This document shows, one piece after another, positions 1 through 64,000 of a stretch of DNA of 64,000 bases. Position numbers and translations under genes: made by a program. Below the pieces are notes generated by a model. It ran no database searches. It saw only the letters and a program-made list of their open reading frames with translations, and was not told the origin of the DNA. The first letter of the stretch is position 1. The number at the start of each line of letters is the position of its first letter. Where the stretch lies: assembly GCF_014205215.1 (NCBI RefSeq), contig NZ_JACHNC010000001.1, forward strand, positions 5,886,501-5,950,500. Reading direction: 5' to 3'. The stretch is from Actinoplanes lobatus (GTDB taxonomy: Bacteria; Actinomycetota; Actinomycetes; Mycobacteriales; Micromonosporaceae).

Positions 1-2
1 TC

Positions 3-245
3 GACCGCACCGAACGTAACGGCCTGGTCCGCCGCGAGCCCGACCCACGCGACCCGCGAGGCATCCGCGTGACCCTCACCCCCACCGGCGCCGAACTCGC
101 CGACCGCTTCTACACCGAAACCTGCCGCCGCGTCGCCGACCTCCCCGCCACCCTGACCGACCAGGAACGCGACACGGTCGCCGCTCTCCTCAGCCGGGTG
201 ATCCACCACAACCAGGTGCCACTCGTCTTCAGCGAAACCCTTTGA
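3..245 (+). CDS. MarR-family transcriptional regulator, C-terminal part (5' truncated by window edge)
   Basis: The first 243 bases read in one frame to a TGA at 243-245. The translation contains RREPDPRDPRGIRVTLT, the typical wing of the MarR winged helix, followed by the PTGAELADRF helix and a C-terminal dimerisation helix region. Family members are dimeric repressors of efflux, stress or catabolic genes. The N-terminal half and the promoter lie outside the window, so target and inducer cannot be inferred. The gene is followed by about 170 bases without a gene that hold one copy of an interspersed repeat. Confidence 0.8.
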   Translation, partial: DRTERNGLVRREPDPRDPRGIRVTLTPTGAELADRFYTETCRRVADLPATLTDQERDTVAALLSRVIHHNQVPLVFSETL

Positions 246-297
246 TTGGTACGGCGTTCGCCGCCCCCGCCGATTCCACCCCGTCCCGCCGGCTCCA

Positions 298-364
298 CGC
301 GAGGCGCTGCAACGCAAGCCCGCGACGCGCCCGCCGGGCTGAGCTCGGTGGCCGGGCAGGCCCG
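298..364 (+). repeat. Interspersed ~67-bp repeat, copy D
   Basis: Sequence beginning CGCGAGGCGCTGC and carrying a core at 327-353 that starts GCGCCCGCCGGGCTGAG. The core matches the copy at 5376-5402 (opposite strand) at 26 of 27 positions by eye, and the flanks align over roughly 65 bases. It lies between a stop codon and the next start, supporting an intergenic repeat rather than coding sequence. Confidence 0.6.
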
Positions 365-415
365 TCTCCGGCGGCAGGCCCGCAGCGCCGGGAATCGGCA
401 CCGCAGACTGGTGTG

Positions 416-1081
416 ATGGCCACCTCCGCCGCGCGGCACGCCACTCTCCGGCACGTCACCGACCGCATCACCCAACTTGACGATGGCGGCGGGCCCCGCA
501 TCGGTGTCGACGGCGTCGACGGGGCCGGCAAAACCGTGTTCGCGGATGAACTCGCCGCCCAGGTTCGTGAGCTCGGACGGCCCGTCGTGCGGGTGTCGCT
601 CGACGACTTCCACCACGTGCGGGCTGTTCGCCATCGGCAGGGCCGTGACTCGCCGCGGGGCTTCTGGGAGGACTCCTACGACTACGAGCGCTTCCGGCGT
701 GACGTCCTCGAGCCCTTCGGGCCGGGCGGGTCCCGGCTCTACCGGGCGGCAGCCCACGACCTGGAAACCGATGTCGTTCTCGACAGGGAGCCGTGCCTCG
801 CGGACCCCGGCGCGGTGCTCATCGTGGACGGTTTGTTCCTGCACCGCGACGAACTCGTACCGGTCTGGGATCTGTCGATCTTCCTCGACGTCCCCTTCGA
901 GGAGACGGCCCGGCGCATGGCCGACCGGGACGGCACCAGCCCCGACCCGGACCACCCGGGCATGCGGCGCTACGTCGAGGGCCAGCGCCTCTACTTCGCG
1001 GCGTGCGCACCTCAGGACCGTGCCACGATCCTGATCGACAACCGCGACTTCGGCGCTCCCCGGATCCTCCGCGAACGGTAG
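416..1081 (+). CDS. P-loop kinase of the uridine kinase / nucleoside kinase-like family
   Basis: 221 aa. A Walker A motif GVDGVDGAGKT lies at about residues 31-41, followed by the phosphoacceptor-side motif SLDDFHH and a Walker B-like VLIVDGLFLHRDEL, the order seen in uridine kinase and phosphoribulokinase-like proteins of actinomycetes. A LID-like Arg stretch (EETARRMADRD) follows. It probably phosphorylates a nucleoside or similar small molecule in the cytoplasm; the substrate is not visible. The open frame extends upstream to 242, but that part covers a repeat and has no family similarity, so ATG 416 (or GTG 413) is chosen. It appears monocistronic. Confidence 0.75.
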   Translation: MATSAARHATLRHVTDRITQLDDGGGPRIGVDGVDGAGKTVFADELAAQVRELGRPVVRVSLDDFHHVRAVRHRQGRDSPRGFWEDSYDYERFRRDVLEPFGPGGSRLYRAAAHDLETDVVLDREPCLADPGAVLIVDGLFLHRDELVPVWDLSIFLDVPFEETARRMADRDGTSPDPDHPGMRRYVEGQRLYFAACAPQDRATILIDNRDFGAPRILRER

Positions 1082-1277
1082 GCGAATCTTCCCGGCCGGT
1101 GCGGTGCGCGGTTCAAGACAAGGCCCCCGATCGCGGTGCCGACCGTGTTCGACGTCCCGCCGTTCCACTTCTGTAGTCGTTTTCTGCAGTCGTTCCGCGC
1201 GGAACCGGTCGAGGCCGTCAGAATCCGGCCTAACGTTGACGGTGACCGGCTTCCCGACTCTCCTTGGGGGTGCCCTG

Positions 1278-1874
1278 ATGCAAACGTCAGTCGGTAGAAC
1301 TCTGATCACGGCGGTCCTCGGCGTGGCGCTTGCCGCCTGCGGCGCCGTGGCCGCCGACTCCTCTTCCGCCAATAGCGGCACCGCCCCCGCAGCCGGGGAG
1401 GCTCGGGCCGGTCTGGCATCGGCTCCCGCGTGCGCCATCACCTGGGGCAGCGGCGAGAAGACCGCCGGCGCACTCAGTTCGGCTCTCCTGCTCACTGCGG
1501 AGACCGGCCGGCACGAGTGTTGGGACCGGGTGGTCTTCGAGTTCGGCGGCAGCGCACTCGGCTATTCGGTGCGTTACAGCGATCAGGTCCCGACCGAAGG
1601 CCGGGGCGAGGATCTGGTCCCCTATACCGCGGGCGGATCGCACCTCTGGGTCACCCTGCGTGCGCCGGCATCGACATTCGATGCGACCAGCGGTGAACAT
1701 GTCGCCAACGTCCTGTCCTACGACACCCTGCGAGATGTCGTCTTCGGCGGCTCCTTCGAGGGGTACACCACCTTCGCCGTCGGTGTGCGCGCCCGGCTTC
1801 CGTTCCGAGTCACGACTCTGGCCGGTCCGGGCACTCACTCCCGCATCGTTGTGGACGTCGCACACCGCTGGTGA
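1278..1874 (+). CDS. Secreted AMIN-like domain lipoprotein
   Basis: 198 aa. The N-terminus has a short hydrophobic stretch ending in a lipobox (ALAACG, Cys about residue 21), so export and lipidation are expected. The mature part carries the pattern CAITWGSGEKTAG ... TGRHECWDRVVFEFGG typical of the AMIN-like lipoproteins of Streptomyces and Actinoplanes, a beta-sandwich related to cell-envelope AMIN domains. Two Cys residues may form a disulfide. A GGGGG stretch 7 bases before ATG 1278 is a good ribosome site. The precise role at the cell surface is unknown for the family. Confidence 0.75.
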   Translation: MQTSVGRTLITAVLGVALAACGAVAADSSSANSGTAPAAGEARAGLASAPACAITWGSGEKTAGALSSALLLTAETGRHECWDRVVFEFGGSALGYSVRYSDQVPTEGRGEDLVPYTAGGSHLWVTLRAPASTFDATSGEHVANVLSYDTLRDVVFGGSFEGYTTFAVGVRARLPFRVTTLAGPGTHSRIVVDVAHRW

Positions 1875-1886
1875 CGGTTCTGGCTC

Positions 1887-1910
1887 CTCGCCGGTCAACC
1901 CCGCGGCGAG
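1887..1910 (+). terminator. Weak hairpin after the AMIN-like lipoprotein gene
   Basis: Arms CTCGCCG and CGGCGAG (7 bp) with a 10-base loop, 12 bases after the stop codon; no T tract. Plausible but weak terminator. Confidence 0.35.
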
Positions 1911-2014
1911 CGGATGACCTCAGAGGCTGACCGGGTCATGCCATGCTCCTGGGTCGGGCACCGGACAGGCCCTACGCTGTGCTGGTCAGCGGGCGGTCGC
2001 GCGGTGAGGTGAGC

Positions 2015-4771
2015 ATGGGGTGGCGGCACGGATCCGGCGAGGCGGAGCGGCTGCAACGGGCCGCCGCCGTGGAACTCACCCGGGCGATGGAGGACGACGA
2101 CCCGGCTGCCTATGAGCGGGCCACCGACCTGCTGGAACAGGTGCTGCGGATGTTCGGGCCGGGCGTTCCACAGTGGGCGCCACTGCACGCCGCCTGCGGA
2201 AACGCGCTGCTGCGCCGGTTCCAGCTGACCGGGGACATCGCCGTGCTCCGCGAATCGGTGCGATGCGGCCAGGTCGCTGTCGACGCGGCCGGAACCGTGG
2301 ACGCGGAGACCCGGGCGGTCCTGCACCACCAGCTCGCGGTGGCGTTGCGGCACCTGTTCGAGGCCCGGGGCAACCCGGACGATCTGGAAGCGGCGCTGCT
2401 CAGTGCCCGTCTCTCGATCGCCGTACCGATTCCCGACCAGGACTTCCTTGCCTCCTGCCAGGCGCAACTCGGGGTTCTCCTGCGGCTGCGGCACCTGATC
2501 AGCGGGTCGGTCGCCGACATCGACGAGGCCGTGACGGTGTGCCGGCAGGCGGTGGCCGCGGTGCCGAAACCGGGTGGGGACCGTGCGTCCCATCTGAACA
2601 ATCTGGCTTCCGCGCTGTGGGCCCGCTTCGAACAGGACGGCGGCATGCGCGACCTGGAGGACGCGGCACGGGCCGCCGAACAGGCGCTGGACGCCTCGCC
2701 GGACGAGCACCCGGAACAGCCGATGATCATGGGCACGCTCGGGACGGTCCTACGCTGCCGGGGCGAGCGCACCGGGTCGGCCGAGGACCTCGACACCGCC
2801 CTCGACCTGCTGGATCGTGCGATCGCCGCCACCGAACCGTCGTCGGCGCGGTGGCCGCTGTACATCGCCGACCGGGCCGCCGTGTTCCGCGCCCGGTTCG
2901 ACCTGTCCGGTGCCGACGAAGACCTCGACCGGGCCGTCACCGAGACCGCGGCCGCCCTGCAACGCCCCGATCTGGTCGGGGCCGAATACCCGGGCATACT
3001 GGTCAACCTGGCGACCGCCCGGGCGGTACGGTTCGCGCGACTTGGTGCGGCCGCGGACCTCCGCGACGCCGTGGCGGCCCTACGGAAAGCGCGGGCACTG
3101 CTGTCCAGCGACGACCCGCGGCGGGCCGTGGTCACCGCCGAACTGGGCTCCTGCCTACTCGGCCGCCACGACCGCACCGGCTCCGCGGACGATCTGGACG
3201 AGGCGGTCCGCCTCCTCGAAGAGGCGGCGCTCCCCGACCTGACGCCCCTCTCCGGCTCCGGTGTGCTTCCCGGCTCGCTCTCCGATCCTGGGACGCTGCC
3301 TGGTCCCGGGATGCCGCCTGGTCCTGGGACGGTGCCAGATTCTGGGATGCCGCCTGGTCCTGGGACGGTGCCTGGTCCTGGGACGGTGCCTGGTCCTGGG
3401 ACGCTGCCTGAATCCGGGGCGATTTCTGGTCCGGGCGCGACTCCTGATCCCGGTGCGATCCCCGATCCGGGGGCGCGCCCGGACCCGGGGGCGAACGCCG
3501 ACCCCGTACGGGGGGAGGATGACACCTCCTCTCGCGGTGGTGGTGATCGTGGTTCCTCCCGCGGGGATGACGATGGTGGTTCTCATCGCGGTGCCAGAGA
3601 CGGCAGGTCTCCTCACGGTGGTACCGCCGACAGGGAGCAGGCCGCGGGCTGGCTCGTCAATCTGAGCCATGTACTGCGACGACGCTGGCAGGAACGGGGA
3701 GATCCCGCTGATCTGGACGCGGCGGTCCGGCACGCCGCAACGGCGGCGCAACGGCTCGCGGCCGTCGACCCCCGGCGGATCGCCGCGTTGACCGCTGAGG
3801 GCATCGCCCGGTACGACCGTTTCCGGAGCCGGGGTGACACCACCGATCTGGCGGCCGGTATCGCGGTGCTCGGCGAGGCTCTGGACCGGACCGGAGGCCG
3901 GCGTCCCGGGCATGGCCTGCTGCTCAGCGCCTACGGAGCGGCACTTGCCGCCCGAGCCGAGCGGACCGGCCGCTCTGGCGATCTACGCGGCGCCGTCTCC
4001 TACTGGCGGGAGGCGTCCTCGACCGGTGCCGCCCATGTCACCGATCGTCTCGACGCGGCCGTCCGCTGGGGTCAGACGGCGGCCGCGTCCGGAAATCCAC
4101 GGCTGGCGGCGGAGGGATACCGGACCGCGGTGACGCTGCTGGACCTGCTCGCCTGGCGAGGGCTGGACGGCGGAGACCAGCGGCACCGGCTCGCCGCCTG
4201 GCCCGGCCTCGCCGCCGACGCCGCGGCCTGCGAACTGACCGCCGATTCCGCGGCCCGCGAGATCGCCGATTCCGCGGCCCGCGAGATCGCCGATTCCGCG
4301 GCCCGCGAGATCGCCGATTCCGCGGCCCGCGAGATCGCCGATTCCGCGGCCCGCGAGATCGCCGATTCCGCGGCCCGCGAGATCGCCGATTCCGCGGCCC
4401 GCGAGATCGCCGATTCCGCGGCCCGCGAGATCGCCGATTCCGCGGCCCGCGAGATCGCCGATTCCGCGGCCCGCGAGATCGCCGATTCCGCGGCCCGCGA
4501 GATCGCCGATTCCGCGGCCCGCGAGATCGCCGATTCCGCGGCCCGCGAGACCGCAGATTTCTCGGCCCGCGAGGCTGTCGATTTCGCGGCCCGCGAGGTG
4601 ACCGCCGATCCGGCCGGGGCGATCAGCGGCCTGGAAGCGGGCCGGTCGGTCCTCTGGGCCCAACTGCTCGAGCTCCGTGCCGACGTCCGGGACCGCCATC
4701 CGAACCTGCCGCCCGATTTGGCCGCCCGGCTGAATCGGGTTCGCCGGGCTCTGGACCGGCCCGCCGCCTGA
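2015..4771 (+). CDS. TPR-type helical repeat protein lacking a CHAT domain, with P/G-rich linker and 15 octapeptide repeats
   Basis: 918 aa. Residues about 1-410 and 540-740 are 40-50-residue helical repeats with recurring motifs such as GDPADLDAAVRHAATA and LLDRAIAATEP, the solenoid that precedes CHAT domains in actinobacterial TPR-CHAT proteins. Residues about 411-500 are a P/G-rich stretch of PGPGTV-like hexamers, then a charged Ser/Gly/Arg linker to about 537. Residues 744-863 are fifteen octapeptides, twelve identical (DSAAREIA). The C-terminus (LEAGRSVLWAQLLELRADV ... RRALDRPAA) is the helix that normally leads into CHAT, but the protein stops there. ATG 2015 is preferred over upstream starts because GGTGAG lies 6 bases before it. 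A stand-alone CHAT gene lies convergently downstream. Role unknown; probably a scaffold or sensor. Confidence 0.8.
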   Translation: MGWRHGSGEAERLQRAAAVELTRAMEDDDPAAYERATDLLEQVLRMFGPGVPQWAPLHAACGNALLRRFQLTGDIAVLRESVRCGQVAVDAAGTVDAETRAVLHHQLAVALRHLFEARGNPDDLEAALLSARLSIAVPIPDQDFLASCQAQLGVLLRLRHLISGSVADIDEAVTVCRQAVAAVPKPGGDRASHLNNLASALWARFEQDGGMRDLEDAARAAEQALDASPDEHPEQPMIMGTLGTVLRCRGERTGSAEDLDTALDLLDRAIAATEPSSARWPLYIADRAAVFRARFDLSGADEDLDRAVTETAAALQRPDLVGAEYPGILVNLATARAVRFARLGAAADLRDAVAALRKARALLSSDDPRRAVVTAELGSCLLGRHDRTGSADDLDEAVRLLEEAALPDLTPLSGSGVLPGSLSDPGTLPGPGMPPGPGTVPDSGMPPGPGTVPGPGTVPGPGTLPESGAISGPGATPDPGAIPDPGARPDPGANADPVRGEDDTSSRGGGDRGSSRGDDDGGSHRGARDGRSPHGGTADREQAAGWLVNLSHVLRRRWQERGDPADLDAAVRHAATAAQRLAAVDPRRIAALTAEGIARYDRFRSRGDTTDLAAGIAVLGEALDRTGGRRPGHGLLLSAYGAALAARAERTGRSGDLRGAVSYWREASSTGAAHVTDRLDAAVRWGQTAAASGNPRLAAEGYRTAVTLLDLLAWRGLDGGDQRHRLAAWPGLAADAAACELTADSAAREIADSAAREIADSAAREIADSAAREIADSAAREIADSAAREIADSAAREIADSAAREIADSAAREIADSAAREIADSAAREIADSAAREIADSAARETADFSAREAVDFAAREVTADPAGAISGLEAGRSVLWAQLLELRADVRDRHPNLPPDLAARLNRVRRALDRPAA
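3293..3420 (+). repeat. 18-bp imperfect tandem repeat encoding PGPGTV-type hexapeptides
   Basis: In-frame repeats of a unit like GCCTGGTCCTGGGACGGT inside the TPR gene, several adjacent copies identical. They code for a flexible Pro/Gly linker between two solenoid blocks. Confidence 0.8.
4244..4603 (+). repeat. 24-bp minisatellite, 12 perfect copies plus 3 diverged, inside the TPR gene
   Basis: Unit starts GATTCCGCGGCCCGCGAG and repeats every 24 bases from 4244; units at 4244 through 4508 are identical, units at 4532, 4556 and 4580 diverge progressively (AREIA to ARETA, AREAV, AREVT). The array is in frame and free of stops. Diverged copies only at the 3' edge suggest expansion of internal copies by slippage or unequal exchange. 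The helical, alternating-charge octapeptide would extend the solenoid or form a long single helix. Confidence 0.97.
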
Positions 4772-4901
4772 AGGACAGCGCGCGAAACAGGCCGGCTCGC
4801 GGCGCACGAGCACCCGTGGTCAAGGTCCGCGTCTCGCTTCCGGCGTCTTTCCCGGTACGCGTGACGCCGCCCGTTCCTATCAGGACCGTTCTGCCCAGCC
4901 A

Positions 4902-4965
4902 CGCGAGCTTCGTGCCACCCCAGCCTTTGCCGCGCCCACCGGGCGCAGATCGGTGGTCCCGCACC
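4902..4965 (+). repeat. Interspersed ~65-bp repeat, copy A
   Basis: Begins CGCGAGCTTCGTGCCAC and contains GCGCCCACCGGGCGCAGATC. It is an inverted partner of the copy at 5365-5432, and similarity seems to continue weakly about 20 bases outward. Confidence 0.6.
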
Positions 4966-5364
4966 ACCACGCCGCCCGCCTTGAGTTGACGACAACCGCA
5001 TCAACATGTTGACGACGGGGTTGACGGTGTTCAGTGCAGACGACGAGGTTGACGGTGTCCAGTACATAGGTGATGTAGCTGTCGGCGTGTCTGTTCACCT
5101 CGGCTGTGAATGCTGTGGGCGACGTCCGAGGGGCCGGCGCGCACGAAGGCCTGTGCGTGTGCACGTGTCGGGGTCACCGGCCGGGTGGGCGGACACGGTA
5201 GCGGCGGCGTGTGAGCCGGTCTGGGCTGTGGGTCTGTGGACGAGGACCAAGTGGGACGGCGCTACGTCAGGGAGTGGACAGCCCGGGTGGCTGGTGAGCT
5301 GGGCGCGGTCACTGATCAGCGTGAGCGGCAGCAGAAGCGGGCGCCGGAGCTCGCCGTGACCACG

Positions 5365-5432
5365 CTGGGTTGCCGGGCCACCGATCTCAGCCCGGCGGGC
5401 GCGGCACGGGCTGGAGTGGCAGGGAGCTCGCG
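5365..5432 (-). repeat. Interspersed ~68-bp repeat, copy B
   Basis: Read on the minus strand it begins CGCGAGCTCCCTGCCAC and contains the core GCGCCCGCCGGGCTGAGATC. Within it GCCGGGC and GCCCGGC can pair as a 7-bp stem. It lies about 60 bases past the stop of the CHAT gene. Confidence 0.65.
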
Positions 5433-5490
5433 GGGAGCCGCGGGGCGGTCAGGATTTTTCGGGGGCGGCCTTTGCCCGTACCGGAAAGGG

Positions 5491-6741
5491 TTATGGGCCT
5501 GTGTGTGAGAAAGGGGTCCAGACGCTGGGCTGGTCGGGGTGGTCGCGGCGGAGTTCGCGGACCGCGTGGTGCAGGGCCTCGGCGGCGCGGTCGGCGTCGA
5601 GGACGCCGTTGTGGGCGAGGCGTTCGTAGACGCGTTCGGCTACCTGGGCGGCTTCGGCGTCCAGGACCGACCACAGGGTGGCCACGACGTGCCGGAAGCC
5701 GGTGTAGTGCAGGGCCGCGGCCAGGGTGATCGCCTCGTCGGGGAGGGTGACACCGCCGACCGCGGTCTTGCAGCCGGACAGGTAGGCGAAGTCGCCGCGA
5801 TGCTGCTGGGCGCTCAGGTCGGTGACGGTGAGCATGCCGTCGTGGACCAGGACGCCGCCGTGGGACGGGTCGGCCAGGTTCTGTTCGCCGTGGCAGGCGA
5901 AGTGGGCCCAGCGGTGGCCGCGCATCTCGCGCAGCACGTCGTCGCGGGTGGCGTGGGAGCCGATCAGCTCGGTGCGGTTGTCGCCGAACAGGCGTGCGAC
6001 CAGGCGTTCCTCGACGCGGACGTTCGGCAGGGAGGCCTGGCCCTCGGTTTCCGGCATGCCGACGAAGAGCATCCGCGCGGCGCCGGCCTCGGCGTCCGGC
6101 TGGGGGCGGCGGGCTTCGACGAGGGCGCGCAGCGTCGGCGTGTACGACGAGATGACCCGGTCGATGACGGCCGCTCCGGGTGTGGCGTGGTCGCCGGCCG
6201 CGTGGATCGGCAGCAGGGTGAGCGGGCCGGTCGGGCACCACCAGACGCGTGGCCACTCCCCGTCGGCGGGCGGGGGCGCCGTGTGGCCGAGATGGTCGAG
6301 CACGGGCCGGGCGAACGACTCCCACATCCAGCGCAGGCAGTCGTCCAGGAGGGATTCGACGTCGTCGGTCGCGCCTTCGACGACCAGGTCCCGGGGGTCC
6401 CGATGGTCGCCGCGCAGCACCCGGAGCTGACGGTCGCCGACCGCCTCCAGGTACGCCTCGACGCGCTCGCCGACGATGTTCTGGGTGAGGTCCGGCAGGG
6501 GGATCGTGGTGACCTCGGTCTCGTGCACGATCAGGGCGTCGCAGCGCCAGCGGCTCACGTTGATGATCACGACGGGGCCGCCGGACGCGGCCGGGAGCAG
6601 GGTCTCCAGCCTCGGCGGGCGCAGGAAGTCCTCGAAACCCTCGATGGCGCGGACCTGTTCGACCAGTTCGTCCCACTCGCGGGCGAGGGCCATCCGCCGG
6701 TCGACGTCCTGGGTGAAGCGCTCGGGGCTGCCGGGCATCAT
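5491..6741 (-). CDS. Stand-alone CHAT-domain protein (caspase-like peptidase fold)
   Basis: 416 aa. The first ~45 residues (FTQDVDRRMALAREWDELVE, then GFEDFLRPP) are the helical linker that follows the TPR solenoid in fused TPR-CHAT proteins. The rest is a complete CHAT domain with both catalytic positions retained: His284 in HFACHGEQN and Cys324 in YLSGCKTAVGG, ending in the family-typical PSVWTPFSHTGP. CHAT proteins are caspase/separase-clan cysteine peptidases or adaptors; some, such as the TPR-CHAT partner of type III-E CRISPR effectors, act in defence. The frame stays open to 6954 but that part overlaps the MFS control region; ATG 6741 follows a GGGGCG ribosome site. Divergent from the MFS gene and convergent with a CHAT-less TPR gene. 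Substrate unknown. Confidence 0.85.
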   Translation of the reverse strand: MMPGSPERFTQDVDRRMALAREWDELVEQVRAIEGFEDFLRPPRLETLLPAASGGPVVIINVSRWRCDALIVHETEVTTIPLPDLTQNIVGERVEAYLEAVGDRQLRVLRGDHRDPRDLVVEGATDDVESLLDDCLRWMWESFARPVLDHLGHTAPPPADGEWPRVWWCPTGPLTLLPIHAAGDHATPGAAVIDRVISSYTPTLRALVEARRPQPDAEAGAARMLFVGMPETEGQASLPNVRVEERLVARLFGDNRTELIGSHATRDDVLREMRGHRWAHFACHGEQNLADPSHGGVLVHDGMLTVTDLSAQQHRGDFAYLSGCKTAVGGVTLPDEAITLAAALHYTGFRHVVATLWSVLDAEAAQVAERVYERLAHNGVLDADRAAEALHHAVRELRRDHPDQPSVWTPFSHTGP

Positions 6742-6861
6742 CGCCCCATCAAACCCGACGATTGTCCGCAGTGGAACCGGCGGAACGTCCGACCCCGTAC
6801 GGCTGTCGGTGGGCAGCGCGACGCCCCAGGGTTGCGTGACCGGCGACACTTTCGATACGAG

Positions 6862-6877
6862 ACCGTTCCGTTTTGAT
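6862..6877. promoter_or_regulatory. Second, imperfect TetR-type operator overlapping the -35 region
   Basis: GACCGTTCCGTTTT repeats the right half of the perfect palindrome at 6903-6923 and overlaps a putative -35 TTGATG (6873-6878). Candidate secondary site of the TetR protein encoded at 8521. Confidence 0.5.
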
Positions 6878-6902
6878 GGAGGCGGGACTAGCGTGGCGAT
6901 AG

Positions 6903-6923
6903 GAAACGGAACGGTTCCGTTTC
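6903..6923. promoter_or_regulatory. Perfect 21-bp palindromic operator in front of the MFS exporter
   Basis: Arms GAAACGGAAC and GTTCCGTTTC around a single central G. It directly follows a -10-like CGATAG (6897-6902) placed 18 bases after TTGATG, so a bound repressor would cover the transcription start. The TetR gene two genes downstream is the obvious candidate ligand-responsive repressor. Confidence 0.8.
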
Positions 6924-6946
6924 GAAAAAGGTTTCGGGGGCCGCAC

Positions 6947-8506
6947 ATGACCAAAGCTCAACCCCAGACCGGGCATCCCCGCCGATGGGCGATCCTCGGT
7001 GTGCTGGTCATCAGCCTGCTGGTGGTCGTGCTCGACAACACGGTGCTCAACGTCGCGATGCGCACCATCGCCGACCCGGACAAGGGCCTCGGCGCCACAC
7101 AGAGCGAACTCGAATGGGCGATCAACTCGTACACCCTGGTGTTCGCCGGACTCCTCTTCACCGCCGGCATCCTGGCCGACCGGCTCGGCCGCCGGCTCAG
7201 CCTGGTCGCCGGCCTGGTGATCTTCGGTGTCGCGTCGCTCATCTCGGCGTACGCGAGCTCGCCCGACCAGCTGATCGCGGCCCGCGCCGTGATGGGCCTC
7301 GGCGCCGCGGCCGTCATGCCGGCCACCCTGTCGATCATCGCCAACGTCTTCGACCCGCTGGAGCGCCCGCGCGCCATCGGCGTCTGGGCCGGAGCCGTCG
7401 GCCTGGCCGTCGCGATCGGCCCGGTCCTCGGCGGCCTGCTGCTCGAACACTTCTGGTGGGGTTCGGTCTTCCTGATCAACGTGCCCATCGTGGTGATCGG
7501 CCTGGTCCTGGTGGCCGTGCTCGTGCCGGAGTCGCGTGACCCGAAGCCGGGCCGCATCGACGTGCTCGGCGTGATCCTGTCGATCGTCGGCCTCACCCTC
7601 ATCACCTACGGCGTGATCAAGGGCGGCGAGGACGGCTTCGGCGAGACGGCGGCCTGGTCCACCCTCACCGCCGGCCTGCTCGTCCTGGCCGGATTCGTGC
7701 TCTACGAGCGCCGGATCACCTTCCCGTCGCTGGACGTGCGCCTCTTCACCAACCGGCAGTTCTCCGCGTCGACCGGCATCATCGGGCTGGTCTTCTTCGC
7801 GGCGATGGGGTCGATGTTCTTCGGCGCCTTCTACCTCCAGATGGTCCGCGGGTACGGTCCGCTCGCGTCGGGCGCGCTGTTCGTGCCGTTCGCGCTCGGT
7901 CAGATGATCTTCGCGCCGGCCAGTTCCTCGCTGGTCAAGCGGTTCGGCCCGAAGGCGGTCAGCACCGTCGGCCTGCTGCTGGTCTCGGCCGCTCTCAGCC
8001 TGTGGCTGTTCATCGGCGTGGACACCCCGATCGCGCTGGTCGCGCTGGCGTTCTTCGTCCAGGGCGTGGGCATGGCCAACGTCATGCCGCCGGCCACCGA
8101 GGCGATCATGTCGGCGCTGCCCCGGGAGAAGGCCGGCGTCGGCTCGGCGGTCAGCAACACGATCCGCCAGCTCGGCGGCGCGCTCGGCGTGGCGGTCCTC
8201 GGCGCGGTCGTCTCCTCGGTCTACCGCGATCACCTGACCACCCCGGCCGGGCTGCCGGACGCCGCCGCCGACGTGGCCCACGAGTCGATCGCCGGCGCCT
8301 ACGCGGTGGCCGGGCAGGCCGGACCGGCCGCGCCCGCGCTGCTGGCCGGCGCCGACAGCGCCTTCGTCACGGCGATGCACTACGCGGCCGTCGGTTCGAC
8401 CGTCTTCGCCCTGCTCGGCGTCCTGGTGGCGGTGCTCTGGCTGCCCGGCCGGCGCCCCGCGGCCGCCCCCGCGGAAGCACATGACCTGCAACTAGCCGAC
8501 GCGTAA
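6947..8506 (+). CDS. MFS drug/H+ antiporter, EmrB/QacA (DHA2, 14-TM) type
   Basis: 519 aa with about 14 hydrophobic segments. The first helix carries LVVVLDNTVLNVAM, the DHA2 signature at the end of TM1, and the loop 2-3 motif is ADRLGRRLSL; GXXXXGPVLGG (AVAIGPVLGGLL) is the antiporter motif C. It should export a hydrophobic or cationic compound in exchange for protons. ATG 6947 follows a GGGGG stretch. It forms a unit with the TetR gene 14 bases downstream, and a perfect palindrome covers its promoter, so induction by its own substrate through TetR is likely. The compound is not identifiable. Confidence 0.92.
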   Translation: MTKAQPQTGHPRRWAILGVLVISLLVVVLDNTVLNVAMRTIADPDKGLGATQSELEWAINSYTLVFAGLLFTAGILADRLGRRLSLVAGLVIFGVASLISAYASSPDQLIAARAVMGLGAAAVMPATLSIIANVFDPLERPRAIGVWAGAVGLAVAIGPVLGGLLLEHFWWGSVFLINVPIVVIGLVLVAVLVPESRDPKPGRIDVLGVILSIVGLTLITYGVIKGGEDGFGETAAWSTLTAGLLVLAGFVLYERRITFPSLDVRLFTNRQFSASTGIIGLVFFAAMGSMFFGAFYLQMVRGYGPLASGALFVPFALGQMIFAPASSSLVKRFGPKAVSTVGLLLVSAALSLWLFIGVDTPIALVALAFFVQGVGMANVMPPATEAIMSALPREKAGVGSAVSNTIRQLGGALGVAVLGAVVSSVYRDHLTTPAGLPDAAADVAHESIAGAYAVAGQAGPAAPALLAGADSAFVTAMHYAAVGSTVFALLGVLVAVLWLPGRRPAAAPAEAHDLQLADA

Positions 8507-8520
8507 ACCGGTCGGCAACA

Positions 8521-9135
8521 ATGAACGCCATGAACACCAGCACCGCGGCCGGCCAGGAGCGCAAGGCTCCTGGCCGGCCCCGCAGCGCCCAGGCCGACGA
8601 GACCATCCTCGACGCGGTGCTGGCGCTGCTCGGCGAGGGCCAGAGCGCCGCGGCCGTCTCCATCGAGGCGGTCGCCGCTCGGGCCGGCGTCGGCAAGGCC
8701 ACCATCTACCGGCGCTGGCCCAACAAGGAGGCGCTGCTCATCGACGCGGTCCGGGCCATGAAGGGCCCGCTGCCCGAACTGGCCGGCCACTCGGTCCGGG
8801 AGGACCTGATCGCGCTGGTCCAGGCGAACCGCACAGCGCGCGCCCAGCGGCACAGCAAGGTGACCGCCTGCCTGATGCCGGAGCTGCTCCGCGACGACGA
8901 GCTGAGCCGGATGTACCGGGACTTCATCGAGCCCCGCCGCGAGGTGACCCGCCAGGTGCTGCGGCGCGGCATCGAGACCGGCGAGCTACGGCCCGACCTC
9001 GACGTCGAGTTGACTCAGATCATGCTGTCGGCGCCCGGCATGATGCAGTCGATCTTCCACTTCAACCTCGCGATCCCGGAGGACAGGTTCGCCGAGACCC
9101 TCGTCGACGCCGTTCTCCGCGGCGCCGCCGCTTGA
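8521..9135 (+). CDS. TetR-family repressor of the adjacent MFS exporter
   Basis: 204 aa. Residues about 20-65 form the TetR helix-turn-helix with VSIEAVAARAGVGKATIYRRW and PNKEALL. The C-terminal ligand-binding region (VREDLIALVQANRTA ... IEPRREVTRQVLRRG) matches the TetR_C group that often neighbours multidrug exporters. An alternative ATG at 8530 is equally possible, as no strong ribosome site is seen; translation may be partly coupled to the exporter. It probably binds the palindrome at 6903-6923. Confidence 0.9.
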   Translation: MNAMNTSTAAGQERKAPGRPRSAQADETILDAVLALLGEGQSAAAVSIEAVAARAGVGKATIYRRWPNKEALLIDAVRAMKGPLPELAGHSVREDLIALVQANRTARAQRHSKVTACLMPELLRDDELSRMYRDFIEPRREVTRQVLRRGIETGELRPDLDVELTQIMLSAPGMMQSIFHFNLAIPEDRFAETLVDAVLRGAAA

Positions 9136-9149
9136 ACGGTTGTGGCGCG

Positions 9150-9170
9150 GCCACCGTAGAGAACGGTGGC
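9150..9170 (+). terminator. Intrinsic terminator after the MFS-TetR unit
   Basis: Stem GCCACCGT / ACGGTGGC with an AGAGA loop, followed by GGGCTTTCGT; located 15 bases after the TetR stop. Confidence 0.75.
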
Positions 9171-9247
9171 GGGCTTTCGTGCAACCGGTGCGGGTCGCGA
9201 ATCGTCCTCATTGAGGAGGCTCGGTCGGCTTAGGGAGGGTTGCGGCG

Positions 9248-10285
9248 GTGGCGTACTCTCCACACCCGTTGAAAGCGATAGCGAAGTTCCTCACTGGGCT
9301 GGCCGTGCTCTCGATGGTGCTGGGGGTGTTCGGTGGGCCCGCCCATGCCATCGCCAACGGGGACAGCGTGCCCGACGGCCGGTACCCGTTCGCCGTCAAG
9401 ATCAGTGCGCTGGGGATCCCCACGGCCGACGGCGGCACCCGGGACAGCTCCTGCTCCGGCGGGCTGGTCTCGCCCCGCTGGGTGATCACGGCGGCGCACT
9501 GTTTCCGGGACGAGAACGGGCGGCGGGTGTCGCGGACCGTGGCGGAGAAGACCATCGCCACCGTGGGACGGGCCGATCTGACCGGAAAGGCCGGGTTCAC
9601 CGCCAACGTCGTCCAGGTCGAGCAGCACGGGAAGTCGGACGTCGCGCTGATCCGTCTGGACCGGGCCATCACCGGCATCACCCCGCTGCGGCTCAGTAAG
9701 CGCAAACCGGCCTCCGGGCAGGAGGCGCGGCTCGTCGGGTACGGGTTCACCAGCCCGAACGCGTCGAACACCCCCAACCGGATGCGGACCGGCCGGTTCG
9801 AGGTCACCTCGGTGGCGGCCACCGAGATGGGGTTGTCCGGGATCGCGCCAAGGTCGAACACCAGCCCCTGCGAGCGGGACTCCGGTGGGCCGTACTTCAC
9901 CGAGGAGCAGGCCGGCGCCGTACTGATCGCGGTGGTCAGCCGCGGGCCCGACTGCCCGCACACCGGACCGGACACCGCCACGCGGGTCGACGCCCTGCGC
10001 CCGTGGATCATGTCGGTGATCGGGGACGATCTGGCGGCGACCACGCCCTCGCCGAGCCCGTCACGACAGGCCAGGACCAAACCTTCAGGCACTTCCGGTA
10101 CGAAGGGGGCGGCCGCAGCCGCACCACCCACGACTCCCGCGGCCACCGGCTGGGGGATCTCGCCGGTCATGCTGGTGGCGTTCCCGGCCGTGGCGGTGGG
10201 ATTCGTCGTGCTCCTCGTGACGCGGCGCCGGGCCCAGCAGGCGCGGCGGTACCGGGGTAGTCGCCGAACGCGACGGACTTACTAG
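9248..10285 (+). CDS. Secreted, membrane-anchored trypsin-like serine protease (S1 family)
   Basis: 345 aa starting at GTG 9248. A signal peptide (hydrophobic to PAHAIA, about residue 35) precedes a chymotrypsin fold with all three catalytic residues: His84 in WVITAAHC, Asp131 in SDVALIRLD and Ser212 in CERDSGGPYF. The usual Gly before the Ser motif is Arg-Asp (RDSGGP instead of GDSGGP). After the protease domain comes a Ser/Pro/Thr-rich linker, then a single hydrophobic helix (VMLVAFPAVAVGFVVLLV) and an Arg-rich tail, a stop-transfer arrangement that would hold the protease at the outer face of the membrane. It may process surface proteins. Confidence 0.88.
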   Translation: MAYSPHPLKAIAKFLTGLAVLSMVLGVFGGPAHAIANGDSVPDGRYPFAVKISALGIPTADGGTRDSSCSGGLVSPRWVITAAHCFRDENGRRVSRTVAEKTIATVGRADLTGKAGFTANVVQVEQHGKSDVALIRLDRAITGITPLRLSKRKPASGQEARLVGYGFTSPNASNTPNRMRTGRFEVTSVAATEMGLSGIAPRSNTSPCERDSGGPYFTEEQAGAVLIAVVSRGPDCPHTGPDTATRVDALRPWIMSVIGDDLAATTPSPSPSRQARTKPSGTSGTKGAAAAAPPTTPAATGWGISPVMLVAFPAVAVGFVVLLVTRRRAQQARRYRGSRRTRRTY

Positions 10286-10363
10286 GACGGCATAACGCCT
10301 CCCGCCTCCCGCCAACCGTGTGATCATGCGCGAGTTGGCTGAAATCGGGAGGTATCGCGTCAA

Positions 10364-11437
10364 ATGGCCAGGTCCGAAGGTCGCCGGGCTCCGTTGTGGG
10401 CCAGGATCAGTATCGCCGTGGGAGCCCTTCTGCTGATCCCGGCCGGGGCGGCGGTCGCGGCGGGCGGGCCGCGCAAGGAGGGCATTCCGGGCGCCGGCTC
10501 GCCTGCTGCCGTACGGCCGGCCGATGTCCGCCGGCCCCTCAACTTCCTGCTCGTCGGCATCGACCCGCGTGGCTCGCACGTCAAGCCGCTGTCCGACACG
10601 ATCGTCGTGGCACACGTGCCGTCGGGGTGGAAGGACGTCTACCTCTTCTCGGTGCCGCGGGACCTGGTGGTGCGGATCCCGGCGTTCAAGGCGTCCGGCA
10701 CCGCCGCCGTGCGGACGAAGATCAACGCCGCCATGGCGCTGGGCAGCCAGATGCCGAACGGGACGTTCAGCCCCCGGCAGGGCGTCTACCTGCTGGCCCG
10801 GGCGGTCGGCAACCTCACCGGGATCCGCTCGTTCGACGCCGCCGCGATCGTGAACTTCGGCGGCTTCAAGAAGGTGGTCGACACGATGGGCGGCGTGCGG
10901 GTGCCCGTCGACCAGGTGGTCAAGTCGGAGCATCTCAAGCCGAACGGCAGCCCGCGGGACCGGACCGCCGTGTGCACGACCACGTGCCTGCGCCCGTACG
11001 TCGGCTCGCAGAAGACCTATCCGCTCAGCGCCACCCCGGTGCGGTTCCGGGGCTGGGAGGCTCTCGACTACGTGCGCCAGCGGTACGGCCTGCCACGCAG
11101 CGACTACGACCGGACGCGGCACCAGCGGCAGTTCCTGAAGGCGATGGCCAAGCGGGTGATGAAACGGGACGTCACCAAGATCGTCCGGTCCGCCGGTGAC
11201 TCGCTGACCGTCGTGGACGGTGGCATCCGGCTCGCCGACTGGCTGACCGTGGCACGCAAGCTGGACGTCCGGAGCATGACCTCGATCGACCTGCCCGGCA
11301 CGGCGCTGTTCGAGGGTGGCGTCTACCGGGGTGAGAAGTTCCTGCCCGGGGTGAAGGGCTTCTTCGCGGCCGTCGCCGAGGACCGGGTGGGGTCGTTCCT
11401 GGTCGACCATCCCAAGGCCGTGCGGATCGACCGGTAA
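10364..11437 (+). CDS. LytR-CpsA-Psr (LCP) family cell-wall glycopolymer transferase
   Basis: 357 aa. An N-terminal transmembrane helix (ARISIAVGALLLIPAGAAVAA) is followed by the LCP domain with its conserved blocks: NFLLVGIDPRG, SDTIVVAHV, FSVPRDLVV, ARAVGNLTGIRSFD, VNFGGFKKVVD and the active-site stretch YVRQRYGLPRSDYDRTRHQRQ. LCP enzymes use lipid-phosphate-linked polymers as donors and attach them to peptidoglycan outside the membrane. A strong GGGAGGT lies 10 bases before ATG 10364. A pair of Cys residues (VCTTTC) in the variable loop may form a disulfide. Monocistronic. Confidence 0.92.
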   Translation: MARSEGRRAPLWARISIAVGALLLIPAGAAVAAGGPRKEGIPGAGSPAAVRPADVRRPLNFLLVGIDPRGSHVKPLSDTIVVAHVPSGWKDVYLFSVPRDLVVRIPAFKASGTAAVRTKINAAMALGSQMPNGTFSPRQGVYLLARAVGNLTGIRSFDAAAIVNFGGFKKVVDTMGGVRVPVDQVVKSEHLKPNGSPRDRTAVCTTTCLRPYVGSQKTYPLSATPVRFRGWEALDYVRQRYGLPRSDYDRTRHQRQFLKAMAKRVMKRDVTKIVRSAGDSLTVVDGGIRLADWLTVARKLDVRSMTSIDLPGTALFEGGVYRGEKFLPGVKGFFAAVAEDRVGSFLVDHPKAVRIDR

Positions 11438-11496
11438 ACGTATTCATCGACGCTGTTCCATGTCGGAGATCCCTGTTGTAACGTCTCGATTCGACG

Positions 11497-11526
11497 GAAC
11501 GTGTTCGCTTCTGGTCGAACGTGTTG
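11497..11526. promoter_or_regulatory. Directly repeated GAACGTGTT boxes upstream of the GH30-GH2 operon
   Basis: GAACGTGTTC at 11497-11506 and GAACGTGTTG at 11517-11526 are spaced by 20 bases, two helical turns, and each has GAAC/GTTC-like symmetry. This suggests cooperative binding of an unidentified regulator 40-70 bases before the GH30 start. Confidence 0.45.
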
Positions 11527-11568
11527 CCGTTGTGATCGTTATGTCGCCACAGCGGATGGGGAACCGTC

Positions 11569-14500
11569 ATGTCCCGAGGACTGCTTGCCTTCCGGTGGCC
11601 GCTCGCTCTCCGGTGGCCGGCCGTCTTTCGGCGGCCGGTCGTTCTTCGGCGGCTGCTCGTCTTTCGGTGGCCGGTCGTTCTTCGGTGGCCGCTCGCTCTC
11701 CGTTGGCTGGTCGTCTTTCGGCGGCTGGTCGCTCTTCGGCGGCTGGTCGCCGGAGTCGTCGTCGCCCTGCTCGCCGTCGTGCTTCTGCCGGCGGCGGCCA
11801 GGGCGGAGACGGTCACCGAGACGAGGACCATCCGCATCGACCCCGGCTACCAGCAGCAGGAGTTCGAGGGCTGGGGCACCAGCCTGGTCTGGTTCGCCAA
11901 CGCCACCGGTGGCTACCCCGAGCCGATCCGCCGGAAACTCGCCGACATGCTGTTCGGGCCGGACGGGCTCGACCTCAACATCGCCCGCTACAACATCGGC
12001 GGCGGCAACGCGCCGGGCGTGCGCACGAACTATATGAAGAACGGCGCCACCATGCCGGGCTTCTGGAAGGCTCCGGCCGGCACCACGGTCGCCGACCGGG
12101 AGTGGTGGAACCCGGAGGATCCGTCGCATTGGGACCTGGACGCCGACGCCAATCAGCGCTGGTGGATCGACCAGATCAAGGACGACGTGACGATCTGGGA
12201 GGCGTTCAGCAACTCGCCGCCGTACTTCCAGACCGTCAGCGGCTACGTCTCCGGCGGTTTCGACTCCAGCGCGGATCAGATCCGGGCGGACCGGGTGGAC
12301 GAGTTCGCCACCTACCTGACCACCGTGGCGGAGCACATCGAGGACGCGCACGGCATCGACTTCGCCACCATCGATCCGCTCAACGAACCCAACACCAACT
12401 ACTGGGGTACGACGCTCGGCGCTGACGGGCAGCCGACCGGTGGACGGCAGGAGGGGGCGCACGCCGGGCCCGCTCTGCAACAGGCGGTGATCCTCGCTCT
12501 GCGGGACAGGGCCGCACGGGCCGGGGTGACGGTGTCCGCCATGGACGAGACCAATCCCGGCATCTTCATGACGAACTGGAACGCGTACGGCGCCGAGGCC
12601 CGGGCCGCGGTTTCGCAGCTCAACGTGCACACGTACGGGACCGGGTCGCGGACCAGCGTGCGTGACGCGGCGAAAGCGGCCGGCAAGAGGCTCTGGATGA
12701 GTGAGGTCGAGGGGAACTGGGGTCCCGGGACGACCGACTACACCGGGATGCTGCCCGGGCTCGGGATCGCGACACGCATGGTCGACGACATCCGTGAGCT
12801 GGAGCCGTCCGCCTGGGTGTTCTGGCAGCCGATCGAGGACGCTGTCCCGCAGCAGGCCGGCAACGGCAACTGGGGAAGCATCCATATCCCGTTCAACTGC
12901 ACGGCTGATGCGACATTGGAGACCTGCCCGATCAAGACGAACTCCAAGTTCGACACGATCCGGAACTTCACTCAGCACATCCGTCCTGGTGATCGCTTCG
13001 TCAAGGTTGACGACACGTCAACTGTCGCCGCGATCAAGCCGTCCGGTGATGACTTGACGGTTGTACACGTCAACTCAAGTGCAGTCGACAGGATCGTCAA
13101 CATTGACCTGTCGGCATTTCGGTCCGTGCGGTCCGGTGCGTCCGTCACGCCGGTCGTCACCAGTGCCGGCGGTGCGTTGATCAAGGGCAGTCCGGTCCGT
13201 GTGCGTGGTGATCGGGCCACGTTGACGGTGCCTGCGCAGTCGGTCACGACGTTCCTGGTCGACGGTGTGCGCGGGGTCGACCGTGACGCCGCATTGATCC
13301 GGTCCGGTCATGTCTACCGGGTGCAGGGTGTCGCGAGTGGGCGGTCGCTCACCCCGAACGCCGGCGGGACGGCGGCGGTGCTTCGCACCAACGCCGCCGG
13401 GGATCCGGGCCAGTTGTGGTCCATCACGAAGCTGACCTCCGGCAACACCAACCGGGAGAGGTACGCCGTGAGCGCGGCGGCCTCGGGAGCAAGGCTCGCC
13501 GTCCGCAACAACATCCTGGTCCTGGAGCCGCCTCCCACCGTCGAGCAGAGGCCCGCCGAAGCCGGGAGCGCCGCCGACGTGGGCGCGAGCGCAGCCGGCG
13601 CGGTGGATGTGAGAGAGAGCGGAGCTACCTCGGTGGCCGTGGGGGACAGCGAAGCTGCTCCGGCGGACGCTGGTGCGGGTGGAGCCGCCGCGGTGGAAGA
13701 GGCGGCGCAGTGGATTCTGTCCGGTACCGGGGACGGGACGTGGACGCTGGTCAACGTCGGGAGTGGGCGCCTTGTCGATGTGACCGGGCAGGCGACCGCG
13801 GACGGGAGCCCGGTGGGCACCTATACGCCCAGTTCGGGAGCCAACCAGCGGTGGGCGATCGTCGATGAGACGGTGCTGCGGACGCGGACGGTGGCGGCGC
13901 ACACCGTACCGCGACTGGCGCCCACGCTGCCGGAGCGCGTCGCGCCGGTCTACCGCGACGGTGCTCGCGGCAGTCTGCCGGTGGTGTGGGACATGCCGGA
14001 CGAGCGGCGCTGGCGGCGGCCCGGCACGGTGACCGTCGCCGGGACCGCGACCGATCCGCTCGGCGGAACCCACCGGGCCACCGCCGTCGTCACCGTCGAC
14101 ACCTTCGTCAGGACGCTGCCGGCGCAGGCCACCACCTACCCGGGCGGGCGCCCGGCGCTGCCGGCGACGGTCACCGGCGTCGGACGGCACGGCGGCCGGG
14201 CCGAACTGCCCGTCACCTGGGAGGTTCCGGTCCTGGACCGGCTCGGCGAGTTCCCGGTGACCGGCACGGCCACGGTCGCCGACGGGACCACCCTGCCGGC
14301 CACCGCGACCGTCACCGTGGTCGAGCCGATCGAGGTCAACGCCGCCCTCGACGACGGGGTGACGGTGTCCGCCACCTACACCGAGAGCGGCTACTCGGCG
14401 GCCGGTCTGCGAAACGGCAACCGTTCCGAGAAAGCGTGGTCGAACTGGCGGTCCGGCACCAAGAACCCGTCCGACACGATCACCGTGACGCTGCCCGCCG

Positions 14501-14772
14501 AACGTGACCTGACCCGCGTCGTCACCTACTTCTACCGGGACGGCGCCAACCTCAGTTTCCCGGCGAGCCTGCGGGTGCAACTGCTCGGCGCGGGCGGCGT
14601 CTGGACCGACGCGAGCGCCGACATCCCGGTGCCGACCGAGGGCAGCCCTGTCGTCGACGTCCCGGTCGCCTCTGCCGGTCCGGTCGTCGCGGCCCGGATC
14701 GTGATGACCGCTCGCCCTTCCGGGTACATCACTGTCAGTGAGGTGGAAGTGAACGCGAAGGCCGTACCGTGA
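11569..14772 (+). CDS. Secreted GH30-family glycoside hydrolase with lectin, Ig-like and F5/8-like domains
   Basis: 1067 aa. An Arg-rich N-region of nine hexapeptides (residues 8-61) precedes a signal helix VAGVVVALLAVVLLP and cleavage near ARA-E80. Residues about 85-560 are a GH30 (clan A) catalytic domain plus beta-sandwich, with acid/base Glu273 in DPLNEPNTNYWG and nucleophile Glu379 in LWMSEVEGNW; similarity is closest to endo-beta-1,6-galactanases. Then come a ricin-like beta-trefoil (about 575-765, ending GANQRWAIVDE), two bacterial Ig-like (Big_4-type) repeats (about 770-920) and a C-terminal discoidin-like carbohydrate-binding domain. Its stop overlaps the GTG of the GH2 gene. Likely acts on arabinogalactan side chains. 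Confidence 0.85.
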   Translation: MSRGLLAFRWPLALRWPAVFRRPVVLRRLLVFRWPVVLRWPLALRWLVVFRRLVALRRLVAGVVVALLAVVLLPAAARAETVTETRTIRIDPGYQQQEFEGWGTSLVWFANATGGYPEPIRRKLADMLFGPDGLDLNIARYNIGGGNAPGVRTNYMKNGATMPGFWKAPAGTTVADREWWNPEDPSHWDLDADANQRWWIDQIKDDVTIWEAFSNSPPYFQTVSGYVSGGFDSSADQIRADRVDEFATYLTTVAEHIEDAHGIDFATIDPLNEPNTNYWGTTLGADGQPTGGRQEGAHAGPALQQAVILALRDRAARAGVTVSAMDETNPGIFMTNWNAYGAEARAAVSQLNVHTYGTGSRTSVRDAAKAAGKRLWMSEVEGNWGPGTTDYTGMLPGLGIATRMVDDIRELEPSAWVFWQPIEDAVPQQAGNGNWGSIHIPFNCTADATLETCPIKTNSKFDTIRNFTQHIRPGDRFVKVDDTSTVAAIKPSGDDLTVVHVNSSAVDRIVNIDLSAFRSVRSGASVTPVVTSAGGALIKGSPVRVRGDRATLTVPAQSVTTFLVDGVRGVDRDAALIRSGHVYRVQGVASGRSLTPNAGGTAAVLRTNAAGDPGQLWSITKLTSGNTNRERYAVSAAASGARLAVRNNILVLEPPPTVEQRPAEAGSAADVGASAAGAVDVRESGATSVAVGDSEAAPADAGAGGAAAVEEAAQWILSGTGDGTWTLVNVGSGRLVDVTGQATADGSPVGTYTPSSGANQRWAIVDETVLRTRTVAAHTVPRLAPTLPERVAPVYRDGARGSLPVVWDMPDERRWRRPGTVTVAGTATDPLGGTHRATAVVTVDTFVRTLPAQATTYPGGRPALPATVTGVGRHGGRAELPVTWEVPVLDRLGEFPVTGTATVADGTTLPATATVTVVEPIEVNAALDDGVTVSATYTESGYSAAGLRNGNRSEKAWSNWRSGTKNPSDTITVTLPAERDLTRVVTYFYRDGANLSFPASLRVQLLGAGGVWTDASADIPVPTEGSPVVDVPVASAGPVVAARIVMTARPSGYITVSEVEVNAKAVP
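11590..11751 (+). repeat. 18-bp tandem repeat (9 units) encoding an Arg/Trp/Pro hexapeptide N-region
   Basis: Units such as TTCGGCGGCCGGTCGTTC encode FRRPVV, LRWPLA, FRRLVA and similar. The array starts seven codons after the ATG and ends just before the hydrophobic core of the signal peptide. Confidence 0.9.
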
Positions 14773-17700
14773 AGAAGATCTTGACTTTGATCCTGGTGCT
14801 GATCACGGGTGTGAGCGTTCCGGCAAGCCCGGCGCTCGCCGCCGCCGGACCGCAGAGCGTCGCGGATGTGTATCGCTACCTGGAGGATCCGCGGATGACG
14901 GGTGAGGGCCAGGAGGCGCCGCACGCCGACCTGCGGCCCTTCGCGACCGCGACCGCCACGAAGGACGCGAAGTCACCGTGGGTGACCAGTCTGAACGGTG
15001 GCTGGCGGATGCGGCTGTTCGACCGGCCGGACGATGTGCCGTCCGGGTTCGCCGCCGACGGCTATGACGTGTCGGACTGGAAACGGGTGTCGGTGCCGCA
15101 CACCTGGCAGTCCGACTTCATCGACCATCCGATGTTCCGCAACATTCCGGAGGAGGTCTGGCCGGACGACCCGCCGTTCGTGCCGAAGGACGTCAACCCG
15201 ACCGGCGCGTACGTGCGGACGTTCGACGTGCCGCAGAACTGGGACGGCGGCCGCGAGTTCCTCCGATTCGAGGGTGTGACCAGCGGATACTTCGTCTGGG
15301 TGAACGGCCGCTACGTGGGCTACGACCAGGGTGGCTACACCCCGGCCGAGTTCGACGTGACCGAGTTCCTGCGGCCGGGGCGCAACACGATCGCGGTCCA
15401 GGTGCACCGATGGGGTTCCGGCTCCTACCTGGAGGACTTCGACCAGTGGCGGTACAGCGGCATCTTCCGGGACGTGTGGCTGTACCGTACCGAACAGGTG
15501 CGGCTGCGCGACGCGTACCTCACCACCGATCTCGACAACGATTATCGTGACGCGACACTGACCGCCCGGGTGGAGGTGGCTGGGGCGAGCGACGGCTATG
15601 CGGTGCGGGGCACGCTGCGGGACGCCACCGGGGGTACCGTCGCGGTTGTCGACGGAAACGTCGACCAGGGCGCCGTCAGGCTGAGCACCCTCGTCACCGA
15701 TCCGGCGAAGTGGACGGCCGAGGACCCCAACCTCTACACGCTCGGCCTGGAACTGATCGCCCCGGACGGCCACGTGGCACACATGAGCGCGCAACCGGTC
15801 GGCTTCCGCGAGATCGAGATCCGCGACAGGCAGCTGCTCGTCAACGGCAGGCGCATCCTGGTGAAGGGCGTGAACCGGGCCGAGACGAATCCGGACAGCG
15901 GCCGTCACCTGACCCGCGAAGCACAGCGCGACGACGTGTTCCTCATGAAGAAGCTGCACGTCAACGCGGTACGGACCGCCCACTACCCGTCCGACCCGTA
16001 CCTCTACGACCTGGCCGACAGGTACGGCCTGTGGATCGACGACGAGGTGGACATCGAGACCCACTCGCGGGAGAACTGCCCCAGCACCTGTCTCGCCTCG
16101 AAACCGGAGTGGCAGGACGCGTTCGCCGACCGGTTCCGGGCGATGGTGGCCCGCGACCGCAACCATCCGAGCGTGCTGCTGTGGGACACCGGCAACGAGG
16201 CGGGTCTCGGCACCGCCCACTACGCGATGGCGCAGTGGGCGGACGCCAACGAGCCGACCCGGCCGCTCTACCACCAGTCGAACAACCCGGACGGCGACGC
16301 CCCGTTCGCCGACGTGTCCGGGCCGCGCTATCCCACTCCGGCGTCGCTGGAGAACAAGGCCCGCACCGGCACCAAGCCGATCATCATGGGCGAGTACGCG
16401 CACGCCATGGGCAACAGCATGGGCAACTTCGACGAGTTCTGGGCGATCGCCCGCAGGCAGCCGTCGATGCAGGGCGGTTTCGTGTGGGACTGGGCCGACC
16501 AGAACCTGCGCCAGCCGCTGATCACCACTCCGGACTCGTCGGGCAACCGGATCCAGGCATTCCTGGTCGGCAAGCCCGTCCACATTGACGGGCACCGCGG
16601 GAAGGCGATCAACCTGTCCAGTCTTGACGACTTCGTCAATGTGTTCCGCGACCGGCGGCTCGACCTCACCGCGCAGGTCACCCTGGACGCCTGGGTGAAA
16701 CCGGGACAGTGGGCGGGCAGTTTCCCGATCGTCACCAAGGGGCGGGCATACGCACTCCAGATGCGTGACCAGGACACCCTCGAATTCGGGGTGGATCTCG
16801 GTGACTACATCTCGGTGGCCGCCGACGTGCCGGCCGACTGGTACGACCAGTGGCACCGGGTCACCGGAACCTACGACGGCTCCGCACTGCGCCTGTTCAT
16901 CGACGGTGTGCAGACCGCGGAAACGGCCCGCACCGGCACGATCGACCCCGGCCTGTACGAGGTCAACGTGGGCCGCAACGCCGAGACCCAGCAGGACGAC
17001 CTTCGCGTCCGCACGGGCCGCGGACTGGTCGACGACGTCCGCGTCTACGGCACCGCGCTCACCACCGAACAGTTGGCGGCCGACCCGAAGGACGACGCGA
17101 TCCTGGCGCTCGACCTCGACCGGTTCGAGCGGCGCGGCGACTTCCTCAGCCTCGGGATCAGCCTGTCCGGCACCGACGGCATGGTCACCTCCGACCGCCG
17201 GTTGCAGCCGGAGACCGAGGAGGTGGCGTGGGCGCACTCGCCGATCCGGTTCACCGTGGTCGACGCGGCCGCCGGGATCGTCCGGGTGCACAACGAGCAG
17301 ACGGCCGGAACCCTGCGGTTGCGGCTGAACTGGTCACACCGTGAGGTCGACCGCAAGCTGCGCGGCGGCGTACGGTCGCTGGATCTTCCGGCCGGTGAGA
17401 CGGCCGAACTGGACCTGGGCGCGGCGCCCGCCAACCCGGACGACCGGGAGCGCTGGCTCGACCTGGAGGCGGTGACGGTCGACGACCTGCCGTGGGCGCG
17501 CAAGGGGTGGGTTTTCGCGAAGGAGCAGTTCGCCGCCGGTGGGCGGGTGGTTCCGGGCATCCTGCCGGGTCCGGCGAGCGGCCGGGCGCCGGCTCTCCGC
17601 CACCACGACGACACCATCGAGGTACGGGGTGACGGCTGGCGTTACCGGTTCGCCGACGGGATTCTCACGTCGATGGCCGCCGACGGTCGTGAGCTGCTCA

Positions 17701-19238
17701 CCGCCGGGCCGGAACTGGACGTCTACCGGCCTCCGACCAGCAACGAGACGTACGGCTGGGGCACCGCCGACCGCAACATCTGGCACGACGCCGGGCTCGA
17801 CCGGCTGAGGACCACCGTCGAGGACGTGTCGGCGAAGGTGGACGGTGGTGAAGCGGTGATCACTGTCCGGGCCACGGCGGCCGCCCCCGGCCTGGCCGAC
17901 GTGTTCGCGATCGGGCAGACCCTGACGTACCGGATCGACGCGAACGGTGTCCTCACCCTGGCCCACGCCGTGCAGGCGAAGGGCAGCCGGGTCGGTTCGC
18001 TGCCCTACCTGCCGCGGGTCGGTGTGCAGGTCAAGGTCCCGGCGTCGATGGACGAACTCACCTGGTACGGCACCGGACCGCACGAGACCTACAACGACCG
18101 GCAGAGCGCCGCGACCGTCGGCGTGTGGAGCAGCAGTGTGAACGACCAGTTCACGGCCTATTCACGACCGCAGGCGAACGGCAACCACACCGGCACCCGC
18201 TGGGCGGCGCTCAGCGACGGCCGCCGGACCGGGATCCTGGTCGGCAGCCCGGTCGGCGAATCGCTGGACGTCAGCGTGAGCCGCTACGACGACCTGGACC
18301 GGGCCGAGTACGACCATCAGCTGCCGTTCGTGCGTAACGCCGGCTGGGTGACCCTGCACGCCGCCACCGGGGAGACCGGCATGGGGGAGACGCCGAACTC
18401 GGTGCTCGCCCCGTACCGGTTGGCGCCCGGCGCCGCCTACGACTACGAGCTGGTGCTGCGGCCACTGTCGACCGGTGGGCTACCGGACTCAGCCGCCGCC
18501 GCGCCCTGCCCGCCGGACGTCAGCGTGCAGACCGACGGGACGGCCGAGGCCGGGGTGCCCGAGCGGATCGGCGTGACCGTCACCCCGCGCTGCGCCAGTG
18601 CGCCCGAGGATGTCGTCACCACCCTGGAGGCGCCGGACGGCTGGCAGGTCACACCGGTCGACGGCGGCTTCGACGTGACCGCCCCGGCCGGCACCGACTG
18701 GGGACAGCACCAGCTCACCGCGACGGTCACCTCGGCGACCCCGGACGGGTTCCGCAGCACGGTACGGGCCACGGCCGTCGTCCGTACCCCGCTGCCGTCC
18801 GGATCGCTGTGGGTGAGCGACCTGCCGTTCCTCGACCAGGTCAACGGCTGGGGCCCGGTGGAACGCGACCGCAGCAACGCCGAGCAGCCCGCCGGCGACG
18901 GCCGCCCGATCACCATCGGCGGTGTCGTCTACGACAAGGGTCTCGGCGGGCACGCGGTGTCCCGGGTGGCGGTCGACCTGACCGGCCGCGGCTGCACCGG
19001 CTTCCGCGCCGACGTCGGCGTGGACGACGAGATGGGCTCGTCCGGGTCGGTGGCATTCGAGGTGTGGGTGGACGGTGTCCTCAAGTCGTCGTCCGGCCGG
19101 CTCACCGGGACGGCCTCCGCCCAGCCGCTCACCGCGGACGTGACCGGCGGCAGCCGCCTCGAACTACGGATCACCGACGGCGGCGACGGTGTCGGCGCGG
19201 ACCACGGCGACTGGGCGGCCGCCCGCCTGATCTGCTAG
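14769..19238 (+). CDS. Secreted GH2 beta-galactosidase with LamG insertion and C-terminal NPCBM domain
   Basis: 1489 aa. GTG 14769 overlaps the stop of the GH30 gene (GTGA), so translation is coupled. A signal peptide ends near ALAAAG. The LacZ-like domains follow: sugar-binding jelly roll (SLNGGWRMRLF, VPHTWQSDF), Ig-like domain, then the TIM barrel with acid/base Glu477 in LLWDTGNEAGLG and nucleophile Glu542 in IIMGEYAHAMGNSMGNF. A LamG-like domain (about 596-772; AWVKPG ... GRGLVDDVRVYGTAL) is inserted where LacZ has a barrel loop; the chain resumes with GTDGMVTSDRR and a Bgal_small_N domain (DVYRPPTSNET). NEW3-like and NPCBM domains (WVSDLPFLDQVNGWG ... KGLGGHA) end the protein. It would release galactose from oligosaccharides made by its partner. 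Confidence 0.93.
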   Translation: MKKILTLILVLITGVSVPASPALAAAGPQSVADVYRYLEDPRMTGEGQEAPHADLRPFATATATKDAKSPWVTSLNGGWRMRLFDRPDDVPSGFAADGYDVSDWKRVSVPHTWQSDFIDHPMFRNIPEEVWPDDPPFVPKDVNPTGAYVRTFDVPQNWDGGREFLRFEGVTSGYFVWVNGRYVGYDQGGYTPAEFDVTEFLRPGRNTIAVQVHRWGSGSYLEDFDQWRYSGIFRDVWLYRTEQVRLRDAYLTTDLDNDYRDATLTARVEVAGASDGYAVRGTLRDATGGTVAVVDGNVDQGAVRLSTLVTDPAKWTAEDPNLYTLGLELIAPDGHVAHMSAQPVGFREIEIRDRQLLVNGRRILVKGVNRAETNPDSGRHLTREAQRDDVFLMKKLHVNAVRTAHYPSDPYLYDLADRYGLWIDDEVDIETHSRENCPSTCLASKPEWQDAFADRFRAMVARDRNHPSVLLWDTGNEAGLGTAHYAMAQWADANEPTRPLYHQSNNPDGDAPFADVSGPRYPTPASLENKARTGTKPIIMGEYAHAMGNSMGNFDEFWAIARRQPSMQGGFVWDWADQNLRQPLITTPDSSGNRIQAFLVGKPVHIDGHRGKAINLSSLDDFVNVFRDRRLDLTAQVTLDAWVKPGQWAGSFPIVTKGRAYALQMRDQDTLEFGVDLGDYISVAADVPADWYDQWHRVTGTYDGSALRLFIDGVQTAETARTGTIDPGLYEVNVGRNAETQQDDLRVRTGRGLVDDVRVYGTALTTEQLAADPKDDAILALDLDRFERRGDFLSLGISLSGTDGMVTSDRRLQPETEEVAWAHSPIRFTVVDAAAGIVRVHNEQTAGTLRLRLNWSHREVDRKLRGGVRSLDLPAGETAELDLGAAPANPDDRERWLDLEAVTVDDLPWARKGWVFAKEQFAAGGRVVPGILPGPASGRAPALRHHDDTIEVRGDGWRYRFADGILTSMAADGRELLTAGPELDVYRPPTSNETYGWGTADRNIWHDAGLDRLRTTVEDVSAKVDGGEAVITVRATAAAPGLADVFAIGQTLTYRIDANGVLTLAHAVQAKGSRVGSLPYLPRVGVQVKVPASMDELTWYGTGPHETYNDRQSAATVGVWSSSVNDQFTAYSRPQANGNHTGTRWAALSDGRRTGILVGSPVGESLDVSVSRYDDLDRAEYDHQLPFVRNAGWVTLHAATGETGMGETPNSVLAPYRLAPGAAYDYELVLRPLSTGGLPDSAAAAPCPPDVSVQTDGTAEAGVPERIGVTVTPRCASAPEDVVTTLEAPDGWQVTPVDGGFDVTAPAGTDWGQHQLTATVTSATPDGFRSTVRATAVVRTPLPSGSLWVSDLPFLDQVNGWGPVERDRSNAEQPAGDGRPITIGGVVYDKGLGGHAVSRVAVDLTGRGCTGFRADVGVDDEMGSSGSVAFEVWVDGVLKSSSGRLTGTASAQPLTADVTGGSRLELRITDGGDGVGADHGDWAAARLIC

Positions 19239-19280
19239 GCACCCGATTCGGAAGGAACGGTGGGCCGGCTGCTCCGCGCG

Positions 19281-20561
19281 CTACGACGCCGGGCCCACCT
19301 CGATCACGCCGCGGGCTCCGCGCTCGGCATCGACCATCGAGTGGCTCACGAACGGGTAGTGGCCGGACTCCGGCAGGACCGCCTCCACATAGCCACCGGA
19401 GGCCGGGCCCAGTTGCAGCACCTGGGCGCCGCCCGGATCGTCCGGCCCGAGCACCCGGCGGCCCTCCAGATAGACCGTGTCGAACTGGGCGCCGACCACA
19501 TGGAACGACGACGAGCGGTTCGGGCCGGCGTCCAGCACCCAGATCCGTACCCGGTCGCCGGCCGTCGCGGTGAGCGGCCGGTGCGCGTACTGGTTCGGGT
19601 GGCCGTTGAACATCACCGCGTCCGGCTGCTCGGCCTGCATCTTGGCCAGGTCGCCGACCTGGCCGTCGGCGCCGGCGTACAGCTCCGACTGGACCAGCAC
19701 GTACTCGTGGTCGACCTTGGCCAGATCCGGTGGATCGATGATCACCGCGCCGTACATGCCGTTGCCGATGTGGTGCAGCATCGGCATCGTCGAGCAGTGG
19801 TACATCCAGATGCCGGCCTTCGTGGCGGTGAACCGGTAGGTGAGCGACTCGCCCGGGTCGATGGGGCGCATCGGCTGGTCCGGGGCGAGTGCCCCGGCGT
19901 GGAAGTCGACACCGTGATCCATGGTGCCGTCGTTGGTCAGCGTCACCTCGAAGACGTCACCGACGCGGCCGCGCAGCACCGGGCCGGGAACCGTGCCGCC
20001 GTATGTCCACATCAGTTGCCGCACACCCGGGGCCACCTCGATCTGCACCTCCTTGACGTGCAGGTCGACGCGGTGCACCGCCTCCGCCGGCGTGGTCGGC
20101 GCGGTGGCGTCCCGGACGGTTTCGATGCCGTGCTCATCGGCCGCCATGTGCGTGCCGGCGCCGGTGACGATCGTCAGGGTCATGCCGGCCTGCCGGTGCG
20201 CGGGCAGTGAGCACCAGCCCTCGACCGTCGCGCCGACGACGCCGGCATCCAGGCGGGCGGTGCCGTGCCGCTCGACCATTCCGGTGCGGGCGCCGTTGGC
20301 CAGAACCAGGTCGTGCCGCCGCTCGTCGTCGTTGGTCAGTTCGATGACCAGCCGGTCGCCGGGCGGCACGGTGATCGTGTCCGGGTGGTACCGCATGTCC
20401 TTCGCGGTCACCGCCACGGTCGTGGTGTGGCCGGTCGGGGCGACGTCCGCCGCCGCGACGGTCGTGGGCGGGTCGGTGGCGCGTTGCGCCACGGTGCCGG
20501 CCAGCACGGCCAGCAGGACCAGGGCGACACCGGCGGCTGCACCGCCGAGCGGACGGGACAC
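19281..20561 (-). CDS. NirK-like multicopper oxidase with extra N-terminal cupredoxin domain
   Basis: 426 aa from GTG 20561, which follows GGAGGTAACC. A signal/anchor helix is followed by a cupredoxin domain with a type 1 copper pattern (GWCSLPAHRQAGM), then a two-domain copper nitrite reductase-like core: DHGVDFHAGAL, the type 1/2 site MYHCSTMPMLHHIGNGMYG and the distal SFHVVGAQFDTVYLEG, with the three type 2 His positions of NirK visible. NirK reduces nitrite to nitric oxide outside the membrane; a laccase-like activity cannot be excluded. It is last in a three-gene minus-strand unit with two membrane proteins. Confidence 0.8.
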   Translation of the reverse strand: MSRPLGGAAAGVALVLLAVLAGTVAQRATDPPTTVAAADVAPTGHTTTVAVTAKDMRYHPDTITVPPGDRLVIELTNDDERRHDLVLANGARTGMVERHGTARLDAGVVGATVEGWCSLPAHRQAGMTLTIVTGAGTHMAADEHGIETVRDATAPTTPAEAVHRVDLHVKEVQIEVAPGVRQLMWTYGGTVPGPVLRGRVGDVFEVTLTNDGTMDHGVDFHAGALAPDQPMRPIDPGESLTYRFTATKAGIWMYHCSTMPMLHHIGNGMYGAVIIDPPDLAKVDHEYVLVQSELYAGADGQVGDLAKMQAEQPDAVMFNGHPNQYAHRPLTATAGDRVRIWVLDAGPNRSSSFHVVGAQFDTVYLEGRRVLGPDDPGGAQVLQLGPASGGYVEAVLPESGHYPFVSHSMVDAERGARGVIEVGPAS

Positions 20562-20566
20562 GGCGG

Positions 20567-21754
20567 TTACCTCCGGGCTTGCACGAGTACGCGTACGGCG
20601 GGCACCAGGAACTGGCACAACGCGACGAGCAGCAGCAACGACGTGGCGATCCGGGCGTACGGGCCGGTCGGCAGCAGGAACGCCAGCAGCGCGGCGTTGG
20701 CCATCGCGACCCGCTGCGCCCAGTTCCGGTCCAGCGCCGCGCTCCGTTCCCGCGCCACGGCCGGGCCGCCGCCGAGCACCATCGGCAGCAGGTACGCCAG
20801 CGACCCGAGCAGCACCTGCGCCACCGCCCCGGCCAGCAGCGGCAGCAGCACGATCCCGAACCGGTCCACGGCCACGTCCGGGCCGCCCGCGGTCAGCAGC
20901 GTCCACGCGTCCAGCCCGAGCGCGGCCAGCAGCCAGGCCGCCCCGGCCGCGATCGACCAGGCGGCGAACGACTCCGGCGGTTTGGCCAGCCCGACCCGTA
21001 CCGCCGGGATCGCGGTCCGGACCACGGCCGCCGCGATCAGGCCCAGCCCGGCGGCCGTCACCACCGGCCACCAGGCGAGCACCGCCACCGCCAGCAGGAC
21101 CAGGCCGGACACCGCAAGCGGCAGCGCGATCCGGGCCGCGGCGACCGCGTCGTCGGCCATCCGGGTCCGCAGCACGGTCGGCCACAACGTGAGGATCGTG
21201 CCGAGGATGGTCAGCATGATCCAGCCGAGCAGGTTCACGTGGGCGTGGAACAGGATCAGCCGGGACCGGGCCGCGTCGTCGGTGACCAGCATCCACGCGC
21301 CCGCCGGGATTCCGGTCAGCAGCGCCACGGCCGCCGCCACGTAGTAGTGCACGGTCACCGTGAACCGGGCCGGCAGCGCCGACCGCAGCCGGGCGGTCAG
21401 CCACCACAGGTGCGCGGCCACCGCCGCGAACACCGCGGCCGCGCCGCCCACGCCGATCCACGGCAGTTCCGCGGCGCCACCGGCCAGAACGGCCAGCACA
21501 CCCGCGTTGAGCAGGAGCAGCCGGATCGCCTCACCGGTCCGCCGGGCCGGGATCGGGGCGCGTAGCACGGCCACCGTGAAATGGGCGCCCCACACCAGGA
21601 TGGCGTTGGTGGCCGCGCCGAGCAGCAGCATGTGGATCGCCAGCCACCGCCACGTGGGCAGCATCGGATGGGCGAACGCCAGCACCACCAGGCCGGCCAG
21701 ATACATCAACGGCAGAGCCCCGGTACGCCGGTGCCAGCCGGCCCGCCCGTTCAC
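20567..21754 (-). CDS. Polytopic membrane protein coupled to the NirK-like oxidase
   Basis: 395 aa with about 11-12 hydrophobic segments. GTG 21754 overlaps the stop of the upstream gene and its own stop lies 5 bases before the oxidase start, so all three are co-translated. Histidines cluster in membrane segments (LILFHAHVNLLGWIMLTILG, VTVHYYVAAAV, LAIHMLLLGAATNAILVWGAHF), a pattern reminiscent of heme-copper oxidase-like and NnrS-like proteins. It could carry metal or heme and deliver electrons or copper to the oxidase; this is inference. Confidence 0.65.
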   Translation of the reverse strand: MNGRAGWHRRTGALPLMYLAGLVVLAFAHPMLPTWRWLAIHMLLLGAATNAILVWGAHFTVAVLRAPIPARRTGEAIRLLLLNAGVLAVLAGGAAELPWIGVGGAAAVFAAVAAHLWWLTARLRSALPARFTVTVHYYVAAAVALLTGIPAGAWMLVTDDAARSRLILFHAHVNLLGWIMLTILGTILTLWPTVLRTRMADDAVAAARIALPLAVSGLVLLAVAVLAWWPVVTAAGLGLIAAAVVRTAIPAVRVGLAKPPESFAAWSIAAGAAWLLAALGLDAWTLLTAGGPDVAVDRFGIVLLPLLAGAVAQVLLGSLAYLLPMVLGGGPAVARERSAALDRNWAQRVAMANAALLAFLLPTGPYARIATSLLLLVALCQFLVPAVRVLVQARR

Positions 21755-22821
21755 GCCATCACCGCCCAGGCCCGCCGGGACAGGGTGACCGCGCAGCCCG
21801 CGAAGGTCAGAACGGCCAGGATGTTGGCGGTCCCGGCGAAGCGCCACACCGGCTCGAGCCCGGCGGCGTCCCCGGCCACCACCCGGACCAGCAGCGACAG
21901 GTGCAGCAGGGCGAGCGGCAGGTACAGCACCGGGTGGTACGGCAGCGGGCGGCGCACCACCGCCGGCAGGATCACCGGGGCGTGCACGAAGATCATCGAC
22001 AGGACGAAGCCGAGGAACACGGCGTGCAGCGTCGCGTCGTACCGGGGGCCGTCGGCCACCGGCCCGGCGCCCGCCCACAGCAGCCCGGCCACCGCCAGCC
22101 ACCCGTAGCCGGCCAGCAGACCCACCGCGATGTACCGGGGCAGACCGGTCGACCGGACGGTGCGGCGGGCCACGTCGTAGACGGCCAGCCAGGCGGTCAC
22201 CGCGAGCAGTGCCAGCCCGAACAGCCGGGTGCCCGCCTCCGGCCGGACCGTGGCCGCGGTCGCCGCGAACACCAGCGCCGACATCACGGTCAGGAACCAG
22301 CGTTCGGCGGCGGGGGAGCGCAACGCCACATGGGCCAGTTCCAGGCGCTCGCCCGCGATCGTGCCGACCACGAACACCACCATCCACGGCACGGTCTCGG
22401 CGACCGGGTAACCGGCCAGCCACAGCAGGGTGGCGGCGTACCAGCCGAACGCCCCGGCCGCCTGGGCCAGCAGGGCCGCCGACTGCTGCCGCGCCCACAG
22501 CGCCCGGTAGATGCCGAGCAGTCCGACCGAGGCCAGCATGAGGGCCGCCCGGCCGATCAGGACCGGGCCGAACACCAGCAGGATCAGGGCGCCCACGGCC
22601 GAGCAGGCCGGGGCCGACAGCGCCCAGGTGCGGCGCAGGGCGACGGCCCGTTCGACGGCCACCAGTGTGCCGGCGAAACCGAACACCATCACCGGGCCGT
22701 GTACCTCGTCGACCGGGCCGGGTGGCGCCGGCACCGGCACGCCGAGAAGCAGCAGAGCGCCGTACAGGCCGCCGAGCAGCGCGAGCGCGGCACCGGCCAG
22801 AACGGGAAGCCGGATCCTCAC
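21751..22821 (-). CDS. NnrS-like polytopic membrane protein
   Basis: 356 aa, about 10-12 hydrophobic segments, first gene of the NirK-like operon. Conserved-looking His residues occur in VDEVHGPVMVFGFAGTL, ERLELAHVAL and TLHAVFLGFVLSMIFVHAPV, resembling the H-x(n)-GF patterns of NnrS, a heme/copper membrane protein linked to nitric-oxide stress. Operon context with a copper nitrite-reductase-like enzyme supports a role in reactive nitrogen metabolism, but the similarity is only by pattern. Confidence 0.6.
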   Translation of the reverse strand: MRIRLPVLAGAALALLGGLYGALLLLGVPVPAPPGPVDEVHGPVMVFGFAGTLVAVERAVALRRTWALSAPACSAVGALILLVFGPVLIGRAALMLASVGLLGIYRALWARQQSAALLAQAAGAFGWYAATLLWLAGYPVAETVPWMVVFVVGTIAGERLELAHVALRSPAAERWFLTVMSALVFAATAATVRPEAGTRLFGLALLAVTAWLAVYDVARRTVRSTGLPRYIAVGLLAGYGWLAVAGLLWAGAGPVADGPRYDATLHAVFLGFVLSMIFVHAPVILPAVVRRPLPYHPVLYLPLALLHLSLLVRVVAGDAAGLEPVWRFAGTANILAVLTFAGCAVTLSRRAWAVMA

Positions 22822-22872
22822 GACCCGAACGCTAGGCCGCGGGTGGTCCCGTCCGGCAGGGCCGATGGGCCC

Positions 22873-23502
22873 CTACGGCTCCTGCACCATGAAGGAACTC
22901 GCCTTCGGGAAGCCGGCCGAGCCGTCCGGCTTGTCGATGTAGAGCTTCTCGCCGCGCCGGTGCACCAGATACTCCGGATAGTTCTTCGAGCGCAGCCGGA
23001 CCGTACCGATCGCGGTGCCCGCCTCCTGGCAGAAGGTGGCGTCGGCGCGGAACAGGTCCGATTCCTCCGCGACGTCGAAGCGCAGCCGGTAGTCGTAGTG
23101 GCGCAGGTAGTGGCCGTCCTCGGTGTGGAACGAGTAGCAGGTGCCGTCGGCCAGGCCGGGAACCACGGTCAGCGGCAGCGGGCCGACCCGGGACAGCGCG
23201 GCGAAATCACCATCGGTGGTCAGGTAGGTGCCGGGGTCGCCGAGCGGGGACACCACCCAGGTGCCGGCGGCCAGCTGGGCCGGGACGGAACTCGGCGAGG
23301 CGGTCGCGGCCGGTGACGGCGGTGCGGTCACGGCCGCCGGCGCGGACTCCGCCCGGTCGGCGCCTCCGGTGGAGTTCCAGGCCACGAAGCCCACGCCGAC
23401 CACGGCGACGGCGGCCACACCGACGATGATCGGCATCACCGGAGGTGTACGGCGAGTCTGCCCGTAGACGGTGCCCGCGGGTTCAGGAGCCTGGTCGATC
23501 AT
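22873..23502 (-). CDS. Membrane-anchored protein with AbfB-like (CBM42-type) beta-trefoil
   Basis: 209 aa. A short cytoplasmic N-terminus, one helix (VMPIIVGVAAVAVVGVGFVAW) and a Ser/Pro/Ala linker place the rest outside the cell. The external domain has the AbfB arrangement: GTYLTTDGDF, YSFHTEDGHYLRHYDYRLRFD, then FRADATFC and a third lobe with RSKNYPEYLVHRR. AbfB domains bind arabinofuranose in plant polysaccharides. No catalytic domain is present, so it may only hold arabinan or arabinogalactan at the cell surface. Divergent from the GPP34 gene. Confidence 0.78.
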   Translation of the reverse strand: MIDQAPEPAGTVYGQTRRTPPVMPIIVGVAAVAVVGVGFVAWNSTGGADRAESAPAAVTAPPSPAATASPSSVPAQLAAGTWVVSPLGDPGTYLTTDGDFAALSRVGPLPLTVVPGLADGTCYSFHTEDGHYLRHYDYRLRFDVAEESDLFRADATFCQEAGTAIGTVRLRSKNYPEYLVHRRGEKLYIDKPDGSAGFPKASSFMVQEP

Positions 23503-23615
23503 GGCGGTGACCCTAACCGGTTCCGGCCGCGGGGTACGAAGGGCGTCCCACTGTCCATCCTGGTCTTGACGCTGCGCAACCTCACCGCAACCATTCGCCG
23601 ATATCGTGATGTGCC

Positions 23616-24260
23616 GTGAAGCTTGCTCCGGCGGACGACTTCTACCTGGCAGCCCACGACGGCATCGGCGGGCGGCTGCTGATCACCGCTGAGCTGCTCG
23701 GCGCGGGCCTGGGCGCCGCACTGCTCGGCGAGCTGATGTTCTGGCGCCGGCTTCAGCCGGACGGCGACATGGTGCACGTGATCGACCCGCGGCCGACCGG
23801 CGACCGGGCCACCCTGGTCCTGCTGGAACGCCTCGCCGCCACCCCCGGCCCGCATGCGCTGCGGCGCTGGATCGCCCACCTCGCCACCAGCGGCATGGCC
23901 GTCGACCTGGTGGAGAAGCGGCTGATCGCGGCGGGGGCCATCCGGTGGGAGGCGAAGCGGCGGCTGCTCGGCTCCCACCCGCCGCAGCTGGTGTTCGCCG
24001 ATCCGAAGAGCACCGGTGAGCCGACCACCCGGATCCGGACGCATCTGTCGTACAACGAGACGCTGGAGACCGCCGACCTGATGCTCGCCACGCTGATCAT
24101 CGCGACCGGGCTGGACGCGTACGTGCTGGACAACTGCAACCCGCGGGACCGGGCCCGGCTGTTCGACCAGTTCCGCCGGCACCTGCCGCGGGCGCTCGGT
24201 GATCTGGCCGGTCAGGTGAAGGAGGCCGCCGAGGACCTCGCGGCTACTCGCATCGCCTGA
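23616..24260 (+). CDS. GPP34 (GOLPH3-like) domain protein
   Basis: 214 aa from GTG 23616. The start (APADDFYLAAHDGIGG) and blocks such as LLGAGLGAALLGELMFW, VDLVEKRLIAAGAIRWE and ETADLMLATLIIATGLD are typical of bacterial GPP34 proteins, homologues of the eukaryotic Golgi phosphoprotein that binds PI4P. Actinobacteria carry several copies of unknown function; a lipid-binding peripheral membrane role is plausible. Confidence 0.88.
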   Translation: MKLAPADDFYLAAHDGIGGRLLITAELLGAGLGAALLGELMFWRRLQPDGDMVHVIDPRPTGDRATLVLLERLAATPGPHALRRWIAHLATSGMAVDLVEKRLIAAGAIRWEAKRRLLGSHPPQLVFADPKSTGEPTTRIRTHLSYNETLETADLMLATLIIATGLDAYVLDNCNPRDRARLFDQFRRHLPRALGDLAGQVKEAAEDLAATRIA

Positions 24261-24321
24261 CCGGCGGGGATAGGCTCACTTCCGTCCGTTCGGCCCTGCC
24301 GTTGCGGGCGCTCCGGGGACC

Positions 24322-24624
24322 ATGGTGTTGTCGATGGAGGTGGCCGCCGTGCTCATCATTCTCGTCATCGTCGTGACCGTGGCCCTGGTCCTCGCCAGCG
24401 CCTTCTGGCCGGAACCGGAACAGGAACAGGAACCGGCCGGGACGGAGACCGGCCCGGCGGCGGTCCCCGAACCGCCGGCCGGACCGACCACCCTGGAGGG
24501 CGCCCTCGTCGCCCAGCTGATCAGCGGCGAGATCAGCGCCCGCCAGTATCGGCGCGCCGTCGCGAAACTGGCCGCCCGCGACGACCAGCGGCAGCCGGTC
24601 CGGCCGCCGTCCGGTCTCGTCTAG
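24322..24624 (+). CDS. Small single-pass membrane protein with SHOCT-like tail
   Basis: 100 aa. One N-terminal helix (VLIILVIVVTVALVLASAF), an acidic Pro/Glu linker and a C-terminal LISGEISARQYRRAVAKLA that resembles the short SHOCT oligomerisation motif. Start may be ATG 24322 or 24334. Function unknown. Confidence 0.6.
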   Translation: MVLSMEVAAVLIILVIVVTVALVLASAFWPEPEQEQEPAGTETGPAAVPEPPAGPTTLEGALVAQLISGEISARQYRRAVAKLAARDDQRQPVRPPSGLV

Positions 24625-24631
24625 GCCGCGC

Positions 24632-25720
24632 TCACTGGCAGCCGAGGCCCTCCTTGTAGCCCTTCGGCACCTCGTTCTTCTTGATCATCTGGTCTACCAG
24701 GTCCCAGGTCACCTCCGGCCAGTCACCCTCGGCGTTCATGTCGTTGAGGACCTTCCACTGGTGGCTGCTCTGCAACGCGGACGCGGCCTGGCCCTGCGCC
24801 TCCTTGTCGCCGGCCTCCTTGGCCCGCGACCACTCGGCGATCCAGCTACAGGTCACCTGGCCGGTCACGGCGGCCCCGAAGTGGTACGGCGAGTTCGCGC
24901 CGTCCACGTTCACCGCTGACATGTCGAAGCCCGGCGGGATCGGGATGTCGGCGAGCACCTTGGCGGCCTCCTCGCGGACCTTGCCCGGGGTGACCACCTC
25001 CGGCGGCAATGCGGCCAGGAACGCCTTCGCGTCGACCCGCTTCACGGTGGCCAGCAGGGCGTCGAACTCGGACCGCTCCCAGCCGCTGCTGGTGCGCAAC
25101 TCGACGAAGGAGCTGTCGATCGGCTTCAGCATGGCCGCCCAGTCGCCGCCACCGTAGGTGAACACGCTCGCCTCGGTGCCCGCCACCGTGGTCGGCTCCG
25201 GCTTGCTGACATCCAGCCGGTCCTTGTAGTAGCTGTCGTACTGGTCGGCCTTGTACCAGTTCATCTGGACCGACCGGTTTCCGTTGACGAACTCGATCGT
25301 GCCTTCGGCGGCGGCGAACCCGTACACCGTGGTGATCTTCCAGCCGGGCTGGCCGACCAGCAGGCGCGGATGCTCCTGCGCGGCCTTCAGGTCCAGCTCG
25401 TACCCGCCGCCCGTACCGCCCGTACCGGAACTCGGCAGGCCCAGCGGCCCGGACCAGGCACCGGGGGCGGCGCCCTCCGGCTGGTCGAGCAGCAGGGCGG
25501 TGGCGCCGATGACACCGGTGACGACGGCCGCGGCGGCCACCGCACCGGCCAGGCGACGGGGCAGGCCGCGGCGCGGCGCCCGGCTCTCGACGACATCGAG
25601 CTTCGGTGTGGACATGATCTCCTCCAGGAGCTGCTGCTCCGCCCCGCCGAGGCGGGCGACGAGATCGGGACGGTAGGGGTCGGCGTCTCGAACCATGCGG
25701 TCGAGGTGCTTGTCGGTCAT
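24632..25720 (-). CDS. Membrane protein coupled to an ECF sigma factor (possible anti-sigma)
   Basis: 362 aa. A cytoplasmic ~50-residue head (HLDRMVRDADPYRPDLVARL) is followed by a transmembrane helix (LAGAVAAAAVVTGVIGATALL) and a large extracytoplasmic domain. This layout is that of the CU044_5270-type proteins that follow ECF sigma genes in actinomycetes. The start codon overlaps the sigma factor stop (ATGA), so the two are made together. No zinc-binding anti-sigma motif is visible in the head, so an anti-sigma role is inference from position. Confidence 0.7.
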   Translation of the reverse strand: MTDKHLDRMVRDADPYRPDLVARLGGAEQQLLEEIMSTPKLDVVESRAPRRGLPRRLAGAVAAAAVVTGVIGATALLLDQPEGAAPGAWSGPLGLPSSGTGGTGGGYELDLKAAQEHPRLLVGQPGWKITTVYGFAAAEGTIEFVNGNRSVQMNWYKADQYDSYYKDRLDVSKPEPTTVAGTEASVFTYGGGDWAAMLKPIDSSFVELRTSSGWERSEFDALLATVKRVDAKAFLAALPPEVVTPGKVREEAAKVLADIPIPPGFDMSAVNVDGANSPYHFGAAVTGQVTCSWIAEWSRAKEAGDKEAQGQAASALQSSHQWKVLNDMNAEGDWPEVTWDLVDQMIKKNEVPKGYKEGLGCQ

Positions 25721-26283
25721 CGGCCCTCCTCCGGGACGATCGCGGTCAGGACGTCGAGTACATGTCCGGGTGATCCCAGATCGTCACCGACCATTTCCCG
25801 CATCCGCGACCGGGCCCGCGACAGCCGCGTGCGCACCGCGGCCGCGCTGGCCCCCACCACCTCGGCGATCTCGCGCGGCTGCAAACCCTCCCACACGGTC
25901 AGGGTGAGCACCTCACGGTCCGTCTCGGCAAGGCGGGACAGAGCATCCTGTACGGCCAGACGCTGCGGAACCTCGCTACCCGGATCCCGGGTCACGATGG
26001 CGGTCAGTCGCTGGCGCAGGCGCTCGCCGAGTCGTTCCCGCCGGATGCCACCGCGATGATGGTTGGCCAGAACCCGGCGGGCCACGCCGTACAGCCAGAG
26101 TTTGATCTCGTCGTCCGGTGGCAGCTCGCGGCTGCGGCGCCAGGCCACGAGGAAGGTCTCGGCGACCACGTCGGCGGCGTCCTCCGGCTGATCGACGCGC
26201 CGCAACGCGTACGCCAGGAGCGCCTCGAAGTTGCCGGCGTAGACGCGCCGGAATCGGTCTTCCTGCTCAGTCCCAGAACCCAC
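25717..26283 (-). CDS. ECF (sigma-70 family) RNA polymerase sigma factor
   Basis: 188 aa from GTG 26283. Region 2 is visible as FRRVYAGNFEALLAYALRR and DAADVVAETFLVAWRR, region 4 as LAETDREVLTLTVWEGL and REIAEVVGASAAAVRTRLSR. It would direct polymerase to a small regulon in response to an envelope signal passed by the coupled membrane protein. Promoter targets cannot be read from the sequence. Confidence 0.92.
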   Translation of the reverse strand: MGSGTEQEDRFRRVYAGNFEALLAYALRRVDQPEDAADVVAETFLVAWRRSRELPPDDEIKLWLYGVARRVLANHHRGGIRRERLGERLRQRLTAIVTRDPGSEVPQRLAVQDALSRLAETDREVLTLTVWEGLQPREIAEVVGASAAAVRTRLSRARSRMREMVGDDLGSPGHVLDVLTAIVPEEGR

Positions 26284-26297
26284 GTCACGTCCATGTC

Positions 26298-26339
26298 CGG
26301 TCGAGGGCCGAACGTTACAGCAGTATCGGCCCTCGACCG
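26298..26339 (-). terminator. 14-bp inverted repeat between galM and the sigma factor gene
   Basis: Arms CGGTCGAGGGCCGA and TCGGCCCTCGACCG with a 14-base loop, 6 bases after the galM stop. No T tract, as usual in high-GC genomes; probably ends the galM message. Confidence 0.6.
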
Positions 26340-26344
26340 CGCTC

Positions 26345-27406
26345 TCAGCTCACCCCGAAGCGGTAGATCGTGGTGGACCGGTACTCCTGGCCCGGGCGCA
26401 GCACCGTGGACGGGAAGTTCGCGTGGTTCGGCGAGTCCGGGAAGTGCTGCGTCTCCAGCGCGAACCCGTCACCCTGCCGGTACGGCCGTCCGCTGCCGCC
26501 GATGATCGTGCCGTCCAGGAAGTTGCCGGAGTAGAACTGCATGCCCGGCTCGGTGGTCAGCACCGTCAGGGTGCGGCCGCTCACCGGCTCCACCACGAGG
26601 GCGGCCGACTCCGGTTCGCCGTCCCGCGGGCGCAGCACCCAGTTGTGGTCGTAGCCGCGCCCGTACAGCATCTGGGTCTCACCGGCCCGGATGCGGCCGC
26701 CGATCGTGGCCGGATCGCGGAAGTCCAGCGCGGTTCCGGCCACCTCCGCGATCTTCCCGGTCGGGATGAGGCCCGCACCGACCGGCGTGAACTCGTCGGC
26801 GTCGATGCGCAGCACGTGGTCGTAGACGTGCCCTTCACCCTCGCCGGCCAGGTTGAAGTAGCTGTGGTTGGTCAGGTTCACCACGGTCGCCGCATCGGTG
26901 GTGGCCAGGTAGTCGATGCGCAGGCCGCCGTCCGCGGACAGGGTGTAGGTGACCGTCATGCTCAGCTCACCCGGGAAGCCCTGGTCGCCGGCCGGGCTGA
27001 CGTGGGTGAGCGCGATCCCGCCGTCCACCTCGGTGGCCGTCCAGATCACCTTGTCGAAGCCGGTCGTGCCGCCGTGCAGGCTGTTCACGCCGTCGTTGAC
27101 CGGGGTCTGGTAGGTGACGCCGTCGAGGATGAACCGGCCCTCCGCGATCCGGTTGCCGAACCGGCCGATGATCGCGCCGAAATACGGGCCCGGGTTGTCC
27201 AGGTAGCCCTGGAGGGTGTCGAAACCCAGTGCCACGTTCGCGGTCTCGCCATCACGGTCCGGCGTCTCGATCGACTGGACGATGCCGCCGTACGTGATGA
27301 CCCGCACTCGCAGCCCTCGACCGTTGTCGAGGGTGAAGCGCTCGACGGGGCCATCCGGCGTGGAACCCCACGCCTCACGGGTGATCGCGACAGCATCCGA
27401 TGACAT
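26345..27406 (-). CDS. galM: Aldose 1-epimerase (galactose mutarotase)
   Basis: 353 aa without signal peptide. Diagnostic blocks are present: NVALGFDTLQGY, FGAIIGRFGNRIAEGRF, NHSYFNLAGEG (catalytic His), the GRGYDHNWVL substrate loop and ALETQHFPDSPNHANFPS (catalytic Glu). It interconverts alpha and beta anomers of galactose and glucose in the cytoplasm and would feed galactose released by the secreted GH2, GH30 and GH42 enzymes into the Leloir pathway. Stand-alone gene flanked by hairpins. Confidence 0.95.
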   Translation of the reverse strand: MSSDAVAITREAWGSTPDGPVERFTLDNGRGLRVRVITYGGIVQSIETPDRDGETANVALGFDTLQGYLDNPGPYFGAIIGRFGNRIAEGRFILDGVTYQTPVNDGVNSLHGGTTGFDKVIWTATEVDGGIALTHVSPAGDQGFPGELSMTVTYTLSADGGLRIDYLATTDAATVVNLTNHSYFNLAGEGEGHVYDHVLRIDADEFTPVGAGLIPTGKIAEVAGTALDFRDPATIGGRIRAGETQMLYGRGYDHNWVLRPRDGEPESAALVVEPVSGRTLTVLTTEPGMQFYSGNFLDGTIIGGSGRPYRQGDGFALETQHFPDSPNHANFPSTVLRPGQEYRSTTIYRFGVS

Positions 27407-27437
27407 GGGGGAGACACTCCAGACGTTTCGGCAGCGG

Positions 27438-27454
27438 GCGGCCTTTTCGGCCGC
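27438..27454 (-). terminator. Hairpin between the DLH-like gene and galM
   Basis: GCGGCC / GGCCGC with a TTTTC loop, lying about 115 bases after the stop of the upstream minus-strand gene and just before galM. Confidence 0.4.
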
Positions 27455-27506
27455 AGCATATCGTCCGGGCGCGGCCCCGTGGGAGCGCTCTACAACAGGT
27501 GGGACG

Positions 27507-27570
27507 CTGCTCCTCGCCGAGTCAGCAGGGTGCTCCTCGCCGGATCACCCCTGTGCTTCTCGCTGGATCA
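27507..27570 (-). repeat. Three 18-bp direct repeats at 23-bp spacing over the stop codon of the DLH-like gene
   Basis: Copies of GTGCTCCTCGCCGGATCA (plus strand) at 27507-27524, 27530-27547 and 27553-27570, with 1-3 mismatches. The third copy contains the stop codon of the minus-strand gene, so the array spreads from the gene end into the gap. Confidence 0.7.
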
Positions 27571-28137
27571 GCCCAGGAAGTCGAGCACCCGCCGAAGCGC
27601 CAGGGCAGTAGCCTCGCGGTCGTAGGACGGCAGCGTCAGATCGGCGAAATAGTGCTGGTCACCGGGGTAGAGGAACAGCTCCGCGGACTTGGTCTGGGCG
27701 ACGATGTCACGAGCCGCGTCGAGATCGCCCTCGTCGGCGAAGATCGGATCCCGGTCCATGCCGTGGATCTGGACGGGCACGTCGTCGGGCCACGCCGTGC
27801 CGAACTCGGACGCCGGAACGCAGGAGTAGAACAGCAGCGCGCCGCGGGCGCCGGGCCGGGTCTGCGCCAGCTTCTGCGCGGGCAGCACGCCGAGCGAGAA
27901 ACCGGCGTAGACCAGCTCGGCCGGCAGGTCCCGGACCGAGCGGACACCGCGCTCGATCACCTCACCGAACCCGATCCGCTCCGCGTTGCGAACACCCTCG
28001 GGCAGCGTCGCGAAAGTCTCGCCCTCGAACAGGTCGGGGGTGTGCACGACGTGACCCGCGGCACGCAGGTCGTCGGCGAAAGCGGTGACACCGGGCGTCA
28101 GCCCCAGTGCGTGGTGGAACAGGACGACCTCGGCCAT
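27568..28137 (-). CDS. Dienelactone hydrolase-family alpha/beta hydrolase
   Basis: 189 aa, a compact alpha/beta hydrolase. VVLFHHALGLTPGV is the oxyanion-side start, YAGFSLGVLPAQ holds the nucleophile (Ser instead of the Cys of true dienelactone hydrolases), DRDPIFADEGD the acid and LYPGDQHYFAD the His. It likely hydrolyses a small ester or lactone in the cytoplasm. Gap of only 9 bases to the RtcB gene upstream suggests cotranscription, without an evident functional link. Confidence 0.85.
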   Translation of the reverse strand: MAEVVLFHHALGLTPGVTAFADDLRAAGHVVHTPDLFEGETFATLPEGVRNAERIGFGEVIERGVRSVRDLPAELVYAGFSLGVLPAQKLAQTRPGARGALLFYSCVPASEFGTAWPDDVPVQIHGMDRDPIFADEGDLDAARDIVAQTKSAELFLYPGDQHYFADLTLPSYDREATALALRRVLDFLG

Positions 28138-28146
28138 ACCGGCATT

Positions 28147-29322
28147 CTAATCGCCCTTGACGTTGACCAGCTGGCGCAGCGTGTGGCGGATCTCCACCAG
28201 GTCGGCGGCATCCCGCATGACCACGTCGATCGGCTTGTACGCCTGCGGGATCTCGTCGAGGAACGCGTCGGTGTCCCGGAACTCGATGCCCTTCATCGCC
28301 TCCCGCAACTGCTCCCGGGTGAAGGTCTTACGCGCCCTCGTCCGCGAATACGCCCGCCCGGCACCGTGCGGCGACGAGTTCAGCGACATGGCGTCACCCT
28401 TGCCGACCACCACGTACGAGGCGTCGCCCATCGACCCCGGGATCAGGCCGGGCACCCCGCGGGCCGCGTTGATCGCCCCCTTGCGCGACAGCCATACCGT
28501 CTCGCCGAAGTGCGTCTCCCGCTCGGTGTAGTTGTGGTGGCACTGCACCCGCTCCACCTCGTCGACCGGCCCGCCCACGAAATCCGCGAAGCAGGCGATC
28601 ACCCGGTCCATCATCTCGTCCCGGTTGACCAGCGCGAAGTTCTGCGCCCACCGCAGCTCCCGCAGGTAGATGTCGAACTCCTCGGTGCCTTCCACGAGGT
28701 AGGCGAGATCCGGATGGGGCACGCTGATCCCGCCACGGGTGACGAACTCCTGCGCCACCCGGATGTGATGGCTCGCGATCTTGTTGCCGACGCCCCGCGA
28801 CCCGGAGTGCAGGAACAGCCACACCGTCCCGGACTCGTCCCGGCACACCTCGATGAAATGGTTGCCGCTGCCCAGCGAGCCGAGCTGGAGCTCCCAGTTC
28901 TTCGCGTACCGGCCCGGGTCGAAACCGGCCCTCTCCGCCTCGGCGGCAAGCCGGCCCACCCGCTCGCGCGCCGAATCGGTCAGCCTCTGGTTGTTCGACC
29001 CGGCCGACAGCGGCACCGCCCGCTCGATCGAGGTACGCAACGTGCTCAGCTTCGGCGGCAGATCGTCCCGGTGATAGCGGGTCCGGACGGCGGCCATCCC
29101 GCAGCCGATGTCCACGCCGACCGCGGCCGGGATGATCGCGCCGCGGGTCGGAATCACCGAACCGACCGTGGCGCCCTTGCCCAGATGCGCGTCCGGCATC
29201 AGCGCGATGTGCGGGTGGATGAACGGCAGCTGCGACGCCAGCTCGGCCTGCCGCCGGGTCTCGTCCTCGAGGAGACTCGCCCAGTTCATCAGACGGCTGT
29301 TGATCTGCTGCACCCCGCCCAC
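28147..29322 (-). CDS. rtcB: RtcB RNA-splicing ligase
   Basis: 391 aa. Signature motifs are complete: LMPDAHLGKGATVGSVIP, AAVGVDIGCGM (metal-binding Cys), SGNHFIEV, LHSGSRGVGNKI, the guanylylated His in NSSPHGAGRAYSRTRARK, and the C-terminal YKPIDVVMRDAADLVEIRHTLRQ. RtcB joins 2',3'-cyclic phosphate or 3'-phosphate ends to 5'-OH ends with GTP and Mn2+, in tRNA splicing or repair of cleaved tRNA/rRNA. The frame extends to 29448, but family N-termini begin about VQQINSRLMNWAS, so GTG 29322 or 29313 is used. No archease gene lies in the window. Confidence 0.93.
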   Translation of the reverse strand: MGGVQQINSRLMNWASLLEDETRRQAELASQLPFIHPHIALMPDAHLGKGATVGSVIPTRGAIIPAAVGVDIGCGMAAVRTRYHRDDLPPKLSTLRTSIERAVPLSAGSNNQRLTDSARERVGRLAAEAERAGFDPGRYAKNWELQLGSLGSGNHFIEVCRDESGTVWLFLHSGSRGVGNKIASHHIRVAQEFVTRGGISVPHPDLAYLVEGTEEFDIYLRELRWAQNFALVNRDEMMDRVIACFADFVGGPVDEVERVQCHHNYTERETHFGETVWLSRKGAINAARGVPGLIPGSMGDASYVVVGKGDAMSLNSSPHGAGRAYSRTRARKTFTREQLREAMKGIEFRDTDAFLDEIPQAYKPIDVVMRDAADLVEIRHTLRQLVNVKGD

Positions 29323-29371
29323 ATTAGCCGGTATTGACCTCCACCGTGGTTCAGGTTGCAGGCTCGTCACC

Positions 29372-30508
29372 ATGGCGAACGCGACCCTTGACGAGGTGTA
29401 CGAGCGGCTGTGCGACACCGGGCCGGAGTTCGACGGCTGGCTGTCCAACCACGCGCCGATGGCGGCCGAGGCCCTGATCCACCACGGCCACGCCGACCGG
29501 GTGCACCGCTGGCTCGACGACTACCGCCGCAACCTGGAGCCCCGCCCGCGCGGCATCAGCCCGATCGGCGCCGACGAGTGGCCGGCCGCGCTCGGCGATC
29601 CCACCCGCACCGGCGACTGGCTGAACTTCTTCGAACGCGAGATGACCACGGACCCGTGGCCCGACGTGCTGGCCCGCTGGTGGCCGCGGCTGCTGCCGGG
29701 CATCGCCGCGGGCGCCACCCACGGCGTGATCCGGGTGGGCCACGCGGTCCGCGCCCTCCTCACCCCACCCGGCTCGGCACTCCCGGCTGCCGGCCGGATC
29801 GCCGAACTGGGGCAGGCGCTGGCGTACTGGGCCGCCCGTTGGCAACCGATGGCCCTGCCCGGTTCGGGCCCGTACCGGACAACCGACCCACGCTCCGCCC
29901 TGGACACGGTCCCGCGCGTGCCGGACCAGCGCTTCGGGATCCGCTCCCGGCTGGCCCAACTCGCCGGCCTCCCGGCCTGGCCCGGCGTCCCCGCAGGCCC
30001 TTCTCCGGCACCGGTCGGCTCTCCCACCGTGCCGTTCCTGAACGGCCGCGACCCGGTGCCCGCCGGGCCGCCGACTGTCGGCGAGATCCCGTCGGCGGCG
30101 CGGCTTCTCGCCGCCGACAACAACACGGTGCACGACCGGATTCTCGCCATCATCGAAGCAGCGGTAGTCCGGCAGGCGGGTTACGGCTATGCCAACCCGG
30201 TCATGCTGGTGCACGCCGCCACCGCCCCGACCGCGGTGCTGCGCACGCTGCCCGCCCTGCCGGGCGCGCTGCACCTGCCGAGCCTGGCCGCCGCATGGGC
30301 CGCGACCGCCGCGGTCACCTCGGCGTACGCCCCGGAGCAGCCGAGACCGGTGACTCCGCGCCCCGGCACCGGTCCGGAAGACCTGATGGCGTACGCCGCC
30401 GACAACGGCGACGCGCACGCCATCAAACTCGCCGACGCGGCCATCGAGGCGGGCGACGCCGAAGCCCTCGCCTGTGCCTACCGAGCCCTGGAACGCTTCG
30501 CCCCGTGA
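29372..30508 (+). CDS. Questin oxidase-like (DUF4243) protein
   Basis: 378 aa. The N-terminus (LDEVYERLCDTGPEFDGWLSNHAPMAAEALIHHGH) and blocks WWPRLLPGIAAGATHGVIRVGHA and VMLVHAATAPTAVLRTLPALP are characteristic of the questin oxidase / AflY-like family, Baeyer-Villiger-type enzymes in fungal polyketide pathways and of unknown substrate in actinomycetes. Conserved His residues in the H-x(n)-THG-x-IR-x-GHA region may form the active site. ATG 29372 is chosen because the upstream extension reads into the RtcB promoter. Divergent from rtcB. Confidence 0.75.
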   Translation: MANATLDEVYERLCDTGPEFDGWLSNHAPMAAEALIHHGHADRVHRWLDDYRRNLEPRPRGISPIGADEWPAALGDPTRTGDWLNFFEREMTTDPWPDVLARWWPRLLPGIAAGATHGVIRVGHAVRALLTPPGSALPAAGRIAELGQALAYWAARWQPMALPGSGPYRTTDPRSALDTVPRVPDQRFGIRSRLAQLAGLPAWPGVPAGPSPAPVGSPTVPFLNGRDPVPAGPPTVGEIPSAARLLAADNNTVHDRILAIIEAAVVRQAGYGYANPVMLVHAATAPTAVLRTLPALPGALHLPSLAAAWAATAAVTSAYAPEQPRPVTPRPGTGPEDLMAYAADNGDAHAIKLADAAIEAGDAEALACAYRALERFAP

Positions 30509-30636
30509 GCGGTCACCTCGATCGCTGCCGTAGTGGCATCCCGCGTGTTGGGCCCGTTGGGGGCCGTGTTCTGGAACGCGCTGTGAGCGGCGACGCCGAT
30601 CGCTGTCGTGGCGGGATCCCGTGTGTTGCGCCCGTC
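30505..30636. repeat. Two 54-bp imperfect direct repeats after the questin oxidase-like gene
   Basis: Copies at 30505-30558 and 30583-30636, both beginning GTGAGCGG and containing GATCGCTG.CGT and ATCCCG.GTGTTG. Period 78 bases, roughly 80% identical by eye. The first copy starts at the stop codon. The remaining gap to 30875 shows no convincing gene. Confidence 0.65.
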
Positions 30637-30875
30637 CGGGCGGGCCGACCATCACGTCTGCCGTTCACGTGGTGAGCCACCACGGGCTTGTGCAGGCGAC
30701 TCCCCGTTGTTGCACGTGTGCCCGGACGGCGGCGCTGGTGGCCCGGGCCCGGGCGGCGCACGTGGCGACGCCGGTCGTGGCTTGTGCGGAGTCGGGGGTG
30801 CTGGCCGGCATCAGAAGTGCGCCGCTGTCGGCTCCGGGTCAGTTCGGTCACGGGGCTCAGCCAAGCTCACCACCT

Positions 30876-30910
30876 CGAGGCTGATGTCCACATGGTGAAC
30901 ATCAGCCTCG
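30876..30910 (-). terminator. 12-bp stem hairpin containing the stop codon of the M48 peptidase gene
   Basis: Arms CGAGGCTGATGT and ACATCAGCCTCG, 11-base loop. On the minus strand the TGA stop (30904-30902) lies inside the first arm. Likely transcription end for the minus-strand unit. Confidence 0.6.
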
Positions 30911-32977
30911 GAAGACGAGCGGCGAGTAGTGCAGCGCGCCGGCGACGTGGATCAGGCCGGCGGTCATGGCGGCCGCGAAGAGAGCTGCCAGCACGGCCGG
31001 CGGCCATGCCCGTGTCGTTGAGCGGCTAGACCGTGCGGGCAGCAGTGGCAGGAGAAGTGCGACCACGGCGATGCCGGTGGCCAGAACCGCGAGGGGGTAC
31101 ACCACGACGTGGACGGCCCGGCCTACGGGGAATACCCAGTCGCCGAACTGATGGAGGTAGATCACCGCCGAGGCGGCGACGGTGGCGATCACGGACGCGT
31201 ACAGGGTGGCGGCGAAATCCTCGGCACGGGCCAGCGCCAGGATCGCGAGGACGACCGCGAGTCCGGCCGCCGCGGCCGACCACAGATCGATCCAAGCGTC
31301 CGCGTTCGGCACTTCCGGCACCGCGGGCCGCGGGGCCAGCAGGCGCACGACGGTAGCGGCGGCGGCCGCGGCCACTGCCGAGAACAGCAGCGGCCTCCGT
31401 CGATGCGGCATCCGCCACGCGAAGATCGCGCCGGCAGCGAGCGCGGCGGCCAGGAACAGGGCCCACGGCGCGGTGGTCGCGATCAGCAGAAACTTTCCGG
31501 GACCGTGCTGGACGAAGGTGATCGCTCCGCCGCTGCCCAACCAGTAGGCGAGCCCGAAGAGAACGGTGTTGACCAGCACGGGTGTCAGTAGTCCCGGTCT
31601 CCGCCGGTCTCCGGCCCACCGGTGAGCCAAACTGACACTGATCGCTGTGGCGGCCGCGACCGCGAGCGGCACGGTCAGCAGACTCCACCAGTTGATGTAC
31701 GACCCCGCGGCGCCGTCGGCACGCGTCTGGCTCACACCGGTGAGCATGCCGACCGGCACCCCGGCGAGCATGGCGAGAACCGGCCGCTGGCGGCGCCACC
31801 CCAGCGCGGGATGGCGATAGGCCCGGCGCCACCAGGACAGTCCACAAGTGGCCGTGATCAGCAACCCGGCGAGCCCGGCGTCGATCATGTTGATCCAGCC
31901 GCCGATCGGCGTGCCGACCAATCCGGGGTTGGTCACCTGGTAGGAGGTCACCAGGACGGTCGTCGCGAGGATCCCGGCGACCATCTCATCGGGCCAGCCG
32001 TACGGCGCCGCGCCGTCCGTCCGGTCGATGAAACGCCGGCGCCTGGCGTGTGAGGGATGGGCGGCGGAGATCCGCTCGCGCAACGGCACCGGCTCCTCAG
32101 TGGCCCGGCTGAGCAGGGCGGCGAGGCCGGCACGGCCACCGGCCGCAGCGGTCAGGGCATCCGCCTCGTGTTCGCGGGCCCTGTTGATCCGGGCCGCGAG
32201 CACCCAGGCGGCCACCAGCAGCATCATGGTCCGCACGGTGTACTCGATCCACATCCACAGCGCCTGCCAGTCCAGTGGCGACATCTCGCGAACGGTCACC
32301 AGCCAGAGGACGACCTGGGGAAACGGCAGGACAGCCACCATCGGCAGAGCCCAGCGCATGCCCCGGGTCAGCCAGACCAGCCGGACATCACCCGCGGCCA
32401 CGTGCGCGGCCTCGTGCCCGAGAAGGGCGGCGACCTCGGCGTCGGATCTCCGGCGTGCCCCCGCCGGCATGATCACCTCGGGTGTCCGGCCACGCTTGAT
32501 GGTGAAGGCCTCGAGCAGATCACCCGGGCCCAGCCACACCCGCGGGGGCGCCGTGAGGAAGAAGACGGGTGCGATCCGGGCCATCGCCTCCGGCCACCGA
32601 GGCGGCGGCGGTCGCAGCTTGCCCAGGCGTTGCAGATAGACCCGGGGAAGCACCAGGGCCAGACCGAGAGCGAGAGCCAGAACCGCCGCCCCGCCGGTCA
32701 GCGCGGCTACCGCCCGCGGGCGCTCCAGAGGTGCGGTACAGGCGACGAAACGCTGCTGCTGAGCGAGGACCTCCGTATCGGGCAGTGGGCGCGGATCCAA
32801 GCCGGCGAGACACTCACGGACGCCGGCCAGCCAGGTGAGGCCGAAGAACTCGAAGAAGAGCAGGGTGCCGGCATAGGTGCCGGTGGCGACCAGAACGGTC
32901 ATGAGCAGCACGTACTGGCCGCCGGTAGGAGACGGGACGCGGGCGTGTGAACGCGGGGCCGGTGCCGCTTCGGTCAT
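30902..32977 (-). CDS. M48-family zinc metallopeptidase, polytopic membrane protein
   Basis: 691 aa. About 12-14 hydrophobic segments; between the second and third lies the peptidase core with the zinc motif ALLGHEAAHVAAGD (HExxH) and the downstream ligand in RAREHEADALTAA. The N-terminal third is HtpX/Ste24-like, while the C-terminal ~350 residues are additional membrane helices of unknown role. ATG 32977 overlaps the stop of the upstream gene (ATGA). Such peptidases handle damaged or signalling membrane proteins. The much longer frame upstream is a shadow of the partner gene. Confidence 0.85.
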   Translation of the reverse strand: MTEAAPAPRSHARVPSPTGGQYVLLMTVLVATGTYAGTLLFFEFFGLTWLAGVRECLAGLDPRPLPDTEVLAQQQRFVACTAPLERPRAVAALTGGAAVLALALGLALVLPRVYLQRLGKLRPPPPRWPEAMARIAPVFFLTAPPRVWLGPGDLLEAFTIKRGRTPEVIMPAGARRRSDAEVAALLGHEAAHVAAGDVRLVWLTRGMRWALPMVAVLPFPQVVLWLVTVREMSPLDWQALWMWIEYTVRTMMLLVAAWVLAARINRAREHEADALTAAAGGRAGLAALLSRATEEPVPLRERISAAHPSHARRRRFIDRTDGAAPYGWPDEMVAGILATTVLVTSYQVTNPGLVGTPIGGWINMIDAGLAGLLITATCGLSWWRRAYRHPALGWRRQRPVLAMLAGVPVGMLTGVSQTRADGAAGSYINWWSLLTVPLAVAAATAISVSLAHRWAGDRRRPGLLTPVLVNTVLFGLAYWLGSGGAITFVQHGPGKFLLIATTAPWALFLAAALAAGAIFAWRMPHRRRPLLFSAVAAAAAATVVRLLAPRPAVPEVPNADAWIDLWSAAAAGLAVVLAILALARAEDFAATLYASVIATVAASAVIYLHQFGDWVFPVGRAVHVVVYPLAVLATGIAVVALLLPLLPARSSRSTTRAWPPAVLAALFAAAMTAGLIHVAGALHYSPLVFRG

Positions 32978-33408
32978 CGACCGGTCGAGCGCATCCGAAG
33001 GGCGCCGATCACCCCGTGTGCGACCCGCTGTGCCTCCTCCGGATCGACCTTCCCCTCCAGACTGAGCAGGACCGAATCGAACACCTCCCGCTCCTGCTCG
33101 GGCGTCATCGGGCCGGCTCCCGGTCCCGGCCGGTCGCGTAGCTCGGCGAGCAGCGCCCTGGTGCGGTCGGTCAGGGCATCGGTGGCCCGTTCCGCGATCC
33201 GGCCCGATGCGATCCCGAACAGGCCGGCCACCACCGGAATCACGTAGTCCGCCAACGGCAGCAGCTCCACACCCATCCCGACCGGCGGTTTCGGCCTCCG
33301 GCGGGCGTTGCCGCGGAACCGGCGCAGCGCGGCCTCCACCTCGTCCACCTCGTCGGGATAGGACAGCTGCAGGGTCTGCCGGCCGACCTCGCTGAGCACG
33401 GTGTCCAC
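32974..33408 (-). CDS. Small hydrophobic-helix protein coupled to the M48 peptidase
   Basis: 144 aa from GTG 33408. An N-terminal basic region (ALRRFRGNARRRPKPP), one hydrophobic helix (LLPLADYVIPVVAGLFGIA) and a C-terminal helical part (PMTPEQEREVFDSVLLSLEGKVDPEEA). I do not recognise a family. Stop overlaps the peptidase start, so the two are made together; it may be a regulator or substrate-presenting partner. Confidence 0.7.
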   Translation of the reverse strand: MDTVLSEVGRQTLQLSYPDEVDEVEAALRRFRGNARRRPKPPVGMGVELLPLADYVIPVVAGLFGIASGRIAERATDALTDRTRALLAELRDRPGPGAGPMTPEQEREVFDSVLLSLEGKVDPEEAQRVAHGVIGALRMRSTGR

Positions 33409-33518
33409 TGGGCGTTCTTCCTCTCGCTGGACCGGGCGCCAAGCGTAGAGAGCCGTACCGGTACGAATTCGGCATCCTTGTCAGCTTCCGTGAGCATTCC
33501 CGCCGCTGTTGTTCACCC

Positions 33519-34439
33519 TCACGGGGTCAGGACGACCTTGCCGAGAGTGTGGCGGCGCTCCAGGTGCCGGTAGGCGTCGGCGACCCGGTCCAGCGGGTAG
33601 ACCGCCTCCACCGGAATGTCCAGGTCGCCCCGGGCGTGCAGGGCGGCCAGGTCGGCGAGCACCTCGGGAACGGACACGTGGTTGCTGCCCCGCGCGTGGA
33701 CGCCGTGCTCCCGGGCGGCCGTGAAATCGGCCAGCGTGTTGATCCGCTCGGGGCGCACACCCAGGGACAGGGCCAGCTCCACGTAGGGCGCGCCGAACGC
33801 GTCGATGAACGCGTCGACCCGGCCGCCGGAGGTCTCCTTGATCCGCTGCTCGACACCGTCGCCGTACGCGACCGGGACGATGCCGTGGTCGCGCAGCCAG
33901 TCGTGGTGTGCCGGCCCGGCCAGGCCGATCACGATCGCGCCGGTGAACCTGGCCAGCTGGGTGGCGAGGGAGCCGACGCCGCCGGCCGCGTTCGCCACCA
34001 CGACGGTGTCACCGGAAACCGGGGCCACGGCATGGACCGCGGCGTACGCGGCGGCGCCCGCGGTGGGCAGGGCGCCCGCCACCTCCCACCCGACCCCGGC
34101 CGGACGGGCGGCCAGTTGGGCGGCCGGCACGATGACGTGCTCAGCATGCGTGCCGGGAACGGAGGTGAGGCCGATCACCTCGTCGCCGTCGGCGAAGCCG
34201 GTGACCCCGGCCCCGACAAACCTGACCACACCGGCCACGTCCTTGCCCTGCCGGGCCGGGAAGGTGGTCGGATAGACCGCCTCGAGGAACCCGCCGCGGA
34301 TGGCGGACTCGACCGGGTTCAGGCCCGCGGCACGAACCTCCACCAGCACCTCGCCCTCGCCGGGGTCACCCGGCTCGGCGGTGATCACCTCCAGGACGTC
34401 GGTTCCGCCGAACCGGGTGAAGCTGACAGCTCGTGACAT
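33519..34439 (-). CDS. Zinc-independent MDR-family quinone oxidoreductase-like protein
   Basis: 306 aa medium-chain dehydrogenase/reductase. Catalytic-domain start GGTDVLEVITAEPGDPGEGEVLVEVRAAGLNPVE is typical of QOR-like enzymes without structural zinc; the Rossmann motif is VVANAAGGVGSLATQLAR, and the end HLERRHTLGKVVLTP is the family C-terminus. It would reduce quinones or enones with NADPH. Divergent from an MmyB-type regulator, with a palindrome in the control region. Confidence 0.9.
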   Translation of the reverse strand: MSRAVSFTRFGGTDVLEVITAEPGDPGEGEVLVEVRAAGLNPVESAIRGGFLEAVYPTTFPARQGKDVAGVVRFVGAGVTGFADGDEVIGLTSVPGTHAEHVIVPAAQLAARPAGVGWEVAGALPTAGAAAYAAVHAVAPVSGDTVVVANAAGGVGSLATQLARFTGAIVIGLAGPAHHDWLRDHGIVPVAYGDGVEQRIKETSGGRVDAFIDAFGAPYVELALSLGVRPERINTLADFTAAREHGVHARGSNHVSVPEVLADLAALHARGDLDIPVEAVYPLDRVADAYRHLERRHTLGKVVLTP

Positions 34440-34507
34440 CGGGCCGCTCCTTTGTGTGGATGTCGGGGACGGCTCGACTCTGGCAGCGTGCGGCCGGGCT
34501 GAGAATC

Positions 34508-34535
34508 GGATCGCTGTGCCTAGGACCAGCGATCC
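34508..34535. promoter_or_regulatory. 9-bp inverted repeat with TGCCTAGG centre, operator candidate
   Basis: Arms GGATCGCTG and CAGCGATCC flank TGCCTAGGAC. It lies 27 bases before the regulator start and 69 before the oxidoreductase start. The TGCCTAGG core recurs at 36657 in the equivalent position of a second module. Confidence 0.6.
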
Positions 34536-34561
34536 ATGGCTATGGCCTGGGGCCGCGCGGG

Positions 34562-35491
34562 ATGATGGCCGGCATGAATCGCCGTGAACTCGCCGACTTC
34601 CTTCGCCGTAGCAGGGAGCGGCTCAAACCCTCCGATGTGGGCCTTGCCGACGACGGCCGCCGTCGCACGCCAGGGCTGCGCCGCGAGGAGGTGGCGATGC
34701 TCGCCGCGATGTCCGCCGACTACTACATGCGCCTCGAACAGGCGCGCGGTCCACAACCGTCGACGCAGGTGCTGGCCCCGCTGGCCCGCGCGTTGCGGTT
34801 GTCCGAGGACGAGCGCGACCATCTTTACCTGCTCGCCGGTCACCGCCCACCCGCCGGGCGGCAGGCGGGCGATCGTGTCCGGCCCGGTCTGCTGTTCCTG
34901 CTCGACCGGCTCGTCGACACCCCGGCGCAGATCCTCACCGACATCGGCGACCTGCTGGAGCAGAACAGCCTGGCCGAGGCGCTGTTCGGAGGCGTCTGCC
35001 CGACCCGGCAGGAGGAGCGCAACATCGTCTGGCGGTGGTTCACCGACCCCGCCCACCGTGAGGAGTACCCGCCGGAGGACCGTGACCACTGGAGCCGGGT
35101 GCACGCCGCTGATCTGCGGGCCGCCGCGGCCCGGCGTGGCGATGACCCGGTGGTGTCCGACCTGGTGCGGCGGCTGCGGCAGGTCAGCGCCGAGTTCGAC
35201 GAGCTGTGGAGGCGGCACGAGGTCGGAGTGCGGCGCACCGGCAGGCTGCGGCTGAAACACCCGAGCGTCGGGCTGATCGACCTCGAGTGCGAGCAGTTGC
35301 TGTCCCCGGCGGAGGACCAGCACCTGATGCTCTACACCGCCCAGCCGGGCAGCCCCAACTTCGAGCAGCTGCGCCTGCTTCGCGTGCTCGGCGGTGAGCG
35401 CTTCGTTCAAGCTGCCGGCCCGGATCAGCCCGGCGGCAGCGTTGCGGCCGTGCACGGCCAGGCGGTCGCGTGGCTCGGCGGGATGGGGTAG
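34562..35491 (+). CDS. XRE-family regulator with MmyB-like ligand-binding domain
   Basis: 309 aa. The HTH region holds RRRTPGLRREEVAMLAAMS and YYMRLEQARGPQPS, the signature of the actinobacterial XRE/MmyB group; the C-terminal ~190 residues (VDTPAQILTDIGDLLEQNSLAEAL ...) form a PAS-like MmyB ligand pocket. ATG codons at 34562, 34565 and 34574 are all possible; MNRRELADFLRRSR (34574) is the usual family start. It likely represses the divergent oxidoreductase gene in response to its substrate. Confidence 0.88.
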   Translation: MMAGMNRRELADFLRRSRERLKPSDVGLADDGRRRTPGLRREEVAMLAAMSADYYMRLEQARGPQPSTQVLAPLARALRLSEDERDHLYLLAGHRPPAGRQAGDRVRPGLLFLLDRLVDTPAQILTDIGDLLEQNSLAEALFGGVCPTRQEERNIVWRWFTDPAHREEYPPEDRDHWSRVHAADLRAAAARRGDDPVVSDLVRRLRQVSAEFDELWRRHEVGVRRTGRLRLKHPSVGLIDLECEQLLSPAEDQHLMLYTAQPGSPNFEQLRLLRVLGGERFVQAAGPDQPGGSVAAVHGQAVAWLGGMG

Positions 35492-35553
35492 CCGTGCCCA
35501 CGGCGGCGGCCGCCGGCCGCGGGCCGGTCACGGTCAGCTTGGGCTGGTCGCGG

Positions 35554-36609
35554 TCAGGGCCGGCTGGGGCCGGAGCCCGCCCCGGCCGTGACGATCGCGG
35601 CCGCCACCTCGTCCAGGTCGGCGTCGGTCAGGGTGAGAGCCGCCGCGGGGAGCCATCCGGCGATCTGCTCCGGGCGCCGGGCACCGACGATCGCACCGGT
35701 CACCCCGGGCCAGGCCAGCGTCCAGGCGACGGCCGCCGCCGCCACCGGGACGCCGTGCCGGGCGGCCACCCGCCGCAGGGCCTCGACCACCAGCAGGTTG
35801 CTGTCCAGGCGTGCGGTGAAGTCGGGATGCCCGCGCCGCCAGTCGTTCTCCGGCAGCGCCGCCACCCGCGCCGCGTCGAAGGCGCCGGTCAGCAGACCGG
35901 AGTGCATCGGCTGGTAGGCGATGACCCCGGTGCCGTGGCCGGCTGCCCAGGCGATCTCGTCGGCCGACTGCCGGGCCAGCGCCGAGAAGGGCGGCTGGAT
36001 CGCGTCCACGTGCGCCACCTTCTCGGCCCGTCGCAGGTCGTCGACGCCGTGGTTGGACAGGCCGATGGCCCGGACTTTGCCTTCCTGCCGCAGGTCGGCC
36101 ATGGTCTGCCAGTAATCCTCCATCGGGGTGGCACCGACCGGCTCGGAGCCGGGATCGTCGCCGAAGGCCAGCAGCCGGCCGTCGCCGGGCCAGTGCACCT
36201 GGTAGAGGTCGATGTGGTCGACGCCGAGCCGGATCAGCGAACCCTCCAGCTCACGGCGCACACTCGCGGCGGTCATCAGCTTGCGCGGGGGCATGTGGCG
36301 CTGCCGCGGATCGTCCCAGACCAGGCCGGCCTTGGTGAACAGATAGGGACGGTCGCGCTCCGGAAGGCCGGCCACGGCCCGGCCGACGATCCGCTCGGAG
36401 TGGCCCAGCCCATAGGCGGCGGCGGTGTCGATCCAGTTCACCCCGGACTCGACGGCCCGGTGGATGGTGGCGATCGAGTCGGCGTCGTCCTGCGGGCCCC
36501 AGGCGTACTCCCAGTCGCTGCCGCCCATCACCCAGGCCCCGAGGCCGGTGGCGGACAACTCCATCCCCGTCGCGCCGAGCGGATAAGTGGGCACAGTGGA
36601 ATCGGTCAT
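35554..36609 (-). CDS. Aldo/keto reductase
   Basis: 351 aa (beta/alpha)8 reductase. Catalytic tetrad in NWIDTAAAYGLGHSE (Asp, Tyr), YLFTKAGL (Lys) and YQVHWPGD (His); cofactor-site IGLSNHGVDDL and the C-terminal GAIVGARRPEQIAGW. It reduces aldehydes or sugars with NADPH. ATG 36609 is preferred over the much longer frame, which would overlap the divergent regulator. Convergent with one MmyB-type regulator and divergent from another. Confidence 0.92.
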   Translation of the reverse strand: MTDSTVPTYPLGATGMELSATGLGAWVMGGSDWEYAWGPQDDADSIATIHRAVESGVNWIDTAAAYGLGHSERIVGRAVAGLPERDRPYLFTKAGLVWDDPRQRHMPPRKLMTAASVRRELEGSLIRLGVDHIDLYQVHWPGDGRLLAFGDDPGSEPVGATPMEDYWQTMADLRQEGKVRAIGLSNHGVDDLRRAEKVAHVDAIQPPFSALARQSADEIAWAAGHGTGVIAYQPMHSGLLTGAFDAARVAALPENDWRRGHPDFTARLDSNLLVVEALRRVAARHGVPVAAAAVAWTLAWPGVTGAIVGARRPEQIAGWLPAAALTLTDADLDEVAAAIVTAGAGSGPSRP

Positions 36610-36652
36610 GCCGGTAACCCTCCCCGGGCCTTCCGAGCACAGCCAGGAGCGT

Positions 36653-36685
36653 GCGCTGCCTAGGCACGGCATGACCAGGCAGCGC
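36653..36685. promoter_or_regulatory. Palindrome TGCCTAGGCA within a longer inverted repeat, operator candidate
   Basis: TGCCTAGGCA (36657-36666) is a perfect palindrome; GCGCTGCC (36653-36660) and GGCAGCGC (36678-36685) add a wider inverted repeat. It sits between the aldo/keto reductase and its divergent regulator. Confidence 0.55.
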
Positions 36686-36711
36686 CCGCGCCCGCACGGA
36701 ATACTGGCGAC

Positions 36712-37569
36712 ATGACCTTGGAACGGCGTACCGAGTTGGGTAAGTTCCTCCGGTCCCGGCGCGCCCGGTTGAGCCCGGACGAACTCGGTCTGCCCCGCGA
36801 CACCGGTCAGCGCCGGGTCCCGGGTCTGCGGCGGGAGGAACTGGCCCGGCTCGCCGGGGTGAGCGTCGACCATTACGTTCGCCTCGAACAGGGCCGCAGC
36901 CTGCACTTCTCCGCGGCCGTGCTGGACGCGGTCGCCCGTGCCCTGCGCCTCGACCCGCTGGAGCGCGACCACCTCTACCGGCTGGCCCGGCCGCACACCG
37001 ATCCGGGACCAGCGCGGCCCGAGCAGGTCCGGCCAGGTCTGCTGCGGCTGCTGGCGTCGGTGCCGGATGTCCCGGCCTACATCATCGGCCGGGACACCGA
37101 CGTGCTGGCCTGGAATGATCTCGCCGCCGCCCTGCTCACCGATTTCGGCGCCCTCGACCCCGGTCAGCGCAACCTGGCCCGGCTGATCGTTCTCGACGAG
37201 GGCATGCGCAACCTCTACGCCGACTGGCCCGCCAAACTCCGCGACGTCACCTCCTACCTCCGGTTCGGCGGGGCGAGGCACCTGGACGACCCGAAGACCC
37301 GGGCGCTGGTCGACGAGCTCTGCGCGGCCAGCCCTGACTTCCGCGCGGCCTGGACCGCGCACGACATCAAAGACAAAACCCATGGCGGGTACGCCTACCG
37401 GCACCCGATCGTCGGCGAACTGGAACTGGGGTTCGAGACGCTGCGGCTGCCCGACGACCCGGACCAGGCACTGGTCGTCCACACCGTTGAGGACGGCTCG
37501 CCCTCGCAGACCGCGCTGCGGTTGCTCGCCGCGTGGGCCACCGAGCCGGCCCGCCCACCGGCACGCTGA
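36712..37569 (+). CDS. XRE-family regulator with MmyB-like ligand-binding domain
   Basis: 285 aa. HTH with QRRVPGLRREELARLAGVS and YVRLEQGRSLHFS, then the MmyB domain with VPAYIIGRDTDVLAWNDLAAALL, RNLARLIVLDEGMRNLYADW and HPIVGELELGFETLRLP. Same architecture and position relative to an oxidoreductase as the regulator at 34562, but clearly different sequence. It probably controls the divergent aldo/keto reductase. Confidence 0.92.
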   Translation: MTLERRTELGKFLRSRRARLSPDELGLPRDTGQRRVPGLRREELARLAGVSVDHYVRLEQGRSLHFSAAVLDAVARALRLDPLERDHLYRLARPHTDPGPARPEQVRPGLLRLLASVPDVPAYIIGRDTDVLAWNDLAAALLTDFGALDPGQRNLARLIVLDEGMRNLYADWPAKLRDVTSYLRFGGARHLDDPKTRALVDELCAASPDFRAAWTAHDIKDKTHGGYAYRHPIVGELELGFETLRLPDDPDQALVVHTVEDGSPSQTALRLLAAWATEPARPPAR

Positions 37570-37800
37570 GGCCCCCCACCAGACGGCCCGGTGACCGTCG
37601 TCTCTGGAATGAGGGGAGGCAGGAAGCGCGCCGGGCCGCTAGGATCGTGATCGGGCGGAGCGCCCGCCCGAGCCTCGTGTGGCTGCCCACGTCGACCATG
37701 GATGTGGCCAAGAGTCTTCGACTCAGCGCGTTCTGTTCCGCTGCGGTGCGCTGATGTGCCGTCCGTCTTGCGGGTGACGTGGGTGCCCGTCGAGGGCGTG

Positions 37801-40140
37801 ATGGTCATGTTCGAAAGATTCACCGACCGGGCTCGTCGGGTTGTCGTCTTCGCGCAGGAAGAGGCGCGGATGCTCAACCACAACCACATCGGCACGGAAC
37901 ATCTCCTGCTGGGTCTGACCCGCCAGCGCGAGGGCGTCGCCGCGATGGTCCTGGAGCGTCTCGGTGTCTCGCTGGAGGCGGTGCGGCAGCAGGTCGAGGA
38001 GGTCATCGGCCAGGGCCAGGAGCCATCGGGCGGGCACATCCCGTTCACCCCGCGGGCCAAGAAGGTTCTGGAGACATCGCTGCGGGAGGCGCTTCAGCTC
38101 GGCCACAACTACATCGGCACCGAGCACCTCCTGCTCGGGCTGACTCGTGAGGGCGACGGTGTGGCGGCCCAGGTGCTGGACAGGATGGGCGCCGACCGCG
38201 ATCAGGTGCGCCGGCAGGTCGTCCAGTCGGTGACCGGCGCCGGTTTCGGCCGCGAGCCGGAGGAGGGCCGGCCGTCGGGCGTCGCGGCGGTGTCGCCGGT
38301 GCTGGACCAGTTCGGGCGCAACCTGACCCAGGCCGCCCGGGAGGGCAAACTCGACCCGGTCATCGGGCGGGAGAGTGAGATCGAGCGGGTCATGCAGGTG
38401 CTGTCCCGTCGGCGCAAGAACAATCCGGTGCTGATCGGCGAGCCGGGGGTCGGCAAGACCGCCGTGGTGGAGGGCCTGTCCCAGTCCATCGTCAAGGGCG
38501 AGGTGCCCGAGACGCTGAAAGACAAACAGCTGTACACGCTGGATCTCGGCGCGTTGGTGGCAGGCTCCCGCTATCGCGGCGACTTCGAGGAGCGCTTGAA
38601 GAAGGTGCTCAAGGAGATCCGGGTGCGTGGCGACGTCATCCTGTTCATCGACGAGATCCACAACCTGGTGGGCGCGGGCGCCGCCGAGGGTGCGATCGAC
38701 GCCGCCTCGATCCTGAAACCGATGCTGGCCCGCGGCGAGTTGCAGACCGTCGGGGCGACGACCAGCGACGAGTGGCGTAAGTATGTGGAGAAGGACGGGG
38801 CGCTGGAGCGGCGTTTCCAGCCGATCGTGGTGGGTGAGCCGTCGCTGGCGCACACCATCGGGATCCTCAAGGGTCTGCGCGCCCGCTATGAGGCCCATCA
38901 TCGGGTCACGTTCACCGACGCGGCGCTGGTCGCGGCCGCGACTCTGGCCGACCGGTACATCTCGGACCGGTTCCTGCCGGACAAGGCGATCGACCTGATC
39001 GACGAGGCCGGCGCCCGGATGCGGATCCGCCGTCTGAGCACGCCACCCGAGCGGCTCGCCTTCCCGGACGTGGTTTCCGAGATCGATGACGAGCAGATCG
39101 CCGAGGTGCTGGGCAACTGGACCGGCATTCCGGTCCACCGGTTGACCGAGGAGGAGACGACCCGCCTGCTGGGCATGGAGGACGAGTTGCACAAGCGCGT
39201 CATCGGCCAGGACGAGCCGGTGCGGGCCGTCTCGAGGGCAATCCGGCGGACCCGGGCCGGATTGAAGGATCCGAAGCGCCCCTCCGGTTCGTTCATTTTC
39301 GCGGGCCCGTCCGGCGTGGGTAAGACGGAGCTGTCCAAGGCGCTCGCCGAGTTCCTGTTCGGTTCCGAGGATGCGCTGATCCAGCTGGACATGTCCGAGT
39401 TCCACGACCGTTACACGGTGTCCCGCCTGGTCGGTGCGCCTCCCGGTTACGTGGGTTACGACGAGGGTGGCCAGCTGACCGAGAAGGTGCGGCGCAAGCC
39501 GTTCTCGGTGGTGCTGTTCGACGAGATCGAGAAGGCGCACCCGGATGTGTTCAACACGCTTCTGCAGATCCTGGAGGACGGTCGGCTGACCGACGGTCAG
39601 GGCCGGATCGTGGACTTCAAGAACACGGTCATCATCCTGACCACCAACCTCGGCACGCGGGATGTGGCGAAGGCGGTGTCGCTGGGCTTCCAGGCGTCGG
39701 AGGCCGAGGAGTCGTCGTACGAGCGGATGAAGATCAAGGTCAACGACGAGCTGAAGCAGCACTTCCGCCCGGAGTTCCTGAACCGTATCGATGACACGAT
39801 CGTCTTCCACCAGCTGCGGGAGGCGGAGATCCTGCAGATCGTCGACATCTTCACGGCGCGGATCGAGGGCCAGCTCCGGAACAAGGACATGGGTCTGGAG
39901 CTGACCGACAACGCCAAGAAGTATCTGGCGGCCAAGGGCTTCGACCCGGTGCTCGGCGCCCGTCCGCTGCGCCGGACCATCCAGCGCGAGTTGGAGGACA
40001 CGCTGTCCGAGCAGATCCTCTTCAACGAGCTGCGCCCCGGCCAGATCGTCGCGGTGGACTACGACGACGATCGGGCCGGGCTGGTCTTCCGCAGCGCGGC
40101 TCCCATCGAGTCAGTGGGGGAGGAGCTCCTGCCCGGCTAA
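37801..40140 (+). CDS. clpC: ClpC-type AAA+ unfoldase lacking the middle (M/UVR) domain
   Basis: 779 aa from ATG 37801 (or 37807, matching the usual [13 protein letters not shown] start). Two Clp_N repeats (each with [13 protein letters not shown] / [13 protein letters not shown]), D1 with Walker A GEPGVGKT and Walker [14 protein letters not shown]2 with GPSGVGKT and [11 protein letters not shown], and the LGF tripeptide of the ClpP-docking loop (SLGFQ). In canonical ClpC a ~56-residue coiled coil lies between MRIRRM.(APP) and [15 protein letters not shown]; here [16 protein letters not shown] runs straight into [15 protein letters not shown] (residues about 407-437). It should feed ClpP but without M-domain adaptor binding or self-inhibition. 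The 3' end overlaps a convergent gene by 30 bases. Confidence 0.93.
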
Positions 40141-41001
40141 CACCACCAGGTCGTGGGGCGCCATCGTCAGCGTGTGGCCGGACCGCTCCCGGCGGACCCG
40201 GTAGGCCACCGGCGGACCAGCGGCGCCCCACACCGCGCCGACGATCATGGCACGCAGCCCCTGATAGGGCCCGGTCAGCAACCGGACCTGCGTGCCGGGG
40301 GCGTGGCCGTCGTCGGCGACCATCAGCACCGCGTCGAGCGTCTGCGCCACGCCGGCGACCGGCGCCTCCGGGTGCGCCGCCCACAGGACCTGGCTCAGCG
40401 CGGCCAGCCGGATGCCGACCTGCCGCATGTGCCAGTCGGCGCCGTCACGGCTGGCGGCCACGGCGCGCTCCAGGACCGGCCACAGCTCGTCCGGCTCCCG
40501 GTCGAGCAGCGCGCGTGCCGCCCGGTCCAGAGCGGCGCACTCCATGTCGACAGTGGTCTCCTCGCCCATCTCGGCCACCCAGGCCAGGAAACCGGGCTCC
40601 GGCAGCAGTGCCGGTGACTCGAAGACGACCGCCATGTACAGCATCGACAGCAGCTCGGCGCGGTCCTCGCCGTGGTAGAGCGACCCGGTCGACGGGAACC
40701 GCTCGACCAGATGCTGCGCCCGGCCGTCCGGCAGCAACGCGGCCCGCCGGGTGTCGTCCAGCCGCTCCTCGAAAGACCACCGGGCGCGGGCCTCGATGAG
40801 ACGCTGCCGCTGTTCGTCACCGGTGAACGGATAGATGGTGCGGCCGCTGCCGGCCACGGTCTCGCCCGGCCGCAGGCCGCTCGCCTCCAGTTGGCGGGCG
40901 GCAACCGAATACCGCACACCGGTCAGGGCGGCCTGGGCGCGAATGGCCCGCTTGCGGGCCCGGCCCTGCCGGGGAGTCCGCCGGGGATGCTTCTCAACCA
41001 T
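40111..41001 (-). CDS. Hypothetical protein with basic N-terminus and KOW-like C-terminal segment
   Basis: 296 aa. N-terminus HPRRTPRQGRARKRAIRAQAALTGVRYSVAARQ is highly basic and could bind nucleic acid; the middle is helical (ALDRAARALLDREPDELWPVLERAV); the end APGTQVRLLTGPYQGLRAMIVGAVWG resembles a KOW motif. ATG 41001 starts the conserved-looking part; upstream frame is repeat-rich. No named family recognised. Convergent with clpC and overlapping its last 30 bases. Confidence 0.65.
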   Translation of the reverse strand: MVEKHPRRTPRQGRARKRAIRAQAALTGVRYSVAARQLEASGLRPGETVAGSGRTIYPFTGDEQRQRLIEARARWSFEERLDDTRRAALLPDGRAQHLVERFPSTGSLYHGEDRAELLSMLYMAVVFESPALLPEPGFLAWVAEMGEETTVDMECAALDRAARALLDREPDELWPVLERAVAASRDGADWHMRQVGIRLAALSQVLWAAHPEAPVAGVAQTLDAVLMVADDGHAPGTQVRLLTGPYQGLRAMIVGAVWGAAGPPVAYRVRRERSGHTLTMAPHDLVVLAGQELLPH

Positions 41002-41227
41002 GGTCGTCTCCGGAGCAGTCCCACGCCCTGCGCGGACGGGCGACATAACGGCGCCGGGGCAGGATCCAACGGCGCTGAGTCGCGGACTCTTGGCCCCTGA
41101 TGGGCAACCGGGCGTGGGCCGGCCACCCGTGGGCTCGGGCGGGCGCACCGCCTGCCATGAATCATATCTACGCCCGTCCGGCGCCGCCGCCCCGCGCCAC
41201 CGTTCCGCAGACCCCCGCGCTGCCCGT

Positions 41228-41337
41228 CCGCCTGCCCCGCGCTGCTTGTCCGTCTTCCTCCGCGCTGCCGTACTGCATGGTTCCGCGCCGCCGTTCCGCC
41301 TGCCCCGCGCTGCCTGTCCGTCTTCCTCCGCGCTGCC
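41228..41337. repeat. 42-bp direct repeat pair, period 68
   Basis: Copies at 41228-41269 and 41296-41337, one mismatch (CTTGTCC versus CCTGTCC). Reading frame is not preserved by the 68-bp period, so it is not a coding repeat. Confidence 0.85.
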
Positions 41338-41960
41338 CGTCCGCATATCCCCGTACTGCCGTTCCGTGCCCTCGTGATGCCCCCCGCGCGGGCCGGCCGA
41401 TGCATCCGGGTCCGGCGGCAGAAAGTAGGGAGTCGCCCGGAACGTCCCGGCGACGCCCTTCGCGACCAACCGACCAAGAACTGGTGTGCCGAAGGTCGGC
41501 GCCACCTCGTGCGACAGGGAGTTGCGGGCGGTCAGATCAAGATCAAGACATGGGGGTACGCGATAAGGGCGCTCAAACTCACGACGGCCGCCATCCTGGC
41601 GCTGGGCCGTCTCCGGGTGCGGCGGTGGTGATGCGGCCGTGCCCTGTTCGGCTATCGACCCGGTTCGCGGCGCCGGGAGATCACCGTCGTTTTCGCGACT
41701 GGTCCTGGTAGGGGCGGTCGCCTGGAGATCCTCAACGAGGGCCCCGAGCGGGTGACCGTCCGGGTTTTTTGAACCGGCCGGATGGAGGCGATGACCCGAA
41801 TCCGTTGATCGGCGTCGAGCGCACGGTCAGCGGCGCTCTCGATCGGCCACTCGGTGATCGGCGGGTTGTCGGCCAGCACGGCGTGGTGATCCCTCCAGGA
41901 TGGCTCACGCCTCGGTGCATATGTTGACGAATGTCGATGTAACTGTTTGCATGGCAACGC

Positions 41961-41976
41961 GGTAAAACGATTCACC
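41961..41976. promoter_or_regulatory. LacI-type operator candidate before the acetylesterase gene
   Basis: GGTAAAACGATTCACC has near-symmetric arms GGTAAA/TTCACC around a central CG, as LacI-family sites do. It lies just downstream of a possible promoter (TTGACG 41924-41929, TTGCAT 41947-41952, spacer 17). Confidence 0.5.
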
Positions 41977-42005
41977 GTCTGCGTCATCCGTCAGAAGGAG
42001 AACCG

Positions 42006-43073
42006 GTGCGGAGATCACGATCGCTCGTCCTGGCACTGACCGCCGTCACCGCTGTCGGCGGCGTTCCCGCCCCGGCCCACGCCGGTGGCCCGCGCGCCAT
42101 CCCGGGGGAGTGCTCCGGTACCGCGCCGATCGTCTGCCACTTCGACGTCGCCCCCGGTGTGTACGACGTCTCGGTGGTCCTCGGCAATGCCGAGGAGGCC
42201 GCCGTCACCGGAGTCCGGGCCGAGGCCCGCCGGATGATGCTCGGTGAGATCGCCACCGAGGCCGGCCGGTATGCCCACCGCTCCTTCGCCGTCGACGTCC
42301 GCGAACCCGAGGGTGAACCGACCAAGGTCACCTCCGGCACTCCCGGCCTGACGCTGACCTTCACCGGCTCCGCGCCGCGGGTCGAGCGGGTCACGGTGCG
42401 CCCGGCCCGCCGCCACGGCCCGACCCTGTTCCTGGCCGGCGACTCGACGGTCTGCGACCAGGACACGTTCCCCTACACCGGCTGGGGGCAGGCGATCCCG
42501 CAGCACCTGCGGCGCGGCGTGACCGTGGCGAACTACGCCGACTCCGGCGAGAGCACCGGGTCCTTCCTCGCCGAGCCGCTGCTCTGGGCCACCATGCTGC
42601 CGCGGGTCGGGCGGGGTGACGTGGTGCTGCTGCAATTCGGCCACAACGACAAGACCACGACCGCCGAGGACTATCGCGCCAACCTCACCCGGATGATCAC
42701 CGAGCTGCGTGCCCTGCATGCGAAGCCGGTGCTGGTGAGCCCGCCGGTGCGGCGCCGCTTCGACGCGACCGGGCATCTGGACGCGGTGGCCCGGCACACG
42801 AACGGTCTCGGCGTGGACCTGCCGGCGGAGATGGCCGCGGTCGCCGGCGAGCAGGCCGTGCCCTACATCGATCTGACCGCGGACAGCGCGGCGCTCGTCG
42901 AGGGCCTCGGCGTCGAGGGGTCCAAGCCGATCTACCTCTACAACGAGCTTCGCGACAACACCCACTTCTCCGAGTACGGGGCGGATCAGATCGGTCTGCT
43001 CGTGCTTGCCCGGCTCAACGAACTGCGCCTGTTCCCGCATGCCTCCTTGCGTGGGCCCGGAGCGTCCCTTTAG
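42006..43073 (+). CDS. Secreted rhamnogalacturonan acetylesterase-like SGNH hydrolase (CE12 type)
   Basis: 355 aa from GTG 42006, preceded by AGAAGGAG. Signal peptide ends near APAHAGG. After an N-terminal beta-sandwich the SGNH blocks follow in order: FLAGDSTVCDQ (Ser), ADSGESTGSFL (Gly), LLQFGHNDK (Asn) and DNTHFSEYGA (Asp-His), diagnostic of rhamnogalacturonan acetylesterases of the CE12 family. It removes acetyl groups from rhamnogalacturonan I so that lyases can act. The GH42 gene follows within 100-300 bases on the same strand. Confidence 0.88.
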   Translation: MRRSRSLVLALTAVTAVGGVPAPAHAGGPRAIPGECSGTAPIVCHFDVAPGVYDVSVVLGNAEEAAVTGVRAEARRMMLGEIATEAGRYAHRSFAVDVREPEGEPTKVTSGTPGLTLTFTGSAPRVERVTVRPARRHGPTLFLAGDSTVCDQDTFPYTGWGQAIPQHLRRGVTVANYADSGESTGSFLAEPLLWATMLPRVGRGDVVLLQFGHNDKTTTAEDYRANLTRMITELRALHAKPVLVSPPVRRRFDATGHLDAVARHTNGLGVDLPAEMAAVAGEQAVPYIDLTADSAALVEGLGVEGSKPIYLYNELRDNTHFSEYGADQIGLLVLARLNELRLFPHASLRGPGASL

Positions 43074-43091
43074 TGTTAAAACGTTTCATGG
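43074..43091. promoter_or_regulatory. LacI-type operator candidate between acetylesterase and GH42 genes
   Basis: TTAAAACGTTTCA, centred on the palindrome AAACGTTT (43079-43086), starts one base after the acetylesterase stop codon. Confidence 0.5.
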
Positions 43092-43167
43092 AATGCGATC
43101 TCCGCCGAGTTGTCCCGTGATCATCGTGGGGCGGCTCGGCGCATCGTCACGAGACGACGGAGCCGCC

Positions 43168-45234
43168 ATGATCGACGCCACCGTCCCTGGTCCGCACGGC
43201 CCGGCGCCCATCCGGAGCGGGTCGCAAGGGTTGAGCGAGCGGCAAGGGTTGAGCGAGCGGCAAGGGTTGAGCGAGCGGCAAGGGTTGAGTGGGTCGCAAG
43301 GGTTGAGGGACTTGCAAGGGTTGAGCCAGGTGCGAGGGCTGGGCGAGATGCGATGGCTGCGCCGTGACGGTGAGCCCCGGATCGAGTACGGCGCCGACTA
43401 CAACCCCGAGCAGTGGCCGCGCGACGTGTGGAAAGACGACGTGGATGCGATGCGGGCGGCCGGCGTCACCATCGTCTCGCTCGGCATCTTTTCGTGGGCG
43501 CACCTGGAACCCGCCAGCGGCGAGTACGACTTCGGCTGGCTCGACGAGATCATGGATCTGCTGCACGAGAACGGCATCCTGGTCGACCTCGCCACCGCGA
43601 CCGCCTCGCCGCCCCCATGGCTGACCAGCGCACACCCCGAGATCCTGCCGGTCGACCGGGACGGTCGCACGCTCTGGCCCGGCGGCCGACAGCACTGGCG
43701 GCCCACCTCACCGGTCTTCCGCGCGTACGCTTTGCGGCTGGTCCGAGCCCTGGCCACCCGTTACCGAGACCATCCGGCGCTGACCGCCTGGCACGTCAAC
43801 AACGAACTCGGCTGTCACAACGCCCATGACTACTCCGACGACGCGGCGGCCGCCTTCCGCGAGTGGCTGCGCGACCGCTACGGCACGGTCGAGGCGCTCA
43901 ACCACGCGTGGGGCACCGCGTTCTGGTCACAGCGCTACACCGCGTGGGACCAGATCCTGCCACCCCGCCTGGCCGCCGCACAGTCCAATCCGACCCAGCA
44001 GCTGGACTTCAAGCGGTTCTCCTCGGACGCGCTCCGGGAGCACCTGCGCGCCGAACGCCGCATCCTGCGCGAGCTCACCCCGGACGTCCCGGTGACCACC
44101 AACTTCATGGTGGCCGGCGAGATCAACGAGATGAACTACGCCGACTGGGTGGACGAGGTCGACTTCGTCGCCAACGACCACTACGTGCGTCCCGGCCCGC
44201 AGTCCCGTGATGAGCTGTCCTTTTCCGCCAACCTCACCGGCAATCTGGCCAGGGGCCGGCCCTGGTTCCTGATGGAGCACTCCACCAGCGCGGTCAACTG
44301 GCAGCCGGTCAACCTGCCGAAACGCCCCGGTGAGATGGCCCGCGACGCGCTCACCCACGTGGCGCACGGCGCCGATGCCGTCTGCTTCTTCCAGTGGCGC
44401 CAGTCGCGTGCCGGCGCCGAGAAGTACCACTCGGCGATGCTGCCGCACGCCGGCCGCGACAGCGCGATCTTCCGTTCGGTCACCGAACTGGGCGCGCGTC
44501 TCGCCGCGCTCGGCTCGATCGCAGGCCTTCCCCGTACGCCCGCCCGCGCCGCGATCATCGTGGACTGGGAGTCCTGGTGGGCCGCCGAGCAGGACTCCCA
44601 TCCCAGCTCCCGGCTGCGGTATCGGCAGGAGGCGCTGGACTGGTACACGGCCTTCCTCGACCGGGGTGTGCGCGCCGACGTGATCCCGGTGTGGTCCGAC
44701 CTGACCGGCTACGACCTGATGGTGGCGCCGATCCTGCACATGGTGCCGTCCGCGCTGCGGGACCGGCTCACGGCGTACGCCGAAGGTGGCGGGAATCTGG
44801 TGACCACCTACTTTTCCGGCATCGTGGACGAGAACGACCACGTCTGGCTGGGCGGCTATCCGGGCGCGTTGCGGGAGTTGCTGGGCATCCGGGTGGAGGA
44901 GTTCGAGCCGCGGCTCGACGACACGCTCTGGGCGGAGCGGGTGCACCTCACCGATCCGGCCACCGAGGTGCTGTTCCCCGAGGTCACCCGCCGTCCGGTG
45001 GGCGACGGCTCCGCGGCGTACGTCTCGGCCCGTCTCGGCCCGGAGGGTCTCGCCCCGGTCCTGGCCGAACTGCTGGCCCGTGCCGGCGTCGAGCCGGAAC
45101 TCCCGCCCGGCCTGTGCGGAAAGGTGGAGCTGACGGTGCGGGGTGGGGTCCGCTTCTACATCAACCGCACCGATTCCCCGCTGGTCGTCGACGGCACCGA
45201 CCTGCCCGGCCGGGGCGTCCTGGTCGTCGAATAA
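43168..45234 (+). CDS. GH42 beta-galactosidase with N-terminal hexapeptide repeat
   Basis: 688 aa from ATG 43168; from the internal ATG 43348 it would be 628 aa. No signal peptide, so probably cytoplasmic. The GH42 domain starts at IEYGADYNPEQWPRDVW, with acid/base Glu213 in WHVNNELGCHN and nucleophile Glu370 in WFLMEHSTSAVNWQP (numbering from 43168), a class I glutamine amidotransferase-like trimerisation domain (about residues 445-620) and a short beta domain. Residues 20-61 are seven copies of QGLSER-like hexamers with no counterpart in the family. It would cleave galacto-oligosaccharides from galactan or arabinogalactan. Confidence 0.92.
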   Translation: MIDATVPGPHGPAPIRSGSQGLSERQGLSERQGLSERQGLSGSQGLRDLQGLSQVRGLGEMRWLRRDGEPRIEYGADYNPEQWPRDVWKDDVDAMRAAGVTIVSLGIFSWAHLEPASGEYDFGWLDEIMDLLHENGILVDLATATASPPPWLTSAHPEILPVDRDGRTLWPGGRQHWRPTSPVFRAYALRLVRALATRYRDHPALTAWHVNNELGCHNAHDYSDDAAAAFREWLRDRYGTVEALNHAWGTAFWSQRYTAWDQILPPRLAAAQSNPTQQLDFKRFSSDALREHLRAERRILRELTPDVPVTTNFMVAGEINEMNYADWVDEVDFVANDHYVRPGPQSRDELSFSANLTGNLARGRPWFLMEHSTSAVNWQPVNLPKRPGEMARDALTHVAHGADAVCFFQWRQSRAGAEKYHSAMLPHAGRDSAIFRSVTELGARLAALGSIAGLPRTPARAAIIVDWESWWAAEQDSHPSSRLRYRQEALDWYTAFLDRGVRADVIPVWSDLTGYDLMVAPILHMVPSALRDRLTAYAEGGGNLVTTYFSGIVDENDHVWLGGYPGALRELLGIRVEEFEPRLDDTLWAERVHLTDPATEVLFPEVTRRPVGDGSAAYVSARLGPEGLAPVLAELLARAGVEPELPPGLCGKVELTVRGGVRFYINRTDSPLVVDGTDLPGRGVLVVE
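43225..43350 (+). repeat. 18-bp tandem repeat (7 units) at the 5' end of the GH42 gene
   Basis: CAAGGGTTGAGCGAGCGG three times exactly (43225-43278), then four diverging units ending in GGGCGAGATG, whose ATG (43348) is a possible true start. The array is in frame with the gene. Confidence 0.92.
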
Positions 45235-45235
45235 G

Positions 45236-45442
45236 GATTCAGGCCCGGGGCGTGGGAGAGGAACGCGTCGTAGGGCCGGTTCGGCACGTCGGCCTGGGCG
45301 GCGGCGGGTTCCTTGCGGCCGGCCGGAGCTTGCCACGCACCGGGATGTGGTTGAAGTAGGCCATGGCGACGATGATGCCGACGACCACCCCGGCGGTTCA
45401 CATGCGGCCCACGATAGTGGCCGCCGTCCCGGGAGCGCTCAT
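45236..45442 (-). pseudogene. Degraded small membrane-protein gene
   Basis: From ATG 45442 the minus strand reads MSAPGTAATIVGRM, then an in-frame TGA (45400-45398), then TAGVVVGIIVAMAYFNHIPV, a clear membrane helix, before losing frame; the next frame continues PAGRKEPAAAQADVPNRPYD. One stop and one frameshift in a coherent sequence point to a decayed gene. Family unknown; a sequencing error cannot be excluded. Confidence 0.5.
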
Positions 45443-45467
45443 GCCGACCCGGGCGGCGGCCTGACGA

Positions 45468-45950
45468 TCACGCCGGCTCGGGGTGCTCCGTGACGTTCTG
45501 GAGGTAGAGCTGCTCGCCCAGCTTCTCGATCAGACCGAGCTGGGTCTCCAGGTAGTCGACGTGGTGTTCCTCGTCGGCGAGGATGTCCTCGAAGATCCGC
45601 GCCGAGGTGACGTCACCGATCGAGCGCATGTACTCCAGGCCGCGGCGCAGCCGGTCCACGGCCTCGACCTCGATCTTCATGTCGCACTCGAACTGCTCCT
45701 TGACCGACTCGCCGATCCGCAGCACACCCAGCTTCTGGTAGTTGGGCAGGCCTTCGAGGAAGAGGATCCGGTCGGTCAGGATCTCGGCGTGGCGCATCTC
45801 GTCGATGGACTCGTGCCGGGTGTGCTTCGCCAGTACACCGTGTCCCCAGTTCTCCTGCATCTTGTAGTGCAGGAAGTACTGGTTGATCGCGGTGAGCTCC
45901 GCGGTGAGCTGTTCGTTCAGGAATTCGATGACGCGGGCGTCGCCTTGCAT
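45468..45950 (-). CDS. bfr: Bacterioferritin
   Basis: 160 aa four-helix ferritin. Ferroxidase ligands are visible in TAELTAINQYFLH (Glu18), HESIDEMRHAE (Glu, His) and DILADEEHHVDYLE (Glu, His); the Met in DEMRHAE is the heme ligand that defines bacterioferritin. It stores iron as a 24-mer. Its companion Bfd gene lies upstream on the same strand, and a palindrome covers its promoter. Confidence 0.97.
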   Translation of the reverse strand: MQGDARVIEFLNEQLTAELTAINQYFLHYKMQENWGHGVLAKHTRHESIDEMRHAEILTDRILFLEGLPNYQKLGVLRIGESVKEQFECDMKIEVEAVDRLRRGLEYMRSIGDVTSARIFEDILADEEHHVDYLETQLGLIEKLGEQLYLQNVTEHPEPA

Positions 45951-45959
45951 GCCAAATAC

Positions 45960-45981
45960 CCCCAGTTATGGCTAACTGGGG
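45960..45981. promoter_or_regulatory. Palindrome upstream of bfr, iron-regulator site candidate
   Basis: CCCCAGTT and AACTGGGG flank ATGGCT, 9 bases before the bfr start codon. The GGCTAAC half resembles half of the IdeR/DtxR consensus. Confidence 0.5.
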
Positions 45982-46004
45982 TTAATCGTACGCGTCCCGT
46001 GACG

Positions 46005-46193
46005 CTAAGCGACCATGGGCAGGCGTGTGTCCGCGGATTCCTCCTTGATCAGCTCACAAATTCGGTCAAGACAGCTGCCGCAGCCCGTACCGGCGCCGCA
46101 GGCGTCCCCGACCTCTTCCTCCGTCCTCGCACCGTCCTGAATGACAGCCCGGACCTCACGCTCGCGAACGTGATAACAGATGCAGACGTACAT
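46005..46193 (-). CDS. bfd: Bacterioferritin-associated ferredoxin (Bfd-like, [2Fe-2S])
   Basis: 62 aa. Cys residues in MYVCICYHV and GTGCGSCLDRI form the BFD-type [2Fe-2S] site. Bfd docks on bacterioferritin and reduces its stored iron for release. An IdeR-like box lies 34 bases upstream, so it should be made under low iron. It is transcribed toward bfr with a 54-base gap. Confidence 0.93.
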   Translation of the reverse strand: MYVCICYHVREREVRAVIQDGARTEEEVGDACGAGTGCGSCLDRICELIKEESADTRLPMVA

Positions 46194-46226
46194 CGAGCGC
46201 CGATCCTTCGAGAAGCCTAGCCTTAT

Positions 46227-46245
46227 GTTGGTTAGGCTGCCCTAA
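46227..46245. promoter_or_regulatory. IdeR/DtxR iron box candidate upstream of bfd
   Basis: GTTGGTTAGGCTGCCCTAA matches the consensus TTAGGTTAGGCTAACCTAA at 15 of 19 positions by eye. Confidence 0.7.
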
Positions 46246-46322
46246 AAATCGAGGACCTGCAAGATGAGGCCGTCGAGGTTGGCCCTCCAGGGACTGTGAT
46301 CAGAATCAGCCATCACTGCAGG

Positions 46323-47375
46323 TCACCCTGCGTGGCGCCGCCACGGTCGGGGCTCGTTACGCACCGCGGCCGTCCACCAGGCGCGCACCGACACCACCGG
46401 AACCGCCACCATGCCGGCGACCATGAACAGGTACGCGAACACCCCGAGCCGGCGCGAGGCGAGGGCGAACCCGTCACCGCTCAGCGCCCGGGCGAGGTTG
46501 ACGTCGAAGTCGATGGAGGCCAGCAACCACGCCACCGCGATCCAGATCGGCGCGCCCGCGGCCAGCACGGTCGCGCAGCCCCGGAACCCCGGTGGCAGGA
46601 ACGGAATCGCGCACAGCAATGCGGCCAGGCCGAGCAGCGTCAGCGACCACCACGGCGCCGACCCGCCCACCTCGACGGCCCAGTAGCGGGCCCCCTCCAC
46701 GGCCCCGTCGCGCAGCCCCCAGAAACTCGTGCCCGGCGGCGCCGGGACGGCCGGCAGGGTCACCGCGACGGCCAGGATCCCGGCGACCAGCAGCTCGTAC
46801 CGGCCCGCCACCAGCAGTACGGCCACCAGCATCAGTAGGACCGTGCCGGTGAAGGCGAGCACCCAGCCGAGCCTCGCCTGCACGCCGAAGTCACCGACGG
46901 ACACGTCCCCGGTCGGCTTCAGCGTTGGCAGGACCGCCGCCGCCCGCCGGGCGTCGGCCTGCTGGATCCGGGTGTAGAGCGTGAGCAGCAGACCCAGCAG
47001 CAGCCCTCCGGCCGCCAGCGCGGACGGCCCGGCGACCAGCCGCAGGACGCGCCGCCGCACCAGCAGAGCCCAGGTCAGCACGGTGAGCAGCCCTGCGCCG
47101 ATCAGGTACGCCACCCAGTAGATCCGCAGCTCGGACAGGGTGACGCGGGCACCGGAGACGGTGCCCGCGAAGTCGGCGCGGGTGGCGAGTGCCAGGGCCA
47201 CCGTGCCGGCGGCTGCCAGGACGTAGAGGCCGGGAGCGGGCCGTTCCCCGGCGGGCGCCCGGTTCCGGTGCAGCAGGGCCAGACCGCCGAGCAGACCCAG
47301 GGTCGCCACCACCTGGGCGATCACCCAGACGGTGACGGCCACGGTCTCCGCCGCGGTCGGCGCCAGTTCCGCCAT
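46323..47375 (-). CDS. Polytopic membrane protein of unknown function
   Basis: 350 aa with about 9-10 hydrophobic segments; no family recognised. ATG 47375 follows a strong GGGGAGGT. The loops are short apart from a conserved-looking TRIQQADARRAAAVLPTLKP segment. The TPR gene ends 37 bases upstream on the same strand, so the two may be cotranscribed. Confidence 0.75.
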   Translation of the reverse strand: MAELAPTAAETVAVTVWVIAQVVATLGLLGGLALLHRNRAPAGERPAPGLYVLAAAGTVALALATRADFAGTVSGARVTLSELRIYWVAYLIGAGLLTVLTWALLVRRRVLRLVAGPSALAAGGLLLGLLLTLYTRIQQADARRAAAVLPTLKPTGDVSVGDFGVQARLGWVLAFTGTVLLMLVAVLLVAGRYELLVAGILAVAVTLPAVPAPPGTSFWGLRDGAVEGARYWAVEVGGSAPWWSLTLLGLAALLCAIPFLPPGFRGCATVLAAGAPIWIAVAWLLASIDFDVNLARALSGDGFALASRRLGVFAYLFMVAGMVAVPVVSVRAWWTAAVRNEPRPWRRHAG

Positions 47376-47412
47376 GGGTGCACCTCCCCGGATCGGCTCA
47401 CGATCGTAGATG

Positions 47413-49569
47413 TCACCCTCGACCGGAGCGCGTCCGCCGTACCGTTGCCGGGTTTTGATCCAGGTCTGAAGCGCTCTCCAGGCGGGCGCGGCAGGCGGCG
47501 AGGCGCGCCGCCAGCTCCGGGGCCTGTTCAGCAAGAGCCCGCAGATCGGTACGTGTGTTCAACAGTTGACTCCAATACACACCCCGGCCCGTCTCCAGCA
47601 GCTCGGTGGCCAACCCCGGCCGCTCCGCCAGCGCCGCGGCGGCGCCGTTGGGCACCAGGTCCCCGGCATAGGCATGCAGCAGGCCCCACTGGTCGTGGCC
47701 GTCGATTCCCCGCCACGCCAGCAGCGGCAGCAAACGGACCGCCTCGGTGTACGCGGTGACGGCCGTGTCCGGACCGGTGGAACCGGTGACCGCCCGCACC
47801 CAGCCGGCCGCGGCGTCGACCCGGTTGACGATCGGCGCGAGCGTGCACCCGGTGGCCTCCCGGAGCACCCGGACAGCGGTGGCCAGATCGCCCCGCTCCC
47901 CGGTGAGCTGGAACCGGGCGAAGAGCGCGCCACCGAGGTTGGTGAGGCGTCCCGCGAGGTCGGGATGGTCCGGGGGAGTGGCGCGGACCGCCTGTTCGTG
48001 CACCGTGACGGCCTCGTCCAGGTCGGCGTGGCTGTGCAGCGCGCAACCCAGGTTGGAGAGGATCGCGGCGCGATCCGGATGGTCCACGGCCAAATCCGCC
48101 ACCGCCCGCCGCCCGGTGGCGATCGCCTCCGCGAGATCGGACGGGTCGCCGTGCCGCTCGAACCGCATGTAGAGCGCCCTGCCGAGATTGGCGACGTAGG
48201 TGACGCGAGCCGGGTGACCGATCGGTGTGGCATCCACCGCGGCCCGCCCGATCGTGACCGCCTCGCCCAGGAAACCGTCGTCGCCGAACCGCTTGAACCG
48301 GGTGACCAGGGCGCCACAGAGGTTGGCCGCACATCTGGCGCGATCCGGGTGATCGGCCGGGGACCCGCCGAGCGCCGCCCGGCCCGCCTCGATCGCCGTG
48401 TTCAGGTCCTCCCGGGCCCCGGCCAGCTCGAAGCGGGTGTGCAGCGCGACGGCGAGGTTGGACAGGGCGCCGGCCCGGTCCGGGTGCCCGGCGGGCAGAC
48501 GGCGTTCGACCTGGCGGAAGCCGGCGACCGCCCCGTCGAGATCGGCCCCGGTCCCGGTCCGGTCGAAGCGCCGGTGCAACGCGGCGGCCAGGTTGAGCAG
48601 GACGGCCGTGTGCTGGAGCCGGTCCGGCGACGCGGCGGCGAGGGCCCGCCGGTGAACGGTGACCGCCTCGTCGAGATCGGCGACAGCGCCCAGGCGCTCG
48701 AACCGGTTCAGCAGCGCCACCCCGAGGTTGGTGAAGGCCGCGGCGTCCCGGATGCCGTTCTCGGTGAGAGCGCCGGTGACCTCCCGGAAGCTGTCGACCG
48801 CCTGGTTCAGGTCGGCGATCTCCCCGGTCCGCTGGAAACGGCTCAGCAGGGTGTTCCCGAGGTTGCTCGCGTGCACGGCGAGCGCCGGGTCGCGTGCCGG
48901 GGTGGCGGCGATGGCCGACCGGTGGGCGTCGACGGCCCGGTCCAGGTCGCCCTGGTCGCCGGCGTGCTGAAAACGGGCCAGCAAGGCGTTCCCCAGCCCG
49001 GACAGCAAGGCTCCCCGGCGAAGGTCGTACGCGGGCGCGGCCTGGACCGCCGCCGCGGCGAGCTGGATCGCCTCCTCCAGGGAAGCGCTGTCCCCGGTGT
49101 GCTCGAACCGGAGCCGCAGGGGAATGCCGAGATTCGACAGACGCTGCGGATGGTCCGGGTCGTCCGTGGAGCCCGCGGCCACCGATCGTCTCGTGGCGGC
49201 GATCGCCTCGTCCAGGTCGGCGAGGTTGCCGAACCTGTCGAACCGGGCCCGGAGCGCCACGCCGAGGTTGGACAGCGTGACGGCCAGATCCGGGTCGCCG
49301 GCCGGTGTCGCGGCCACGGCCTCCCGCTGACAGTCGATCGCCGCGTCCAGATCGCCGGTGGCGCCGGCGGCTTCCCATCGGTGCCGCAGGGCGACACCGA
49401 GGTTGATCAGGGCATGGGTCCGGTCGGGATGATCCGTGGGGACGGCGGCCAGGACGGCCCGGGCGAAGTCGATGGCATCGTCCAGCGGCCCCGGCTCGCC
49501 GAGCAGCGTCGCCACCTCCAGCAGGTCGCCCGCCCTCCGCAACCTCGCGGTGGCCCGGCCGCCCAACAT
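47413..49569 (-). CDS. Second TPR-type helical repeat protein without a CHAT domain
   Basis: 718 aa, about 12-13 regular ~47-residue repeats with motifs GDLDAAIDCQREAVAATPAGDPD and LSNLGVALRARFDRFG. The C-terminus LLETGRGVYWSQLLNTRTDL ... LAARLAACRARLESA is the connector that leads into CHAT domains in fused proteins; here only a short RTRSGRG tail follows. It has the same truncated architecture as the protein at 2015, but its repeats are much more regular and it has no inserted linker or octapeptides. Likely a protein-interaction scaffold. Confidence 0.85.
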   Translation of the reverse strand: MLGGRATARLRRAGDLLEVATLLGEPGPLDDAIDFARAVLAAVPTDHPDRTHALINLGVALRHRWEAAGATGDLDAAIDCQREAVAATPAGDPDLAVTLSNLGVALRARFDRFGNLADLDEAIAATRRSVAAGSTDDPDHPQRLSNLGIPLRLRFEHTGDSASLEEAIQLAAAAVQAAPAYDLRRGALLSGLGNALLARFQHAGDQGDLDRAVDAHRSAIAATPARDPALAVHASNLGNTLLSRFQRTGEIADLNQAVDSFREVTGALTENGIRDAAAFTNLGVALLNRFERLGAVADLDEAVTVHRRALAAASPDRLQHTAVLLNLAAALHRRFDRTGTGADLDGAVAGFRQVERRLPAGHPDRAGALSNLAVALHTRFELAGAREDLNTAIEAGRAALGGSPADHPDRARCAANLCGALVTRFKRFGDDGFLGEAVTIGRAAVDATPIGHPARVTYVANLGRALYMRFERHGDPSDLAEAIATGRRAVADLAVDHPDRAAILSNLGCALHSHADLDEAVTVHEQAVRATPPDHPDLAGRLTNLGGALFARFQLTGERGDLATAVRVLREATGCTLAPIVNRVDAAAGWVRAVTGSTGPDTAVTAYTEAVRLLPLLAWRGIDGHDQWGLLHAYAGDLVPNGAAAALAERPGLATELLETGRGVYWSQLLNTRTDLRALAEQAPELAARLAACRARLESASDLDQNPATVRRTRSGRG

Positions 49570-49604
49570 GGCACCAATCTACGCCGGGCGTCGGGACGGA
49601 TGGC

Positions 49605-50351
49605 TCAGGTGGCGGCGTAGTTGCGCAGGGCGTGCAGGGCCGCCTCGGCGTGCGGCCCGCGCGCCGTGAGCCCGGAGTCGGCCGGGGCCAGCCGCAGCGC
49701 CCCGACCCGGCAGAACGCCCCGGCCGGACCGCTGATCACCGACTCGGCCGCCGGGTCGCCGAACCGCCAGGTGGTGCCGTCGGGCGCGGTCAGCTCGCAG
49801 CACAGATCGGGGGCGGGCTGCCCGGCCAGCCGGTACGCGTACGGCAGCGTGTGGAAGCCCAGCCAGGCGACGTGCCGCAGGCGCATGCTGTCCGGGTAGC
49901 CGATGCCGAGCGGCCCGGTGATGTCCAGGGCGTGCGCCCAGTGCTCGGCCAGCCGGGTGGTGGCCAGCGTCGGCGGCTTCAGCGACGACGCCACCCACTG
50001 CACCGGCTGCTTCGGATCGGCCGTCCGCAGCGCCGCGACCGATGCCCGCCGGGCGGCCCGCCACCGTGTGAACACCTCGTCGGGCGCGGCCTGCTCAGCC
50101 CGGACCAGCGCGTTCATGGCGTCGTCGACGTTGTCGCCGAGATCCCGCCAGCCGATGGCGTCCGGCGCGCCGCTCAGCGCGACCGGCACCGCCTCCTCGG
50201 TCTGGGCCAGGTGCAGCACCACGTCGGCGACGGTCCAGCCGGCGGCCGCCGACGGGGACAGCCAGTCGGCGGCCGTGAGCCGGGACAGCACCGACTCCAG
50301 CTGGTTCTGCTCGGTCTCGAAATCGTCGATCACGTCCGGGCGGCCATCCAT
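49605..50351 (-). CDS. DinB/mycothiol-dependent maleylpyruvate isomerase-like protein (TIGR03084 type)
   Basis: 248 aa. N-terminal DinB four-helix domain with GWTVADVVLHLAQTEEAVP and TTRLAEHWAHALDITGPLG giving the His metal ligands, then the C-terminal domain with ELTAPDGTTWRFGDPAAESVISGPAGAF. Related enzymes use mycothiol as co-substrate. It sits 5 bases downstream of the DUF402 gene, so they form an operon. Confidence 0.85.
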   Translation of the reverse strand: MDGRPDVIDDFETEQNQLESVLSRLTAADWLSPSAAAGWTVADVVLHLAQTEEAVPVALSGAPDAIGWRDLGDNVDDAMNALVRAEQAAPDEVFTRWRAARRASVAALRTADPKQPVQWVASSLKPPTLATTRLAEHWAHALDITGPLGIGYPDSMRLRHVAWLGFHTLPYAYRLAGQPAPDLCCELTAPDGTTWRFGDPAAESVISGPAGAFCRVGALRLAPADSGLTARGPHAEAALHALRNYAAT

Positions 50352-50356
50352 GCCGA

Positions 50357-51025
50357 TCACGCTACAGCGACGACGGGGCGGTCCCAACCGACCGGCAGCT
50401 CCGGCGACAGCGGCGGCCAGGCGGGATCCGGGCGGAAGTCGCACCACGTGCCGTCGAACGGGAACGCGCCCGCCTCGACCAGCTCGATGACCTCCTTGCC
50501 GGCCCGGCGGACCCGGTCCTCGTCGTCCACCCAGTACGCCTCCGGCATCGTGAGCCGCTCCGCGAACAGCTCCTCGTCCTTCCAGGCCCACCTGCGGTCC
50601 GGTTCGATCACCACGTCCAGATCCCAGTCGACGGTGTCCAATCCGGCCATCCCCCCGTCGCGCCAGAGGACCAACGGGGCCTCCAGGTTCGCGTACCACC
50701 GGTAGAAGGTGCCGTCCGGCCGGTAGAACCACCGGATCGAGTAGTCCCGTCCGCGCGGATGCCAGTTGAGCACCCCGTGGTCGATGGCGTGCGGTGCCGG
50801 GACCCGCGAGGCCGCCGACCACTCGGGCAGCGGCGTCTGCCCCATCGTCCGGCCGTCCGGCATGTTGGAGTGCCAGCCCCGCGTGCCGGCCGGCGCCCAC
50901 AGCACGACCGCGTCGCCGCGCTCCTCGACCACCCGCATCGGGAACACCAGACCCACCTGTTGCCGCTGCGCGTGCCGCAGGTAGATGGTCTCACCGGGCA
51001 CGAACTCGACGTTCTCCTTCGACAT
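50357..51025 (-). CDS. DUF402-domain protein
   Basis: 222 aa. DUF402 hallmarks WHPRGRDYSIRWFYRPDGTFYRWYANLEAP and VDWDLDVVIEPDRRWAWKDEEL. Characterised relatives are nucleoside di/triphosphatases or fluorophosphatases with a beta-barrel fold. Cytoplasmic; starts at ATG 51025. Confidence 0.85.
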   Translation of the reverse strand: MSKENVEFVPGETIYLRHAQRQQVGLVFPMRVVEERGDAVVLWAPAGTRGWHSNMPDGRTMGQTPLPEWSAASRVPAPHAIDHGVLNWHPRGRDYSIRWFYRPDGTFYRWYANLEAPLVLWRDGGMAGLDTVDWDLDVVIEPDRRWAWKDEELFAERLTMPEAYWVDDEDRVRRAGKEVIELVEAGAFPFDGTWCDFRPDPAWPPLSPELPVGWDRPVVAVA

Positions 51026-51091
51026 GGGATCGAGGTTATCGAGCCGCCGCCGCGGAACGGCCCGGAACGGGCCGTCCCGCGGCGGGGTGGT

Positions 51092-53293
51092 TCAGCGACG
51101 GCCGGGCAGCGGAACCGTCGACCAGTCGGTGTCCGAGGCCAGATAGAAGCTCGGGTACGACGGCTGGTTGTACGTGGTCTGCTGACGCGCCACCTCGACC
51201 CGGTACTGCGGGTCGTGCATGAGCGTGTACAGCTTGTGGTTCGTCACCTCGGTGCTCAGGTAGATCCGGATCGCCGAGGAGTCGGCGGTACGGACCAGCA
51301 GCTCCTCACGCCAGTCACCGAGGATGTCGGCGACCAGGCTCGGATTGCCCTTCGTCCCGTTGTTGGCGAGTGTCCCCTCGGCGGTCAGCAGGCGGCCACG
51401 GTTCCAGTCGTCGATCGTCGGCGTGACGGTCTGCGCCCCGTTGACGATCTGCGTGGTGAGGTCGGCCGACCAGCGGATGCTCTGGTTCGTACCGGGAATG
51501 GTGTTGGTCAGGATCTCGCCTTTGGCGCTGTGCAGGCCGAGCGCCTCGGACCCGCCGGGCATGCTCGCCCACGACTCGATGCCCCGGGTGCCGGGCAGCA
51601 CGTCGCCGATCATGCCGCGGCCGGTGTCACGCCCGGAGTAGGTGCCGAAGAGCACTTCGCCGGTGGCCGCGTCCCGCATCGCCATGCCGTAGGGCGCCGA
51701 CGTCGCGCCCTCGTGCACGGTGAAGATCTCCTGGCCGGGCCGGTCCGGATCGATGTCGGTCACGTGCATGGCGTCGCCGTGGCCGAGTCGCGCCTGCCCG
51801 CCGGTCGGCAGCGTGCCGAACGACGAGTACAGGACGTCGCCGTCGTTGTCGATCGTGGCGGAGCCGTAGACGATCTCCTGCTTTCCGTCGAGGTCGACGT
51901 CGGCGGCGCTGAGCGAGTGGAAGCCCTGCGTGGTGAGCCTGCCGTACTCGGGATCGGTGCCGTCCCGGCCGTGCGGAGAGTCGTTGAACGGGTTCGTCAT
52001 CGGCGTCCAGCCGGAGTCGACGTACCAGTTCTCGACCAGCCGCCGCCCGTTCCAGTGGTAGGCGACCAGCGTGGTGCGGGTGTAGTAGCCGCGGGCGAAC
52101 ACCGCCGACGGCCGTTTCCCGTCGAGGTAGGCCACTCCGGACAGGAACCGGTCGACTCGGTTGCCCGGCTCGATCCGGGCCATCGCGTAGTCGCCCCACA
52201 TCAGGCCGTCGTCGTGGCGGCCCGGCTTGTAGTCGATGGTCTGCAGCTCACGGCCGGTGGCCCCGTCGAAGACGGTCAGGTACTCGGGCCCGTCGACGAT
52301 GAAGCCCTCGAAGGCGCGCAGGTTGTTGCGGGTGCTGCGGGACGGCGCGTAGACGTCCATGAAGTAGTCGGTCAGCGCCTCGGCGTCGGCCCGGCTGAGC
52401 GGGTACTGGTACCGCGGCTCGATGCCGAACGCCTGCTCCAGGGTGGCCGGCCAGTTCCCGGCGACCACCTCCGGATGGGCGTGCCAGCCGAGGAACATGT
52501 CCACGATGTGCTGGTAGTAGTCGGCGGCGCTCATCCGGTGGTCCTCGGTGGGCGAGTGACCCGGCGTGGTGATGTAGCGTTCCCGGCCGTTGCGGATGGT
52601 CTTCGTGCCCGGCGCGGTCTTCATCATCATCTCGGCGCGGCCGTCGCCGTCGAAGTCGTAGACCAGGAACTGCGTGTAGTGCGCTCCGGCCCGGATGTTC
52701 ACGCCCAGGTCGATGCGGTGCAGCAGGGTGCCGTCGGCCCGGTACGTGTCGACGTAGACCGGCCCGGTCCAGCCGACCTGGGACACGTCCTTCGAGTTCG
52801 ACGGGTCCCACTTGACGATGTATTCATATTTCCCGTCGCCGTCCACGTCGCCGACGCTCATGTCGTTGGCCGAATACGTGTAGGTCTCCCCGGCGGGCGT
52901 CACGCCGTCCGCCGGCTTCTGCAACGGCAGGTCACGGTAGTTGGTGGCCCACGGTGTGGCGGTGGCGCCCGCGACCCGGTACTTCGAGGTCGCGGTGCCG
53001 CCGGAGTCGAGATAGTTGGTGCTGTCGGTGACGGTGGCGATCTTTCGGCCGTCGCGGTAGACGTCGAAGTTCCGGCCGGTCAGCCCGGTCGGCGAGGAGC
53101 CGGTGGCCTCGGCGCCGAGCAGCCGCCAGCTCAGGAAGACACCCTCGCCGGTCGTGGCGGCCACCAGGCCGCGGTCCAGGCGTTCCAACTGCGGTCCGCG
53201 CGGCGCGTGCGCCGCGGCGGACGAGGGGATGGCGGCGGCCAGGAGCATGGCCGCGGTGCAGGCTTTCGACAACTTTCCGGTACGAGCGTCCAT
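51092..53293 (-). CDS. Secreted rhamnogalacturonan lyase, family PL11
   Basis: 733 aa with a signal peptide ending near SSAAAHA. The mature enzyme starts QLERLDRGLVAATTGEGVFLSWRLLG (Fn3-like) and continues into an eight-bladed propeller with calcium-site repeats (VGDVDGDGKYEYIVKWDP, YDFDGDGRAEMMMKT, VDLDGKQEIVYGSATID), as in PL11 rhamnogalacturonan endolyases. It cleaves the rhamnose-galacturonate backbone outside the cell. It is the last gene of the ABC-transporter operon, 34 bases after the binding-protein gene, so uptake and cutting are co-regulated. Confidence 0.93.
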   Translation of the reverse strand: MDARTGKLSKACTAAMLLAAAIPSSAAAHAPRGPQLERLDRGLVAATTGEGVFLSWRLLGAEATGSSPTGLTGRNFDVYRDGRKIATVTDSTNYLDSGGTATSKYRVAGATATPWATNYRDLPLQKPADGVTPAGETYTYSANDMSVGDVDGDGKYEYIVKWDPSNSKDVSQVGWTGPVYVDTYRADGTLLHRIDLGVNIRAGAHYTQFLVYDFDGDGRAEMMMKTAPGTKTIRNGRERYITTPGHSPTEDHRMSAADYYQHIVDMFLGWHAHPEVVAGNWPATLEQAFGIEPRYQYPLSRADAEALTDYFMDVYAPSRSTRNNLRAFEGFIVDGPEYLTVFDGATGRELQTIDYKPGRHDDGLMWGDYAMARIEPGNRVDRFLSGVAYLDGKRPSAVFARGYYTRTTLVAYHWNGRRLVENWYVDSGWTPMTNPFNDSPHGRDGTDPEYGRLTTQGFHSLSAADVDLDGKQEIVYGSATIDNDGDVLYSSFGTLPTGGQARLGHGDAMHVTDIDPDRPGQEIFTVHEGATSAPYGMAMRDAATGEVLFGTYSGRDTGRGMIGDVLPGTRGIESWASMPGGSEALGLHSAKGEILTNTIPGTNQSIRWSADLTTQIVNGAQTVTPTIDDWNRGRLLTAEGTLANNGTKGNPSLVADILGDWREELLVRTADSSAIRIYLSTEVTNHKLYTLMHDPQYRVEVARQQTTYNQPSYPSFYLASDTDWSTVPLPGRR

Positions 53294-53327
53294 GCTCTCT
53301 CCTGGAAATGGGGGATGGGGTGGGGCG

Positions 53328-54641
53328 TCAGGCCGCGTCGATCTCCGTCTGGAGTTCCTTGATGAAGGACTCGGCCGCGGCCTGCGGGGCCAGCCGCTCG
53401 AAGAGCACCTCTTCGGTGTGCCGCTTGAGGATCGCCTCGATGCCGCTCGCGCCGTTGGGGGTGACCCGCGGGGCGGCGCCGACCTTGAGGGCGGCCAGGT
53501 ACTCGGCGGCGGCCTTGTCGGTGTCGGCCAGTTTGGGGGTGATCGCCGACCGGACCGTGCTGTTCGAGGGCACGCCGCGGTCGGTGAGCAGCACCTCGCC
53601 GGCCTCGGTGGTGTTCAGCAGGAAATCGGCGAACAGGGCGGCCTCGGCCGGGTGCTTCGACCGCGACGAGACCGACCAGAACATCGACGGCTTGTAGTAC
53701 GGGCTCTCCGCGGCGGCGGCCTGGCCGTTGGTGGGCAGCTTCAGCAGCTTGAGCTGCTGGCCGCTGGCCGCTGTCAGCGAGGTGAGCTGGGTGTTCCACC
53801 AGGTGCCGAAGGCGGAGGTGTTGGTGGCGGTGCCGGACTGGTCCAGTGACGCGCCGGCCCGCTCGACCGTCACCGACGGCGCCGGGGCGATGCCCTGCTT
53901 GGCGAGATCCAGCAGGTACTGCCAGTATCCGGCCAGGACGGCGGGCGGGATGGACACCTTGCCGGACGCGTCGTAGAGGGTGGCGCCGGCCTGGCGGGCC
54001 CAGATGTTCACGCCACCGGCGTCGAAGCCCCAGGACTGTACGCCGGTGACCTTGCCGCCGCTGGCCTTCGACACCTCGAGGCCGATGCGCTTGAGGTCGT
54101 CCCAGGTCCAGGTGGAGTCGTCGGGCACCGGGATCTTGTACTGGTCCAGCAGGGTGGTGTTGGCGATGATCGAGTACGCGGCCACGCCGGTCGGTACGGC
54201 GTACTGCTTGCCGTCGACCTTGCCGGTGTCGAGGGCGGCCGGGTCGATGCCGTCGGTCTTCAGGTGTTTGGCGGCGGTGCCGAGGTCGAGCAGGGCGCCG
54301 CGTTCGGCGTAGGAGGCGAGGTAGAGCTCGTCCATCTGGATGATGTCGGGGGCGTCGTTGGCGGCGACCGTGGTGGCGAGGCTGTCCCAGTAGCCGTTCC
54401 ACTCCTTGAACTCGCCGGAGACGGTGATGTTCGGGTACTTCTTCGTGAACATGTCGATGGCCTGCTGCGTCCGCTTGTGCCGGGCGTCCGATCCCCACCA
54501 GGTGAACCGCAGCTTCACCGCGTCCTTGGAGATGTCCCCGCCGGCGTCGCCACCACCACCGCCACAGGCGGCCAGAGCGGACGCGGCGGCGGCACCGGCA
54601 CCGAGGGAGAGCAGGGAACGCCGGGAAAGACCGTTATGCAT
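53328..54641 (-). CDS. Sugar ABC transporter substrate-binding lipoprotein
   Basis: 437 aa family 1 solute-binding protein. Twin-Arg-like SRRSLLSLGAGAAAASALAACGG gives lipobox and possible Tat export. KLRFTWWGSDARHKRTQQAIDMF and ANDAPDIIQMDELYLASYAERG are typical of oligosaccharide-binding proteins. GGAGG lies 7 bases before the ATG. The downstream PL11 gene suggests rhamnogalacturonan oligosaccharides as ligand. Confidence 0.93.
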   Translation of the reverse strand: MHNGLSRRSLLSLGAGAAAASALAACGGGGGDAGGDISKDAVKLRFTWWGSDARHKRTQQAIDMFTKKYPNITVSGEFKEWNGYWDSLATTVAANDAPDIIQMDELYLASYAERGALLDLGTAAKHLKTDGIDPAALDTGKVDGKQYAVPTGVAAYSIIANTTLLDQYKIPVPDDSTWTWDDLKRIGLEVSKASGGKVTGVQSWGFDAGGVNIWARQAGATLYDASGKVSIPPAVLAGYWQYLLDLAKQGIAPAPSVTVERAGASLDQSGTATNTSAFGTWWNTQLTSLTAASGQQLKLLKLPTNGQAAAAESPYYKPSMFWSVSSRSKHPAEAALFADFLLNTTEAGEVLLTDRGVPSNSTVRSAITPKLADTDKAAAEYLAALKVGAAPRVTPNGASGIEAILKRHTEEVLFERLAPQAAAESFIKELQTEIDAA

Positions 54642-54655
54642 GTTGATTCCTCCTG

Positions 54656-55546
54656 TTATTTGATTCCGGTGGTGGCTATGCCTTTGACCAGGTAGCGCTG
54701 GCCGAGAAGGAAGGCGAGGAAGATCGGGAGCAGGGAGACGACGCTCATCGCGAACATGGAGCCCCACGAGGTGGACACGGTGGCGTCGACGAAGGAGCGC
54801 AGGGCGACCGGGACGGTGTACATGTCCGGGTCGGTCAGGTAGATGAGCTGGCTGAAGAAGTCGTTCCAGGTCCAGATGAACGTGAAGATCGTGGTGGTGG
54901 CCAGGGCGGGCAGCATCAGCGGCAGGATGACCTGGGCGAAGATGCGGGGATGGCCGGCGCCGTCGATACGGGCCGCCTCGTCCAGTTCCCGGGGCAGCCC
55001 GCGAATGAACTGAACCATCAGGAACACGAAGAACGCGTCGGTGGCCAGGAGTTTCGGGACGATCAACGGCAGGAACGTGTTGATCCAGCCGAGGTTCGAG
55101 AACACGATGTACTGCGGCACGATCAGCACGTGGATCGGCAGCATGATGGTGCCGAGCATGACCGCGAACCACAGCTTCTTGCCGGTGAAGTCGAGCCGGG
55201 CGAAGGCGTAGGCGGCCATCGAGCAGGACACCAGGTTGCCGATGATGCAGCCCAGGACCACGATCGCCGAGTTGAGCAGGTAATGGCCGAACGGAGAGGC
55301 CAGCGCGTTCCAGCCCTCGCCGTAGTTCTGCGTCTCCAAGCCGTCGAGCACCAGGCCCGGGGAGCGGAAGATGACGTTGCTCGGGCGCAGGGAACTGACG
55401 ACCATCCACAGCACCGGGTACAGCATGATCAGGGTGAGCAGGCCGAGACCGGTGTGTTTGAGCAGGCTGTGTCCCCGGCGCCGAACCCGGATGGGCGCTT
55501 CGGCGTCGATCGGCGCGGTGGTGACGCGTCCTTTGAGGTCAGTCAT
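54656..55546 (-). CDS. Sugar ABC transporter permease (MalG type)
   Basis: 296 aa, six hydrophobic segments, EAA loop ELDEAARIDGAGHPRIFAQVILP. Starts 8 bases inside the upstream permease gene. Forms the channel with it; no ATPase gene is nearby, so a shared MsiK-type ATPase encoded elsewhere must energise it. Confidence 0.94.
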   Translation of the reverse strand: MTDLKGRVTTAPIDAEAPIRVRRRGHSLLKHTGLGLLTLIMLYPVLWMVVSSLRPSNVIFRSPGLVLDGLETQNYGEGWNALASPFGHYLLNSAIVVLGCIIGNLVSCSMAAYAFARLDFTGKKLWFAVMLGTIMLPIHVLIVPQYIVFSNLGWINTFLPLIVPKLLATDAFFVFLMVQFIRGLPRELDEAARIDGAGHPRIFAQVILPLMLPALATTTIFTFIWTWNDFFSQLIYLTDPDMYTVPVALRSFVDATVSTSWGSMFAMSVVSLLPIFLAFLLGQRYLVKGIATTGIK

Positions 55547-56432
55547 CGTAGAAGACCCACTTCTTCGCGGCGAGGAAGTTGATGGCGGTGAACGCGGCGA
55601 TGATGATCAGCAGGAGCCAGGCCAGGGCGGAGGCGTAACCCATGTCGAAGTTGTGGAAGCCGCGCTGGTAGAGGTACAGCGTGTAGAACATCGTCGAGTC
55701 CGACGGGCCGCCGGTGCCGCCGGAGACGACGAAGGCCTGGGTGAACGACTGGAACGCGTGGATGATCTGCAGCACCAGGTTGAAGAAGATGATCGGTGAC
55801 AGCAGCGGCAACGTGATCCTGCGGAACTGCAGCCATCTGCTCGCGCCGTCGACCTGGGCGGCTTCGTAATACATGACCGGGATCTGCCGCAACCCGGCCA
55901 GGAAGATCACCATCGGTGCACCGAACGTCCACACGTTCAACACGATCAACGTGGACAGTGCAGTATCGGGATCCGAAATCCAGCCGCGTCCAGTCAACCC
56001 GAACACGCTGAGCAACTGGTTGAACAACCCCTCCGCACCGAAGATCTGCCGCCACAACACCGCGATCGCGACACTCGACCCCAACAGCGACGGCAGATAG
56101 AACGCCGACCGGTAGAACGCCAGCCCGCGCATCCCCCGATCCAGCAACATCGCCAAACCCAGCGCCGCCGCGAGCTGCAACGGCACCGAGATCAGCACAT
56201 ACTCGAACGTCACGCCGAGCGCGTGATGCAGCCGCTGGTCACCGAGCATCCGGGTGATGTTCTCCAACCCGTTGAACTCCGGCGGCTGAATCAGGTTGTA
56301 GTCGGTGAACCCGAGCACCAACGACGCCGTCACCGGCCCCGCAGTGATCAGAACCAGCCCCGCGAACCACGGCAACAGGAACAGAAACGCGGCCTTGTTG
56401 TCACGCTTACGCACAGAACCGAGGGTGCTCAC
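55539..56432 (-). CDS. Sugar ABC transporter permease (MalF type)
   Basis: 297 aa, six hydrophobic segments, EAA loop YYEAAQVDGASRWLQFRRITLP. First gene of the four-gene operon. A perfect LacI-type palindrome lies 76 bases upstream of its start. Confidence 0.94.
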   Translation of the reverse strand: MSTLGSVRKRDNKAAFLFLLPWFAGLVLITAGPVTASLVLGFTDYNLIQPPEFNGLENITRMLGDQRLHHALGVTFEYVLISVPLQLAAALGLAMLLDRGMRGLAFYRSAFYLPSLLGSSVAIAVLWRQIFGAEGLFNQLLSVFGLTGRGWISDPDTALSTLIVLNVWTFGAPMVIFLAGLRQIPVMYYEAAQVDGASRWLQFRRITLPLLSPIIFFNLVLQIIHAFQSFTQAFVVSGGTGGPSDSTMFYTLYLYQRGFHNFDMGYASALAWLLLIIIAAFTAINFLAAKKWVFYDD

Positions 56433-56507
56433 ATGACCCTCCTTCTCGTCGAACCCAGTGAGCGGCTAGAACGAAGCGCTCACCTCCCGGCCGACGATTC
56501 AGCAGGA

Positions 56508-56521
56508 GGAAAGCGCTTTCC
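56508..56521. promoter_or_regulatory. LacI-type operator of the ABC transporter / PL11 operon
   Basis: Perfect 14-bp palindrome GGAAAGCGCTTTCC with central CG, the shape recognised by LacI-family regulators of sugar operons in actinomycetes. Confidence 0.75.
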
Positions 56522-56573
56522 AGGAGTCTGCATGGGTGCAACGAACACGTCAACGGTTTCACCGCGGTAAATT

Positions 56574-56587
56574 CTGGATCGTTTCAG
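56574..56587. promoter_or_regulatory. Second LacI-like site upstream of the transporter operon
   Basis: CTGGATCGTTTCAG, with CTG/CAG arms and central CG; 53 bases beyond the perfect palindrome. Weaker candidate. Confidence 0.35.
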
Positions 56588-56784
56588 ATGCCGCAAGCAC
56601 GGGCCGCCCGCCTCATCAGCAAGATCATCTTTGAATGATTCAATCGGCGTGCCGGCCACCCGGCCCACGCCCTCCGGACGATGTTCCCGTCACCAGGTGA
56701 AATTCCCGGTCATACCTCGACCAGGCCCGTCGAAGGTTCTAACCTTGAGCCCCGGCGAACGCCGGGTAACGGAAGGCAAACGCG

Positions 56785-57111
56785 ATGACCGCTACCACGG
56801 TCGCCGTCAACACCGGCCCCGACGGAACCCTTGTCATCCAGCTCCGTGGCGTGCTCAACGCCGAACATGCGGCTGATCTACGCCACGCCCTCATCCACGC
56901 CATCCGGCACACCCGGCCGTCCTGCCTGATCCTGGACCTGGCCGGAGTTCGGGAGATCGACGCGATCAGCCTCGGTGCCCTGGCGGCCGCCTGCCACCTC
57001 GGCGATGTCCAGCACGTCGCCGTCTACCTCGACCACCCACCGGAATCGGTGGCCAGACAACTGGCCGCGGCCGGTGTCGCACACCACCGGCTTCGCGACA
57101 TCACGCGGTGA
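56785..57111 (+). CDS. STAS-domain protein (anti-sigma factor antagonist type)
   Basis: 108 aa, a single STAS domain: LVIQLRGVLNAEHAADLRHAL, then CLILDLAGVREIDAISLGALAAA around the usual phosphorylatable Ser. Such proteins bind anti-sigma kinases. The GGDEF gene converges on it and the two overlap by 11 bases. Confidence 0.85.
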   Translation: MTATTVAVNTGPDGTLVIQLRGVLNAEHAADLRHALIHAIRHTRPSCLILDLAGVREIDAISLGALAAACHLGDVQHVAVYLDHPPESVARQLAAAGVAHHRLRDITR

Positions 57112-58981
57112 GCGCCACCTCGGATGTCCGGATCCGGTTGCGCCCGTCATTCTTCGCCACGTAGAGGGCGTCGTCGGCGCGCTGCAACAACTGCTCGACC
57201 GACTCGGTGCTGTTCCAGGTGGCGCAGCCGATGCTGCACGTCTGCCCGTCCGGCATCGCCGTCCGCAACCTCTCCAGCACGGCCACCGCCTCGGCCGCGC
57301 TGGCGCCCGACAGCGCGATCACGAACTCTTCGCCACCCCAGCGCGCCAGGAAGTCGTCCTCGCGCAACTGGCCGCCGAACGCGGCCGCAGCCCGCTGCAA
57401 CAGGTCGTCGCCGGCGGCGTGCCCGTACGTGTCGTTGTATCGCTTGAAATGATCGAGATCGGCGATCGCCACCGTCAGCGGCGCACCCGTGGCCCGCGCC
57501 TCGCCGCAGAGCCGGATCATGTTCTCCTGCCAGGCCCGGCGGTTCGGCACCCCGGTCAGCGTGTCCGTGAACGCCATCCGCTCCAGCCGGCGCAACAGCC
57601 GATCATGGTCCAGGGCCAGCGCCGTCTCGTCGGCCAGCAGCCCGACCGCCAGGAACCGGTTGTCGCTGACCGACTCGACCCGTCGCGTCCAGCCGACCAC
57701 GAGCACCGCCATGATGATGCCGTTCACCACCACCGGCTGCCACAGCATCGACTTGCCGTCGACCATGCTGAGCAACGCCGTCGAGACCCGCGGATCCTTG
57801 GCCGGATCGGCCAGGAAGATCGGCTCCCCGCTGTGGTAGACCCGGGCGATCATCGACGAGCCGTCCAGCGGCACCCGCGTACCGATCACGTCTGCACCGT
57901 CCGCCCCGGTCGCCACCAGCACGGATCCGCAGTCGGCCGGCTCCAGCAGCGTCACGTTGTCGGCGTACGCCAGATCCCGGATCGCCGCGATGATCGTGGT
58001 CCGCGCGTCCTCCCCGGTACGAATCCGCCGGGCCGCCGCGCCCACCGCCGCCACCAGCCGGTGGGAGTCACGCACCGCTTCCTCAGCCAGATGACGCTCA
58101 GTGATGTCCTGGAGCTGAACCAGCGTCCACGACTGCCGCCGCCGGACGTCCTTGACCTCCGTGCCGACGTTGCTGCGCCCGATCGTCAGATAGGCCCACC
58201 GCACGCTGCCGTCCGGCCGGGTGATCTCGCGCTGTCCCTCGTCGGTGCCGTCTTCGAGCAGGTAGCGCCGCATGCTCCCGCCCACGACCTCGTCCACGGG
58301 CTGACCCACCAGCTCGCAGAAGGCCGGATTCGCGGCGATCACCTGTCCATCGTCATCCGCGATCGCCACGCCGGACGGCGACGCGTGGAAGAGCCGCTCG
58401 AACCCGTCCGCGACCGTCACCGCGCGCTCGTGCACCGATCGCAGCTGCCGCTGACGCCGGCGCAGCGCCTCGTGCAGCAGCCCGCCGAGAATCACCGCGA
58501 AGGTCAGCTGCAAGCTGTAATGCCCCAGGTCGGTGCCACGCAACTCGGGCAGCGCGACCACCGTCGCGACCCAGCCGGTCAGGCCCGCCAGGCTCGCCAC
58601 CGCGGCGAGCCGCCGGGACGTGACCGCCGCGCCGAGCCCGAGCAGCGTCAGCATCAGCGAGGTCGTGTAGTGCAGCCGCCCGGTCACCGCCACCTGCACC
58701 ACGCTGTCGGCCACCGGCAGGAACGCCAGCCACTCGCCACGCCCGCGAGCCAGCAGCCGCCACGCGCGAGACGCCACCACCGGCATGGCGGCCAGGCACA
58801 GCAGCACGGCCGTCGCCCCGTAGAGCACCGTCATCACGGTGCGTGCCGAGCCGTCCAGCGTGAGAAAGTTCGTCACCGAGAGCAACAGGTAGACCGCCGC
58901 CACAGCACCGCGAATCCACCGCGAGGCGGAATCCGGCATCCGGCCACCGGCCGTGCGACGCCAACCCCTGTCGTGCTGCAT
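57101..58981 (-). CDS. Membrane-bound PAS-GAF-GGDEF diguanylate cyclase
   Basis: 626 aa from ATG 58981 (TTG 58987 also possible; GGGGAGGTGG precedes both). Six to seven N-terminal hydrophobic segments form a membrane sensor (about 25-170), then PAS (FERLFHASPSGVAIADDDG), GAF (about 300-440) and GGDEF domains. The active site is WGGEEFVIAL, with REDD five residues before it, a complete RxxD inhibitory site. It should make cyclic-di-GMP with product inhibition. The 3' end overlaps the STAS gene. Confidence 0.92.
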   Translation of the reverse strand: MQHDRGWRRTAGGRMPDSASRWIRGAVAAVYLLLSVTNFLTLDGSARTVMTVLYGATAVLLCLAAMPVVASRAWRLLARGRGEWLAFLPVADSVVQVAVTGRLHYTTSLMLTLLGLGAAVTSRRLAAVASLAGLTGWVATVVALPELRGTDLGHYSLQLTFAVILGGLLHEALRRRQRQLRSVHERAVTVADGFERLFHASPSGVAIADDDGQVIAANPAFCELVGQPVDEVVGGSMRRYLLEDGTDEGQREITRPDGSVRWAYLTIGRSNVGTEVKDVRRRQSWTLVQLQDITERHLAEEAVRDSHRLVAAVGAAARRIRTGEDARTTIIAAIRDLAYADNVTLLEPADCGSVLVATGADGADVIGTRVPLDGSSMIARVYHSGEPIFLADPAKDPRVSTALLSMVDGKSMLWQPVVVNGIIMAVLVVGWTRRVESVSDNRFLAVGLLADETALALDHDRLLRRLERMAFTDTLTGVPNRRAWQENMIRLCGEARATGAPLTVAIADLDHFKRYNDTYGHAAGDDLLQRAAAAFGGQLREDDFLARWGGEEFVIALSGASAAEAVAVLERLRTAMPDGQTCSIGCATWNSTESVEQLLQRADDALYVAKNDGRNRIRTSEVALTA

Positions 58982-59103
58982 GCCCAATGTCCACCTCCCC
59001 GGCCTTCCCGCCTTGTCGGCGCCGCCGAGGCCGACTGAAGAGAAAACCCGTCATCGGTACGGCCCAGCGGTCCCGGGCGACAGCGGCCGAACCCGTGAGT
59101 CCC

Positions 59104-59203
59104 CGCGAGCCGCCGCCACTCCAGACCGTGCCGCGCCCGCCGGGCGTGAGCGGGTGGCACGCGAGCCCGCTGCCACTCCGGGCCGTGCCGCGCGGCCGGC
59201 GTG
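59104..59203 (+). repeat. Interspersed repeat, two tandem partial copies (C1, C2)
   Basis: C1 59104-59153 and C2 59160-59203, each starting CGCGAGCC and containing GCCACTCC and CCGTGCCGCGC. They match the copies at 4902 and 5365. They occupy the gap of about 410 bases between the GGDEF and PRC-barrel genes; no gene is seen in it. Confidence 0.6.
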
Positions 59204-59398
59204 GGTGGGTGGTGCGCGTCGTCCGTGTGCCTGGGGCGAGCGGGCTGTTCGTCCAGCTCGGGCCAGGTGGCGGGACTGGGTGGGACACGCCCCGTGCTCG
59301 GTGGAGACTTGGATGTGGGCCGGAGGCGTGGCTGGAATCGCGCGGCCACATGAACATCCGCGCGGTTGGGTATGCACGGCGGAGAGGAGGTGGCGGTG

Positions 59399-59815
59399 AT
59401 GGAAGAACCGATCGGCACCCTGACACCGCTGAGCGAAACCGACCAGATGATCGCCGACCCGGAGCAGGACGTGCGGGGCCGCACCGTGATCGACAGCAAC
59501 GGTGAGAAGGTCGGCACCGTCGCGGACCTGCTGGTGGACACCGTCGAGAACCATGTGCGGTTCCTGCGCGTGACGCACGGGGGCATCCTCGGGATCGGCG
59601 CCGTCTCGTCGTTCATCCCGGTCGACGCCGTCCGCCGGGTCACCGACGACGAGGTGCTCATCGACTCGGCCAAGGACCGGATCGCGGGCGCCCCACAGTA
59701 CGACCCGGACCTCATCGACCAGCGCGACTACTACGAGAAGATCTACGGCCACTACGGTTACCCGCCGTACTGGGCGCCCGGATACCTGTACCCGCCGTTC
59801 CCCGGCATCCGCTGA
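59399..59815 (+). CDS. PRC-barrel domain protein
   Basis: 138 aa. PRC-barrel core VRGRTVIDSNGEKVGTVADLLVDTVENHVRFLRV and GAVSSFIPVDAVRRVTDDEVLI, then a Tyr/Pro-rich tail (YYEKIYGHYGYPPYWAPGYLYPP). GGAGAGGAGG lies 8 bases before ATG 59399. Such proteins are common in actinomycetes, possibly stress or membrane-associated; function unknown. Confidence 0.85.
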   Translation: MEEPIGTLTPLSETDQMIADPEQDVRGRTVIDSNGEKVGTVADLLVDTVENHVRFLRVTHGGILGIGAVSSFIPVDAVRRVTDDEVLIDSAKDRIAGAPQYDPDLIDQRDYYEKIYGHYGYPPYWAPGYLYPPFPGIR

Positions 59816-59958
59816 TCACGCGGCGAAACGGCCACCGACGTGGCCGGCTTCGGAACGGGAGGATCGGGGGCGCTTCGGCCGTACCCTCTCCGGGGTTTTC
59901 TGGCGCGAGGTGGGCAACCGGGCCGGGGCGCCGAACGAGGGTGAGGTCGCGCCGGAGG

Positions 59959-59994
59959 CCGCGAGCGTCACCGTGGGGACGGTGACGCTCGCGG
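59959..59994. terminator. Strong hairpin between convergent genes
   Basis: Perfect 16-bp arms CCGCGAGCGTCACCGT and ACGGTGACGCTCGCGG around a GGGG loop, 10 bases past the stop of the minus-strand gene. Probable bidirectional terminator. Confidence 0.85.
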
Positions 59995-60004
59995 ACGTGT
60001 GTCC

Positions 60005-60592
60005 TCAGGTGGCGGCGATCTCGTTGATCTTCGCCTGGACCGTCAGCTTCTTCGACGTGGTGCCGTTCTCGCTGGTCGCGACCAGGGTGTAGGTGTGCGC
60101 CTGGTCGTCGCCCGCCGCGCCCTCGCACGGGAAGTTCAGCTTCTCCGAGCCCGCGGCCTCGTAGGTGCCGTAGATGCCCGGGCCGTCGACGGCCAGTGTG
60201 GTCGTCGGCGCGCCGGTGACCTTCCACTCCAGGACCACCGGCCGGCCGTCCTGCCGGGCCTGATCGGTTCCGGACGGGCAGGTCGGCTCCGACGCCACCC
60301 GGAAATAGTCGATGGCCGGACCGGACGGGGTCCGCGCGGTCGGTTCGGTCAGTTTGAGGGTCCTGATCGGGCTGGGAGAGGTGGCCGCGGCCTCCGGCGA
60401 GATCGGCGTGGAGGGGGGTACGGACTCGGCGGACGGTGTGCTCGACACCGGGATCCCGCCACTGAGGCTCTGGCCGGCGCCGATTCGTGCCATCCGGTTC
60501 AGGATCTGGCCGGCGACCACCGCGAGCGTGACCATGACCAGCAGGACCGCTATGAACCACCGGCGCCCGGCCGCCGAACTCTGGGCCGCCAC
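60005..60592 (-). CDS. Membrane-anchored protein with Ig-like external domain
   Basis: 195 aa from GTG 60592. One helix (WFIAVLLVMVTLAVVAGQIL), a Ser/Pro/Thr linker, then a beta-rich domain (AIDYFRVASEPTCPSGTDQ ... VVLEWKVTGAPTTTLAVDGPG ... YTLVATSENGTTSKKLTVQA) with two Cys, looking like a bacterial Ig/Fn3 fold. Function unknown. Confidence 0.75.
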   Translation of the reverse strand: MAAQSSAAGRRWFIAVLLVMVTLAVVAGQILNRMARIGAGQSLSGGIPVSSTPSAESVPPSTPISPEAAATSPSPIRTLKLTEPTARTPSGPAIDYFRVASEPTCPSGTDQARQDGRPVVLEWKVTGAPTTTLAVDGPGIYGTYEAAGSEKLNFPCEGAAGDDQAHTYTLVATSENGTTSKKLTVQAKINEIAAT

Positions 60593-60702
60593 ATGTCCTC
60601 CCTGGTGGAACGGGCGTTTCGCGGCAGCCTATGCGGGGCGTGACCGTGCCGGGGTGGTTCCCGGCGGCGCTTGGCACGAAGCCGGTAGCGGCCTTGCCGA
60701 TA

Positions 60703-60996
60703 TCAGGTGAGCGTGACCGGGAACAGGTCGGTGCGGGCGATCGCCGCGTCCCGTTCGGCGCTCATGGCGGTCCGGCGGGGGTCGGCAAGAAATCCGTCGT
60801 AGCCGGCTTGCGAGCGGAATTCGATCAGCTGCACCTCGGCCGGGGCGTCCGGGGCGGCGCCGTCGGCGGTGCGGGCGCGCTCGACCAGTCGGCCGTCATG
60901 CTGGGAAAGCAGGGCCAGGACCTTGTCCTCGTACGCGGTCAGGGCTTCGACGGCGCCGGGGCGCGCCCACAGGAACACACACAGCTGGATGGTCAC
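60703..60996 (-). CDS. Small dimeric alpha/beta-barrel (DUF1330/ABM-like) protein
   Basis: 97 aa. Pattern LCVFLWARPGAVEALTAYEDKVLALLSQHDGRLVER ... VQLIEFRSQAGYDGFLADPRR is that of the ferredoxin-like DUF1330 / antibiotic monooxygenase-fold group. Substrate unknown. Confidence 0.75.
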   Translation of the reverse strand: MTIQLCVFLWARPGAVEALTAYEDKVLALLSQHDGRLVERARTADGAAPDAPAEVQLIEFRSQAGYDGFLADPRRTAMSAERDAAIARTDLFPVTLT

Positions 60997-61092
60997 TGGC
61001 CGACCCTACCGGTGGTGGCCGGATGCCTTCGTCCGACGGGACAGTGCGGGGCGGGCACCGGTGGGCGCGCCCGGCGCGATACAAGTATCTGC

Positions 61093-62097
61093 GTGGACAA
61101 CAGTGAGGGCGGGACCGGCGACCGGCCGCAGATCCGGGACGTGGCGGCCGCGGCGGGGGTCTCCTACCAGACGGTGTCGCGGGTGCTGAACAACTCGCCC
61201 CGGGTGCGGCCGGAGACCCGCCGCCTGGTTCTGGACGCCATGGACCGGCTGCGTTACCGCCCCAACCGGGCGGCGCAGACGCTGGGGTCGGGCCGGGCGA
61301 ACGCGGTCACCGTGATCACCGCGAACACGACCCTCTACGGGTACGCCGCCGTGCTCCAAGGGGTGGAGGAGGCCGGCCGGCAGCTCGGCCTGGCGGTCGG
61401 GGTGCGGGTCGTCGAGTCGGAGGCGGCCGCGGACGTGCGTCAGGCCGTCGACCACCTCAGCGATCCGAGCTCCGGCAGTGTCGTGGTGGTGGCGTTCGAT
61501 CCGGCCGGCGCCGCCGTGGTGCGCGCGTTGCCGCCCGGGGTGCCGGTGGTGGCGGCGACCGAGGCGGGCGGGCTGCCGGACGTGTCGCGGCCGATGCTGT
61601 TCCTGGACGAGCGGCAGGCGGCGGCCGAGGCCACCCGGCATCTGCTGGGGCTGGGGCACCGGACCGTCCACCATGTGGCGATCCCGTCCGAGGCGCGGGC
61701 CAGCGCGCGGCAGAGCGGGTGGCGGGAGGCGCTGTCCGGGGTGGGTGCCGAGATCCCGCCGGTGGTGGCGGCCGGATGGGATGTGGCGTCGGCCTACCGG
61801 GCGGTGCGGGAACTGGTCGCGGATCCGGCGGTCACGGCGATCCTGTGCGGCAACGACGACACGGCGCTGGCGGTGCGCCGGGCGCTGTACGAGGCGGGGC
61901 GCGACGTTCCCGGCGACGTGAGCATCGTGGGGTTCGACGACGTGCCGGGGGCGGCGTTCTGGACACCGGCGCTCACCACCGTACGGATGGACTTCCTCGG
62001 TCTGGGCCGGGCCTGCGTGAACCGGCTGGTGGATGCGCCGGTCACCGAGCCGGAGGTGCCGCACCTGGTGATCCGCGAGTCGACGGCGGCCCCGTAA
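61093..62097 (+). CDS. LacI-family transcriptional regulator
   Basis: 334 aa from GTG 61093. HTH RPQIRDVAAAAGVSYQTVSRVLNNSPRVRPETR and hinge YRPNRAAQTLGSG, then a periplasmic-binding-like domain with ILCGNDDTALAVRRALYEAG and VSIVGFDDVPGAAFWTPALTTVRMD. It likely represses the adjacent secreted hydrolase through two palindromes at 62138 and 62173 and responds to a sugar released by it. Confidence 0.95.
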   Translation: MDNSEGGTGDRPQIRDVAAAAGVSYQTVSRVLNNSPRVRPETRRLVLDAMDRLRYRPNRAAQTLGSGRANAVTVITANTTLYGYAAVLQGVEEAGRQLGLAVGVRVVESEAAADVRQAVDHLSDPSSGSVVVVAFDPAGAAVVRALPPGVPVVAATEAGGLPDVSRPMLFLDERQAAAEATRHLLGLGHRTVHHVAIPSEARASARQSGWREALSGVGAEIPPVVAAGWDVASAYRAVRELVADPAVTAILCGNDDTALAVRRALYEAGRDVPGDVSIVGFDDVPGAAFWTPALTTVRMDFLGLGRACVNRLVDAPVTEPEVPHLVIRESTAAP

Positions 62098-62137
62098 AGC
62101 CGGTAACGAAACCGTAACAGCGTCTTCCGGTCGTGCT

Positions 62138-62153
62138 GTGTGACCGGTCACAC
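62138..62153. promoter_or_regulatory. Operator 1 of the secreted hydrolase gene
   Basis: Perfect 16-bp palindrome GTGTGACCGGTCACAC. The second copy is centred 34 bases downstream. Confidence 0.75.
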
Positions 62154-62172
62154 TAGCCGCAGTCCTCCATCG

Positions 62173-62186
62173 TGTGACCGGTCACA
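62173..62186. promoter_or_regulatory. Operator 2 of the secreted hydrolase gene
   Basis: Perfect 14-bp palindrome TGTGACCGGTCACA, 33 bases before the start codon. Confidence 0.75.
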
Positions 62187-62218
62187 TGGATTGCTGTCGA
62201 ATTCGGAGTGGAACCCCC

Positions 62219-64000
62219 ATGAGACGAAGAATCGGCAAGACCCTGACCACCGCGGTCGTCGCCACCACGACCGCGGCCCTGCTCACCGCACCCGCGGCAC
62301 ACGCCGCCCCGTCCACCTTCGTGGTCGATCTGGCCACCGGCACCGGCGCGCTGCGCTACGGCGCGACCGGCTTCCTCTACGGCCTCGGCGACGAGGGCAT
62401 CCCCGACGAGACCATGCTCGCCGCCCTCAAACCACAGGTCGCCGCCCAGAAGGCGCCGGACGGGCTCCAGCACCCGAACGGCGACGCACTCAAGATCGCG
62501 CCGATGTTCAAGCGCGCCGGCGGCCGCGACATCCAGATCTACATGCAGGACATCTACCAGCAGTGGCCGTACGAGAACCTGGGCATCGCCGACTATCTCG
62601 CCAAGGTCGACACGATGACCCGCAAGGTGGTCGCCGACCCGTACCGCAGCTCCTACGTGTACGTGCCGTTCAACGAGCCCGACGCCATCTGGTACGGCGG
62701 GAACCTCAACGGCCTGCTCACCGACTGGAAGACCGTCTTCCAGCGGATCCGCTCCATCGACCCGGGCGCCCGCATCGCCGGGCCCAACTTCGCCTCCTAC
62801 CGTTCCGCCGACCTGCGGACCTTCCTCACCTACGCCCGCGACAACGGCGTGCTGCCCGACGTGATGGCCTGGCACGAACTCGGCGACGACTTCTTCACCA
62901 GCTGGCACCTGCACTACGCCGACTACCGGGCGATCGAGACGAGCCTCGGCATCAGCGCACGGCCGATCACCATCAACGAGTACGGCCGGATCTCCGGCGA
63001 CCTCGGTGTGCCGGGGAACCTCGTGCAGTTCGTCGCCAAGTTCGAGAACAGCAAGGTGGACGGCTGCCTCGCCTACTGGACCACGGCCGGCGGGCTGAAC
63101 GACCTGGTCACCCGCAACAACCAGGCGACCGGCGGCTGGTGGCTGCACAAGTGGTACGGCGAGCTGACCGGCAACACCGTGGCGGTCACCCCGCCCTCGC
63201 CGGGCGGCTCCCTCCAAGGGCTCGCGGCGGTGGACTCGGGCAAGAAGCAGGCCCGGATCATCCTCGGCGGCAACAACCCGGCCTCCGGCACCTATGACAC
63301 GAACGTGCAGGTCCGAGGGGTGCCCAGCTACCTGGGTACGACCGTGCACGCGACCGTCTGGGGCGTCGACAACTCCGGCCTGAACCCGTCGGCCGGGCCC
63401 TATGTGGTCAGCGAAGGAGACTTCACCACCAGCGGCGGGCAGCTCACGGTTCCGCTCACCGGGCTGAAGGGCGCTTCCGCGTACCAGGTCATCCTGACCC
63501 CCAACAAGGACCTGACCGCGGCCGTGACCAGCCGCTACGAGGCGGAATACGCCGCCCTCGGCGGCAGCGCGCGGATCACCTACGGCACCAACACCGGCTA
63601 CTCCGGGACCTACTTCACCGAGGGGTACGGGGCGAGCAGCACCGCCGGCACCAAGTTCGTGGTGACGGCGCCCGCCGACGGCTACTACAACCTCAGCCTG
63701 CGCTACAGTGCCGGGCCCTACACCGGCGCCCCGGCCGACCGGTCGATCCGGCTGCGGGTGAACGGCTCGAACCTGACCGACGTGGCACTTCCCGCCACCG
63801 CCGACTGGAACACGTGGCGCACCGTCACCACCAAGGTGTACCTGCCGGCCGGCATCAACCGGATCGAGTACAACGCCTACGCCACTGACGACCGTGACGC
63901 CGTCAATGTTGACTATCTGGACTTCGCGGCCACCAGCGGAACCGTCAACGCGTACGAGAGCGAAAGCGCGGCCAACACGCTCAGCGGGACCGCCGCCGTG
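62219..64000 (+). CDS. Secreted clan-A glycoside hydrolase (GH39-like) with CBM6/35-type modules, 3' end cut by window edge
   Basis: 594 codons with no stop up to the window end. Signal peptide MRRRIGKTLTTAVV ... APAAHAAP. The catalytic barrel has YVPFNEPDAIWYGG (acid/base Glu153) and ITINEYGRISG (nucleophile Glu254), a retaining clan-A arrangement closest in look to GH39-type enzymes. A beta domain follows (about 330-435), then a CBM6/35-like module (about 440-575; SRYEAEYAALGGSARITYG ... VDYLDFA) and the beginning of a second one (AYESESAANTLSG). Probably hydrolyses a plant polysaccharide; the substrate is uncertain. Controlled by the LacI gene upstream. Confidence 0.8.
   Translation, partial: MRRRIGKTLTTAVVATTTAALLTAPAAHAAPSTFVVDLATGTGALRYGATGFLYGLGDEGIPDETMLAALKPQVAAQKAPDGLQHPNGDALKIAPMFKRAGGRDIQIYMQDIYQQWPYENLGIADYLAKVDTMTRKVVADPYRSSYVYVPFNEPDAIWYGGNLNGLLTDWKTVFQRIRSIDPGARIAGPNFASYRSADLRTFLTYARDNGVLPDVMAWHELGDDFFTSWHLHYADYRAIETSLGISARPITINEYGRISGDLGVPGNLVQFVAKFENSKVDGCLAYWTTAGGLNDLVTRNNQATGGWWLHKWYGELTGNTVAVTPPSPGGSLQGLAAVDSGKKQARIILGGNNPASGTYDTNVQVRGVPSYLGTTVHATVWGVDNSGLNPSAGPYVVSEGDFTTSGGQLTVPLTGLKGASAYQVILTPNKDLTAAVTSRYEAEYAALGGSARITYGTNTGYSGTYFTEGYGASSTAGTKFVVTAPADGYYNLSLRYSAGPYTGAPADRSIRLRVNGSNLTDVALPATADWNTWRTVTTKVYLPAGINRIEYNAYATDDRDAVNVDYLDFAATSGTVNAYESESAANTLSGTAAV

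What the first reader, a model, noticed from the sequence alone, without database searches (positions are those of the whole stretch)
2015..6741. TPR and CHAT halves of a normally fused protein lie as two convergent genes
The TPR protein ends exactly at the connector that precedes CHAT in fused actinobacterial TPR-CHAT proteins, and the CHAT protein on the other strand begins with the next helix of the same architecture and keeps both catalytic residues (His284, Cys324). Either an ancestral gene was split by inversion at the domain border, leaving inverted repeats in the 719-bp junction, or these genes form a deliberate two-component sensor-protease system. Known TPR-CHAT proteins include the peptidase of type III-E CRISPR systems, so a defence or cell-death role is possible, though no nucleic-acid sensor is nearby.
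Basis: partly seen in the sequence, partly recalled or inferred. Interest (0 to 1): 0.75.

Follow-up and report, generated by a model that had tools for sequence, protein, structure and literature searches.

The report
Caspase-like protease with separate TPR sensors
Two neighbouring genes in an Actinoplanes-like soil bacterium make the sensor half and the caspase-like cutting half of what is often one protein, and the genome carries many more such sensor halves but only one free cutting half of this kind, which suggests that many sensors may share one executioner protease.

Summary
A TPR protein (1943-4771, +) stops at the connector that precedes CHAT in fused TPR-CHAT proteins. A convergent gene (6741-5491, -) encodes a complete CHAT protease with invariant His284 and Cys324. 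The recent-inversion reading does not hold. The nearest relative has the same pair, and the free CHAT falls in an old actinomycete group (40 free, 8 fused of 48 tree rows). The junction repeats are a dispersed genomic element.

Of 41 free-CHAT loci, 40 have a TPR gene nearby, in all four orientations; 18 have two or more. TPR proteins that end at the connector without CHAT ('orphan sensors') occur almost only with a free CHAT: two or more in 13 of 22 free-CHAT genomes against 1 of 22 fused-only genomes. The home genome has 16 intact orphan sensors and one free CHAT of this kind.

Best reading: a sensor/protease system in separate chains, with several TPR sensors sharing one protease. Binding, activity, trigger and substrate are inferred. 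About half of the relatives add a zinc-ribbon-like and a membrane protein without Pfam family; the membrane protein was not found in this genome. Seven searches of an open-licence library found no description.

The parts
1943..4771 (+). TPR sensor protein ending in the connector module, no CHAT (942 aa from ATG 1943; 918 aa from ATG 2015)
   Evidence: dN/dS 0.27 against genome G019
4034..4756 (+). connector module (about 120 residues) that precedes CHAT in fused TPR-CHAT proteins; here interrupted by the 24-bp repeat array
   Evidence: connector matches at genome 5890534-5890761 and 5890915-5891256, i.e. window 4034-4261 and 4415-4756
4240..4597 (+). in-frame tandem array, 24-bp unit x 14.9 (8-residue repeat ADSAAREI), inside the connector; absent in G019
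   Evidence: the G019 protein has no such array
3284..3504 (+). in-frame 18-bp repeats (Pro/Gly-rich insert) between TPR blocks; absent in G019
4772..5490 (.). 719-bp junction with inverted copies (4879-4963 / 5371-5455) of a dispersed repeat
5491..6741 (-). stand-alone CHAT caspase-like protease, 416 aa, His284/Cys324
   Evidence: AlphaFold2 pLDDT 87.2; dN/dS 0.35
47413..49569 (-). a second orphan TPR-connector sensor (718 aa) within this window, ending 20 residues after the connector, no CHAT; best G019 match 89% identical over 139 residues

Best explanation
The locus is a sensor/protease system in which the two halves of a TPR-CHAT protein are separate polypeptides. SHOWN by sequence: one complete free CHAT protease with its His/Cys dyad; TPR proteins that stop at the connector where CHAT would begin; both genes under purifying selection; a TPR neighbour in 40 of 41 sampled free-CHAT loci, in every orientation; one old group of free CHATs with fused rows nested inside it; 16 intact orphan sensors to one free CHAT of this kind in this genome. 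INFERRED: the C-terminal connector of a TPR sensor docks onto the free CHAT much as it does within the fused protein; when the TPR superhelix binds its trigger the connector moves and opens the CHAT active site (the route described for the TPR-CHAT Csx29); several sensors compete for or share one protease, so different triggers converge on one executioner. The substrate is unknown here. In about half of the relatives the adjacent zinc-ribbon-like or membrane protein is the first candidate. A defence or regulated-death role is plausible by family analogy only.
For: Tiling without overlap, and a split point in a flexible loop of the fused model. 40 of 41 free-CHAT loci have a TPR neighbour: nearest one protease-first tandem 20, convergent 7, divergent 7, sensor-first 6; 18 of 41 have two to four TPR genes. 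In sensor-first G060 the genes overlap by ATGA, and in G013 CHAT starts within 3 nt of the TPR stop. Tree of 94 CHATs: the free state needs 5 changes, shuffled mean 30.6; fused rows G032, three Frankia, and G023 + Lentzea lie inside the 48-row group. Orphan sensors: 74 in 22 free-CHAT genomes against 3 in 22 fused-only genomes; two or more in 13/22 against 1/22, Fisher p 2e-4. Outside the family: 1 orphan among 59 classified connectors (of 60) in 20 fused-only genomes; in 20 free-CHAT genomes 16 of 17 fetched connectors away from the CHAT cluster are fused. Home genome: 15 further orphans end 1-24 residues after the connector, and 10 of 16 lie within 600 kb of the CHAT, expected 1.9. Nearest-sensor and CHAT distances correlate, r 0.50 over 36 loci, 0/2000 shuffles.
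Against: No physical interaction was tested and no complex was modelled (single chains only). 'At least one orphan' is partly circular, because the split partner is itself an orphan; only the 'two or more' comparison is fair, and 9 of 22 free-CHAT genomes have just one. Genome-wide dispersal is seen mainly in G000, G019 and G159, with single cases in G009, G114, G204 and G335 (several of these on other contigs, so at unknown distance); elsewhere sensors are local clusters. The home sensor beside CHAT has its connector interrupted by a repeat array, which could impair it. Exceptions: three orphans in two family genomes classed as fused-only (G099, G140; in each a CHAT lies in another frame just downstream of one of them, so they may be misfiled) and one in G354. 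Three connector proteins in free-CHAT genomes continue into another C-terminal part (G108, G159, G199). The membrane partner was not found in this genome, so the output is unknown. The tree is by the quick method with open forks; direction (fused first) rests on midpoint rooting.
Confidence: 0.62

Rival explanations
1. Neutral gene fission: an ancestral TPR-CHAT gene broke at its domain border and rearranged; the pieces still make the same two-chain enzyme one-to-one, and the other orphan sensors are TPR paralogues that have no dealings with the protease.
For: 22 of 41 free-CHAT loci show a single TPR gene and 9 of 22 family genomes have only one orphan. Drosophila separase is a one-to-one split of the same fold family (PMC4847790, passage).
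Against: Orphans keep the connector (that is how they were found); in the home genome they end 1-24 residues after it; they are nearly absent where no free CHAT exists; at 29-56% identity to their best paralogues they are not fresh debris.
Confidence: 0.22
2. The orphan TPR-connector proteins are inhibitors or decoys that keep the protease silent (securin-like or immunity-like) rather than activating sensors.
For: Same predicted binding module; the protease would need restraint; excess of orphans over free CHAT (16 to 1) fits titration.
Against: Long, variable TPR superhelices and turnover between close relatives (4 of 11 G019 orphans have no G000 counterpart above 66% identity in the compared stretch) fit ligand sensing better than a constant inhibitor; fused relatives carry the same module in cis.
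Confidence: 0.1
3. Recent split by inversion at this locus, possibly a decaying pseudogene pair.
For: Inverted repeat in the junction; large in-frame repeat arrays that G019 lacks.
Against: Same convergent pair in G019; both frames open with dN/dS 0.27 and 0.35; the free-CHAT group is old; the junction repeat is dispersed; no shared inverted match over 9 nt at the two would-be ends.
Confidence: 0.06

Closest known systems
Csx29 (TPR-CHAT) of type III-E CRISPR, the Craspase protease
   Same: Closest solved relative by sequence (E 4.5e-10 for the profile) and by fold (Foldseek rank 1 for both models); catalytic His and Cys align; TPR superhelix followed by linker and CHAT.
   Different: One chain instead of two; NCBIfam Csx29 model 39 bits against cut-off 300; no Rfam family above threshold in the window; Cas7-11 was not searched for.
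Separase (eukaryotic caspase-like protease), with Drosophila SSE + THR as a split form
   Same: Next fold family among the Foldseek matches. In Drosophila the protease lacks the large N-terminal region and forms a complex with THR, which appears to come from a gene split (PMC4847790, passage).
   Different: No separase among the 7 PDB sequences found by the profile at E <= 0.01; one regulator for one protease; role in chromosome segregation.
Fused actinomycete TPR-CHAT proteins of unknown function
   Same: Same connector and CHAT subfamily; direct relatives in the tree.
   Different: Sensor and protease in one chain; almost no orphan sensors in the fused-only genomes examined.
Caspase-containing conflict systems of multicellular prokaryotes (Kaur et al. 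2020, PMC7159879; 2021, PMC8195603; passages seen)
   Same: Separate sensor, adaptor and caspase-like effector components in multicellular bacteria; some membrane partners.
   Different: 'CHAT' as a whole word does not occur in either main text; none of the passages shown has a free CHAT with TPR-connector proteins, zinc ribbon and membrane protein. The full texts and supplements were not read.

Membership tests
CHAT proteases | CHAT domain with His/Cys dyad | tested here: met
   PF12770 E 2.6e-42; His284/Cys324 invariant; fold as Csx29 and separase
CHAT proteases | protease activity | not testable with these tools
   needs biochemistry
Csx29 / Craspase TPR-CHAT | TPR and CHAT in one chain | tested here: not met
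   two genes on opposite strands
Csx29 / Craspase TPR-CHAT | above the NCBIfam Csx29 cut-off | tested here: not met
   39 bits against 300
Csx29 / Craspase TPR-CHAT | encoded with Cas7-11/gRAMP, crRNA array and Csx30 | not tested
   Rfam finds no family above threshold in the window; Cas7-11, arrays and Csx30 were not searched for
Known anti-phage defence systems (PADLOC 2023) | match to any model at E <= 0.01 | tested here: not met
   0 of 5 proteins
Free-CHAT / TPR-connector system (described here) | free CHAT within the 48-row tree group and a TPR-connector gene nearby | tested here: met
Free-CHAT / TPR-connector system (described here) | zinc-ribbon-like + membrane genes next to CHAT (optional, both in 19 of 41 loci) | tested here: not met
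   absent beside the window pair; membrane protein not found in the genome; zinc ribbon not searched genome-wide
Separase | sequence-level membership | tested here: not met
   fold similarity only

The most novel reading that the evidence does not exclude
A bacterial sensor network with a shared executioner: one free CHAT protease is the common 'helper' for a genome-wide set of TPR sensor proteins (16 in this genome), each ending in the same docking connector, so that sensors can multiply and diversify without copying the dangerous protease. This would be a bacterial counterpart, by architecture, of plant sensor-NLR/helper-NLR networks (comparison recalled, from no call).
Probability: 0.4. Interest if true: 0.87.

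Novelty: new variant of a known kind. Interest (0 to 1): 0.7.

Why it matters
TPR-CHAT proteases are known as single chains, and the best understood one is driven by a CRISPR effector. A widespread actinomycete form in which the protease is free and TPR sensors are separate, multiplied and rearranged gives a simple genetic handle on how CHAT proteases are switched on: sensor and protease can be expressed apart, and the question 'can one protease serve many sensors' becomes directly testable. It also points to two uncharacterised partner proteins (zinc-ribbon-like and membrane protein) as candidate substrates or effectors, and it names a connector that can be used to find orphan sensors in other genomes.

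Tried and rejected
Inversion scar: the junction's inverted repeat looked like a breakpoint signature, but it recurs at 46 other places, and the two would-be inversion ends (4650-4900 and 6600-6960) share no inverted match longer than 9 nt. Gene duplication with complementary loss (both genes followed by the same sequence) was considered for the same reason and dropped. Chance neighbourhood: connector proteins are rare (18 in 10.4 Mb here), so by my estimate one would lie within 7 kb of a random gene in about 3% of cases or fewer, against 40 of 41 loci with a TPR neighbour (which counts TPR frames with or without a recognised connector); no simulation was run. Frameshift splits: G008 and G140:C14 look like broken fused genes; G008 was counted as fused in the tree, G140 was left counted as an orphan against my reading. 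A recurring neighbour of the orphan sensors in the home genome was sought and not found; of the 51 matches, the 25 shown look like antisense shadow frames of TPR genes, one fused CHAT, and one frame pair in L178/L185 that I did not follow. Membrane partner in the home genome: sought, none. Defence libraries: none. Literature: seven searches aimed at this arrangement in the open-licence PMC library found Craspase and conflict-system papers but no description of free CHATs with orphan TPR-connector sensors; subscription journals and bioRxiv are not covered, and supplements could not be read.

Limits of the counts: searches scored only 14 and 6 candidates per genome, so the 300-genome survey gives presence, not full counts; the focused search scored 101 per genome. 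In one search, 76 of 77 unmatched connector hits outside G000 were classified (the one left out is a second match in an already fetched G204 protein). G000 was taken (16 entered by hand; the frameshifted L186 is not counted). In one search, 60 of 61 planned hits were fetched and classified; 20 connectors of the fused-only genomes and 5 of the free-CHAT genomes were taken as fused because their frame lengths equal those of loci already annotated, and 32 at the CHAT clusters were not fetched again. The free-CHAT and fused-only sets were picked by me, in score order, from the table and from the loci. In one search, duplicates and broken loci (L070, L075, L077, L078, L092, L094, L098, L118, L169) were dropped before the count.
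Full report
WHAT IS THERE. The window lies at 5,886,501-5,950,500 of the 10.4-Mb genome G000. By its nearest named relative, Actinoplanes flavus NEAU-H7 (91% CHAT identity), it is an Actinoplanes-like actinomycete. The TPR gene (1943-4771, +) and the CHAT gene (6741-5491, -) are open, convergent and separated by 719 bp. The CHAT protein matches PF12770 at 2.6e-42, and His284 and Cys324 are invariant in two alignments, 13 of 13 and 41 of 41 rows. They align with the His and Cys of a solved Craspase TPR-CHAT chain. For that family H585/C627 are described as the catalytic dyad, and mutation of C627 abolishes cleavage (PMC9729208, passages seen). The TPR protein ends in a ~120-residue connector that directly precedes CHAT in fused relatives.

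TILING AND STRUCTURE. Against the fused protein of G032 (1073 aa) the window's TPR half aligns to residue 664 and the CHAT half covers 675-1073. An AlphaFold2 model of that fused protein (pLDDT 87.0, 25 sequences) has two stretches below pLDDT 50; one is 673-678, between the last connector helix and the first CHAT helix, where the window's two genes part. The window's CHAT alone folds as a complete domain with its own first helix 6-31 (pLDDT 87.2). Best structural matches of both models are Csx29/TPR-CHAT chains, followed by separase. No complex could be modelled here.

NOT A RECENT SPLIT. Genome G019 has the same convergent pair. Between G000 and G019 dN/dS is 0.35 for CHAT and 0.27 for the TPR protein, so both are maintained. 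The inverted repeat in the junction recurs at 46 other places in this genome (80 match rows merged within 300 bp, a lower bound), and the would-be inversion ends share no inverted match over 9 nt. Other genomes show the same two genes sensor-first with overlap or contact (G013, G060; junction DNA), divergent (G025), protease-first (G009), or fused (G032, G023). A tree of 94 CHAT domains, 40 free and 54 fused, puts all 40 free ones in a 48-row group (SH-aLRT 95, starred, open fork) with 8 fused rows. The 46 rows outside are all fused. The state needs 5 changes (4 forced by starred branches) against 30.6 in shuffles. With the root outside the group, the simplest story is one old separation followed by re-fusions (G032; three Frankia; G023 with Lentzea), with two fused rows (L114, L125) unresolved at its base. 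The tree is a 'quick' one and the root is a midpoint, so the direction is inferred.

THE FREE CHAT KEEPS TPR COMPANY. The genome-contig scan confirmed 447 relatives of 479 candidate stretches and kept the best 80 loci, actinobacterial by their titles. After removing duplicates and broken loci, 41 free-CHAT loci remain: 40 have a TPR gene within the fetched stretch (the exception is a 7-kb contig; in one, L133, the nearest is 5.3 kb away), nearest one protease-first tandem in 20, convergent in 7, divergent in 7, sensor-first in 6. Two or more TPR genes are present in 18 of 41. Kribbella has five connector proteins without CHAT around one CHAT. Free CHATs of this size are common: 770 proteins at E<=1e-20 among 7,995 scored, a search that by design leaves out long fused ones.

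ORPHAN SENSORS FOLLOW THE FREE CHAT. I made a connector profile (A2, 22 rows). In 300 genomes of the family, 136 have a connector match and 136 a CHAT match of this kind, 134 of them the same genomes by my comparison of the two tables. I then compared 22 genomes with a free CHAT and 22 with only fused CHATs, taken in score order, and fetched the connector hits not already matched to a fused CHAT, 76 of 77 outside G000. Connector proteins that end within 70 residues and have no in-frame CHAT ('orphans') number 74 in the first set and 3 in the second. At least one: 22/22 against 2/22, partly circular because the split partner counts. At least two: 13/22 against 1/22, Fisher p 2e-4. In both exceptional fused-only genomes (G099, G140) a CHAT lies in another frame just downstream of one orphan, so they may be misfiled. 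Outside the family, 20 free-CHAT and 20 fused-only genomes were searched. Of 60 connectors in fused-only genomes, 20 lie at the known fused loci (by frame length), and of 39 others classified 38 are fused and 1 is an orphan. In free-CHAT genomes (58 connectors), 32 lie at the CHAT cluster, 5 at other loci known to be fused, and of 21 fetched 16 are fused and 5 orphan; 4 of those 5 lie just beside the CHAT cluster. So orphans go with free CHATs, usually as local clusters.

THE HOME GENOME IS THE EXTREME CASE. Here 18 connector proteins were found: the window's TPR protein, 15 further intact orphans that end 1-24 residues after the connector, one frameshifted orphan, and one fused to a distant CHAT. 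PF12770 gives 21 matches in the genome, and the window's CHAT is the only one above 60 bits in a frame shorter than 770 aa; the other short frame (350 aa, 31 bits) looks like half of a CHAT that continues in a 1109-aa frame. Ten of 16 sensors lie within 600 kb of the CHAT, expected 1.9, 0 of 100,000 shuffles as high. They are 29-56% identical to their best paralogues, and 7 of 11 G019 orphans have a counterpart at 84% or more in the stretch compared, the other 4 at 41-66%: a shared core plus turnover. One further orphan lies in this window at 47413-49569. The genome-wide spread is seen in G000, G019 and G159, and as single cases in G009, G114, G204 and G335, several of them on other contigs; it is not general.

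PARTNERS. Near CHAT, usually directly downstream, 19 of 41 free-CHAT loci and 7 of 48 fused loci carry both a ~110-residue protein with five cysteines invariant in 7 aligned rows and a ~200-residue protein with two clear hydrophobic segments and a weaker third. The ones scanned have no Pfam family above cut-off and, for one of each, no PADLOC or NCBIfam match. In the 44 family genomes the membrane protein was found in 18; 15 of its 19 match rows lie within 2 kb of a CHAT domain, and none is in G000, G019, G013, G060 or G032. The window's lineage therefore seems to lack this output, and its substrate is open.

HOW IT PROBABLY WORKS. By analogy with Csx29, where a trigger moves the linker between TPR and CHAT and opens the active site (PMC9729208, passages) and the protease then cuts a partner protein (PMC10028731, passages), I propose that the connector of a separate TPR sensor docks on the free CHAT and relays binding of the sensor's trigger to the active site. 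Evidence for trans docking is indirect: conserved ending at the connector, fused rows nested in the free group, linkage in every orientation, correlated distances of nearest sensor and CHAT (r 0.50, 36 loci; fused 0.62, 49 loci; 0 of 2000 shuffles), and orphans nearly confined to free-CHAT genomes. A precedent for a split of this fold family is Drosophila separase: SSE lacks the large N-terminal region and forms a complex with THR, thought to come from a gene split (PMC4847790, passage). Trigger, substrate and biological role are not shown.

KNOWN OR NEW. It is not Csx29 (two chains; 39 against 300 bits) and not in PADLOC. The two conflict-system surveys by Kaur et al. do not use the word CHAT in their main text (passages seen). 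Seven literature searches of the open-licence library did not find this arrangement; that is no proof of absence from print. I rate it a new variant of the TPR-CHAT kind. The many-sensors-one-protease reading is the bold version and is not excluded by anything seen here.

Noticed in passing
window 4879-4963, 5371-5455 and 46 other places in the genome (lower bound): A dispersed ~140-bp repeat, with matches on both strands at many of the places; it may be a terminator-like or MITE-like element.
   Followed up: partly
window 4240-4597 and 3284-3504: Two in-frame repeat arrays (24 bp x 14.9; 18-bp units) sit inside the TPR gene of this genome and are absent in G019; the first lies in the connector itself and adds a long ADSAAREI stretch.
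   Followed up: partly
window 6850-6927: Inverted repeat (24 nt, 88%) between the CHAT gene and an MFS-transporter-like gene, with a TetR-like regulator at 8521 (both names by my reading of the sequence); looks like an operator for the transporter, unrelated to the finding.
   Followed up: no
window about 1080-1968: A stretch with ORF 1104-1874 (+) upstream of the TPR gene has no match in G019, where the flanks are about 60 bp apart.
   Followed up: no
L126, L130, L135, L144, L146: In a Streptomyces branch the sensor next to the free CHAT continues for some 510-550 residues past the connector instead of ending there; in the two scanned (L126, L144) this is a second TPR block.
   Followed up: no
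L102, L104, L106, L111, L126, L130, L139 and others, near CHAT: Uncharacterised five-cysteine zinc-ribbon-like protein and a probable membrane protein, conserved beside free and some fused CHATs, without Pfam family in those scanned.
   Followed up: partly
G008 (L070), G140:C14 (L258), L186: Fused or orphan genes of this family that look broken by frameshifts (or sequencing errors).
   Followed up: no
Foldseek hits of both models: The transmembrane anti-sigma factor DdvA (8rot) is among the better structural matches of both models; one literature search did not bring up its paper.
   Followed up: no
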